42,790 bases of DNA from Anaerolineae bacterium (GTDB taxonomy: Bacteria > Chloroflexota > Anaerolineae > Anaerolineales > Anaerolineaceae), in NCBI GenBank assembly GCA_013177815.1, contig JABLXM010000008.1:1-42790 (forward strand), written 5' to 3'. Below the pieces are notes generated by a model that saw only the letters and a program-made list of their open reading frames with translations, was not told where the DNA came from and searched no databases. Position 1 is the stretch's first letter. Every line of letters begins with the position of its first letter. Below are positions 1 through 42,790 of the stretch, piece after piece. Made by a program: the position numbers and the translations under genes.

Positions 1-366
1 CGCACGCCCACCCGCACCCTCTCGCGCACTCCCACCGGCGGCAAGACCCCCACACCCACCCGCACCGTCACCAAGACAAAAGTGCCGGCGAAGACCAGCA
101 CCCGCACGATGACGCGCACCATCACCCAAACTCGCACTATGACCGTTACCTGGACGCCGGTCAACTCGTTCACGCCCACCAACACTGGCACCATCACGCA
201 GACCCCCATCATCACCGAGACGCCGACCGAAACGCTGGTGCCGACCCCCACCGAAACCCTGGTGCCCACCGGCACCAACACTCCTGATCTGACTGCCACC
301 CATAATGCTCAGCAGACCGTCATCGCCTGCCAGGCGACGCTCGATGCTGGCGGGGTATGTGAATAA
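1..366 (+). CDS. C-terminal part of a Thr/Pro-rich low-complexity (envelope/linker) protein, 5' truncated by window edge
   Basis: Frame 1 is open from base 1: RTPTRTLSRTPTGGKTPTPTRTVTKTK... to TAA at 364-366; the tracked ORF at 82 is only an internal Met. Confidence 0.65.
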   Translation, partial: RTPTRTLSRTPTGGKTPTPTRTVTKTKVPAKTSTRTMTRTITQTRTMTVTWTPVNSFTPTNTGTITQTPIITETPTETLVPTPTETLVPTGTNTPDLTATHNAQQTVIACQATLDAGGVCE

Positions 367-384
367 ACCAGTATAATCAACGGT

Positions 385-705
385 ATGACCGACCATATCG
401 ACCCCCAGACCTTCGAGCGCCTGGTTCAGTTAGCCGCGCTCGAACTCGACCTTGCCGAAGCAGAATACCTGCGGCGTGAATTGAACAACCAGTTGAATGT
501 CATCGATGAGATGGCTGCCATCCCGTTGCGCGGCGATGAACCGCTTGCCGCGCGCGGTGTGCCTTACCCGCCGGAAAACAGCCCGCCGCTGCGTGGGGAT
601 GATTGGCAGCCGGATGCGCCGCCCGCGGATATCCTGGCGCAGGCGCCCCAGGTGGATGACGGCTATATCATTGTCCCCGATATCCCCCACACCGACCTGG
701 AATGA
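385..705 (+). CDS. gatC: Asp-tRNA(Asn)/Glu-tRNA(Gln) amidotransferase subunit C
   Basis: 106 aa, GatC-like N-term (FERLVQLAALELDLAEAEYLRRELNNQLNVIDEM) directly upstream of gatA. Confidence 0.9.
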   Translation: MTDHIDPQTFERLVQLAALELDLAEAEYLRRELNNQLNVIDEMAAIPLRGDEPLAARGVPYPPENSPPLRGDDWQPDAPPADILAQAPQVDDGYIIVPDIPHTDLE

Positions 706-709
706 TGCC

Positions 710-2284
710 ATGCTGTGCGACCTGCCTGCCCACGAATTGACCCGTTTGTTGAAAGCGCGCCAGGTTTCGGCGCTGGAGATCCTGGAAGATAGCCTGAAGC
801 GCATCGATCAAGTGGATGGTCGTCCGGGTACGCTGACGCCGGGTGAGATCACCGCCGAAGACCAATGCAAGGTGCACGCCTTCATCACATTGACGGCGGA
901 GCGCGCCCGCGCCCAAGCGCAAGCTGTGGATGACAAGATCGCTGCCGGCGAAGACCCCGGTGCGCTGGCGGGCGCCCCGGTCACCATCAAGGATATCTTC
1001 ACCGTCGCCGGTGTGCCCTCCACCGCCGCCTCGCGCATCCTGGCGAACTTCATTGCTCCCTATAGCGCCACCCCGGTTGTCCGTATGGAGCAAGCCGGCG
1101 CGCTGGTGCTTGGCAAGGTCAACCTGGATGAATTCACCTACGGCTCCTCGACCGAATCTTCGGCTTTCCAACCTTCCACCCGCAACCCCTGGAACACCGA
1201 ACGCGTCCCGGGTGGCTCCTCCGGCGGCAGCGCCGCCGCGGTGGCTGCCGGCGAAGGTGCCCTCTCGCTGGGCACCGATACCGCCGGTTCCATCCGCCAG
1301 CCAGCCGCCTTTTGCGGTGTAGTTGGCATGAAGCCCACCTACGGGCGCGTCTCGCGCTATGGGCTGATTGCCTTTGGCTCCTCGTTGGATTGTCCCGGTC
1401 CGCTGGCGCGCAACGTGCGCGATGCCGCCCAGATGCTGCAAGTCATCGCCGGGCGTGACCGGCGCGACAGCACCAGCGCCAACCGCCCGGTGGAGGATTA
1501 CCTGGCGGGCTTGGAGGGCGGCGTCAAGGGGCTGCGCATCGGGCTTTCGCCGGATTACTTCCGGATCACCTTTCCAGACCCCGCCAACGGCGAATACATC
1601 CAACAGCCGCTGCCGCAGGAGATCGAAGCCGCCGTCCTGCGCGCCGCCCAGGTCTATGCCAGCCTGGGCGCCGAGATCGTCGAGGACGTGCCCATGCCCA
1701 ACACCCGCTATGGCATCCCCGCGTATTTCGTCATCAGCCGGGTGGAGGCTGCCTCCAACCTGCACCGCTACGATGGCGTCAAGTATGGCTACCGCACCCC
1801 CAAGCCGCAAACCGACCTGCGCCAGTTGTACCGTGCCAGCCGCGCGGAGGGCTTCGGGCGCCAGCCCAAACTGCGCATCCTGATGGGCATGTACGTCAGC
1901 GCCGCGCAATACAGTGCCCAGTACTACCAGCGCGCCTTGCGCGTGCGCACCCTCATCCGGAGCGATTTCGAGCAGGCGTTCGATTCCGCCAACCCCAGGC
2001 GCATTGACCTGCTGCTCACCCCCACCACCCCCACCACTGCCTTTCCGATGGGCGCGGTCTACGGCGACAGCGTGCTGATGCAATACGCCGACCAATTGAC
2101 CGTGCCCGCCAACCATGCCGGCACGCCGGGGCTTTCCATCCCCGCCGGGCTGGCAGCCGATGGTTTGCCGCTCGGCATCCAACTGTTGGGTGCCGATTTC
2201 AGCGAGGCGCTGCTGCTGCGCGCTGCCCGCGCCTACGAAGCCGCCACCGCGAGTCAACCTTCGGAAGGTTATAAGAAGAAATAA
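710..2284 (+). CDS. gatA: Asp-tRNA(Asn)/Glu-tRNA(Gln) amidotransferase subunit A
   Basis: Amidase signature APVTIKDIFTVAG, GGSSGGSAAAVAAG, GTDTAGSIRQPAAFCGVVGMKPTYGRVSRYGL; start ATG 710 chosen just after the gatC stop (ORF track start 497 is too early). Confidence 0.95.
   Translation: MLCDLPAHELTRLLKARQVSALEILEDSLKRIDQVDGRPGTLTPGEITAEDQCKVHAFITLTAERARAQAQAVDDKIAAGEDPGALAGAPVTIKDIFTVAGVPSTAASRILANFIAPYSATPVVRMEQAGALVLGKVNLDEFTYGSSTESSAFQPSTRNPWNTERVPGGSSGGSAAAVAAGEGALSLGTDTAGSIRQPAAFCGVVGMKPTYGRVSRYGLIAFGSSLDCPGPLARNVRDAAQMLQVIAGRDRRDSTSANRPVEDYLAGLEGGVKGLRIGLSPDYFRITFPDPANGEYIQQPLPQEIEAAVLRAAQVYASLGAEIVEDVPMPNTRYGIPAYFVISRVEAASNLHRYDGVKYGYRTPKPQTDLRQLYRASRAEGFGRQPKLRILMGMYVSAAQYSAQYYQRALRVRTLIRSDFEQAFDSANPRRIDLLLTPTTPTTAFPMGAVYGDSVLMQYADQLTVPANHAGTPGLSIPAGLAADGLPLGIQLLGADFSEALLLRAARAYEAATASQPSEGYKKK
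2256..2270. repeat. REP-like palindrome copy 1 (AACCTTC-G-GAAGGTT), inside gatA 3' end
   Basis: Perfect 7-bp arms; same 15-mer recurs 3' of the RAYT gene. Confidence 0.85.
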
Positions 2285-2289
2285 TTATC

Positions 2290-2826
2290 ATGGATGCATC
2301 AGGCGTTCATTTGGAATTCGGGAAGATTTTCATTCACGCTTTCAATCGTGGGATAGATCGCAGGCAAATATTCAAGAATTCAGCCAACTATCGCTATTTT
2401 CTCGCTACCATGACCGAAAATCTGAACAAGCATCCTGTCCGGATCGTGGCTTATTGTTTGATGCTGACCCATTATCATATCCTTGCCAGGGTTGATGTAC
2501 CACAGGCGCTGTCGAAGTTGATCCAAAATGCCTTGAACCGGTATGTGCAAGCCTATAACAAACAAGAAGGTAGAAGCGGACCGCTTTTCGATGGCAAGGT
2601 CAAGTACCGTTTGGTTGAGAACGCGCAAGACGTATTCCAGATCGCAAGGTATATCCATCTCAACCCGGTCACGGCTGGGATGGTCGAACGCCCACAGGAT
2701 TGGGAATTTAGCAATTATCGTGAATGGATTGACTTCAGATCAGGTCAGTTGGTTGATCGTGCATTGATTGATGAGTTTTTTGACGCGCATGGTTACGAGG
2801 CATATGTCTTGGAAGCGCGTGAGTGA
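2290..2826 (+). mobile_element. REP-associated tyrosine transposase (RAYT; Y1/IS200-like)
   Basis: HAFNRGIDRRQIF, AYCLMLTHYHILARV (HUH motif), YIHLNPVTAGMVERPQDWEFSNYREW; flanked by palindromes. Confidence 0.9.
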
Positions 2827-2828
2827 TT

Positions 2829-2871
2829 GACGAAACCTTCCGAAGGTTCCAAACCTTCGGAAGGTTTCGTC
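2829..2871. repeat. Nested REP doublet: 20-bp inverted repeat GACGAAACCTTCCGAAGGTT-CCA-AACCTTCGGAAGGTTTCGTC
   Basis: Arms 2829-2848 and 2852-2871 are exact reverse complements; each arm also contains the 15-bp palindrome. Confidence 0.95.
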
Positions 2872-2887
2872 TGGCAGGAGCATTGTT

Positions 2888-4993
2888 ATGAAAACTACCT
2901 TTGCCCGGAATGGGATTTTCCTCGCCCTTTTGGTTCTCACTTCCTGCGTGCCCCATGCCACACTTGCCCCGACCGCTGTGCAAGAGTCCGCCACCCCGCC
3001 GCCGACCGCGACCGTTCACCCCACCAACACACCCACGCCGACCGAGGTGCTCTATTCCGGCGCAGATTACATGCTCCCCACCATCCCGCTGGGGCAAGCC
3101 CATCCCTTCAGCTTGAATGGCGAGGACTTCACCCTCACGGTCGAGAGCGTGCTCACCGGGCAGGCGGCGCAGGGGCAAATCGAGACCACCCCGCCGCCCG
3201 GAACGACCTGGCTGGTGATCGACCTGGTGCTAGCCCGCGCGCCGGGCGGGTCGAACGAGCCGCTCCAACCGCTGGCGGATGAGATGTTCACCATCATCAC
3301 CAACGGGCACATTGGTCCGTCCCAGCCGTCCCTCGTGGACCCGCCGGCGCCTTCCCCGGCGCAGGCGGCGCTGCTGCCGGGCGAGACCCGCCCGGCTCGC
3401 CTGGTGTACCTGGTCTATGCCGACGACTCAGCCCCGGTGCTGCGCTTCGCGGCGGAGAGCGGGGTTGTCTACTTCGATTTGTTGGGCGCCGGCGACCTGC
3501 TTCTTTCGCCGCAGGAGAAGAATTTCGTCCCGCAGAACGAAACCTACCCCGAAGGTTCGCCGCTGCCGTTGGGGGCGGCTGCCTTCGTAGAGCGCGGCGG
3601 GGAGATCTTGCGGGTGCAGGTTCACAAGGTGTTGCGGGGTGAGCGCGCCGCCAGGATGCTGCGGGAAGTGCTTGGCTACAGTGACCAGCCGCCGGCGGGG
3701 CAGGAATACCTCCTGCCGTACCTGTCGCTCACAGCCGCCTATACCGCTGAGGATGTCGTCGAACTGCCGCCCGCTCTGTTCACAAGTTTCACCCACGGGC
3801 AGGAATACCCCAGCCTGGCGCTGTCGCCCTGTCCGCTGCCCTGTTTGCAGAGCGCCGAACTGCTGCCGGACGGGACTGCCGCCGGCTGGCTGCCGCTGCT
3901 GGTGAATGTAGATGACGCCGAACCGCGCTTGGTTTTCGACCATGATGTGTTCCTGAGCCTCGCCGCTGATGGGCAGGCGGCTTTCACCTATGCGCCGCCG
4001 GCGGGTGGGGATGTCATCGGCTATGGGAACCGCAAGTATATTGCCAATACCCTCACCCTCTCTCAGACCGGACCGGTCTATGCCGTGGCGTTCTCGCCGG
4101 ATGGGGCGCTCCTCGCCAGCGGCGGTGATGACCGCCCGGTGCATGTTTGGGATGCCGCTTCGGGCGAAGAGGTTGTCGCCCTCGCCGGGCTGTCCATCCG
4201 CCCACGCGGCATCGATTTTTCGCCCGATGGCGCCATGCTGGCAGCCCTCAGCGCCAGCAACGAGCTGATCCTCTGGGATACGTCCGATTGGCGGGTGTTG
4301 TTCTCCGCGACCGGGCAGGGCAACGGTCTGGCGTTGAAGTTCCTGCCGGATGATCGCTTGGTCAGCGTGAGTTCGGATGGCACCATCACCCTGTGGGATC
4401 TGATCAGTTTTACCCGCTACAGGGAAGAGCGTGTTCCCCGACCGGTGGATGAGGCGTGCAGGAATGCAGTCGTCTTTTCGTTCGATGCGGATGTCTCGGG
4501 CAGCGTCTTCGCCGCATCCTTTTCCTGCGGTTATGCTGTCATCTGGAACGCGGGTGAAGCGCAAGCTTCATACATTGTTTACAACCAGCAGGTCGACCTG
4601 CCCAGGGTTCGTTACAAACCAAAGTCGAGCAGTGTATCCTTGTCGCCGGATGGCGCCATCGCGACCTACGGCATGGTCTATTACCCTTCCCTGTATTTGA
4701 TGACCCTGGATGTGATCGACGTGGTGAACCAAACCAGGGTCGCCGCACTTTCCCCCATGGACCCGCACCTGATGTCCTCCATCATCGCGCCCAACAATGA
4801 CCTGATGTTCGCTGGTGTGGGCAACCGCTTGACCTATTGGTGGCACGAAGGCGGTCGCTGGGATGTGAACGATTTCATTCAACTGGATGGGCATTCCGGC
4901 TTGATCACCGCCATCGATATCTCGGATGATGGCGCCCTGCTGGCATCCGCCGATTACAGCGGCAATGTTCTGATCTGGCAGGTGGTCAGGTGA
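2888..4993 (+). CDS. Lipoprotein with C-terminal WD40-repeat domain
   Basis: Lipobox LVLTSC, TP-rich linker, then WD repeats (VYAVAFSPDGALLASGGDDRPVHVWD; ITAIDISDDGALLASADYSGNVLIWQ). Confidence 0.85.
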   Translation: MKTTFARNGIFLALLVLTSCVPHATLAPTAVQESATPPPTATVHPTNTPTPTEVLYSGADYMLPTIPLGQAHPFSLNGEDFTLTVESVLTGQAAQGQIETTPPPGTTWLVIDLVLARAPGGSNEPLQPLADEMFTIITNGHIGPSQPSLVDPPAPSPAQAALLPGETRPARLVYLVYADDSAPVLRFAAESGVVYFDLLGAGDLLLSPQEKNFVPQNETYPEGSPLPLGAAAFVERGGEILRVQVHKVLRGERAARMLREVLGYSDQPPAGQEYLLPYLSLTAAYTAEDVVELPPALFTSFTHGQEYPSLALSPCPLPCLQSAELLPDGTAAGWLPLLVNVDDAEPRLVFDHDVFLSLAADGQAAFTYAPPAGGDVIGYGNRKYIANTLTLSQTGPVYAVAFSPDGALLASGGDDRPVHVWDAASGEEVVALAGLSIRPRGIDFSPDGAMLAALSASNELILWDTSDWRVLFSATGQGNGLALKFLPDDRLVSVSSDGTITLWDLISFTRYREERVPRPVDEACRNAVVFSFDADVSGSVFAASFSCGYAVIWNAGEAQASYIVYNQQVDLPRVRYKPKSSSVSLSPDGAIATYGMVYYPSLYLMTLDVIDVVNQTRVAALSPMDPHLMSSIIAPNNDLMFAGVGNRLTYWWHEGGRWDVNDFIQLDGHSGLITAIDISDDGALLASADYSGNVLIWQVVR

Positions 4994-5026
4994 TCCATCG
5001 CCAACCGGGGTTACCTGGGGCAAGCT

Positions 5027-5905
5027 ATGATCGGTGACCCGATCCTAACCTCCGACCGTATCACCGCCGCAGTCGGGCACCTGGGACTGCTGGTGCTGTC
5101 CAGCTTCGGCTTCATTGTGCCGCTGTTGTTGCGCGACCGGCAACGCGAACCCGGCGGCTGGTTGGATTTCCAACTGTTGCAGGCGGTCGCCTGGAACGTG
5201 CTGCAACCGGTTTACTTCCTGCTGGTCATCTTGTTGGAGGGCATTGGGCTGGTGGTTGCCCTGTTGCTGCTCTCCGCCCGCCCGGGTGGTCTAACTGTGC
5301 CGCAAATCGGTTGGGCGGTGGCGGTGTTCGCCGCCATCTTTGCCCTTGCCGGGCTGCTCTACGCGCTGGCGGCTGTGTGTGGGGTGCTCGCCTGCCTGTT
5401 GGGTCGCAATTTCCATTACCCCTGGTTGGGGGGACGGTTGCAGCGTTACCTGACCGCTGAAGGCGAGACCGAAACGCGCATTGCCCGTTTGCTGGCGGCG
5501 ATGGCGCACGCTGCCATCCTCATCCCGCTGACCGGCATGCTGCTGCCGCTGTGGAACCTGCTGCAGCGCGCCGGGCGCAGCGCCTGGTCCCGCTTTCAGG
5601 CATTGCAGACGCTGCTCTACCAGGGCATCGGGTTGGCGGTCGGGCTTCTGCTGATCGCAACCGCATGGCTGGCGGCGCTGCCGGTCATCATCTTTGCCGG
5701 AGAGATCACAACCGCCTACAAGCTGGGGACATTGTCCTTTCAACAATTTTTGGTCTTCGTACCGTTGTTCCTTTACTTATTGCTGGCGGGTGCAGCCCTT
5801 CTCCTGGCGCCGCTCTACCAGACGCTGGGGCTGGTGGCAGCCGTGCGTGTGTTGCGCGGCAAAGAGTACCGCTACCCGCTGATCGGGTGCTGGTTGGCGC
5901 GCTGA
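5027..5905 (+). CDS. Membrane protein with two tandem DUF4870/Tic20-like units
   Basis: Two halves each with hydrophobic helices ending in GRNFHYPWLG / GKEYRYPLIG. Confidence 0.65.
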   Translation: MIGDPILTSDRITAAVGHLGLLVLSSFGFIVPLLLRDRQREPGGWLDFQLLQAVAWNVLQPVYFLLVILLEGIGLVVALLLLSARPGGLTVPQIGWAVAVFAAIFALAGLLYALAAVCGVLACLLGRNFHYPWLGGRLQRYLTAEGETETRIARLLAAMAHAAILIPLTGMLLPLWNLLQRAGRSAWSRFQALQTLLYQGIGLAVGLLLIATAWLAALPVIIFAGEITTAYKLGTLSFQQFLVFVPLFLYLLLAGAALLLAPLYQTLGLVAAVRVLRGKEYRYPLIGCWLAR

Positions 5906-5933
5906 ACGATTGCTGCCCACGCCGCGAGAGACG

Positions 5934-5950
5934 CCGGCGCCATGCGCCGG
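5934..5950. terminator. Hairpin between convergent genes (CCGGCGC-cat-GCGCCGG)
   Basis: Perfect 7-bp stem, 3-nt loop between convergent ORFs; no clear U tract. Confidence 0.4.
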
Positions 5951-5958
5951 AGACCAGG

Positions 5959-6939
5959 CTATGCCGTGGTCGATGGTTTGGCGGCAGTCAGTGTCAGGCT
6001 GGAGATTGCAACATCGAACACATCGCCGGAGTGCGCGCGCTTCTGGACCTGCGGGTCAGAAAACCCCGCCTGCCGCAGCAGCGCCAGGTATTCGCCTTCT
6101 GGTATGGCGCCAAAGATGCAATCGCCCCAGCGCGAAGGGTCGGCGCTGACTTCGCCGGGAAACGAACCACTGGCAACAATATCGCTGATCTCCAGTCTAC
6201 CGCCGGGCTTCAGCACGCGGAAGGCTTCGTTGAACACCTGCCCCTTGTCCTCGCACAGGTTGATGACGCAGTTGGACATCACCACATCCGCGCTGCCGTC
6301 CGGTAGCGGGAGCGCCTCGGCGGTCCCTTTGCGAAATTCCACATTGGCAATGCCCATGCGCCGCGCCGCCTGTCGCGCGCGACCCAGCATGACCGGGGTC
6401 ATGTCCACGCCGATGACCTTCCCCTTCTCCCCCACCTGGCGGGATGCCAGAAAACAGTCCAACCCGCCCCCGCTGCCGATGTCCACCACCACCTCGCCCG
6501 GCTGGAGCAAAGCCAGGGCGGTCGGGTTGCCGCAGCCCAACGCCATGCCAGCCGCTTCTTCCGGGATCACCGTCGTGTCGATCGCGGCATAGTCCGGTTG
6601 GATGTTTACGCCTTCGCTATCTGGATTGTCGGGGGAAGCGCAGCAGATGTTCACTCCGCTGCCGCTGCCGCAGCAAGCCGCGCCGGTGCGGGCGCGCGCA
6701 GCATACTGTTCCTGAACGTGTTCGCGCGCGCCATTGACCCGCTTGGTGCCGACTGCGGCGAACACGCTGATGCGAGCCTGCTCGTTTGGCTCGTCTGCCC
6801 CTGTATCGCCTGCATGCGTCGCGCAGCAGTCTTCACCGGTGCAATCCACCAGGCGGTTCACCAGCCCGGCTTGTTCGAACCAATCCAGCACCTGGCGGCG
6901 CTCGAACCCAAGCCATTCGTCTGCCATCTCAGCCTTCAT
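5959..6939 (-). CDS. arsM: Arsenite methyltransferase (ArsM) domain preceded by the C-terminal tail of an upstream methyltransferase domain
   Basis: AREHVQEQYAARARTGAACCG, LGCGNPTALALLQPGEVVVDIGSGGGLDCFLA, SNCVINLCEDK, WGDCIFGA (ArsM Cys set). N-term MKAEMADEWLGF...ISVFAAVGTKRV is the tail of the ORF encoded upstream. Confidence 0.85.
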   Translation of the reverse strand: MKAEMADEWLGFERRQVLDWFEQAGLVNRLVDCTGEDCCATHAGDTGADEPNEQARISVFAAVGTKRVNGAREHVQEQYAARARTGAACCGSGSGVNICCASPDNPDSEGVNIQPDYAAIDTTVIPEEAAGMALGCGNPTALALLQPGEVVVDIGSGGGLDCFLASRQVGEKGKVIGVDMTPVMLGRARQAARRMGIANVEFRKGTAEALPLPDGSADVVMSNCVINLCEDKGQVFNEAFRVLKPGGRLEISDIVASGSFPGEVSADPSRWGDCIFGAIPEGEYLALLRQAGFSDPQVQKRAHSGDVFDVAISSLTLTAAKPSTTA

Positions 6940-7385
6940 CCAAACATGCTCGTGCGTGTCCAGGCGGTCAATATCGTCCGCCCGCCGGGCGCCAGCACGC
7001 GCGCCATCTCGCGAATTGCAGCGAGCGGATCAGGGCAGTGGTGCAGGTACATGTTGGCGAAGACGGCGTCCAGGCTGTCATCCGGAAAGGGCAAAGCCAG
7101 CCCGTCCGCCAGCTCGAAGACCACATTCGCCATGCCGGAGAGGTTCTGGCGAGCCACTGCCAGCATCTCCGCCGAGCCATCCACCAGGTGGACACGCCTG
7201 ACCAGTGGCGCCAGGGCGGCGGCGATGAACCCGGTGCCACCGCCGATATCTGCGACTGCCATTTCCGGGCGCAGGTGCGCCCGCTGGATGGCTGCCTGGC
7301 GCACCCGCTCGGGGAAAAACCCCTCGCGCAGTGCATCCCATTCGCCGGCGACCTGTTTGAAATAAGAGGAAGTATTGGATTTCAT
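6936..7385 (-). CDS. SAM-dependent class I methyltransferase (ArsR-associated type), C-terminus displaced by apparent frameshift
   Basis: VADIGGGTGFIAAALA SAM motif; stop TGA overlaps the downstream ATG (ATGA). Confidence 0.75.
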   Translation of the reverse strand: MKSNTSSYFKQVAGEWDALREGFFPERVRQAAIQRAHLRPEMAVADIGGGTGFIAAALAPLVRRVHLVDGSAEMLAVARQNLSGMANVVFELADGLALPFPDDSLDAVFANMYLHHCPDPLAAIREMARVLAPGGRTILTAWTRTSMFG

Positions 7386-7409
7386 GATCGTGTTACCATC
7401 CTTGTCATT

Positions 7410-7425
7410 ATCGTAAAAATACGAT
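7410..7425. promoter_or_regulatory. ArsR-type operator, copy 2 (ATCGTA-AAAA-TACGAT)
   Basis: Perfect inverted repeat between arsR and the methyltransferase; same half-sites as the element upstream of arsR. Confidence 0.65.
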
Positions 7426-7442
7426 GATCTAACCTAAAAAAA

Positions 7443-7748
7443 TCACTGGCAGCACTCGCTGAGCCAGTTGCCGATCTGATTCTTGAGCCAGCGTACCCCT
7501 TCCGTGTCGAGGCAATAGCAGGTTGCGGGTCCCTCGTACTCTCCCTGGATCAAACCCGCATCCCGCAGCACCTTGAGGTGCTGGCTGATGGTGGATTGCG
7601 CCAGCGGCGTGCTCTGCACGATGTCATTGGTGATGCAAGTTTGGTGTTCCGCCAGAAATTGGATGATGCGGAAACGCACCGGGTTGCCAAGCGCTTTGAG
7701 CATCCTCGCCAGGCGCTGCTGATCTTGAGAGAGGGCAATGGTATCCAT
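7443..7748 (-). CDS. arsR: ArsR-family metalloregulator
   Basis: wHTH: RLARMLKALGNPVRFRIIQFLAE...STISQHLKVLRDAGLIQGEYEG; C-terminal ECCQ. Confidence 0.9.
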   Translation of the reverse strand: MDTIALSQDQQRLARMLKALGNPVRFRIIQFLAEHQTCITNDIVQSTPLAQSTISQHLKVLRDAGLIQGEYEGPATCYCLDTEGVRWLKNQIGNWLSECCQ

Positions 7749-7754
7749 ATCGTT

Positions 7755-7774
7755 ATATCGTAATTATACGATAT
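7755..7774. promoter_or_regulatory. ArsR-type operator, copy 1 (ATATCGTA-ATTA-TACGATAT)
   Basis: Perfect 8-bp arms, 4-nt centre, overlaps the -10 box. Confidence 0.7.
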
Positions 7775-7790
7775 AGTCTCGCCCTGTCAA
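7763..7790 (-). promoter_or_regulatory. sigma70-type promoter of arsR (TTGACA-16-TATAAT on minus strand)
   Basis: -35 TTGACA at 7790-7785, -10 TATAAT at 7768-7763, 14 nt to the ATG. Confidence 0.7.
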
Positions 7791-7825
7791 GGATTTGTGA
7801 TCAAAAACGGCGGAGAGCAGGCTGC

Positions 7826-8944
7826 TCAATCCCCCAGGCAGGTGCCCACCTTGCGCGCCGATTCGACCCACGGGTGGTCGGACGGGACCGTGCGTCGCTT
7901 GCCGACCACTTGCGCCAGCGGCACTGCCTTGGTGCCTTCCCCCCGCACTGCCACCATCACCCCATATTTGTCGTCCGCAATCAACCCGGCTGCCGCCGTG
8001 CCCAGCCGCGTTGCCAGCAGCCGGTCGTAGGCTGAGGGCGTGCCGCCGCGTTGCAGGTGTCCCAGGATGGTGATGCGTGATTCCAGCCCGGTCAATTCCT
8101 CCAACCGCGCCGCCAGTTGCAGCGTGCGGATGCTGCCTGGCATGGATTCTGGGCTGAGTCGCGGCACAGAAGCCACTTCCGTTCCACCTTTCTTCTTTCC
8201 TTTGCCGTTGCTCCCCTGCTCGTCCGCCTTGAAGTCCTCCTGGGTCATTGCGCCTTCCGCCACCGCCACGATGCTGAAGCGTTTGCCGGTGCGGTTGCGT
8301 TGCAGGATGGCTTCTGCCACGATGTTGATGTCGTAGGGGATCTCAGGGATCAGGATGACATCTGCGCCGCCGGCGATGCCGGCGCCCAGCGCCAGCCAGC
8401 CGGCATTATGCCCCATGATCTCCACCACGATGATGCGGTGATGGCTGTGGGCGGTGGAGTGCAGCCGGTCGATGGCTTCGGTGGCGATGCTGAGCGCGGT
8501 GTCGAACCCGAAGGACTGGTCGGTCATGGCGATGTCGTTGTCGATGGTCTTGGGCAGCGTGATGATGTTGAGCCCCCGTTCCGCCAGGTGAAAGGCGCTC
8601 TTCTGCGTCCCGCCGCCGCCCAGGCACACCAGCACGTCCAGGTGATGGCGCTTGTAGGTGTCGATCATGGCATCGGTCATATCCAGCCATTGCCCGCCCA
8701 CCGGCATCGATTTGGGTTTGTCGCGGCTGGTGCCCAGGATGGTCCCCCCCAGCGTCAGGATGCCGGAGAGGTTGTCGCCATCCAGCCGCAGGTTGCGGTC
8801 CTGCATCAACCCACGAAAGCCATCGAAGAAACCGATGATCTGGAAGCCGTAAGTGTCCAGCGCGGCCTTGCCCATGCCGCGCAAGGCGGCGTTTAAACCG
8901 GGGGTATCCCCGCCTGCGGTCAATACACCGATGTACTTTGTCAT
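7826..8944 (-). CDS. pfkA: 6-phosphofructokinase
   Basis: [75 protein letters not shown]. Confidence 0.92.
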
Positions 8945-9124
8945 TTGCCTGCCCTGAATGTGGATTTTCTACCCATTATGATACACCAACCCGCCGGATT
9001 TGAACGAAAAGCTCCAAAGATCGGAAACAAGTAGCAGCTATTCACCCGGGCGTCCGCCAGCGATCTATCTACTCAAAACCGCCAAAAATGATTATGATAT
9101 AGGCAGATAGTGATCACGGGTTAT

Positions 9125-9141
9125 GGGCGCACGATGCGCCC
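9125..9141. promoter_or_regulatory. Hairpin in the leader of the LysM gene (GGGCGCA-cga-TGCGCCC)
   Basis: Perfect 7-bp stem 29 nt upstream of ATG 9170. Confidence 0.4.
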
Positions 9142-9169
9142 GCTCCCTGGTCGATCGGAGGGATCCACC

Positions 9170-10135
9170 ATGCAAAAGAAAGTTGTATTCATTGCCATCA
9201 TCGCTTTGCTCGTCGCCGGCTTTGTCCTGACCCCCGTCCTGGCGGCGGCGCCGCCCGCAGCCACGTCCGCAGATGGTTGCGGCGATACGTACGTCATCCA
9301 GCCTGGCGACTACCTTGACAAGATCGCCCGCCGCTGCGGCACCACCGTCGCCAGCATCCTGTCGTTGAATCCGCAGATCTTCAACCCCAACGTCATCTAC
9401 ACCGGCAACATCCTGCGTCTGACGGACAATGCCCCGGTGACTTACGTGTCGCCCTACCCGTATAATTATTACCCCTATTATTCCAACGCGCCCTACGGTA
9501 ATGTAAATTACGGCTCCAACAAGGTCAGCCTTTCCACCACCTGGGCGCGCGAGGGCGACGTGGTGACGGTCTTCGTCAACGGCTTCCCGCCCAACGCCGA
9601 GATCGATTATCGCGTGGGTGAGTACGGCGAGGCGTACGTCATTGCCTATGACGGCAACATCGATGCCTACGGCACCGCTTCCCAAACCGTTGCGATCCCG
9701 CCCGGCGCCGACGCCGGCGAATACTGGGTGGTGCGCGTCATGACCACCAGCCAGGCGGATGTGGTGGATGTCAATTCGCCCCTCATTTATATCTCCGGCG
9801 ATTACCAATCCTACACCCCCTATTATCCCAATCAGCCCTACGCCGGGTCTGGACGGGTCACGCTTTCGAAGACCAGCGCCAGTGATGGCGACTCGATCAC
9901 CGTGTACGTCTCAGGCTTCCCTGCCAATGCCGAGATCGACTACCGGCTCGGCAAGCGCGGCGAGTCGTACAGCGTCGTCTATGATGGCAAAATTGCCGCC
10001 GACGGCACCGCCAGCCAGAACGTGACCATCCCGCCCGGCACCAACGCCGGCGAGCACTGGGTGGTATGGGTCATGACCACCAGCCAGGCGGATATCGTCG
10101 AGGTCAGTTCGCCGCTGATCTACATCACCGACTGA
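9170..10135 (+). CDS. Secreted LysM-domain protein with two ~93-aa tandem beta-rich repeats
   Basis: Signal peptide MQKKVVFIAIIALLVAGFVLTPVLA; LysM TYVIQPGDYLDKIARRCGTTVASILSLNPQI; RBS ggagg; duplicated unit VSLSTTW...SPLIYI / VTLSKTS...SPLIYI. Confidence 0.85.
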   Translation: MQKKVVFIAIIALLVAGFVLTPVLAAAPPAATSADGCGDTYVIQPGDYLDKIARRCGTTVASILSLNPQIFNPNVIYTGNILRLTDNAPVTYVSPYPYNYYPYYSNAPYGNVNYGSNKVSLSTTWAREGDVVTVFVNGFPPNAEIDYRVGEYGEAYVIAYDGNIDAYGTASQTVAIPPGADAGEYWVVRVMTTSQADVVDVNSPLIYISGDYQSYTPYYPNQPYAGSGRVTLSKTSASDGDSITVYVSGFPANAEIDYRLGKRGESYSVVYDGKIAADGTASQNVTIPPGTNAGEHWVVWVMTTSQADIVEVSSPLIYITD

Positions 10136-10137
10136 AA

Positions 10138-11163
10138 CTACCTGCGCGGCAGCCCGCACTCGAAGGCATCCAGCCCGCCCCGCAACTGCGGCAGTTCACC
10201 GCGCGCCATCTGACCGTTCATCTGCAGGATCTGCGATTGGAAATCGCCGCCTGCGCCCGCCAGCCCGTGCAGGTTCAACCCTGCCCCGGCGTTGACGCCT
10301 AACTGTGCGATATTCTGGAACTCCGCCAGTGAGATCTTCTGGTCGCCCAGCGCCTCGCGCATGGTGGTGATGTAGGTCTGCGCATCCGCCAGCGCGGCAA
10401 GGCGGTTGCCAGCCACGTTGGTGGGTTGCACAGCAGCGAGATAGTCCTCCAACCGCTGTTGCTCGCCGCGGTTCACCTCCAGCCAGTTTTGTGATCCTTC
10501 CTGCGCCGCCTGGATGTTGGCAGCCGTCTCGCCCGCCTTTTGCTGCAACTGATCGAGCGCGGCGTTGGCGGCATCGGCGCCCTGCGCCAGCAGGTCGGTC
10601 ATCTCTGTCAGGTTGTCGCTGATATCGGTCAGGTCCTCCTCGATTGCCGTCAAAAGCGCCACTGTATCCACCAGCAGTTCGCCGTAGATATCTTCGTAGA
10701 TGTACAGCGCCTCTTCTGCCAACGCCAGAGCCTCCTCGGCTGCCTGGTAATACAGGTCCAGGTAGTACAACTCCTCTTCGCTCAGCGTGCCGTCATCGAC
10801 GTAATAGATCGTGGCGGCGCTGGCATCCTCCGAAGCCGCCAGCGCGTCCGTCACCGCTTGGTCGATCAACGCATTCAGCTCATCTTCGGTCAGTGTGTAA
10901 TAATCCACCGCCGGCGCCGGGGTGGGCGTGCCCGCCGGCGGTGGCGGCGGCGTGGGCATGGCGGTGACCGTGCCGCTGACCGCTGAATCGATGGTGGCTT
11001 GCACCACCGTGGCAACCGCCAGCGTGGCATCGACCGCGGCTTGCGCCGTAGCAGGAATATCCACCGTTGGGGAGGGCTCACTCACCGGCGTGGGAGCGGC
11101 GCAACCCGCCAGCAGCGTCAGCGCGGTGAACATCATCAGAAAAGTCCGTGGGGATGATTTCAT
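10138..11163 (-). CDS. Lipoprotein, Pro-rich linker plus coiled/helical domain
   Basis: Lipobox LTLLAGCAAP; PPPPPAGTPTPAP linker. Confidence 0.7.
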   Translation of the reverse strand: MKSSPRTFLMMFTALTLLAGCAAPTPVSEPSPTVDIPATAQAAVDATLAVATVVQATIDSAVSGTVTAMPTPPPPPAGTPTPAPAVDYYTLTEDELNALIDQAVTDALAASEDASAATIYYVDDGTLSEEELYYLDLYYQAAEEALALAEEALYIYEDIYGELLVDTVALLTAIEEDLTDISDNLTEMTDLLAQGADAANAALDQLQQKAGETAANIQAAQEGSQNWLEVNRGEQQRLEDYLAAVQPTNVAGNRLAALADAQTYITTMREALGDQKISLAEFQNIAQLGVNAGAGLNLHGLAGAGGDFQSQILQMNGQMARGELPQLRGGLDAFECGLPRR

Positions 11164-11257
11164 TGTCTTCCTTTTGGTGTGTATATTTTGATGCTAAGCT
11201 TAATATACACGATTTCTGGCACACCGTTACATTTCCTTCAAAATTGTAAAACCTTGC

Positions 11258-11286
11258 TTGTCAAAGGTAACCGGACCTGCTATAAT
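11258..11286 (+). promoter_or_regulatory. tRNA promoter TTGTCA-17-TATAAT
   Basis: Consensus-like boxes, 17-bp spacer, 11 nt before the tRNA 5' end. Confidence 0.7.
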
Positions 11287-11297
11287 CAAAAACCTCA

Positions 11298-11352
<55 letters not shown>

Positions 11353-11372
<20 letters not shown>

Positions 11373-11479
11373 CTATTTATTTAACCTACCGACCAGGTTC
11401 GGGTGTCCCCGCAGGGGGATGATATTCGAGCCCCTCCGCGCCCACTATTTATTCAACCTACCGACCGGGTTTGGGCGTC
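11353..11479 (+). repeat. Direct repeat of the tRNA-Val 3' end plus flank (11353-11407 and 11425-11479)
   Basis: ~55-bp copies at 72-bp offset, about 4 mismatches; TTCGAGCCCCTCCGCGCCCACTATTTATT is shared exactly. Confidence 0.9.
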
Positions 11480-11596
11480 TCTGCCATGCTTCTCATCAGC
11501 CTTTTTCTTTTTACTCAACTGAATTTACTTTGCCGCGGTTAAAAGACTTCTTCCAACCATGCAGGAGACTTCCCTCCAGCCCAGCCTATACGCTCA

Positions 11597-12184
11597 TCAC
11601 GGGTGGCGTTCTTCACCCCCGTCGTCGCCGCCATCCCCACCATCCCCCGGGTCGCCGCCGGAAGAAGCCGCCGGTTTGTAGAATACCCACACCGCCGAGG
11701 ACGCCAACACCCTGCCGCGGCTATCCAGCGCCAGGACCTGCCAGGTGAAATCGCCGCCCCACGGCAGCGATTCGGCGTAGCGCTCGTGCCGGGTGCCGAA
11801 TTCGGTGAAGCTGACGGTGGCGCCTTTGGGGTTGGTGAAATCGATGCGGTAGCCGGAAGCGCCAGTGTATGGTTCCCAATCGAAGGTTAGCAAACCTGCC
11901 CCGGCGAGTTCGCTGCCGTCCGGCGGGGCGAGCAGGTGCACGCCGCTGGATGTCGCCGTGGCAGTGATGGTGGGAATGGGCGTGACGTGCGCAGTTGCCA
12001 TTACGGCATCAAAGGGTGTTTGCGTCGGCAGCGCAGTGTCTGTGGCGTTGGGCACATCGCCGGACTGTGTGGGTTTCACCCCTGACCCGCCCAGCGGCAG
12101 ACTGCACGCCAACATCATCCCGCCCATGAAAGCGATGAGCGCTAATTTCGATGCCCTTTCCCGCCTGATTTCAACTTTCATCAT
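11597..12184 (-). CDS. Lipoprotein with TP-rich linker and Ig/FnIII-like C-terminal domain
   Basis: Lipobox GGMMLACSLP; start at tandem Met 12184/12181; FDWEPYTGASGYRIDF. Confidence 0.65.
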   Translation of the reverse strand: MMKVEIRRERASKLALIAFMGGMMLACSLPLGGSGVKPTQSGDVPNATDTALPTQTPFDAVMATAHVTPIPTITATATSSGVHLLAPPDGSELAGAGLLTFDWEPYTGASGYRIDFTNPKGATVSFTEFGTRHERYAESLPWGGDFTWQVLALDSRGRVLASSAVWVFYKPAASSGGDPGDGGDGGDDGGEERHP

Positions 12185-12320
12185 CAAAATGAGTATACAG
12201 TTTTTTGCTACGGATACAAGCGTCCAGGGTGGGTGTCCCCGCCATCGGCTCCCGTTACCCACTCTCTTTTTCTTTGTGAAAAGATATAGTTAATAGAACT
12301 ATCACGATCGAGGAAAAAGC

Positions 12321-12896
12321 ATGGACGATCAAGATGCCATTACACGTATAAAACTGGGTGACCCGGCGGGATTGGAGCCCCTGGTCGAACGTTACCAGGT
12401 CAGAGCCGTCTCGGCGGCTTACCTGGTGCTGCAAGAGCGGGCGCCGGCGGAGGATGTCGTTCAAAGCGCCTTCCTCAAGGTGTTCGACCGTATTCACACT
12501 TTCGACGATGCGCTCCCCTTCGCGCCGTGGTTCTTCCGCATCGTGATCAATGACGCGGTCAAAAGCGCCCGCGAGCGTTCCCGCTTCAGCAGCCTGCCGG
12601 ATGGCAGTGATGAGGATGCCAGGGAATTGGCGGCGTGGCTGGTCGATCCCGGCGCCCTGCCGGAAGTTCAGGTGGAGCAGCGCGAGGAGCGCGATTGCTT
12701 GCGGCGGGCGTTGTTGCAGTTGGCGCCCGAGCACCGTGGCGCGGTCGTGATGCGCTACTATCTGGAGATGGATGCCGCTGAAATGGCAGTCGGAATGGAT
12801 CGACCGGTCAGCACGGTCAAGTGGTGGCTGCGGGCGGCGCGCAAACATTTGGGCGCGATACTCCATTCAGAAATACAGCCAAAGGAGAAAGAATAG
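12321..12896 (+). CDS. ECF-family RNA polymerase sigma factor
   Basis: Region 2 APAEDVVQSAFLKVFDRIHTFDDALPFAPWFFRIVINDA; region 4 LAPEHRGAVVMRYYLEMDAAEMAVGMDRPVSTVKWWLRAARKHL. Confidence 0.92.
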   Translation: MDDQDAITRIKLGDPAGLEPLVERYQVRAVSAAYLVLQERAPAEDVVQSAFLKVFDRIHTFDDALPFAPWFFRIVINDAVKSARERSRFSSLPDGSDEDARELAAWLVDPGALPEVQVEQREERDCLRRALLQLAPEHRGAVVMRYYLEMDAAEMAVGMDRPVSTVKWWLRAARKHLGAILHSEIQPKEKE

Positions 12897-12905
12897 GAGG
12901 TCGAA

Positions 12906-14756
12906 ATGAATGAACAGCATGTGCGCAGATTGATGCAGGATATGGTGGATGCGGCGTTCCAGCCGGGATCGATCGACCTGTGGTCCAGGCTCAAGACGCA
13001 GTTGCCGGCGACGCCTGCTTTGGAGCGGCAGCGCGGCACGGCGGGTGGCAATGCGCCAAAATCCCGCCGGCGAAGCGTGGGTTGGGCAGCGCTCGGTGCG
13101 TCGCTGGTTGCGATGGCAGCATTCGTGCTCATGACACCGCAAGGCAGGGTGCTGGCGCAGGAGGTGTTGAGCTTCTTCACCAGGAACACCACCAATCGCC
13201 AGCAGGTGCCGGTGATACAGGCGACCTTGCAGCCGCCGCCGACCGGGGTTGCAACCATCATCGAAACGGAAGCTCCCTCTGCCGAAGAGGAGGGCTGCGG
13301 CACGCCGCTTTCGCCGCGTTGCAGCCTGGAGGAAGTTGCAGCACAGGTGACGTTCCCGCTGCTCGCCCCCGATGCGTTGCCGGAGGGCACCACCTTCAGC
13401 GCAGCGACGCTGCTGCCGGAGGGCGCCTTGCTGAGGTATGAGGGGACGGCTGGCATGCTGCTGTTGGCGCAAACCGCCGCCAACGCGCAGGAATTGACCA
13501 CCTGGACGATCGCCCGGGACACCACCGTTGAAAGCGTGATGATCGGTGAGCAACCCGGTGAGTTCGTGCAGGGCTGGTGGGGCGGGTGGGATGCCTCGCT
13601 GGAGGGTATGCCGTGGGATGCCGACCTGCCCACCCGCGCGCTGCGCTGGCAAAGCGACGATATGCGCTACACCCTGGTCAACTTCCCCGCTCAGTCGCCA
13701 GATGGACCGCTGGGCTTGGACAAGGCGCAACTGGTCATGATTGCTGAAAGCATGAGCGCGCCAAACGCCGACCCTGTTGATGGGAGCGAAGCCCGGCGCA
13801 CCCTGGCGGAGGTGGAGCAGCAAGCCGGCTTTGCGTTCGTCGAACCGGCGTGGTTGCCTGCCGGGGTGACCTCGTACGATATCCGCTATGACAGCCAGCA
13901 CAACGCCATTTGCCAGTATTATCGGGCTTCGGCGGATGACGTGGCGACCACGCTGGTGATCGCCCAAAGCGGCTGGGCGCTGCCCGCGCCTGAAGACCTG
14001 TTGCGAAAGTTCTACTACGGTGATCAGGAGATTGCCATGGCAGTGCAGCAGGGCTGGCTGCCGATCGCTGGCGCTGACAACGAAAACGCAGCCTTCATCG
14101 AAAGCGGTCTGGCGGTGGAAGCCTACTGCGGTGGGGAGCAGACCTCTGTCCACCGCGCGCTGATGTGGATGAACGGCGACCGGGCATACATCATCTTTGC
14201 CTCGCTGGATGCCGGCGACGGCAGGGGCTTCGTCACCGTGCGGGAAATGCAAAGGCTTGCCGGGGTCCTCAACGGGATCGACCCACAGGCTGATGGCGAC
14301 GCCGCGCCCGACCCGGAACGCCTGCGCTCGCTGGAGCAGGCGGAAGCAGTGGCTGGTGAGGACGTGCGCTTCCCAACTGTGATGCTCTCCAACGTGCGTT
14401 TCGACCATATCGCCACTTGGATGGTTGGTGACGTCCCGGATAGGATAGCGACGTATTTCAACGGGCAGCCGGTCGGCGATGGGCGTACCTATGGCGTCGA
14501 CATCTTTCAGACGCCCAACTCCGAGCAGACGCTGGAAGATCTGGAGCAGTGGGGCGGCTACCGGCAAGTGAGCGTGCATGGCAACCCGGCGATCTACCAG
14601 GAATCCTGCTGGGATTCGACCACGCTGGCAGGTGGGATTGAGTGTCATCAGATCCTGACTTGGTTCGAGGACGGCGCGCAGTTCGACGTGACCACATACT
14701 TCCCGGCGCTGGTGCCGCAGGAGGTCATCCTGGCGATTGCGGAGAGTCTGGAATGA
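12906..14756 (+). CDS. Probable transmembrane anti-sigma factor / DUF4367-like protein
   Basis: 9 nt downstream of sigma stop; single TM (VGWAALGASLVAMAAFVLM) and long extracytoplasmic part with two DUF4367-like units. Confidence 0.65.
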   Translation: MNEQHVRRLMQDMVDAAFQPGSIDLWSRLKTQLPATPALERQRGTAGGNAPKSRRRSVGWAALGASLVAMAAFVLMTPQGRVLAQEVLSFFTRNTTNRQQVPVIQATLQPPPTGVATIIETEAPSAEEEGCGTPLSPRCSLEEVAAQVTFPLLAPDALPEGTTFSAATLLPEGALLRYEGTAGMLLLAQTAANAQELTTWTIARDTTVESVMIGEQPGEFVQGWWGGWDASLEGMPWDADLPTRALRWQSDDMRYTLVNFPAQSPDGPLGLDKAQLVMIAESMSAPNADPVDGSEARRTLAEVEQQAGFAFVEPAWLPAGVTSYDIRYDSQHNAICQYYRASADDVATTLVIAQSGWALPAPEDLLRKFYYGDQEIAMAVQQGWLPIAGADNENAAFIESGLAVEAYCGGEQTSVHRALMWMNGDRAYIIFASLDAGDGRGFVTVREMQRLAGVLNGIDPQADGDAAPDPERLRSLEQAEAVAGEDVRFPTVMLSNVRFDHIATWMVGDVPDRIATYFNGQPVGDGRTYGVDIFQTPNSEQTLEDLEQWGGYRQVSVHGNPAIYQESCWDSTTLAGGIECHQILTWFEDGAQFDVTTYFPALVPQEVILAIAESLE

Positions 14757-14761
14757 TGACA

Positions 14762-14777
14762 GGGGCTGGATAGCCCC
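14762..14777. terminator. Hairpin GGGGCT-GGAT-AGCCCC just after the anti-sigma stop
   Basis: Perfect 6-bp stem. Confidence 0.35.
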
Positions 14778-14820
14778 GGCGACCATCACCCCGAATGAGG
14801 CGTGCAGCCGGTGCAGTGGA

Positions 14821-14854
14821 AAGCATCCCGCAGGGTAACACCTGCGGGATGCTT
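14821..14854. terminator. 14-bp hairpin AAGCATCCCGCAGG-GTAACA-CCTGCGGGATGCTT between convergent genes
   Basis: Perfect 14-bp arms; AA...TT flanks fit a bidirectional terminator. Confidence 0.65.
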
Positions 14855-14940
14855 CGTTGCATGTCTTGATCGGGTCGGTGCGCGGATGCGCATTGCCGGG
14901 AGTTCAGGGCAGGGCAATTTCGCCGTCCCAGCCGCCGGCT

Positions 14941-16869
14941 TCACCCCCGGCAGACCAACCCCGCCCACCACAGGACGCCGTAGCCGTTGATCACGATGGA
15001 CGCCAGAATGAGCAGCGCCAGCGGCACCCGAACGCGCTTGCCGGTCGCCACTGCCAGCAGCATGATCACCGGGATGATGAAATCCAACAGGTACTTGTAG
15101 CCGAACTGCCAGGCGCCGGTGTTGTAGTACAGCATCAGTGGCACCAGGGTGGAAAACACGCCCGCCCAGCAGCCCACCACCCACGGGGTGCGGCGAAAAC
15201 TGCCAACCAGCCACACCAACGCCGGTGTGACCAGGAAGATGCTCAACCCCTGCACGCTGGGCAGGTAGGATTGGCAGTACTCGCTCCACTTGGGCAGACC
15301 GAGCAGCATCAGCCGCAGGTTGCGCTCGATGAAGACCGGGTGGAAGGTGCCGTATTGCTTCAGGTCGCCTGCCATGAAGTCCGCCACGTTCTCGGTCAGG
15401 TAGCCGTAATCCAGCGGATTGTCGAAGCGCAGCCAGTTGTAGAACAACATGGTACCGCCCGCCAGCGCAACCGGGATAGCCATCGCCATGCCCCACTTGA
15501 TGAAGGCGCGCAGGTCGAAGCGCTCGCCGCGCTCCCGGCGGTGCTGGATGTGCAGCCCCAGCAGCAGCGGGAACGCCACCAGGATGTGCGGACGCGCCAG
15601 CATCGCCAGCGCCAGCACTGCTCCAGACCAGATCGGGCGGCGGTCTTCCAGCGCCAGCAACGCTGCCAACGCCAGGCAGGTGATGGTGATGGTCTGGCTG
15701 ATGAACCACATCACGCCGCCGATGCCGATGTACCACTGGGCGGTGCCGAAGGCGAACAGCGCCGTCAACCACAGCGCGCCGCCGGTGTCCAGCGAGATCC
15801 AGCGTCGGGCAGCTAGGCGCGCCAGCAGCAGGTAGACCAGCGCGGCGTTGGCGGCGCCGAACAGGATCGAGAACACCACCGTGTTCATCGCTTCGAGCCC
15901 GAACAGCGCAATCCAGGGCAGCATCAGCACCGCCGCCAGCGGCGGGTTGGCGACGTACCACTCGCCGCGGTAGAGCGTCAGGTCATGGGTTTGCGGCGGG
16001 TTCACCAGGTACAGCTTGCCGTGCAGCCAGGCGTCCGCCAGCGCGTCGAAGTAAGATTTGGCGGGCGTGTTGGGCTGGCTGACCACCAGCGAACTGAAGC
16101 GGTAGGCGATGAAGACGAAACAGAACACCAGCGCCGCGTTCAACAGCACGAGCAGAAAGGATTGCCCCTCCGGATCCGGCTTGCGCCAGCCCAGTTCAGC
16201 CCGGGCGAACCCGATCAGCGCTGCCAGCAGCATCATCACCGGGAGGAAGAGCAGGTGTTCCAGTTCGAACACCAACACCAGCGCCAGCAGCAGCAGGGCA
16301 GCTAGCAGGGTTGCGCCCAGCAGCGCCCGGGTGGCGTTTCGGGCGGCGGGCTGCGACCAAAATTGCCCGCGGGCGAAGTGCGGGCGGAAGTTCCACCACA
16401 ACCAGCCCAACGTTTGCAGGCAGATCAAGCCGAGCCACAGCCAGGCGAACTGCATGCGGCGGAATACCACCAGCAGCATCCCCAGGTCGGTGCCCAGTGG
16501 GGTGATGGTGAAGGCGGCGAATAGCAGCAGGCACGCCGGGATGAAGAGCAGCAGCAGGCTGAAGGCGGTCAACCGGTCCCGCTGGACGATGTGCGCATCC
16601 ACCCAGCGGTGCAGCCTGGCGCGCAGGGATGGTTTGGCGAGCATCAGCAGCGCCAGGGCGGTGAAGCCGAGCATCGCCAGCAGCAGCGCGGTGCCCACCG
16701 CCAGGCGCGGGGCGGAATAGCCCCACAACAGCGCGTTACGCGCCATCGAACGTTCATCGAAGATCGTCAGCAGCGGGAGGATGCCCTCCAGTGCGATCAG
16801 CGCGAACAGGAGCGCGGTGAGGTGATGATGGGGTGTTTTCACGTCGAGAGATACGTCGGTATGATTCAT
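14941..16869 (-). CDS. Multipass membrane glycosyltransferase (GT39/ArnT-like or mannosyltransferase type)
   Basis: Many TM helices; YLVNPPQTHDLTLYRGEWYVANPPLAAVLMLPWIALFG; start MNHTDVS at 16869. Confidence 0.7.
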   Translation of the reverse strand: MNHTDVSLDVKTPHHHLTALLFALIALEGILPLLTIFDERSMARNALLWGYSAPRLAVGTALLLAMLGFTALALLMLAKPSLRARLHRWVDAHIVQRDRLTAFSLLLLFIPACLLLFAAFTITPLGTDLGMLLVVFRRMQFAWLWLGLICLQTLGWLWWNFRPHFARGQFWSQPAARNATRALLGATLLAALLLLALVLVFELEHLLFLPVMMLLAALIGFARAELGWRKPDPEGQSFLLVLLNAALVFCFVFIAYRFSSLVVSQPNTPAKSYFDALADAWLHGKLYLVNPPQTHDLTLYRGEWYVANPPLAAVLMLPWIALFGLEAMNTVVFSILFGAANAALVYLLLARLAARRWISLDTGGALWLTALFAFGTAQWYIGIGGVMWFISQTITITCLALAALLALEDRRPIWSGAVLALAMLARPHILVAFPLLLGLHIQHRRERGERFDLRAFIKWGMAMAIPVALAGGTMLFYNWLRFDNPLDYGYLTENVADFMAGDLKQYGTFHPVFIERNLRLMLLGLPKWSEYCQSYLPSVQGLSIFLVTPALVWLVGSFRRTPWVVGCWAGVFSTLVPLMLYYNTGAWQFGYKYLLDFIIPVIMLLAVATGKRVRVPLALLILASIVINGYGVLWWAGLVCRG

Positions 16870-16986
16870 GGCAAACCCATTATAACGAGATTCCCATTGC
16901 GCATCTGGATGGATTGCCTGTGAGGGATACGAATATAATATAGACCACCGCAAATCGATCATTCACGACATCGAGGGTCATCATCA

Positions 16987-17166
16987 GTGAGTCGGGATAA
17001 GAAAAAGCCAAGCATAACGCCTGAAGAGGCTGCTCAACAGAAACGCCAGCTTGAGCGGAATTCCGACGCCGTGCTCCTCGGCAAGCTACCGAAAAATGCG
17101 ATCGATCATTCTGTTGTATCATTCAGAAGGGCAAAAGCAAAAATGAGATTATTCCTGACCGGGTGA
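16987..17166 (+). CDS. Possible small GTG-start ORF, 59 aa, function unknown
   Basis: VSRDKKKPSITPEEAAQQKRQLERNSDAVLLGKLPKNAIDHSVVSFRRAKAKMRLFLTG*; GAGG 10 nt upstream; absent from the ATG-based track. Confidence 0.3.
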   Translation: MSRDKKKPSITPEEAAQQKRQLERNSDAVLLGKLPKNAIDHSVVSFRRAKAKMRLFLTG

Positions 17167-17351
17167 TCTTCATTGGAAAATAAGAAGTTCGTCGAAGCGG
17201 ATTGCCGGGTCGGACCACCGGTCCCGACGTCTGCCTTGACTGGTCAGGCGAACCTGAACTCAGTGTGTGAGGTGGTGGACTTTCTCACCTCCAGCGCTTT
17301 TATTGTGGCTCTATTGATAGTGAAATCCAAGATCCATCTTGCCAATACGTT

Positions 17352-17960
17352 ATGAACCTGACCGATCCAATCACTCTCTCCCCCGCCTTCTACGCCCGCG
17401 ACGTCGTTCAGGTCGCGCGTGCGCTGCTGGGCACACGCCTGGTGCGCCGACTGGATGGCGCGCGCATTGGCGGCACCATCATCGAAGCCGAAGCCTACCG
17501 TGGTGAAGAGGACCTCGCCTGCCACGCCCGCGCCGGGCGCACACCACGTACTGCTATCATGTACGGGCTGCCCGGGTGCGCTTACGTCTACTTCACCTAC
17601 GGCAACCACTGGATGCTCAACGCGGTGTGCATGGCGGAGGGTTTCCCTGCCGCTGTGCTCATCCGCGCCATTCGCCCTGAAGAGGGCGTGGACGTCATCG
17701 CCGCCCGCCGCGCCCCCATGCCGCAACGCATCTGGACCGACGGACCCGGCAAGCTCACCAAAGCGCTGGCGATCGACGGCGCCCTCAACGGCGTCGACCT
17801 CACCGACCTCGCCGGCGGGTTGTGGATCGAGCCGGGCGAGCCGGTGCCGGATGCGCTTGTCCTCGCCGGGCCGCGCGTCGGGCTGGGCGCCACCCCCGAG
17901 CCGTGGCTTTCGATGCCGTGGCGCTTTCGGCTGGTGGCAGGAAAAAATGCAGATGATTAG
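17352..17960 (+). CDS. mpg: 3-methyladenine (alkylpurine) DNA glycosylase, AAG/MPG family
   Basis: ARALLGTRLVRRL, IIEAEAYRGEEDLACHARAGRTPRTAIMYG, AYVYFTYGNHWMLNAV, GPGKLTKALAID. Confidence 0.93.
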   Translation: MNLTDPITLSPAFYARDVVQVARALLGTRLVRRLDGARIGGTIIEAEAYRGEEDLACHARAGRTPRTAIMYGLPGCAYVYFTYGNHWMLNAVCMAEGFPAAVLIRAIRPEEGVDVIAARRAPMPQRIWTDGPGKLTKALAIDGALNGVDLTDLAGGLWIEPGEPVPDALVLAGPRVGLGATPEPWLSMPWRFRLVAGKNADD

Positions 17961-18100
17961 ATAATTAGTCGATCAGTCGCGCGCGCATGTGACTGATCGA
18001 CTAATCAACTTGTCATCTGATCATCTAATCATCTAATCGACCAGTCAACTTTGTACTGATCGACTGCTCACTAACCAACTCATCGACTAATCATCTCTGT
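17955..18100. repeat. AT-rich, stop-codon-dense degenerate repeat tract with a 15-bp hairpin (17964-17978 / 17991-18005)
   Basis: ATTAGTCGATCAGTC-gcgcgcgcatgt-GACTGATCGACTAAT perfect; followed by repeats of CATCTAATC and ACTGATCGACT. Confidence 0.8.
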
Positions 18101-18102
18101 GT

Positions 18103-19479
18103 CTATTCCCTATACTTCTGCCGCGGCAGGAACTTCCCGCCCGGTTGCTGCGCCGCCAGCGCGCCGTCTTCCACCACCACCTCGCCGCGCAGGATGGTCG
18201 CCGCCAGCCTGCCGCTGATCGGCAGCCCCTGCAGGATGGTGTGGTCGCCGGCGCCGTGCAGCCTGGCTGCTTCGAAGGCTGTCTCGCCCGCCGGGTCGTA
18301 CAGCGCGAAGTCGGCGTCCGAACCCTCGGCGATGACGCCCTTCTGTGGGTACAGGTTGAACAGTTTGGCGGGGTTAGTCGCCATCAATTCCACCATGCGC
18401 GTCAGCGCCAGTTTGCCCGCCTTCACGCCGTGGGTGAACACGAACGGCAGGCTGGTCTCGATGCCGCCCGCCCCGCCCGGCACGCCGCGGAAGTCGTCGC
18501 CCGCCTTCTGCTTTTGGGCGGTCGAATACGGGCAGTGGTCGGTCGCGATGGTTTGCAGGTCATCGTGTACCAGCGCCGCCCACAGCGCATCCTGGTCCGC
18601 CTGTTCGCGGATCACCGGCGCCAGGATGTAGTTGGCGGCTTCGGGCTTGCCGGATTTGTAGACCGCATCGGTGAAGCCCAGGTACTGCGGACAGGTTTCG
18701 CCTGTCACCCGCATGCCGGCTTTGTGCGCTGCGCCGATCATGGCAGCGCCGTCGGCGGTATTGACGTGCACGATGTGCACGCGCGCGCCCAGGTATTCCG
18801 CCAGGTCCAGCACCCGCCGGGTGGCGCTGGTATCCGCCATGCGTGGGTGCGCCAGCGGATAGTAGCGGATGGCGGTCTGCCCGGCTTTCTCCAACTCCGC
18901 GCTGGCAAAGTTGATCAGCAGCCCGTCCTCGGCGTGGAAGCAGGTCATGGCGCCCAACTGGTCGGCTTTCTGCAGCGCCCGCAGGATGGGTTCGTCCTCC
19001 AGCCGGAAGCCGGCGTAGGCGGTGTAGATCTTGAAGGTGGTGATGCCGCGCGCCACCGCCTGTTCCATCTCCGCCAGCGTCTCAGCGGTCACTTTTCTCA
19101 GAATGAAGTGGAAGGAGTAGTCGCAGCGCGCCGTCATACCGGCTTTGATCAGCTCCCTGTCCAGGAAGGGCAAAATGTGCCCGGATTCATCTGGAACAAT
19201 GTACTCGATGATGGTGGTGACGCCGCCGAAGACTGCCGCCGTGGTGCCGCTGGCGAAGTCATCGACCGAATCGAACGACGCCGAGGGCCAAGGCAGGTGC
19301 ACGTGTGTGTCGATCACCCCCGGCAGCAGCAACTTGCCGCCCGCCTCCAGCACCCGGTTGGCGTCCGCGTCGATCCCCGGCGCGATCCTGGCAATCTTGC
19401 CATCCGCCACCGCCACGTCCGCGCTGAACTCGCGTTCCGGATTGACGCAGTGGGCATTCTTGATCAAGAGTTGGTACAT
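18103..19479 (-). CDS. Dihydropyrimidinase / hydantoinase-type cyclic amidohydrolase
   Basis: DTHVHLPWPS, TFKIYTAY (carbamylated Lys position), CFHAEDG, VHIVHVNT, ATDHCPY. Confidence 0.88.
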   Translation of the reverse strand: MYQLLIKNAHCVNPEREFSADVAVADGKIARIAPGIDADANRVLEAGGKLLLPGVIDTHVHLPWPSASFDSVDDFASGTTAAVFGGVTTIIEYIVPDESGHILPFLDRELIKAGMTARCDYSFHFILRKVTAETLAEMEQAVARGITTFKIYTAYAGFRLEDEPILRALQKADQLGAMTCFHAEDGLLINFASAELEKAGQTAIRYYPLAHPRMADTSATRRVLDLAEYLGARVHIVHVNTADGAAMIGAAHKAGMRVTGETCPQYLGFTDAVYKSGKPEAANYILAPVIREQADQDALWAALVHDDLQTIATDHCPYSTAQKQKAGDDFRGVPGGAGGIETSLPFVFTHGVKAGKLALTRMVELMATNPAKLFNLYPQKGVIAEGSDADFALYDPAGETAFEAARLHGAGDHTILQGLPISGRLAATILRGEVVVEDGALAAQQPGGKFLPRQKYRE

Positions 19480-19566
19480 GGGACCTCCTTTTCAACGGGA
19501 AAGGCGCATTGTTATTCTAGACCGTCCGCGCACGGCGGGCAAACCGGTTGTTGATGTGGCAGATAC

Positions 19567-20922
19567 TCACGCCGCCAGCAGCAGCTTGAGGTCGTTGATG
19601 TTGGTGCCGGTGTGTCCGGTGACGACGGCATCGCCCAGCCGCTCCAACGCTTCGAGCGTGTCGTGATCGCGCAGGCAGATATCGACGTTGATGCCCAGGC
19701 GCTCGGCTGTCTCCAGGGTGGCGTGGTCCACCATGCCGCCCGCCAGGTGGGTGGGACCATCGGTGCCGTCGGTATCCAGCGAGGCGACCAGCAAACCCGG
19801 CAGTCCGCTGATCTCGCGCGCGGCGGAGAGTGCGAACTCCTGGTTGGGACCGCCCATCCCGCGCTTGCCATCCTTAATGGTGACGGTATTCTCGCCGCCG
19901 GCGATGATGGCGCAGGGTGGCTGCATTGGTTGCCCGGAGTGGGCGATCTCACGCCCGATGGCGGCGAAGAAACCGCCCGAATCGCGCGCCTCACCCTTCA
20001 ACATGGTCGTCAGCAGCATGGGCTCGAAGCCCAGTTCGCGGCTGCGCTGCACCGCCGCCTGGCAGGCGACCACGCCGGGGACGAGGATGAAGGTGTGCAG
20101 CGGCTGCCCCTCGAAGGATTTAGGCGTCTCCTGTTCGGCGCCGCCCTCCCGCAGGTACGCCGCCGCAGCGGGTGGCAACTTATCCCACAGGTCGAATTCG
20201 TCCAGCACGTCGCGCGCATCCTCGAAGGTCGAAGTGTCCGCCACGGTGGGGTCGGTGATGTAATCCAGTGGGTCGCCGATGACGTCCGAGACGGTCAGGT
20301 TGACCAGCGTGGCAGGCAGCACGCGCTGCGCCAGCCAGCCGCCCTTGATGCGCGAGAGGTGCTTGCGTACGGCGTTGATCTGGGTGATGTCGGCGCCGCT
20401 CAACAACAGCAGTTCGTTGATGCGTTGTTTGTCCGCCAGCGAGACGCCCGCCACCGGCAGCGGCAACAGCGCTGAAGAGCCGCCGGTGATGGCGGCGATG
20501 ACCAGGTCCTTCTGGGTGCAGGTGCCGACAAGGTCGAACATGCGCTGCGCGCCGGCGTGCCCGTGCGTGTCCGGCAGCGGGTGGGCGCCGTGCACCACTT
20601 CGATGTGTGCGAGCTGCGCCGGGTAGCCGTGCTTCAGCACCACCAGCCCGCCGCTGATGCGCTCACCCAGGATCGACTCCAGCGCGGTGGCGATCGGTGC
20701 GGTGGCTTTGCCGGCGCCGATCACCAGCACCCGCTCGAAGCGCCGCAGGTCCAGCGCCAGCGCGCCGATGTGGAGCGTCTCGCCCTCCAGGTGGATCAGC
20801 CGCATGGCGGCGTGGTAGGGGTCGGCGGCTGCCAGTGCATGCTCGATGATATCCAGCGCCATGCGGCGCAGGCGGGCGTCGCCGTGATTGGTGAGGTCGT
20901 CCGCGTTCTGGATATGAGGCAT
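19567..20922 (-). CDS. Glycerate 2-kinase (DUF4147/MOFRL type)
   Basis: VLVIGAGKATAPIA, GGLVVLKHGY, ITGGSSALLPLP, NAVRKHLSRIKGG, TDGTDGPTHLAGGMVD; start Met at 20922. Confidence 0.9.
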   Translation of the reverse strand: MPHIQNADDLTNHGDARLRRMALDIIEHALAAADPYHAAMRLIHLEGETLHIGALALDLRRFERVLVIGAGKATAPIATALESILGERISGGLVVLKHGYPAQLAHIEVVHGAHPLPDTHGHAGAQRMFDLVGTCTQKDLVIAAITGGSSALLPLPVAGVSLADKQRINELLLLSGADITQINAVRKHLSRIKGGWLAQRVLPATLVNLTVSDVIGDPLDYITDPTVADTSTFEDARDVLDEFDLWDKLPPAAAAYLREGGAEQETPKSFEGQPLHTFILVPGVVACQAAVQRSRELGFEPMLLTTMLKGEARDSGGFFAAIGREIAHSGQPMQPPCAIIAGGENTVTIKDGKRGMGGPNQEFALSAAREISGLPGLLVASLDTDGTDGPTHLAGGMVDHATLETAERLGINVDICLRDHDTLEALERLGDAVVTGHTGTNINDLKLLLAA

Positions 20923-20926
20923 GGTT

Positions 20927-22201
20927 TTACCCCACCGGGCGGCGGAAGTTGCGCCCGGGGTAGACGGCGGCATCGTCCAGTTCCTCGGCGATGCGCAGCA
21001 GTTGGTTGTATTTGGCAGTGCGCTCGGAGCGGGTGGTGCCGGTCTTGATCTGCCCGCAGTTGAGCGCCACGGCGAAATCGGCGATGGAGGTGTCCTCGGT
21101 CTCGCCGGAGCGTTCCGAAACCTGAACGCCGTAGCCGTTGCGGTAAGCCAGTTCGGCGGCGTCCAGCGCCTCGCTGAGCGTGCCGATCTGGTTGAACTTC
21201 CATAGCACGGCGTTGGCGGCGCCCATCGCCACGCCCTTCTGGATGAAGGTGGTGTTGGTGGTGAACAGGTCGTCGCCCACGATCTGCACGCCATCCAGCT
21301 TGCTGGTCAGCAGTGCCCAACCCTCGAAGTCGTCCTCCATCAGCGGGTCTTCGATGGAGGCGACCGGGTAGTCGCGGCACAGTTTGGCGTACATGGCGAT
21401 GACGTCGTCGCGGGTCATGTTCTCACCGTTGAAGACGTAATGACCCTGCTCCCAATCGTACCAATGGGAGGCGGCGGCATCGAAGCCGTACACGATGTGC
21501 TTGCTGTAGCCGCTGGCATCGACCGCGCTGGTGAGAATTTGCATGGGCTCATCCAGACCGCGCAGCGGGGGGGCGAAGCCGCCCTCATCGCCAACATTAC
21601 AGGCGATCTTGCCGAAGCGGTCGACCAGGATGTCGTGCAGGTGCAGGTTGATCTCGTAGCACATCTGCAACCCTTCCAACAGTGAGTTGGCGCCGACCGG
21701 CATCACGATGAACTCCTGAAATTCGAGATCGTTGGAGGTCAGTTTGCCGCCATTGATGAGGTTGACGAGCGGCACCGGCAGGATGTGGGCGTTGGTGTTG
21801 ATGTAGCGGTAGAGCGGCAGCTCGGCGGCGAAGGCGCCGGCGCGAATGGTAGCCAGCGAGACGCCCACGATGGCGTTGGCGCCCAATTTGGACTTGTCCG
21901 GTGTGCCGTCCAGTTGGCGCAGCGTTGCATCGATGGCGCGCTGGTCGCGCACGTCCATACCGACCACAGCCGGGGCGATGACCTGGTTGACGGTCTGCAC
22001 GGCTTTGGTGACGCGTTTACCGCCCCAGCGCGCGCCCCCATCGCGCAGTTCGACCGCCTCGCGTTGCCCGGTGGAGCGCCCGGCAGGCACCGGTGCGCGG
22101 GCAGCCAGGACGTCATCGACCCACAGGTCAACTTCGACGGTGGGGAACCCGCGGCAATCGATGATCTCGCGGGCGAAGACTTTACTAATTGTATAGTTCA
22201 T
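20927..22201 (-). CDS. Enolase-superfamily paralogue with altered active site (enolase-like)
   Basis: Enolase scaffold (NVGDEGGFAP, ASIEDPLMEDD, QIVGDDL, WKFNQIGTLSEA, RSGETEDTSIAD, IKTGTTRSER) but NGGKLTSN and VSERSGETED replace the usual His-containing motifs. Confidence 0.9.
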   Translation of the reverse strand: MNYTISKVFAREIIDCRGFPTVEVDLWVDDVLAARAPVPAGRSTGQREAVELRDGGARWGGKRVTKAVQTVNQVIAPAVVGMDVRDQRAIDATLRQLDGTPDKSKLGANAIVGVSLATIRAGAFAAELPLYRYINTNAHILPVPLVNLINGGKLTSNDLEFQEFIVMPVGANSLLEGLQMCYEINLHLHDILVDRFGKIACNVGDEGGFAPPLRGLDEPMQILTSAVDASGYSKHIVYGFDAAASHWYDWEQGHYVFNGENMTRDDVIAMYAKLCRDYPVASIEDPLMEDDFEGWALLTSKLDGVQIVGDDLFTTNTTFIQKGVAMGAANAVLWKFNQIGTLSEALDAAELAYRNGYGVQVSERSGETEDTSIADFAVALNCGQIKTGTTRSERTAKYNQLLRIAEELDDAAVYPGRNFRRPVG

Positions 22202-22292
22202 GCGGCATTCCTCTGGGTGATGGGAGTTGAATTGGTGGATGGACGCCAGGAACTGTGGATCCGGACTCATTATAGCGCAAACGAGAGAGCAA

Positions 22293-22315
22293 TGTCAACA
22301 ATCCTAATGTTGACA
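22293..22315. promoter_or_regulatory. Candidate GntR-family operator TGTCAACA-N7-TGTTGACA
   Basis: Perfect 8-bp inverted repeat between divergent operons; right arm contains the TTGACA -35 of a rightward promoter. Confidence 0.6.
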
Positions 22316-22393
22316 ATTGGTACATAATTTGCTAAACTATAATGCGAGGCGGTGATGCCTCGCTCCCATAATAAAGTATGAATGGATGAGACC

Positions 22394-23062
22394 ATGGTTG
22401 AGATATCCACTCAATTTAAGGTCGAACGACAATCGCTGGCGAGTGAGGTCGCCAAGCGCCTGAGCCGCCTGATCCAGGATGGCACCATCCCGCCGGGTAC
22501 GAGGCTGGTGGAAGCCGACCTGGCGAACCAGTTGGGCGTCAGCCGTGGACCGGTGCGCGAGGCGCTGCGCATTCTGGAAGCGACCGGGTTGGCTGAAGCC
22601 GTGCCGGGCAAAGGTAGTTACACCGCTACGCTCTCCAAGAAGGATGCTCAGGAAATCTACATGTTGCGCATCCTGCTGGAACAGGAAGCTGTGGTGCTGG
22701 CATGCCAGAACGCCAGCGCTGCGCAGTTGGAAGAGATGGAGAGCATCCTGGGCAATCTTTTCGAGGCTGCCGAGAATAAGGCATACAATGAGGTGGCGTA
22801 TCAGGATATCCGGCTGCATCGCAAGATTTGGGAGGCAGCCGGCAACCGGCGGCTCGAGCAGGTGCTGGACGGTTTGATCGTGCAGGCTCGGCGCTACCTC
22901 TCACTGCAAACCATGATGTATGAATCCACCATCGTGGGCGTGAGCGACCACCGCCTGATCATGGATGCGATCAAACAACGCGATTGCGCTGCCGCACGCG
23001 AAGTGATGCGGCAACACTTGGTGGAAGCCGCCGAAGCCGCCGCCAAGAACATCCACGATTGA
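22394..23062 (+). CDS. GntR-family regulator, FadR/FCD type
   Basis: wHTH (LIQDGTIPPGTRLVEADLANQLGVSRGPVREALRILEATGL) and FCD-type helical domain; start 22382 also possible. Confidence 0.9.
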   Translation: MVEISTQFKVERQSLASEVAKRLSRLIQDGTIPPGTRLVEADLANQLGVSRGPVREALRILEATGLAEAVPGKGSYTATLSKKDAQEIYMLRILLEQEAVVLACQNASAAQLEEMESILGNLFEAAENKAYNEVAYQDIRLHRKIWEAAGNRRLEQVLDGLIVQARRYLSLQTMMYESTIVGVSDHRLIMDAIKQRDCAAAREVMRQHLVEAAEAAAKNIHD

Positions 23063-23083
23063 TCTGTCATTGGAGAGCCTTCG

Positions 23084-24268
23084 ATGGCGAATTTAGAGAC
23101 GACTTTTACCGGTATTCACTTCCCCAATCCCTTCTTGGTATCGTCATCTCCATCCACCACCAACGCCCACATGATCAAGAAAGCCTTTCGCGCCGGCTGG
23201 GGCGGCGTGGTGCTCAAAACGGTTGGGCTGGAGCCAACCCCCAACCCCAGCCCGCGCATGCAGGTCGTTAAAGATGGGCGTGATAAGCGGGGTCTGGTGA
23301 ACATCGAATTGATCAGCGACCTGACGGCGTTGCAGTGGGTGGATGAGTTGAAGAGCATCCGCGATGAGTTCCCTGAGCGACCGCTGATCGCCAGCATCAT
23401 GGGCGGCGGCAGGGCTGAAGACTGGCAGGAGGTGGTTCACCTGCTGGAACCCCACGGCGTGAACGCTTTCGAAATGAACGTCTCGTGCCCGAACTTTGCC
23501 CACGGCGGGCGCGGCTCGCAACTGGGGCAGGACCCGGAATCGCTGGCATTGGCGATTGGCTGGGTGCGCCAGGCGACCAGCCTGCCGTTATGGGTCAAAC
23601 TGACACCCAACGTGGCGGACGTGACGCCGCTGGCACAGGTGGCGAAGGAGATGGGCGCGGATGCGGTCGTGGCGACCAACACACTTTCCGGCATGGCGGG
23701 TGTGGACCTGGAGTGCTTTGCCCCATTGCCAACCGTGGGTGGGATCGGCATCTTTGGTGGTTATAGTGGACCAGGTCTGAAGGCGGTGGCGCTACGCTGC
23801 GCCGCCAGCATTGGGCGCGCGGTCGATATCCCGCTGGCGGGCTGCGGCGGGATCAGCAAATGGCGCGATGCGGCGGAATACATGACGGTGGGCGCCAGCC
23901 TGGTGCAGGTGTGCACGGCGGTGATGTGGAACGGTTATGAGATCATCGCTAAGTTGACCAAAGGGTTGAACGATTACCTGGACCAACACGACCTTGCCAC
24001 GGTAAACGACCTGGTGGGCAAGGCGCTGCCGCAACTCAAGAATTATCCCGATATCGACCTGAACATCAAGCTGCTGGCATATGTCGATCCCAACAAATGC
24101 AACGGTTGCGGCTTGTGCGTGAGGGCGTGTGATGCGGGCGGGTTCGAAGCGCTGTTCATACAGGATAAGAAAGCGGTGGTGGATGTGCTGGTGTGCGATG
24201 GGTGCGGGTTGTGCATTGGCATGTGTCCGACGGATGGGATCAGCATGGTGGCGAAAGCCGCACCTTAG
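23084..24268 (+). CDS. preA: PreA-like dihydropyrimidine dehydrogenase catalytic subunit with C-terminal 2[4Fe-4S]
   Basis: FEMNVSCPN (catalytic Cys loop), VVATNTLSGM, GCGGISKWRDAAEYMTVGASLVQVCTAVMW; CNGCGLCVRACD and CDGCGLCIGMCP. Confidence 0.88.
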   Translation: MANLETTFTGIHFPNPFLVSSSPSTTNAHMIKKAFRAGWGGVVLKTVGLEPTPNPSPRMQVVKDGRDKRGLVNIELISDLTALQWVDELKSIRDEFPERPLIASIMGGGRAEDWQEVVHLLEPHGVNAFEMNVSCPNFAHGGRGSQLGQDPESLALAIGWVRQATSLPLWVKLTPNVADVTPLAQVAKEMGADAVVATNTLSGMAGVDLECFAPLPTVGGIGIFGGYSGPGLKAVALRCAASIGRAVDIPLAGCGGISKWRDAAEYMTVGASLVQVCTAVMWNGYEIIAKLTKGLNDYLDQHDLATVNDLVGKALPQLKNYPDIDLNIKLLAYVDPNKCNGCGLCVRACDAGGFEALFIQDKKAVVDVLVCDGCGLCIGMCPTDGISMVAKAAP

Positions 24269-24285
24269 TGACCAGGAGTAATGTT

Positions 24286-26190
24286 GTGCACGACAATAAC
24301 AACGGTTATGCCGGGAAGATTCTGTGGGTAGACCTGGCTGACAGGTCATTCCGCGAGGAAGAGACTGATAATTACAGGGAATGGATCGGTGGGCGGGGAT
24401 TGGGCTTGGCGTTGCTGGCGCGATTGCCGGACCTGGCTGCGGATGATCCGGCGAAACAACCCATCGCCATAACCAGCGGACTGCTTTCGGGCAGCGCCAT
24501 ACCCATGTCATCGCGTGCGGCTGTCACCGGACGCAACCAGCTATCCAACGGGATTTATTATTCCAATGTCGGCGGAGACTTTGGCTTGCGCATGAAGACA
24601 GCCGGTTACGATGCTGTCGTTCTCCGCAACGCCAGTTCCAGTCCGGTTTACCTACTGCTGGGCGAAAACGGACCCGAACTCAAGTCGGCAGACTCATTGT
24701 GGGGATTGCGTATCTCAGAAATGCGAGAGCGGTTGACCCAAACCTACCCCGACCGACCGTTCAGCTTCATTGGCATTGGTCCGGCGGGCGAGAACCTGGT
24801 GCGCATCTCCTGCCTGATGGTAGACCGCGCTCATGCGGCGGGCTGGGGCGGCGGCGGGCTGGTCTTCGGGTCGAAGCAACTCAAAGCAGTTGTCGCCTGC
24901 GGATACAAGAAGGTCGTATTCAAATATCCGGCAGAACTAACCCAAAAAGCACACCAACTGGATGCCAACATCGGTGCCTCGCCTGCCATGCAAGTGCTGA
25001 AGCGCGGCGGTACCCACGCATCGGCAGCGGCGGGCGGATTTTCAGGGAAAGTGCCCACGGCGGTCAAGAATATGCGCAATGAATTTCTGTCTCCTGAAGA
25101 ATCGAAACCAATTCAGGAAGCAGCCGCGCGCCAATGGGAGATCAAACGCGCGGGCTGCCCCGGCTGCAATCTGCAATGTCTGCATGTTTACCGTTTACCC
25201 ACAGCCGCCCAGGGTGAGTTGGAGATCGAAGGCATGCACGCCAATTCGGTGCGGGGGTTGGGTTCCAACCTGGGGGTCGATGATATCGAGGCGATCCTGC
25301 GGATGCACTGGCTGGTGAACGAGTATGGCATGGATGTCGATGGCGTTTCGTCCTCCATGGCGTTTGCTTTGGAGTGCGCCGAGAACGAACTGCTGCCGGT
25401 CGAACAGCCCGGCGGCGTGCGCCTGGAATGGGGGGATGCTGCCTCCCTTGTTCGCTTGACGGAACAAATTGCTCGTCGGGAGGGCTTCGGCGCATTGTTG
25501 GGAGAAGGAGCGTACCGGGCTGCCCAACAGGTCGGACCGGAGAGCATGGAATATGCGATGACCACAAAGAAAGTGGGCATCAACGAACAGGGCATCCGTT
25601 CACATCGCGGATGGGCGCTCGGCATCATGACGTCCACCCGCGGCGGTGGTCACCTGGGTGGCGCCGTCCAGTCTGAGAATCGGCAAATCAGCGCTGAAGA
25701 AGGCGCACGTCTCTTTGATAACCCCCTGGCAGGGAATCCGCAGGCGTATGAGGGAAAAGGCAGGATGGTCGCCTACAGCGAGGGTCTGAAAGCCATCATC
25801 GATAGCCTTGGATTATGCTATTTTGCTTATGGCTGGTACGACCGGGAGATCGCCAATATGAACGACCTGGCGGATTTGTATTTCGCCGCCAGTGGTCATC
25901 ATATCAGCGGTGAAGACCTGCACCATCAGGGATTGAGAGTTCACACCCTGGAGCGCTACCTGACGCACGTTTTTGGCGGGTTCGACCGGCGCGACGATAT
26001 GGTGCCAAAGCGATTTTTTGAGATGCCGAACGCGGATGGTCCATATGAGGGGGCAAAGCTTGACCGGGAAGCGGTGCAGCAGCAGTTGGATGAATATTAT
26101 GCTTTCCTTGGTTGGAATTCGTCCTCCGGGTTGCCGGATGCGGACGCGATCCACTCATACGATTTGGATAATTGGGTCATATTCGATTAA
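24286..26190 (+). CDS. Aldehyde:ferredoxin oxidoreductase (AOR) family tungsto/molybdo-enzyme
   Basis: GTG start after AGGAG; WIGGRGLGLALL, AGWGGGGLVFGSKQLKAV, CPGCNLQC, DSLGLCYF. Confidence 0.9.
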   Translation: MHDNNNGYAGKILWVDLADRSFREEETDNYREWIGGRGLGLALLARLPDLAADDPAKQPIAITSGLLSGSAIPMSSRAAVTGRNQLSNGIYYSNVGGDFGLRMKTAGYDAVVLRNASSSPVYLLLGENGPELKSADSLWGLRISEMRERLTQTYPDRPFSFIGIGPAGENLVRISCLMVDRAHAAGWGGGGLVFGSKQLKAVVACGYKKVVFKYPAELTQKAHQLDANIGASPAMQVLKRGGTHASAAAGGFSGKVPTAVKNMRNEFLSPEESKPIQEAAARQWEIKRAGCPGCNLQCLHVYRLPTAAQGELEIEGMHANSVRGLGSNLGVDDIEAILRMHWLVNEYGMDVDGVSSSMAFALECAENELLPVEQPGGVRLEWGDAASLVRLTEQIARREGFGALLGEGAYRAAQQVGPESMEYAMTTKKVGINEQGIRSHRGWALGIMTSTRGGGHLGGAVQSENRQISAEEGARLFDNPLAGNPQAYEGKGRMVAYSEGLKAIIDSLGLCYFAYGWYDREIANMNDLADLYFAASGHHISGEDLHHQGLRVHTLERYLTHVFGGFDRRDDMVPKRFFEMPNADGPYEGAKLDREAVQQQLDEYYAFLGWNSSSGLPDADAIHSYDLDNWVIFD

Positions 26191-26215
26191 GAGAGGAGGT
26201 GGCGCTATTGGTGAT

Positions 26216-26251
26216 ATTTGTTACTAGTATTGAAATTTGTTAAATAGTATT
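26216..26251 (+). promoter_or_regulatory. Tandem direct repeat ATTTGTTA-N2/3-AGTATT upstream of the BMP gene
   Basis: 26216-26231 and 26235-26251. Confidence 0.45.
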
Positions 26252-26308
26252 CTCTATACGGTTTTTTAACAATCGACAACGTAAAAATCTCTAAAGAGGA
26301 AGAAAAAA

Positions 26309-27394
26309 ATGAAAAAGAATGCTGTTATTGCTCTCTTTTCGCTGTTGCTGGTGGGGGTGATGGTGCTCTCTGCCTGCGCACCGGCAGCGGAACCCACAGC
26401 AGCCGTTGAAACGGTGGTTGTGCAGGAAGTCGTTCAACAGACTGTGGTTGTGGAAGTGGAAAAAGTTGACCCGGCGGAAGGTTACAAACTCGCCAGCATC
26501 TACCCTGGCGTGATCACGGATGCAGACTACAACACCCTCGGGCACCTGGCTTCGACCGCCGTCCAATCTGACCTGGGTGTCGAGATGTCGTACTCGGAAG
26601 CGGTAGCCGTACCGGATGTGGACCGTGTGATGCGCGAGTACATCGATGGCGGCTATAACATCATCTTCGCCCACGGCGGTCAATTCCTGACCGCGGTCAT
26701 GGACCTGGCGCCCCAGTTCCCGGAAGTGGCGTTCATCTGTGAAGTGGATAACCCGGTGGAAAACCAGCCCGAAAACCTGTGGCTGATCGACCGCAACTTC
26801 CACACGCCTTTCTACGTCATCGGTTACATTGCAGCCAAGACCACCCAGACCGGCAAGATCGGTTATATCGGCGGGTTGAACATGCCTTTCACCTTCCAGG
26901 AACGACACGCCGTTGAACAGGCGATTGCTGATTCCGGTATGGATGTCGAATTCGTACATGAGGTAACCGGCGACTTCAACGACCCAACCAAGGGTCGCCA
27001 GGTGGCGGATACCATGATCGGTCAGGGCGTCGATGTCATCATCGGCTCAATGAACCTGGGCATGCTGGGCATCTTCGAGGGCGCCAAGGCAGCCAGCACG
27101 GAGACCGAGAAGGTGCTGGTGAGTGCCAAGTACATCGATAAGAAGAATTTTGCCCCCAACAATTACATGACCTCGGCGCTGTACGACTTCACCGACCCCT
27201 TGAAAGAGATCGTCACGAGGATCATGGAAGGTGAAATGGGCGGTTACTATAACCTGGAATTCGGCAAGGGCGTCAACATCCAGATGCCGCTGTCGAACGT
27301 TGACCCGGCGCTCGACGCTGAAGCTGCCCAGATCATCGATAAGATCCTTTCCGGCGAAATCGTTGTCGTCAAGGACTCTACGCCTTACGAATAA
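26309..27394 (+). CDS. BMP-family (basic membrane / nucleoside-type) substrate-binding lipoprotein
   Basis: Lipobox MVLSACAP; GYIAAKTTQTGKIGYIGGLNMPF; upstream of its ABC components. Confidence 0.88.
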   Translation: MKKNAVIALFSLLLVGVMVLSACAPAAEPTAAVETVVVQEVVQQTVVVEVEKVDPAEGYKLASIYPGVITDADYNTLGHLASTAVQSDLGVEMSYSEAVAVPDVDRVMREYIDGGYNIIFAHGGQFLTAVMDLAPQFPEVAFICEVDNPVENQPENLWLIDRNFHTPFYVIGYIAAKTTQTGKIGYIGGLNMPFTFQERHAVEQAIADSGMDVEFVHEVTGDFNDPTKGRQVADTMIGQGVDVIIGSMNLGMLGIFEGAKAASTETEKVLVSAKYIDKKNFAPNNYMTSALYDFTDPLKEIVTRIMEGEMGGYYNLEFGKGVNIQMPLSNVDPALDAEAAQIIDKILSGEIVVVKDSTPYE

Positions 27395-27430
27395 ATCGGT
27401 CACGTTGGTAGCCTGACCCAATGATCATTT

Positions 27431-27462
27431 CTCCATCCCCCTGTCAGACCAGGGGGATGGAG
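27431..27462 (+). terminator. 13-bp hairpin CTCCATCCCCCTG-TCAGAC-CAGGGGGATGGAG
   Basis: Perfect stem between binding-protein and ATPase genes; T-rich stretch ~20 nt downstream. Confidence 0.6.
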
Positions 27463-27537
27463 AACAACAGAAATCATTTTTTTTATTTTTCACGAAATGT
27501 AATGATCACTTATTAATCTATAGGAGGCTGACCATTG

Positions 27538-29085
27538 ATGGAGCAAAATGAAGTAATCCTCCAAATGGTCGACATCTGCAAAGCCTTTGACGGCAACCAG
27601 GCTTTGGACCATGTCAATTTTGAACTCGGTGCCCGTGAGATTCATGGCTTGCTGGGCGGCAATGGCGCCGGCAAGACCACGTTGATGAACGTGCTCTATG
27701 GTCTTTACAAGCAGGACAGCGGTGATATCCTGCTGAAGGGCAAGAAACTGCGCATCGCTTCGCCCCGAGATGCCATCCGCAACGGCATTGGCATGGTACA
27801 CCAGCACTTCCTTCAGATCAACAATTGGTCGGTGGTGCAGAATGTTGTGCTGGGATCTTCCGTACAAAATAAATGGACGATGAATCTGGCGCCGGAAGTA
27901 GCGAAGTTGCAGAAATTGTGCGACCGGTTTGCGATCGATATAGACCTGCAAGTGGAAGTGGGCGAACTGCCGATGGGCACCCGCCAGAAAGTGGAGATCC
28001 TCAAAGCGCTTTACCGCGGCGTCGATATCCTGATCCTGGATGAACCGACCACCAACCTGACGCCGCAAGAGGTGGATGCGCTGTTTGTATCCCTGAAGGT
28101 GATGGTCGACGAGGGTTTGAGCATCGTGTTCATCACGCACAAACTGCGTGAGGTTTTGAGCGTGTGCGACCGCATTACCTTGCTGCGAAACGGCAAGAAC
28201 GTCACCTGCATGCCACGCAGCGAAGCCAACGAAGAAACGCTGGTGCGCGGCATGGTGGGTGAAGACCTGAACGTCAAGGACAGCGTCATTTTCTCGAAGG
28301 AAATCCGCGAGGGAACCAAGATCGATGAGGTCGTCACGCCGGTGCTGGAGGTCAAGGGTTTGCGGCACGTGACCGAGCAAGGCATCGAACGGTTGAAGGA
28401 TGTCACCTTCAGCATCCACCCGGGCGAGATCTTCGGTATCGCCGGGGTGGCTGGCAACGGGCAGTTGGAGCTGGCGGAAACACTGGTGGGTGTGCAATCC
28501 AAGGCGGGTGGCACCATCAAGTACAACGGGCGTGAATTGAACATGGTCACGGCAGAATTGTTGCAGCAAGGGTTGACCTATATTCCCGAAGACCGTCTGG
28601 GCGATGGCTACCTGCCGAAAGTGAACGTGGCGCAAAACCTGATCCTGGGCGCGCAACACAAGCAGCCGTACAGCAAGAACGGTTTCATCGACTGGCGCAA
28701 GGTCTTCGAAGCTTCCTGGGAAATGATCAAGGAATACAACATTAAGACCAGTGGACCAAAGGATACGGCGGCGAACCTTTCCGGCGGCAATATCCAGCGC
28801 GTGATGATCGCGCGGGCGTTCTCGCATGTGGGGGATTCGCTGATGTTGGCGCACTGCCCAACGCGCGGGCTGGATATCCCATCGATGGATTTTGTATACA
28901 AGAAATTGCTGGCGCGCAAGATGCAAGGCTACGCCACGCTGCTCATCTCGGAAGACCTGGATGAATTGCTGCTGCTGTGCGACCGCATCGGCGTGATGTA
29001 CCGCGGTGAACTGGTGGGTATTCTTCACCGCAGCCAGTTCGATAAATATGAGATTGGGAGGATGATGAGCGGTGTCAAAAGCTAA
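27538..29085 (+). CDS. ABC transporter ATPase with duplicated nucleotide-binding domains (nucleoside/sugar type)
   Basis: GGNGAGKTTLMNVLYG, DILILDEPTTNLTPQE, LSGGNIQRVMIARAF; RBS TAGGAGG. Confidence 0.92.
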   Translation: MEQNEVILQMVDICKAFDGNQALDHVNFELGAREIHGLLGGNGAGKTTLMNVLYGLYKQDSGDILLKGKKLRIASPRDAIRNGIGMVHQHFLQINNWSVVQNVVLGSSVQNKWTMNLAPEVAKLQKLCDRFAIDIDLQVEVGELPMGTRQKVEILKALYRGVDILILDEPTTNLTPQEVDALFVSLKVMVDEGLSIVFITHKLREVLSVCDRITLLRNGKNVTCMPRSEANEETLVRGMVGEDLNVKDSVIFSKEIREGTKIDEVVTPVLEVKGLRHVTEQGIERLKDVTFSIHPGEIFGIAGVAGNGQLELAETLVGVQSKAGGTIKYNGRELNMVTAELLQQGLTYIPEDRLGDGYLPKVNVAQNLILGAQHKQPYSKNGFIDWRKVFEASWEMIKEYNIKTSGPKDTAANLSGGNIQRVMIARAFSHVGDSLMLAHCPTRGLDIPSMDFVYKKLLARKMQGYATLLISEDLDELLLLCDRIGVMYRGELVGILHRSQFDKYEIGRMMSGVKS

Positions 29086-30124
29086 TCAGACCCCGGAAAA
29101 TAAGTTTTCGGTCAGGAAGTTGTTGAGCCACCCGGTGATGTCCTATTTGCTGGCGATCCTGGCGGCATTCGTGGCATCCGGCATCTTCATCGCTTTGATG
29201 GGTTATGACCCGTTCAAAGCCTTCCAGACCATCTTGGTGACATCATTCCGGACACCAAACGGTTTTATCCAAACATTGCTCAAATGGGTGCCGCTGACGT
29301 TACTGGCGCTGGCTTTCACCGTGCCATATGCGACCATGAAGTTCAACATCGGTGGTGAAGGGCAACTGTTGATGGGCGCCATCGGTGCGACCATCGCCGG
29401 CATCCTGCTCAAAGGATTGCCGCCAATACTGATGGTGCCAGCGGTGCTGCTGGCTGGCACGCTGGCGGGCGCCATCTGGGGGTTTATTCCCGGCTGGTTG
29501 CTGTACCGCTATAAGATCAACGAGATCCTGACGACCGTACTGCTCAACTTTGTCACCTTCGCGCTGGTCAACTATATCGCCACCGAGGTCTACCCGAATC
29601 CGGAAGTCGGTCACCCCACCACCATCCGCATCGCAACCGAAGGCTGGCTGCCGATGCTGGTGGATAATCCACCCCTGCACTCCGGATTGATTTTGATGGT
29701 CATGGTTGCAATCGGCGTATATGCTTTCACCAATCGCTCGACGCGCGGTTACGAACTGGTGGCAACCGGCGCCAACCCGCGCGCGGCAGGGGTGTTCGGC
29801 ATCAACGTGCCGGTGATGTTCATGATGGGGCTGGTGATCGGCGGCGCGTTGGCGGGTCTGGCTGGCGGCATCGAGGTCGCCGGTATCCAACACCACCTGA
29901 TAGAAGGCATGCATTCCAACTTCAAGATCCTGGGCATTATCATCGGGCTGATCGCCAAGGGTAGCAGCCTGGCGGTGCCTTTTGTGGCGTTCTTCATCGC
30001 GGTGATGGAAGTGGGTGCCAGTGCCATGCAGCGTACCTTGAACATTCCGATCGAGATGGTCTACATCGTGGAAGCCCTGATCTTGCTGTTTGTGCTGCTG
30101 GTGGATGTGGTCAGAAGGAAATAA
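29072..30124 (+). CDS. ABC transporter permease (BMP/nucleoside type) 1
   Basis: GTG start overlapping the ATPase; NIGGEGQLLMGAIGA; GFIPGWLLYRYKINEILTTVLLNF. Confidence 0.9.
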   Translation: MSKANQTPENKFSVRKLLSHPVMSYLLAILAAFVASGIFIALMGYDPFKAFQTILVTSFRTPNGFIQTLLKWVPLTLLALAFTVPYATMKFNIGGEGQLLMGAIGATIAGILLKGLPPILMVPAVLLAGTLAGAIWGFIPGWLLYRYKINEILTTVLLNFVTFALVNYIATEVYPNPEVGHPTTIRIATEGWLPMLVDNPPLHSGLILMVMVAIGVYAFTNRSTRGYELVATGANPRAAGVFGINVPVMFMMGLVIGGALAGLAGGIEVAGIQHHLIEGMHSNFKILGIIIGLIAKGSSLAVPFVAFFIAVMEVGASAMQRTLNIPIEMVYIVEALILLFVLLVDVVRRK

Positions 30125-30128
30125 GATT

Positions 30129-31070
30129 ATGGACCAAATACTTCACGAAGTCGCTTTCTTTCTAAAACAAATGATGCTGACGATGGTGCCGTTCATCCTG
30201 GCAGCGCAGGGTACCATGCTGGCGGGGCGGACGGGGGTATTCAATGTTGCTACCGAAGGCATCATGCTAACCACCGCTTCGGTCGGATTTATCATTGCAT
30301 TCCAGTCCAATAGCATTCTCTTAGGCATGGTTGCTGCCATGCTGGTGGGCGGGTTATTTGGTCTGGTCATGGCGTACATGACAACTTCATTGAAGTTGAA
30401 TCAGTTTGTCATCGGGCTGGCGTTCTTCTTTTTGGGCACCGGCATTTCGACCCTCATTCCCAAGTTGATCTTTGGTGTTTCGCTGGTTCAACCGGTCATC
30501 CCGACCTTACAAAACCTGCCCATCCCGCTGTTGAGCAAGATCCCATTCCTTGGGGATATCTTCTTCAACCAGAATATCCTGGTGTATGTCTCGGTGCTGG
30601 TTTCGCTTCTCCTATATTACTTCCTGTACCGCACCAGTTTTGGGTTGGAGATGCGCTCGGTGGGTGAAAACCCCAAAATGGCGGATAGCCTGGGTATCAA
30701 CGTTTTTCGTCAACGCTACGTAGCGATCATCATCGGATGCATGCTGATTGGGCTGGCTGGCGTCTACCTGCCGATGGTTTACACCGGCACGTTCACTGAA
30801 CAGATAACCAAGGGGCGCGGTTGGCTGGCGAGCGCGCTGTGCTTCTTCGGCGGCTGGCGACCGCTCCCAATTCTGTATGGCTCACTGTTCTTTGCAGGCA
30901 TCGAGGTGTTGGCGTACCGGGTGCAGATCGGTACATCGGCAATTCCATACCAGTTCTTGATCATGCTGCCATATGTTGCCACCATCGTGGTGATGGTGCT
31001 GACTTTCAAACGCTCGACCACGCCGAAATTCCTGGGCAGCAATTACGACCGGGAGAAACGTACGTTGTAG
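30129..31070 (+). CDS. ABC transporter permease (BMP/nucleoside type) 2
   Basis: FNVATEGIMLTTASVGF; RTSFGLEMRSVGENPKMADSLGIN. Confidence 0.9.
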   Translation: MDQILHEVAFFLKQMMLTMVPFILAAQGTMLAGRTGVFNVATEGIMLTTASVGFIIAFQSNSILLGMVAAMLVGGLFGLVMAYMTTSLKLNQFVIGLAFFFLGTGISTLIPKLIFGVSLVQPVIPTLQNLPIPLLSKIPFLGDIFFNQNILVYVSVLVSLLLYYFLYRTSFGLEMRSVGENPKMADSLGINVFRQRYVAIIIGCMLIGLAGVYLPMVYTGTFTEQITKGRGWLASALCFFGGWRPLPILYGSLFFAGIEVLAYRVQIGTSAIPYQFLIMLPYVATIVVMVLTFKRSTTPKFLGSNYDREKRTL

Positions 31071-31122
31071 CGGGGAATCGAGCGGGGATATTGGATCACC
31101 CCGCGATCGATGGTTGTATTAT

Positions 31123-31150
31123 GCCGCCCGGTCAACCAGACCCGGGCGGC
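31123..31150 (+). terminator. GC hairpin GCCGCCCGG...CCGGGCGGC after the ABC operon
   Basis: Perfect 9-bp arms followed by TTCGGTCTTCTT. Confidence 0.5.
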
Positions 31151-31301
31151 TTCGGTCTTCTTGCGTGCAAGTTCCCGCTTGAAAACACCCGTGGGCAGGA
31201 ACAGCAGTGTGGTTGACGAACCGGTGGATGAACCATCGGGAAAGAACGGTTTTCGATGCCCCTGAATGGATGACGTTTTTACGCTATACTGGGGTTAATC
31301 T

Positions 31302-31850
31302 TTGATCCTCAGGGACCAACCAGTGATATTCAACGATGTGGTAGCTGCCGGTGTGCTGATCTTTATGTCGATCGGATTGGGAGTAGTCTTCACCTTGTAC
31401 CGGCGGGTCAGCGGACACAGCGCCGAAGCGTTGGCGCAAATTCCGGCAAAGCGTCTTTATTGGCTGGCAGCCATATTGATGACCGGCGCAGCCGCGCTGG
31501 GCGGGTTGCTGACGATTCAGACGATTTTGCAGGCGCCGGAGGATATCGTAGCACGCCTGTCGCACGCGCTGGTGGCGCTGGCTCTATGGCTGCTGGCGGC
31601 GTTGTTCATCCCCTTCTTTATCGTGTACCGTTCCAGTCAACCGCGGCTGGCGCTGGCGGCGCTGGTGGGTGGCGCGGTTTCGCTCTCCCTGGCGACTCAC
31701 CTGACACAATATCGAACTTACATGGACCTGATGGGGATGTTGCCGGTCGAATTGCCGCTGGTGGTTGGTATGTTGGTCTACTTGGGATGCCTGGGGCTGT
31801 TGTTGCTGGTCTTGCGCTGGTTGCAGCGGGCAGAACGGGAGATGTGGTAA
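31302..31850 (+). CDS. Small multipass membrane protein, unknown
   Basis: 182 aa, ~5 hydrophobic helices. Confidence 0.6.
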   Translation: MILRDQPVIFNDVVAAGVLIFMSIGLGVVFTLYRRVSGHSAEALAQIPAKRLYWLAAILMTGAAALGGLLTIQTILQAPEDIVARLSHALVALALWLLAALFIPFFIVYRSSQPRLALAALVGGAVSLSLATHLTQYRTYMDLMGMLPVELPLVVGMLVYLGCLGLLLLVLRWLQRAEREMW

Positions 31851-31907
31851 GGAGGCATGATGGCAGCAGAGAAGCATTGCGTGTTCAAGGCAGGCGTTCG
31901 TTACGCT

Positions 31908-32360
31908 ATGGTCAAACGTCTGGTGGTAGACCTGGTGCTGATTGCTTTGATGACCGGTTGCAGTGGCGCCGGAACCGGGACCGTTGCGCCGCCAGCGACC
32001 GGGGAGAGTCCAGCCGCTGCGCCGGCGACACTCACTTACCAGGTGGGCGAGTGTGACCAGAGCGCTGTGCTGGAGATGGTGGAAAAAGTCGAGATCACCG
32101 TCACCGACGGCGTGGCACAGATCGAGCAGGATGCGCGCTACGTCTGCTGCGCGGAGTTCGTTTTGACCCTTGAGCAGGAGGATGGAACGCTCAAACTGAT
32201 TGAGACCAATACCGGTGAAGTGTGTCGCTGTTTTTGCGCTTACCACATCTCGGCGCAGATCAGTGATATACCCGAAAATGTACGGGCGTTGCAGGTTTGG
32301 GGTATCTATTTTCCGGAGATGCACCCGCTGGAATTGCTGGGCGAGACGGTGCTGCCTTAG
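31908..32360 (+). CDS. Small Cys-rich lipoprotein
   Basis: LIALMTGCSG lipobox; conserved-looking VCCAEF and CRCFCAYHI. Confidence 0.65.
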   Translation: MVKRLVVDLVLIALMTGCSGAGTGTVAPPATGESPAAAPATLTYQVGECDQSAVLEMVEKVEITVTDGVAQIEQDARYVCCAEFVLTLEQEDGTLKLIETNTGEVCRCFCAYHISAQISDIPENVRALQVWGIYFPEMHPLELLGETVLP

Positions 32361-32384
32361 CGTAAATCTAAAGGTTAGCCGCGG

Positions 32385-33545
32385 TCACGGCGTTGCCGGG
32401 GGCGAGCCGACGTCTGTGCCGGTTTGCGATTGGGTCGGCTGATAGGTGTGGGTTGCCCAGGGGGTGAGCGTGGCGCCGTCTTCCAGCGGCGGCAGGTAGG
32501 GTGCGTTCGGCGAGGGGCTGACCAACGGCGCCTGGGTGACCGCAGCGGTGCCCGGTAGCACCGTCAACACGGCGGGTGGAGAGCCGGTCGCCGTTTCCTG
32601 CAGGATCGGGCGTGTGCCCGACCACAACCAACCCAGATAAGCCAACAAAGCAACGAAGCAAAATACCACGGCACCGATGACAGCAACCACTGCCATGCGC
32701 AGGAGCGAGCGTTTGGGTTTGGCGGGCAATAGCGGTTGTGAGGGACTTTCGATGGCGATGACGGTGATGTTGTCATGCCCGCCGCGCTGATTGGCGAGTT
32801 CTATCAACCCATCCACCGCCGGCTGCATGTCTGGCTGTTGAAAAGCTTCGAGCATCTCCACCGGCGTCACCAGGTCACTGAGACCGTCGCTGCACAACAG
32901 CAGGCGGTCACCCTCCTGTAATTCGAACCCCTGGTTGGCGGTTGCCTGGTCATCATCCTCTTCGCCGGTCAGGTAGAGGCGGAAATCGACTTCCGGGTCG
33001 ATGGGCGCACCCAGGTAACGACGGATGACATGCGTGTTGGGGTGGTCGATGGCTTCTTCCGGTGTGATCAGACCGGCTTCCATGGCTTCCTGAACCCAGG
33101 TGTGGTCTTTGGTGATCTGGCGTATGACGCCCGCGTGCATCAGGTAGATGCGCGAGTCGCCCACGGTTGCGGTGTAGACCTGCCGACCGATGATCCATGC
33201 GATGGCGCAGGTTGCGCCCATGCCGTAGCGCTGTGCATCGGCGCGGGATTGGCGGAATATTTCCTGGCTGGCGTGGGTGATGGCGGTGTTGAGGATGGCT
33301 TGCGGCTGGGAACCGTCGGATTCGGCGATGGCGTGGGTGATGGCGTTGACGGCGATCTCGGCGGCGACCTCGCCGGCGCGGTGACCGCCGATGCCGTCGG
33401 AAAGGATCGCCAGCAGGTTTGGTGTCCGTTCCTCGCCCGGCAGCAGGAATGTGTTGACGGCGTAACGATCCTCATTGTTCTTGCCGCTCATGCCCGGATG
33501 GGTGTTGGCAACCACCGGCAGGTGGGCGTTTTGAATGCGCTTCAT
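32385..33545 (-). CDS. PP2C-family protein phosphatase with C-terminal TM and extracytoplasmic tail
   Basis: THPGMSGKNNEDRYAV, ILSDGIGGHRAGEVA, VGDSRIYLM, LLLCSDGLSDLV, RGGHDNITVIAI. Confidence 0.92.
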   Translation of the reverse strand: MKRIQNAHLPVVANTHPGMSGKNNEDRYAVNTFLLPGEERTPNLLAILSDGIGGHRAGEVAAEIAVNAITHAIAESDGSQPQAILNTAITHASQEIFRQSRADAQRYGMGATCAIAWIIGRQVYTATVGDSRIYLMHAGVIRQITKDHTWVQEAMEAGLITPEEAIDHPNTHVIRRYLGAPIDPEVDFRLYLTGEEDDDQATANQGFELQEGDRLLLCSDGLSDLVTPVEMLEAFQQPDMQPAVDGLIELANQRGGHDNITVIAIESPSQPLLPAKPKRSLLRMAVVAVIGAVVFCFVALLAYLGWLWSGTRPILQETATGSPPAVLTVLPGTAAVTQAPLVSPSPNAPYLPPLEDGATLTPWATHTYQPTQSQTGTDVGSPPATP

Positions 33546-35455
33546 GGTTCGTCCTCCTCGAATGGCGAGACGACCGGGCGGCGGTTGGGCGGGGTGGCGA
33601 GTTCGAAGCGGAATGCCAGGCGCCCGATATGTAACAGGTCGCCATGCGCCAGTGGGCGGCTGTCTCTCGTGAGTTGCTCGTAGTTGATCCAGGTACCGGC
33701 GGCAGACCCTAAGTCCATGATGCTGATCCTGCCATTGGGTGACCATGTGATCCGGCAGTGTTGCGGGTGAACAGAAGGATGGGTGAGCACAGGGTTGGCG
33801 CGCCCGGGGTCGCTGCCGAGGATGATGTCGTTGTGGTTCAGCGGCACGGTGTTTTCGATCATTGGGGCGCCGGTCTCGCTTAGCGGCACCAGGCGCGCCA
33901 GGGCAGAAACTGGCGCCGACGTCCCGGCTTCAGAGATGGGGGGGGTGTTGGCGCTGGGACGTGTCTTGGCAGGCTTGACCTGGCGAATGGCAACCGGTTG
34001 GGTGACGGGGTCGCGCCGGGCGCGCGAAGAAAGCGCTTTTTTCCGATTGCCCGAAAGGAGCAGCACCACCACCAGGATGACAGCAGCCAGCAACAGCGCG
34101 CCGGCGATCAAACTGCGCTCGAGGGTGACGATATCCCCCCAAAATCGTTGCGGTTCGTGCGCCACGACGATTTCAACCGGGACTTCGATGCTGCGGGCGG
34201 ACAACCCGAGCGAATCGATCACCTCGACTTGCAGCAGCAGCGATGTGTCGGAAGTGTAGGAGTCCAGCGGCAGGTTGAAGCTATCGAACGGCGCAGCGGA
34301 GTTCTCGGCGACCGCCACGCCATTGGCATACAGGGTGGCGCTTTGCAGTGGACGGGTGTGTCCATCCGGGAACTCGACCAACATCTGGATGGTTTGGCTG
34401 CCGGGCATCAACTGGCGTTCCCCACTGCGGTTGGCAGGTTCGCTCCAGCCTCGGTTGATGGTCACCGGCGGCGAGAGGAAGATTGGGTTGGGTGGCTGGA
34501 CATCAATATCGATGGTGGCGGTCTGGCTGGTTAGCGGCAACTCCTGGCTGAGCAACTGCACTTGCAGCGTGTGTTGCCCGGATATATTGACCCGCGAGGT
34601 ATAGGATGCCTGGTATTGGTAACGCAGCGGCTGGAGGGCAGCTTCCAGGTTGGGCAGGGTTTCTGTGCCGGTGTAGACGAAGAAAGCGCCGCCGGTGCGT
34701 TCTGCCAGCCGGATGAGTGGTTCGGAAGTTTGCAGCGGCACCTGGGCAGAGTTGGTGACCGCGATGACATTGACGCGCACGCCCAGGGACTCAGCCAGGT
34801 CGGATAGACCTTCCAGCGAGGTCAGGGCGTTGGCGGGCGGCAGGGCGGTGACGTAGAAGATGACCTGGCGCTGCCCCGGTTGGGCGCTGGGGTCCGCCGC
34901 CAGGTCGAGCGCTTGGCTGAGGCTCACCAGGGTGGTTTGGGCTTGCAGCAGGTCAGGTTGATAGGCGGAAAGCGCTTCAACCCACAGGTTGGGGTCTTTG
35001 AGGCGGATAGCCAGCATACCGGTCGAGGTGGCAATGCTGAACTCATCGGGGGAATCCTCCGGCTGGCTCTGCGCCCAGGCGATGAAGTGGTTCTTGAGGG
35101 TTTCGATTATGGTAACACCGCCGACCTTATCGGCAAAGATTGGGGCAGGCGCAAAGGTGGTGATGATCTGCATGCCGGGCTGGACGATCTGCAAATCGTC
35201 CAGCGCCTGGGGGGCGCCGTCCTCGATGACTTGCACATCGGCGAAGGTCAGATCAGATACGAACTGACCTTCAGCGCCAAACACTCCCATGCGAAAGGCG
35301 ATGGTGGGGAAGCCGGTAGTATCGATGTTGGAAACGGTCAATTCGCCCGCCGGTGGTTGTTGGGAAAATGCAGGCGCCGAGAGGCACAGCAGCAGCGCTG
35401 CCATCAGGGTCAAAGCGGCGGTCCGTTTAAGGAAGGATGATTGTGAGGGATACAT
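33542..35455 (-). CDS. Secreted/VWA-like N-terminus + TM + cytoplasmic FHA domain
   Basis: Signal peptide; LTHPSVHPQHCRITWSPNGRISIMDLGSAAGTWIN FHA core; ATGA overlap with the PP2C start. Confidence 0.82.
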   Translation of the reverse strand: MYPSQSSFLKRTAALTLMAALLLCLSAPAFSQQPPAGELTVSNIDTTGFPTIAFRMGVFGAEGQFVSDLTFADVQVIEDGAPQALDDLQIVQPGMQIITTFAPAPIFADKVGGVTIIETLKNHFIAWAQSQPEDSPDEFSIATSTGMLAIRLKDPNLWVEALSAYQPDLLQAQTTLVSLSQALDLAADPSAQPGQRQVIFYVTALPPANALTSLEGLSDLAESLGVRVNVIAVTNSAQVPLQTSEPLIRLAERTGGAFFVYTGTETLPNLEAALQPLRYQYQASYTSRVNISGQHTLQVQLLSQELPLTSQTATIDIDVQPPNPIFLSPPVTINRGWSEPANRSGERQLMPGSQTIQMLVEFPDGHTRPLQSATLYANGVAVAENSAAPFDSFNLPLDSYTSDTSLLLQVEVIDSLGLSARSIEVPVEIVVAHEPQRFWGDIVTLERSLIAGALLLAAVILVVVLLLSGNRKKALSSRARRDPVTQPVAIRQVKPAKTRPSANTPPISEAGTSAPVSALARLVPLSETGAPMIENTVPLNHNDIILGSDPGRANPVLTHPSVHPQHCRITWSPNGRISIMDLGSAAGTWINYEQLTRDSRPLAHGDLLHIGRLAFRFELATPPNRRPVVSPFEEDEP

Positions 35456-35617
35456 CGCCCTAATTTTAAGCTATCTTTCCGGTTTTTGCGGGCAAGCGAG
35501 GGTTGGATTATTTTGTATAATAAGAGTGCTTGCTTTCCCAAAAGCTGGGTGCATTGTCTGGCTGGCAGGTTTAGCCGGAGAATTGCCTGATCTTGACCCG
35601 CAAAGGAGGATGTAGCC

Positions 35618-36061
35618 ATGTTGACCGTTCGTGATCTGTTGCGCATCAAAGGAGCCGATGTGTGGTCGGTGACCCCCAGCACCAACCTTCTGGATATGTT
35701 GCGCATGTTGGGCGAGAAGGATGTTGGCGCGCTGGTGGTGATGGAGGATGAAAAACTGGTGGGGATCATCTCCGAGCGCGACTTTGCCCGCCTGATCGGC
35801 AAGAGTGGCTGCGTGCCGTTGAACGGGCAGGTCGAAATGATCATGACCAGGGAAGTCTTCCACGTCGATCCCAGCCAGACCATCGAACAGGTGATGCAGT
35901 TGATGTCCGCCAAACACATCCGCCACCTGCCGGTGATCGAAGACGGAAAATTGGCAGGGTTGATCTCGATCGGGGATGTGGTCAAGGCGATCATTTCTGA
36001 TCAACAAAGCCTGATCCGCAACCTGGAGGATTACATCGAGGGCAGCGGGTATGTTCGTTGA
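35618..36061 (+). CDS. CBS-domain pair protein
   Basis: DVGALVVMEDEKLVGIISERDFARLI; HIRHLPVIEDGKLAGLISIGDVVKAI. Confidence 0.92.
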   Translation: MLTVRDLLRIKGADVWSVTPSTNLLDMLRMLGEKDVGALVVMEDEKLVGIISERDFARLIGKSGCVPLNGQVEMIMTREVFHVDPSQTIEQVMQLMSAKHIRHLPVIEDGKLAGLISIGDVVKAIISDQQSLIRNLEDYIEGSGYVR

Positions 36062-36102
36062 CCGAGCGACAATTTAATTGACGCAGGTTGCTGCCTGCTC
36101 TC

Positions 36103-36185
36103 GTAGGTTGGGTTGAGGCGCGCTCATCGATCCTGTCACCGACTCACATCGCACCCCATCACTTAGCCGCTTCAACCCAATCTAA
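36103..36185. repeat. Imperfect 18-bp inverted repeat (GTAGGTTGGGTTGAGGCG ... CGCTTCAACCCAATCTAA)
   Basis: 15/18 arm match, 47-bp spacer. Confidence 0.6.
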
Positions 36186-36259
36186 ACGTATTGTATGGAC
36201 GCCCTTTGGGGACATAGACCGTCCAATTCGATAAAAATTCGCCATCCATAAAACAAATA

Positions 36260-36294
36260 TGACATATGTCACCCTGTAATTAGACAAATGTCAC
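36260..36294. promoter_or_regulatory. Two GACA(T/A)ATGTCAC boxes 22 bp apart
   Basis: 36261-36272 and 36283-36294; the first is inside a perfect palindrome TGACATATGTCA. Confidence 0.6.
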
Positions 36295-36323
36295 TAATGA
36301 GCATTAATAAAAAGTGAGAGAAT

Positions 36324-36343
36324 ACTATTGCAAACTATTGCAA
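36324..36343. repeat. Tandem ACTATTGCAA x2
   Basis: Exact 10-bp tandem repeat just before the regulator start. Confidence 0.7.
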
Positions 36344-36347
36344 TCCC

Positions 36348-37169
36348 ATGCAAATAGAAGTAAACAACAACATCAATCGCGGGTCGAAGACCCATCGGGA
36401 TCAGCCTTTCATGGACACATTGTTGACGGCGAAACAAGTACAGGAACTATTGAACGTCGATCGCACGACCATCTACCGTATGCTGAAGGACGGCAGGTTG
36501 GCAGGCGTGAAGGTTGGGCAGCATTGGCGCTTCCGCGCGCACGAGGTGGAGGAATTGATGCAAGGTGGCAGCGCCAGCCGGATGGAATCAGACCGGGTGG
36601 ATGTGAGCGTGCTGCCGCTGCATTGCATGCAGCCGGTGCAGGATGTGTTCGGCGAGATCGCCGAGGTCGGCTCCGTCACGACGAATACCAATGGTGAGCC
36701 ATTGACGCGCATCAGCAACTGTAGCGACTTTTGCAAACTGATCATGGGCAGCGCCGAGGGGCGCGCGGCGTGCATGTCTGCCTGGCGCAGCCTGGTCGAG
36801 CGCCGGCAGGCGGTCACAGAGTTCGTGACTTGTCACGCCGGGTTGCAATATGCCAGCGCGCCGATCGAGGTGCAGGGAGAACTGGTTGCCATTCTGGTGG
36901 CGGGGCAGTTCTTCACGAGCCAACCAGATCCGGAGGAAGAGGCGCAGCGCATTCAGACGTTGGCGAAGAAATTCGATGTGGACCCGCAACTGCTGGCGCA
37001 GGCTGCCGGACATCTTTCGGTATTGGATGAGCGCAAGGTTTCCCAGATCGGACAATGGTTGCAGCGCGTGGCGCTGACTTTCAACCAGATCAGCAGTGAA
37101 CGCGCCGGTCTAATGCATCGTTTACGGCAAATTGCCGAAATGAGTGATATCGAACTTACAAATCTATAG
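36348..37169 (+). CDS. Excisionase-type HTH fused to PocR sensory domain (transcriptional regulator)
   Basis: LLTAKQVQELLNVDRTTIYRMLKDGRLAGVKVGQHWRF; NCSDFCKLI...AACMSAW...VTCHAGLQYASAPIEVQGELVAILVAGQFF. Start 36411 is an alternative. Confidence 0.85.
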   Translation: MQIEVNNNINRGSKTHRDQPFMDTLLTAKQVQELLNVDRTTIYRMLKDGRLAGVKVGQHWRFRAHEVEELMQGGSASRMESDRVDVSVLPLHCMQPVQDVFGEIAEVGSVTTNTNGEPLTRISNCSDFCKLIMGSAEGRAACMSAWRSLVERRQAVTEFVTCHAGLQYASAPIEVQGELVAILVAGQFFTSQPDPEEEAQRIQTLAKKFDVDPQLLAQAAGHLSVLDERKVSQIGQWLQRVALTFNQISSERAGLMHRLRQIAEMSDIELTNL

Positions 37170-37178
37170 GAGGTAAAC

Positions 37179-37412
37179 ATGTCGGAGAAATTTGATCAGG
37201 AATTGGATTGCAGTGGTTTGGCTTGCCCGATGCCTATCTTGAAGACCAAGAAGGCAGTGGACGGATTGAATTCCGGAGAGGTGCTCAAGATGACTGCCAC
37301 CGACCCGGGCTCGTTGCCGGACGTGCAAGCCTGGACTGCCAAAACTGGTCACGAACTGGTCAGCCATGCGCAGGACGGCGACAAATTCATCTTCTACATC
37401 AAGAAGAAATAA
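37179..37412 (+). CDS. tusA: TusA/SirA-family sulfur carrier protein
   Basis: LDCSGLACPMPILKTKKA (CPxP). Confidence 0.92.
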   Translation: MSEKFDQELDCSGLACPMPILKTKKAVDGLNSGEVLKMTATDPGSLPDVQAWTAKTGHELVSHAQDGDKFIFYIKKK

Positions 37413-37413
37413 C

Positions 37414-37442
37414 AGAAGGCTTACCTTTACGGTAAGCCTTCT
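37414..37442 (+). terminator. 12-bp hairpin AGAAGGCTTACC-TTTAC-GGTAAGCCTTCT after tusA
   Basis: Perfect stem between tusA and dsrE-like genes. Confidence 0.65.
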
Positions 37443-37492
37443 AAATTAATCAATAACTATCTGAATTGTAAAAATAATAATTGGAGGAACCT

Positions 37493-37975
37493 ATGGAAGC
37501 AAAACGATTGGCAATCATCGCGGCGCACGGCTCGATGGATGCCGCTTACCCGCCGTTGATCCTTGCGACGGCAGCAGCAGCGATGGACATGGAGGTAGCC
37601 ATTTTCTTCACGTTCTTCGGCTTGGAGATCCTCAAGAAGGGCAAAGCCGATAAATTGCAGGTCGCGCCGATCGCTAACCCAGCCATGCCGCAACCGGTGC
37701 CCGGCATCTCGGTGCCCAACATCATTGGCGTGCTGCCCGGCATGACCGCCGTGGCGACCGGCATGATGAACGGTTGGATGAGCAAAGCCAATGTGGCAAA
37801 GTTGAGCGAATTGTTGGAGATGGCGGTCGAGATGAATGTGCGCTTGATTGCCTGCCAGATGACCATGGACGTGATGGGCATCAAAAAGGATGAACTGATC
37901 GACAGTATCGAGATCGGTGGGGCAGCGACCTTCCTGGAATATGCCAGCAAAGATGCCATCTCGCTGTCGTTCTAA
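37493..37975 (+). CDS. DsrE/DsrF/DrsH-like (DsrE2-type) sulfurtransferase
   Basis: RLIACQMTMDVMGIKKDELID; RBS ggagg. Confidence 0.88.
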   Translation: MEAKRLAIIAAHGSMDAAYPPLILATAAAAMDMEVAIFFTFFGLEILKKGKADKLQVAPIANPAMPQPVPGISVPNIIGVLPGMTAVATGMMNGWMSKANVAKLSELLEMAVEMNVRLIACQMTMDVMGIKKDELIDSIEIGGAATFLEYASKDAISLSF

Positions 37976-38005
37976 GACCGATATTCCTTTGTAAAGGAGA
38001 TTTCT

Positions 38006-38365
38006 ATGGACTCAGTATTGATCGTTATGACCAGTGGACCGGATACCCCTCGCCGATGTGCGACGCCTTTCTTTTTTGCCACCCTGGCGGCTGCCATGGA
38101 ATATGAGGTGACGATGTTCTTCACCATCGACGGCACGCTGCTGCTGAAAAAGGGCATGGCAGAGACGGTTTACCCCAAAGCCGGCGGCAAACCGGTGAGC
38201 GATTTCATCCAGGATGCGCTGGACGCGGGCGTCAAGTTCACCGCCTGCACCGCCTCCACCGAACTGCACGACCTCAAACCCGAAGACCTGATCGACGGCA
38301 TCAAGATGGTGGGTGGGGCAGCCATGTGGCAGATGGCGGAAGACAGCAAAACGCTGACATTCTAG
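38006..38365 (+). CDS. DsrE-family protein
   Basis: VKFTACTASTELHDLKPEDLIDGIKMVGGAAM. Confidence 0.85.
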   Translation: MDSVLIVMTSGPDTPRRCATPFFFATLAAAMEYEVTMFFTIDGTLLLKKGMAETVYPKAGGKPVSDFIQDALDAGVKFTACTASTELHDLKPEDLIDGIKMVGGAAMWQMAEDSKTLTF

Positions 38366-38386
38366 GGATTCGAAAGGAGCGAATAA

Positions 38387-38830
38387 ATGGCTAATGTGCG
38401 CGGATGTAACCTGCCCGAGGAGCTGTACTACAACATCGAGAAGCATGTTTGGGCAAAGTTGATGGACGATGGCACGGTGCGCGTTGGGATGACCGCGGTA
38501 GCCGCCAAACTGGCGGGCAGCAACCTGGCGGGTGTGACGGTGAAAGCCAAAGCCATCGGGCAGGAGGTGGCGCAGGGCAAGAGCGTTGCCACGGTGGAGA
38601 GCAGCAAGTTCGTTGGTCCGGTGCCGGCGCCGGTGACTGGTGTGCTGCTGCGTGGGAACGATAAGTTGGCTGGCGATCCCAACCTGGCATCGACCGACCC
38701 GTACGGAGAAGGCTGGATCGCAGAGATGAAGCCGTCCAACTGGGATGGTGAAAATGGTGTGCTGGTGACGGGCGCGGATGGCGTCGCGGCGTACCAGCAA
38801 AAACTGGAAGCGGACAATATTTCCTGTTAA
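38387..38830 (+). CDS. GcvH-like / lipoate-binding protein (LbpA-like)
   Basis: KHVWAKLMDDGTVRVGMT...GKSVATVESSKFVGPVPAPVTG (lipoyl-Lys motif)...DPYGEGWIAEMKP. Confidence 0.88.
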   Translation: MANVRGCNLPEELYYNIEKHVWAKLMDDGTVRVGMTAVAAKLAGSNLAGVTVKAKAIGQEVAQGKSVATVESSKFVGPVPAPVTGVLLRGNDKLAGDPNLASTDPYGEGWIAEMKPSNWDGENGVLVTGADGVAAYQQKLEADNISC

Positions 38831-38863
38831 CCCCTGAATTTATCCTTTCAAGGAGGAGACATC

Positions 38864-39985
38864 ATGGCGGAAGATAGTATCTATGAACGATTGAAACAGC
38901 AGGGTGTAACGCGGCGCGATTTCCTCAAGTTGTGCGGAGCGGTAGCCGGGGCGATCGGGCTCTCCGGTTTGCCGCCGGTGCAAGCCAGCGGGTTGCCGGT
39001 TACATTGGCGCGCTCCGGCTACAAGGCGCGTGACCAGGTGGCGCGTGTGCTGGAGACCAAATCGCGCCTGCCGGTCATCTGGCTGGAATTCCAGGATTGT
39101 GCCGGCTGCACCGAGGCGCTCTCGCGTTCGCATTCCCCCACGCTGGTCAATCTGGTGTTGAACGCCATCACGGTGGAATATCACGAGACGCTTTCGGCGG
39201 CGGCGGGTTTCCAGGCGGAGGGTGCCAAGCACAACGCAATGGAGAAATACGCCGGGCAATACGTGCTGGTGGTGGAAGGCAGCATCCCGATGGCGTTGGA
39301 TGGCGCCTACTGCACCATTGGCGGGCGTAGCGCGCTGGATATCCTCAAGGAATCGGCTGCCGGGGCGGCGGCGATCATCGCCACCGGCAACTGCGCTGCA
39401 TTCGGTGGGCTGCCGAAAGCCAAGCCCAACCCCACCGATGCGAAAGGCGTTTGGGAAATCGTGACCGATAAACCGGTGGTCAACATCCCCGGCTGCCCGG
39501 CGATCCCGGAGGTGTTCACTGCGGTGGTGGCGCACTTCCTGGTGTTTGGCGCGCTGCCGGAGTTGGACAGCCTGAACCGACCGAAGACGTTCTACGGCAA
39601 GACGATCCATGACCGCTGCCTGCGGCGACCGTTCTACGAGGCGGGCAAGTTTGCCCTTTCCTACGATGACGAGGGCGCCAAAGAAGGCTGGTGTCTGTAC
39701 AAACTGGGCTGCAAGGGTCCAACCACCTATAACGCCTGCGCCTCCCTCAAATGGGATGGCGGTCTGTCGTTTCCAATCCAAGCCGGTCACCCCTGCCTGG
39801 GTTGCTCGGAACCCGGCTTCTGGGATGGCGGCGGGTTCTACCAGGGTCAATCGGCACCGCTCAGTCGTCCTGACCTGACGGTGGTGGGCGCCGCTGCGGC
39901 TGCCGGTGCGGTTGCCGGCGTGGCAGTTGGCGCTGCCAACCAGGCGCAGAAGAAAGCCGCCAAAAAGGCGGAGAAAGCCAAATAG
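38864..39985 (+). CDS. hynS: [NiFe] hydrogenase small subunit (Isp-type, TAT signal)
   Basis: TRRDFLKLCGAVAG; WLEFQDCAGCTEAL; IHDRC..., GCKGPTTYNACASLKWDGGLSFPIQAGHPCLGCSEPGFWD. Confidence 0.93.
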   Translation: MAEDSIYERLKQQGVTRRDFLKLCGAVAGAIGLSGLPPVQASGLPVTLARSGYKARDQVARVLETKSRLPVIWLEFQDCAGCTEALSRSHSPTLVNLVLNAITVEYHETLSAAAGFQAEGAKHNAMEKYAGQYVLVVEGSIPMALDGAYCTIGGRSALDILKESAAGAAAIIATGNCAAFGGLPKAKPNPTDAKGVWEIVTDKPVVNIPGCPAIPEVFTAVVAHFLVFGALPELDSLNRPKTFYGKTIHDRCLRRPFYEAGKFALSYDDEGAKEGWCLYKLGCKGPTTYNACASLKWDGGLSFPIQAGHPCLGCSEPGFWDGGGFYQGQSAPLSRPDLTVVGAAAAAGAVAGVAVGAANQAQKKAAKKAEKAK

Positions 39986-39994
39986 GAGGAGCGC

Positions 39995-40672
39995 ATGAAC
40001 TGGACCGAAATCTTGGCATTTACCCGCGGACCATTGTTCCAGGTGGCGCTGGTCATCTTCGTGGCTGGTATGCTCTATCGCCTGGTGCGGGTGTTGATGT
40101 TGGGCTGGCAGAAGGATAAAGTGCCAGCCAAAGGCAGCAAAGCCGTCGGGGTGGTCAAGTCCTTTCTCAAGGGTCTCCTGATCTTCCCGTTCATCCCCTG
40201 GGTCAAACGTACTTTCACCAAAAACCCGGTCATTTACCTGGCGGGTGGGTTGTTCCACCTCTCGCTGTTCGTGGTCTTGATTTTGGGAGCGGCGCACATG
40301 CTGGTATGGAAGAGCCTGCTGGGCTTCGGCTGGTGGACGCTGCCGCTGCCGATCGTGGACTGGATGGCGGCGGTGGGCATCGTCGCGATGGTGGCTTTGT
40401 TCATCAACCGCCTGTTCAACCCGGTGTTGAAGCTGCTGACCGGACCGGCAGAGTGGTTGAACCTGGCGTTCGTCTTCTTGCCGATGGTGAGCGGTTACAT
40501 GCTGACCCACCATCTGTTCTTCCGCTACGAGGTGATGTTCAGCATCCACATGCTGACGGTGGACTTCCTGTTGATCTGGATCCCGTTGAGCCGCATCTCG
40601 CACTTCATGTTCTATTTCTTCTCGCGGGCGATCCACGGGCAGGAATTTGGCAAACGCGCCGTAAATCCATAG
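39995..40672 (+). CDS. isp1: Isp1-like membrane cytochrome b (NarI/HdrE-like)
   Basis: TM protein with conserved-looking His (GGLFHLSLF, AAHMLVW, LTHHLFF, SIHMLTVD), between hydrogenase subunit genes. Confidence 0.85.
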   Translation: MNWTEILAFTRGPLFQVALVIFVAGMLYRLVRVLMLGWQKDKVPAKGSKAVGVVKSFLKGLLIFPFIPWVKRTFTKNPVIYLAGGLFHLSLFVVLILGAAHMLVWKSLLGFGWWTLPLPIVDWMAAVGIVAMVALFINRLFNPVLKLLTGPAEWLNLAFVFLPMVSGYMLTHHLFFRYEVMFSIHMLTVDFLLIWIPLSRISHFMFYFFSRAIHGQEFGKRAVNP

Positions 40673-40682
40673 GAGGCACAGG

Positions 40683-41942
40683 ATGAAATCAGTCGAAGCA
40701 ATGAACACATTCGTACAGGATACCGGCGGTTGGGTGGCTTCGCAGTTGGAAGCCTGCACCCGCTGCGGAATGTGCGCCGAAGCCTGCCACTTCTACCAGG
40801 CGAGCGGTGTACCGGAGTACGCGCCGGTTTGGAAGATGGAACTGCTGCGCCGGGCGTACGAGCAAAAGTTCACTTTGATCGGCAAGGTCAAGGTCGCACT
40901 GGGCGTTGACAAAGCCGTCAGCGACCAGGATCTGGAAGAATGGAGTAAGTACCTCTACTACGCCTGCACAGTTTGCAATAAGTGTTCGATGGTCTGCCCG
41001 ATGGGCATCGATATCGGCTCGCTGATCGCAGAAGTGCGCGCCGGTATGGCGGCGGCGGGGGTGGTGCCGGATGATCTGATGGCAGCCGTCAACAAGCAGG
41101 TCGAAGAAGGCAGCCCGCTGGGCGTCACCGATGACGTGTTCGAATCGCGCATGGAGTGGGTGGCGGACGAGTGGGAAGAAGACCTGCCGATGGACAAGAA
41201 AGGCGCCGATACGCTGGTGGTCTTCTCGTCCATCGAGATCATGAAGTTCCCCACCAATATCGCCGCCATTGCCAAGATCCTCAACAAAGCCGGCGAGAAC
41301 TGGACCTTGAGCAGCAAGGCGCGCGAGATCGTCAACTTCGGTTTCTACGAGGGCAGCCACGAGCATACCAAAATGTTCCTGGAACGCGTCTTCGACGGGG
41401 CGAAGGAACTGGGCGTCAAGAAGATCGTAGTGACCGAGTGCGGTCACGCCTATGATGCCATCCGCTGGCACGCCCACAACATGATGGACGTACCGGATAT
41501 GGAGATCACGCACATTGTTGGCTTGATCGGCGAATACGTCGATAGCGGGCGCATCAAGCTGAAGGCGGGTGCGCTGGATAACGGCAAGACCTACACCTTC
41601 CATGACGCCTGCAAGATCCAGCGCAAAGGCGGGCACATCAATGAACCCCGCCAGGTGATGAAGATCCTGGCGCCTAAGAGCTTCAAGGAAATGAGCCCGA
41701 ACCGCGAAGAAGCCATCTGCTGTGGTGGCGGTGGCGGTGTGATTGCCATCAAGGACGCCGATGCGCTGCGCTACCAGACCTTCGAGTTGAAGGTGGCGCA
41801 GGTGAATCAGGTTGGCGCCGATACGGTGGTCATGTCGTGTTCGAACTGCCGCTTGCAGTACACCGACTGCGTGGAACATTTCAATTTGGATTGGAAGGTG
41901 GCTGGTTTGAGTCAACTGGTCGCCGATTCGATCATGGATTAG
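40683..41942 (+). CDS. isp2: Isp2-like HdrD-type Fe-S protein (2[4Fe-4S] + CCG domain)
   Basis: CTRCGMCAEACH, CTVCNKCSMVCP; DACKIQRKGG...ICCGGGGGV...MSCSNCRLQY. Confidence 0.9.
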   Translation: MKSVEAMNTFVQDTGGWVASQLEACTRCGMCAEACHFYQASGVPEYAPVWKMELLRRAYEQKFTLIGKVKVALGVDKAVSDQDLEEWSKYLYYACTVCNKCSMVCPMGIDIGSLIAEVRAGMAAAGVVPDDLMAAVNKQVEEGSPLGVTDDVFESRMEWVADEWEEDLPMDKKGADTLVVFSSIEIMKFPTNIAAIAKILNKAGENWTLSSKAREIVNFGFYEGSHEHTKMFLERVFDGAKELGVKKIVVTECGHAYDAIRWHAHNMMDVPDMEITHIVGLIGEYVDSGRIKLKAGALDNGKTYTFHDACKIQRKGGHINEPRQVMKILAPKSFKEMSPNREEAICCGGGGGVIAIKDADALRYQTFELKVAQVNQVGADTVVMSCSNCRLQYTDCVEHFNLDWKVAGLSQLVADSIMD

Positions 41943-41952
41943 GAGGTGAAAA

Positions 41953-42273
41953 ATGTCAGCCTTCACGATCACACCGGTTGAAAAAGGGATCATGCGTTGC
42001 CAGCACACTGCTCCGATGTCCCACGAGGATGTACGAGCCTTGGCGGCTTTCCTGCACGATTACCGCGGTAAATTGTTAGTGGACCTTCTCGGTACGACCG
42101 GCGAAGAATGTATGCAGAACTTGAAGAATTTTCGCCCGATGATGCCCACTACCGCCATCTTCGGGGTCAAGATCGGCGCTACGGCGCTGGATGTCCCTGA
42201 GAGTTACTATACCCATGAGGTGCGCGCCTTCGATACCGAAGAGGAAGCGTTAACCTGGTTGCGCAACCAATAG
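41953..42273 (+). CDS. Small SpoIIAA/STAS-like protein
   Basis: 106 aa; ...HEVRAFDTEEEALTWLRNQ C-terminus typical of SpoIIAA-like domains. Confidence 0.55.
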   Translation: MSAFTITPVEKGIMRCQHTAPMSHEDVRALAAFLHDYRGKLLVDLLGTTGEECMQNLKNFRPMMPTTAIFGVKIGATALDVPESYYTHEVRAFDTEEEALTWLRNQ

Positions 42274-42282
42274 GAGGAAAGC

Positions 42283-42790
42283 ATGGCAGAAAGAATAGTC
42301 GTTGATCCAATCACCCGCATCGAAGGGCATTTGCGCATCGAGGCTGAACTGGGCGCTGATAGCACCATCCAGCAAGCCTATTCCTCCGGAACCATGGTGC
42401 GCGGCATCGAGATCATCCTCAAAGGGCGGGACCCACGCGAAGCGTGGGCGTTCGCCCAGCGCGCCTGCGGGGTGTGCACCACGGTGCACTCGTTCGCGTC
42501 GATCCGCTCGGTGGAAGACGCCCTAAAGATACAGATACCCAAGGCAGCCAACCTGATGCGCAACATGATGATCGCGCAGCAGTACGTGCACGACCACGTG
42601 ATGCACTTCTACCACCTGCATGCGCTGGATTGGGTGGACGTGGTCTCGGCGTTGAGCGCCGACCCGGCGGAAACCGCCCGCATCCAGCAATCGATCTCGC
42701 CCTGGCAGAACGCCTCACCGGGCTACTTCAGCGATATCCGCAACAAGGTGCAGGCAATCGTCGATAGCGGGCAATTGTCGATCTTCGCCA
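42283..42790 (+). CDS. hynL: [NiFe] hydrogenase large subunit, N-terminal part (runs off window)
   Basis: My translation: MAERIVVDPITRIEGHLRIEAEL...RACGVCTTVHSFASIRSVEDAL...; L1 motif RxCGxCxxxH; RBS aggagg. Not in the ORF track because no stop is in the window. Confidence 0.93.
   Translation, partial: MAERIVVDPITRIEGHLRIEAELGADSTIQQAYSSGTMVRGIEIILKGRDPREAWAFAQRACGVCTTVHSFASIRSVEDALKIQIPKAANLMRNMMIAQQYVHDHVMHFYHLHALDWVDVVSALSADPAETARIQQSISPWQNASPGYFSDIRNKVQAIVDSGQLSIFA

What the first reader, a model, noticed from the sequence alone, without database searches (positions are those of the whole stretch)
5959..7385. Double methyltransferase fusion (ArsR-type MTase + ArsM) interrupted by an apparent 1-nt deletion
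In the minus strand the first ORF reads ...GGRTILTAWTRTSMFG*, while the next frame gives DTHEHVWMKAEMADEWLGF..., the expected MTase C-terminal continuation. Adding one base near 6965 (accgcctggac to accgNcctggac) gives GGRTILT(D)LDTHEHVWMKAEMADEWLGF. The tail then runs in frame into ArsM with no Met at the ArsM boundary (ISVFAAVGTKRVNGAREHVQEQY), implying one ~475-aa two-domain protein. The shift also creates an ATGA stop/start overlap, so reinitiation could rescue expression.
Basis: partly seen in the sequence, partly recalled or inferred. Interest (0 to 1): 0.65.

Follow-up and report, generated by a model that had tools for sequence, protein, structure and literature searches.

The report
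Broken copy of fused arsenic methyltransferase

Summary
On the minus strand a 149-aa methyltransferase ORF (6936-7385) loses frame near 6966, and the adjacent frame (5959-6966) carries the rest of that domain and runs without a boundary into a canonical ArsM. The fusion is real and normal: 46 loci from Anaerolineae and related Chloroflexota, isolates included, encode the same N-MTase–ArsM protein in one open frame (two cut by contig ends). None is interrupted here, and the window nests in their single clade. The window is one base short in the codon of an Asp present in 44 of 44 intact homologues. All 36 invariant N-domain residues are kept, so the change is an assembly error or very recent; reads must decide. 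Rescue by reinitiation is not supported: the ATGA overlap follows from the ordinary coding sequence. Beyond the finding: the two enzymes are adjacent but unfused (arsM first) in other Chloroflexota and fused in reverse order in two unrelated lineages, which argues for functional coupling. An ArsR with the cysteine pattern of ArArsR sits upstream, with palindromic operators before arsR (40/40 loci) and before the fused gene (33/40). I found no paper describing this double enzyme.

The parts
7763..7790 (-). Putative arsR promoter: TTGACA (7785-7790), 16-nt spacer, TATAAT (7763-7768) inside operator 1
   Evidence: Read directly from the sequence; consensus match only.
7757..7772 (.). Operator-like palindrome 1, ATCGTATAATTACGAT, before arsR
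   Evidence: One of only two exact matches in the whole draft genome; present before arsR in 40/40 fused loci that have arsR.
7443..7748 (-). arsR, 101-aa ArsR/SmtB repressor with Cys38, Cys77, Cys79, Cys99, Cys100
   Evidence: NF033788 75 bits over cut-off 55; Cys38 and Cys79 in 41/41 and Cys77 in 38/41 homologues.
7410..7425 (.). Operator-like palindrome 2, ATCGTATTTTTACGAT, between arsR and the fused gene
   Evidence: a site here in 33/40 homologous loci.
6936..7385 (-). ORF1: N-terminal UbiE-like methyltransferase as far as strand beta5, plus 10 out-of-frame codons
   Evidence: Methyltransf_11 5e-25; 23/23 invariant residues kept.
6960..6970 (-). Frame change: one base short in the codon of an Asp invariant in 44 homologues
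5959..6966 (-). Second frame: end of the N-domain (beta6-beta7, TGxxCC motif), Cys-rich linker and ArsM; first ATG in frame at 6939
   Evidence: 13/13 invariant residues of the N-domain remainder kept.
6025..6732 (-). ArsM domain with the three invariant cysteines (GCGNP, SNCVINL, GDC)
   Evidence: NF008823 residues 79-314 of the frame; closest solved structure 5evj CrArsM; Cys columns.

Best explanation
The locus is an arsR / methyltransferase-arsM arsenic-methylation operon whose second gene normally encodes one ~475-aa protein with two class I methyltransferase domains. SHOWN by sequence comparison: the fusion is ancestral to a Chloroflexota clade, and this copy has lost one base in an invariant Asp codon at the end of strand beta5 of the first domain, separating it into two frames. 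INFERRED: the loss is an assembly error (about 50%) or a very recent, unfixed or just-fixed mutation (about 42%), not an evolved split. INFERRED mechanism of the intact protein: ArsR releases its two operators on binding As(III) or methylarsenite. The ArsM domain then methylates As(III) through its three cysteines, while the tethered, Cys-bearing N-domain is a partner methyltransferase that shares or assists the successive methylations, a division of labour like that of tandem phosphoethanolamine methyltransferases. If the shift is real, the truncated N-domain (without beta6 and beta7) should not fold, and ArsM would be made only weakly, if at all, from the internal ATG.
For: Intact fused ORFs of 474-526 aa in 15 of 60 relatives' genomes and in 46 genome-contig loci including Anaerolinea thermolimosa, Levilinea saccharolytica, Ornatilinea apprima, Longilinea arvoryzae and Flexilinea flocculi. 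One clade, support 98/94, with the window nested inside. Coding frame flips exactly at 6966. 36/36 invariant N-domain residues kept, N-domain conservation relative to ArsM ranks 43rd of 45, missing codon Asp in 44/44. Predicted fold puts that residue at the end of beta5, with beta6 and beta7 encoded only after the shift. Partnership of the domains: both genes unfused in 15 loci, mostly adjacent, and two reverse-order fusions, L079 and L089. Conserved double operator and ArsR cysteines. Tandem-MTase precedent by fold: plant phosphoethanolamine methyltransferases rank first.
Against: Reads were not available, so error and mutation cannot be separated. The sampled assembly is not rich in frameshifts: no credible case other than this one in 329 kb, though with only 43% sensitivity, and the site is not a homopolymer; both mildly favour a real mutation. 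The N-domain has no tested activity, and in two relatives (L017, L019) its SAM motif is degenerate while ArsM is intact, so it is not always needed as an enzyme. The division-of-labour step is inference only, well below the stated confidence, which is for the broken-fusion reading.
Confidence: 0.9

Rival explanations
1. The frameshift is an assembly or consensus error in a metagenome-assembled genome; the organism has an intact fused gene.
For: Draft of 261 contigs, 88.9% complete, many contigs of about 14 kb; no decay anywhere in the gene, all invariant N-domain residues kept; unique among 46 loci.
Against: No other credible frameshift in 329 kb of the same assembly (sensitivity 43%); not a homopolymer.
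Confidence: 0.5
2. A genuine, recent loss-of-frame mutation (strain variant or new pseudogene). ArsM may be lost or made weakly by reinitiation at 6939.
For: Low apparent frameshift rate of this assembly; relatives L017 and L019 show that the N-domain can decay while ArsM is kept; Acr3 and ArsP lie elsewhere in the genome, so arsenic resistance need not depend on ArsM.
Against: No accompanying decay; this is the only strong ArsM match in the draft, so inactivation would carry a cost wherever methylation matters.
Confidence: 0.42
3. A functional split: translational coupling at ATGA, or programmed frameshifting, yields two proteins or regulated full-length protein.
For: ATGA overlap present; ORF2 intact.
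Against: ATGA follows from the ordinary coding sequence (5/44 intact genes have it; 17/44 would stop at the same codon after a one-base loss). No slippery heptamer, no unusual RNA fold (z -0.92), best Shine-Dalgarno match before 6939 only 3 nt. The cut lies inside the Rossmann sheet, not between domains.
Confidence: 0.06

Closest known systems
[quoted passage not shown] CmArsM, CrArsM 5evj)
   Same: C-terminal domain exceeds the family cut-off, keeps the three arsenic-binding cysteines and the SAM motif.
   Different: Preceded by a second complete methyltransferase domain in the same protein; here the frame is broken inside that first domain.
ArsRM of Brevundimonas (PMC10190100) and TtArsM of Thermus (PMC8649762)
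   Same: Arsenic-linked methyltransferases reported outside the canonical ArsM group; ArsRM is ArsR fused to an MTase.
   Different: Neither is fused to a canonical ArsM; whether the N-domain here is their orthologue was not tested (their sequences were not at hand).
ArsSM fusion (Yang et al. 2024, title cited in PMC12124457)
   Same: By its title, ArsM fused to a second enzyme of arsenic metabolism.
   Different: The partner there is ArsS (from the name; the paper itself was not read), not a second UbiE-like methyltransferase.
Tandem phosphoethanolamine methyltransferases (5wp4, 5wp5)
   Same: Two class I methyltransferase domains in one chain; top fold matches.
   Different: Different substrate and sequence; a precedent for the mechanism only.
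ArArsR of Arsenicibacter rosenii (PMC11868830)
   Same: Cys38/77/79 here have exactly the spacing of its tested Cys41/80/82; its footprint contains ATCGTAATATTGCGAT, the same palindrome type.
   Different: Chloroflexota instead of Bacteroidota; lacks a counterpart of Cys43; two operators instead of the one footprinted.

Membership tests
ArsM (NF008823) | Score over curated cut-off (263 bits) | tested here: met
   289 bits
ArsM (NF008823) | Three conserved arsenic-binding cysteines | tested here: met
   Invariant in 44 homologues and kept in the window; aligned with 5evj
ArsM (NF008823) | Methylates arsenite | not testable with these tools
   No assay
Anaerolineae N-MTase-ArsM fusion (defined here) | Both domains, in this order, with Cys-rich linker | tested here: met
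Anaerolineae N-MTase-ArsM fusion (defined here) | One open reading frame | tested here: not met
   Frame broken near 6966
Anaerolineae N-MTase-ArsM fusion (defined here) | Phylogenetic position inside the fused clade | tested here: met
ArArsR-type repressor | Cys41, Cys80, Cys82 equivalents | tested here: met
   Cys38, Cys77, Cys79 with identical spacing (PMC11868830)
ArArsR-type repressor | Binds operator, released by As(III) and MAs(III) | not testable with these tools
   Operator-like sites present; no binding data
TtArsM-type methyltransferase (for the N-domain) | Sequence orthology to TTC0109 | not tested
   Sequence not at hand; that paper's tree includes an Anaerolineae protein
Programmed frameshift gene | Slippery site plus stimulatory structure, conserved in relatives | tested here: not met

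The most novel reading that the evidence does not exclude
Anaerolineae and related Chloroflexota make an undescribed two-headed arsenic methyltransferase in which an unnamed Cys-bearing methyltransferase works in series with ArsM, an association fused independently in both orders; the window caught a lineage starting to dispense with the first head.
Probability: 0.2. Interest if true: 0.6.

Novelty: new variant of a known kind. Interest (0 to 1): 0.36.

Why it matters
The break itself matters little. The intact family matters more: Anaerolineae are among the taxa correlated with dimethylarsenate in paddy soils (Leptolinea and Anaerolinea variants, and a Longilinea arsM host, PMC11031232). Their ArsM carries a second methyltransferase that occurs next to or fused with ArsM in several arrangements, so how far arsenic is methylated may depend on a partner that single-domain ArsM assays leave out.

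Tried and rejected
Programmed frameshifting: no slippery heptamer, RNA fold z -0.92. Reinitiation signal: rejected on comparison with intact genes and for lack of a good Shine-Dalgarno. Decaying pseudogene: rejected, no loss of invariant N-domain residues. A frameshift-ridden assembly: not supported; the only candidate, window 20918(+), is antisense to an enolase-like and a glycerate-kinase-like ORF (names from memory). Genome-wide file for a fuller frameshift count: not available, so about 10% was sampled. No same-genus genome was among the relatives held. Arsenic-specific neighbours of the standalone N-type MTases: none found in the few ORFs scanned. No paper on the double-MTase fusion was found, but the library omits most subscription journals.

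Full report
CHECK. The minus strand carries arsR (7443-7748), then an ORF of 149 codons (6936-7385) and, in the next frame, an open stretch down to 5959. The first ORF is a UbiE-like class I methyltransferase; the second frame holds ArsM over the curated NCBIfam cut-off. A codon-usage score trained on the same genome is positive in the first frame down to 6966 and in the second frame after it, apart from a few weak 60-nt bins in the second frame, mostly around the Cys-rich linker.

IS THE FUSION REAL? A search of 60 related genomes returned 15 single open frames of 474-526 aa that match across the break. A profile search of GTDB genomes returned 80 loci (the best 80 of 168). Of these, 46 have the first MTase followed by ArsM in one frame (two cut by contig ends), in Anaerolineae and related Chloroflexota including cultured isolates. 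None is split. A maximum-likelihood tree of the first domain places all of them in one clade (98/94) with the window nested inside. The two unfused rows in that clade are one that ends at its contig edge (L092) and one whose sequence departs after the N-domain about 170 nt before the contig end (L067).

WHAT THE BREAK IS. The window is one base short in the codon of an Asp found in 44 of 44 intact homologues. It keeps 23/23 invariant residues before and 13/13 after the break, and its first domain is not less conserved, relative to ArsM, than in intact genes (rank 43 of 45). A predicted structure of an intact homologue (mean pLDDT 83, pTM 0.84) puts that residue at the end of strand beta5, so ORF1 lacks beta6 and beta7. 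This is an error or a very recent event.

ERROR OR MUTATION. The genome is a draft of 261 contigs. A frameshift scan with 43% sensitivity on simulated deletions found no credible case in 329 kb of it, so the assembly is not generally poor. The present break would itself be hard for that scan to see, because stop and start are near. The reads decide.

REINITIATION. The ATG at 6939 is the codon of a mostly hydrophobic position (Leu 25, Met 15, Phe 3, Gln 1 of 44). ATGA is there in five intact genes, and 17 of 44 would reach a stop at the same codon after a one-base loss. No Shine-Dalgarno of note, no RNA structure beyond chance. The overlap is no adaptation.

WHAT THE INTACT SYSTEM LOOKS LIKE. 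In other Chloroflexota the same two genes are separate, arsM first (15 split loci in all, one each in Methylomirabilota and Actinomycetota; in two of the 15 other sequence lies between them, and in the actinobacterial one, L110, the ArsM-like ORF is on the opposite strand). In two unrelated lineages they are fused in the reverse order (L079, L089). Repeated adjacency and fusion in both orders point to joint function. In two relatives the first domain has lost its SAM motif while the frame into ArsM is kept (L017, L019). The upstream ArsR has the cysteines of the characterised ArArsR (PMC11868830) in 38-41 of 41 homologues. Palindromes of the type in the ArArsR footprint lie before arsR in 40/40 loci and before the fused gene in 33/40, and are otherwise rare (88 matches with up to two mismatches in 543 kb). 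In the draft genome the exact palindrome occurs only at these two places. That ArsR controls both transcripts is inferred. The genome also has Acr3 and ArsP on another contig.

MECHANISM. Shown: domain content, conserved cysteines and SAM motifs, operator sites, fusion and neighbourhood patterns. Inferred: derepression by As(III) or methylarsenite (by analogy with ArArsR), arsenite methylation by the ArsM domain (family knowledge), and a helper or serial role of the N-domain (from fusion in both orders, with tandem phosphoethanolamine methyltransferases as precedent). The last step is the weakest.

NOVELTY. Fusions of ArsM or of other arsenic-linked MTases are known (ArsSM, ArsRM), and tandem methyltransferases are known in phospholipid metabolism. 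A canonical ArsM joined to a second complete methyltransferase was not found in the library searched. The broken gene is ordinary; the family is a new variant of a known kind.

Noticed in passing
window 7410-7425 and 7757-7772; 40 homologous loci: Conserved double operator ATCGTAnnnnTACGAT before arsR and before the fused gene, the same palindrome type as in the ArArsR footprint of Arsenicibacter; the first overlaps a TTGACA-16-TATAAT promoter with a very short leader.
   Followed up: yes
L079:2415-4109 and L089:669-2120: Reverse-order fusions, ArsM first and the partner methyltransferase second, in a Chloroflexota and a Bacteroidota MAG; outside the forward-fusion clade in the tree.
   Followed up: partly
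L017 (G017) and L019 (G033): Fused proteins in which the first domain has lost its SAM-binding motif while the reading frame into ArsM is kept: pseudo-methyltransferase domains.
   Followed up: partly
L085:1342-2208 and L091:2747-3505: A third methyltransferase ORF between arsM and the partner methyltransferase in some split loci.
   Followed up: no
L067:2471-3286: An N-domain of the fused clade whose sequence departs from the family after the TGxxCC-type motif, with no ArsM before the contig end about 170 nt on.
   Followed up: partly
G000:C68:2835-5952: Acr3 and ArsP-type permease genes next to each other on another contig; the exact palindromic operator does not occur there.
   Followed up: partly
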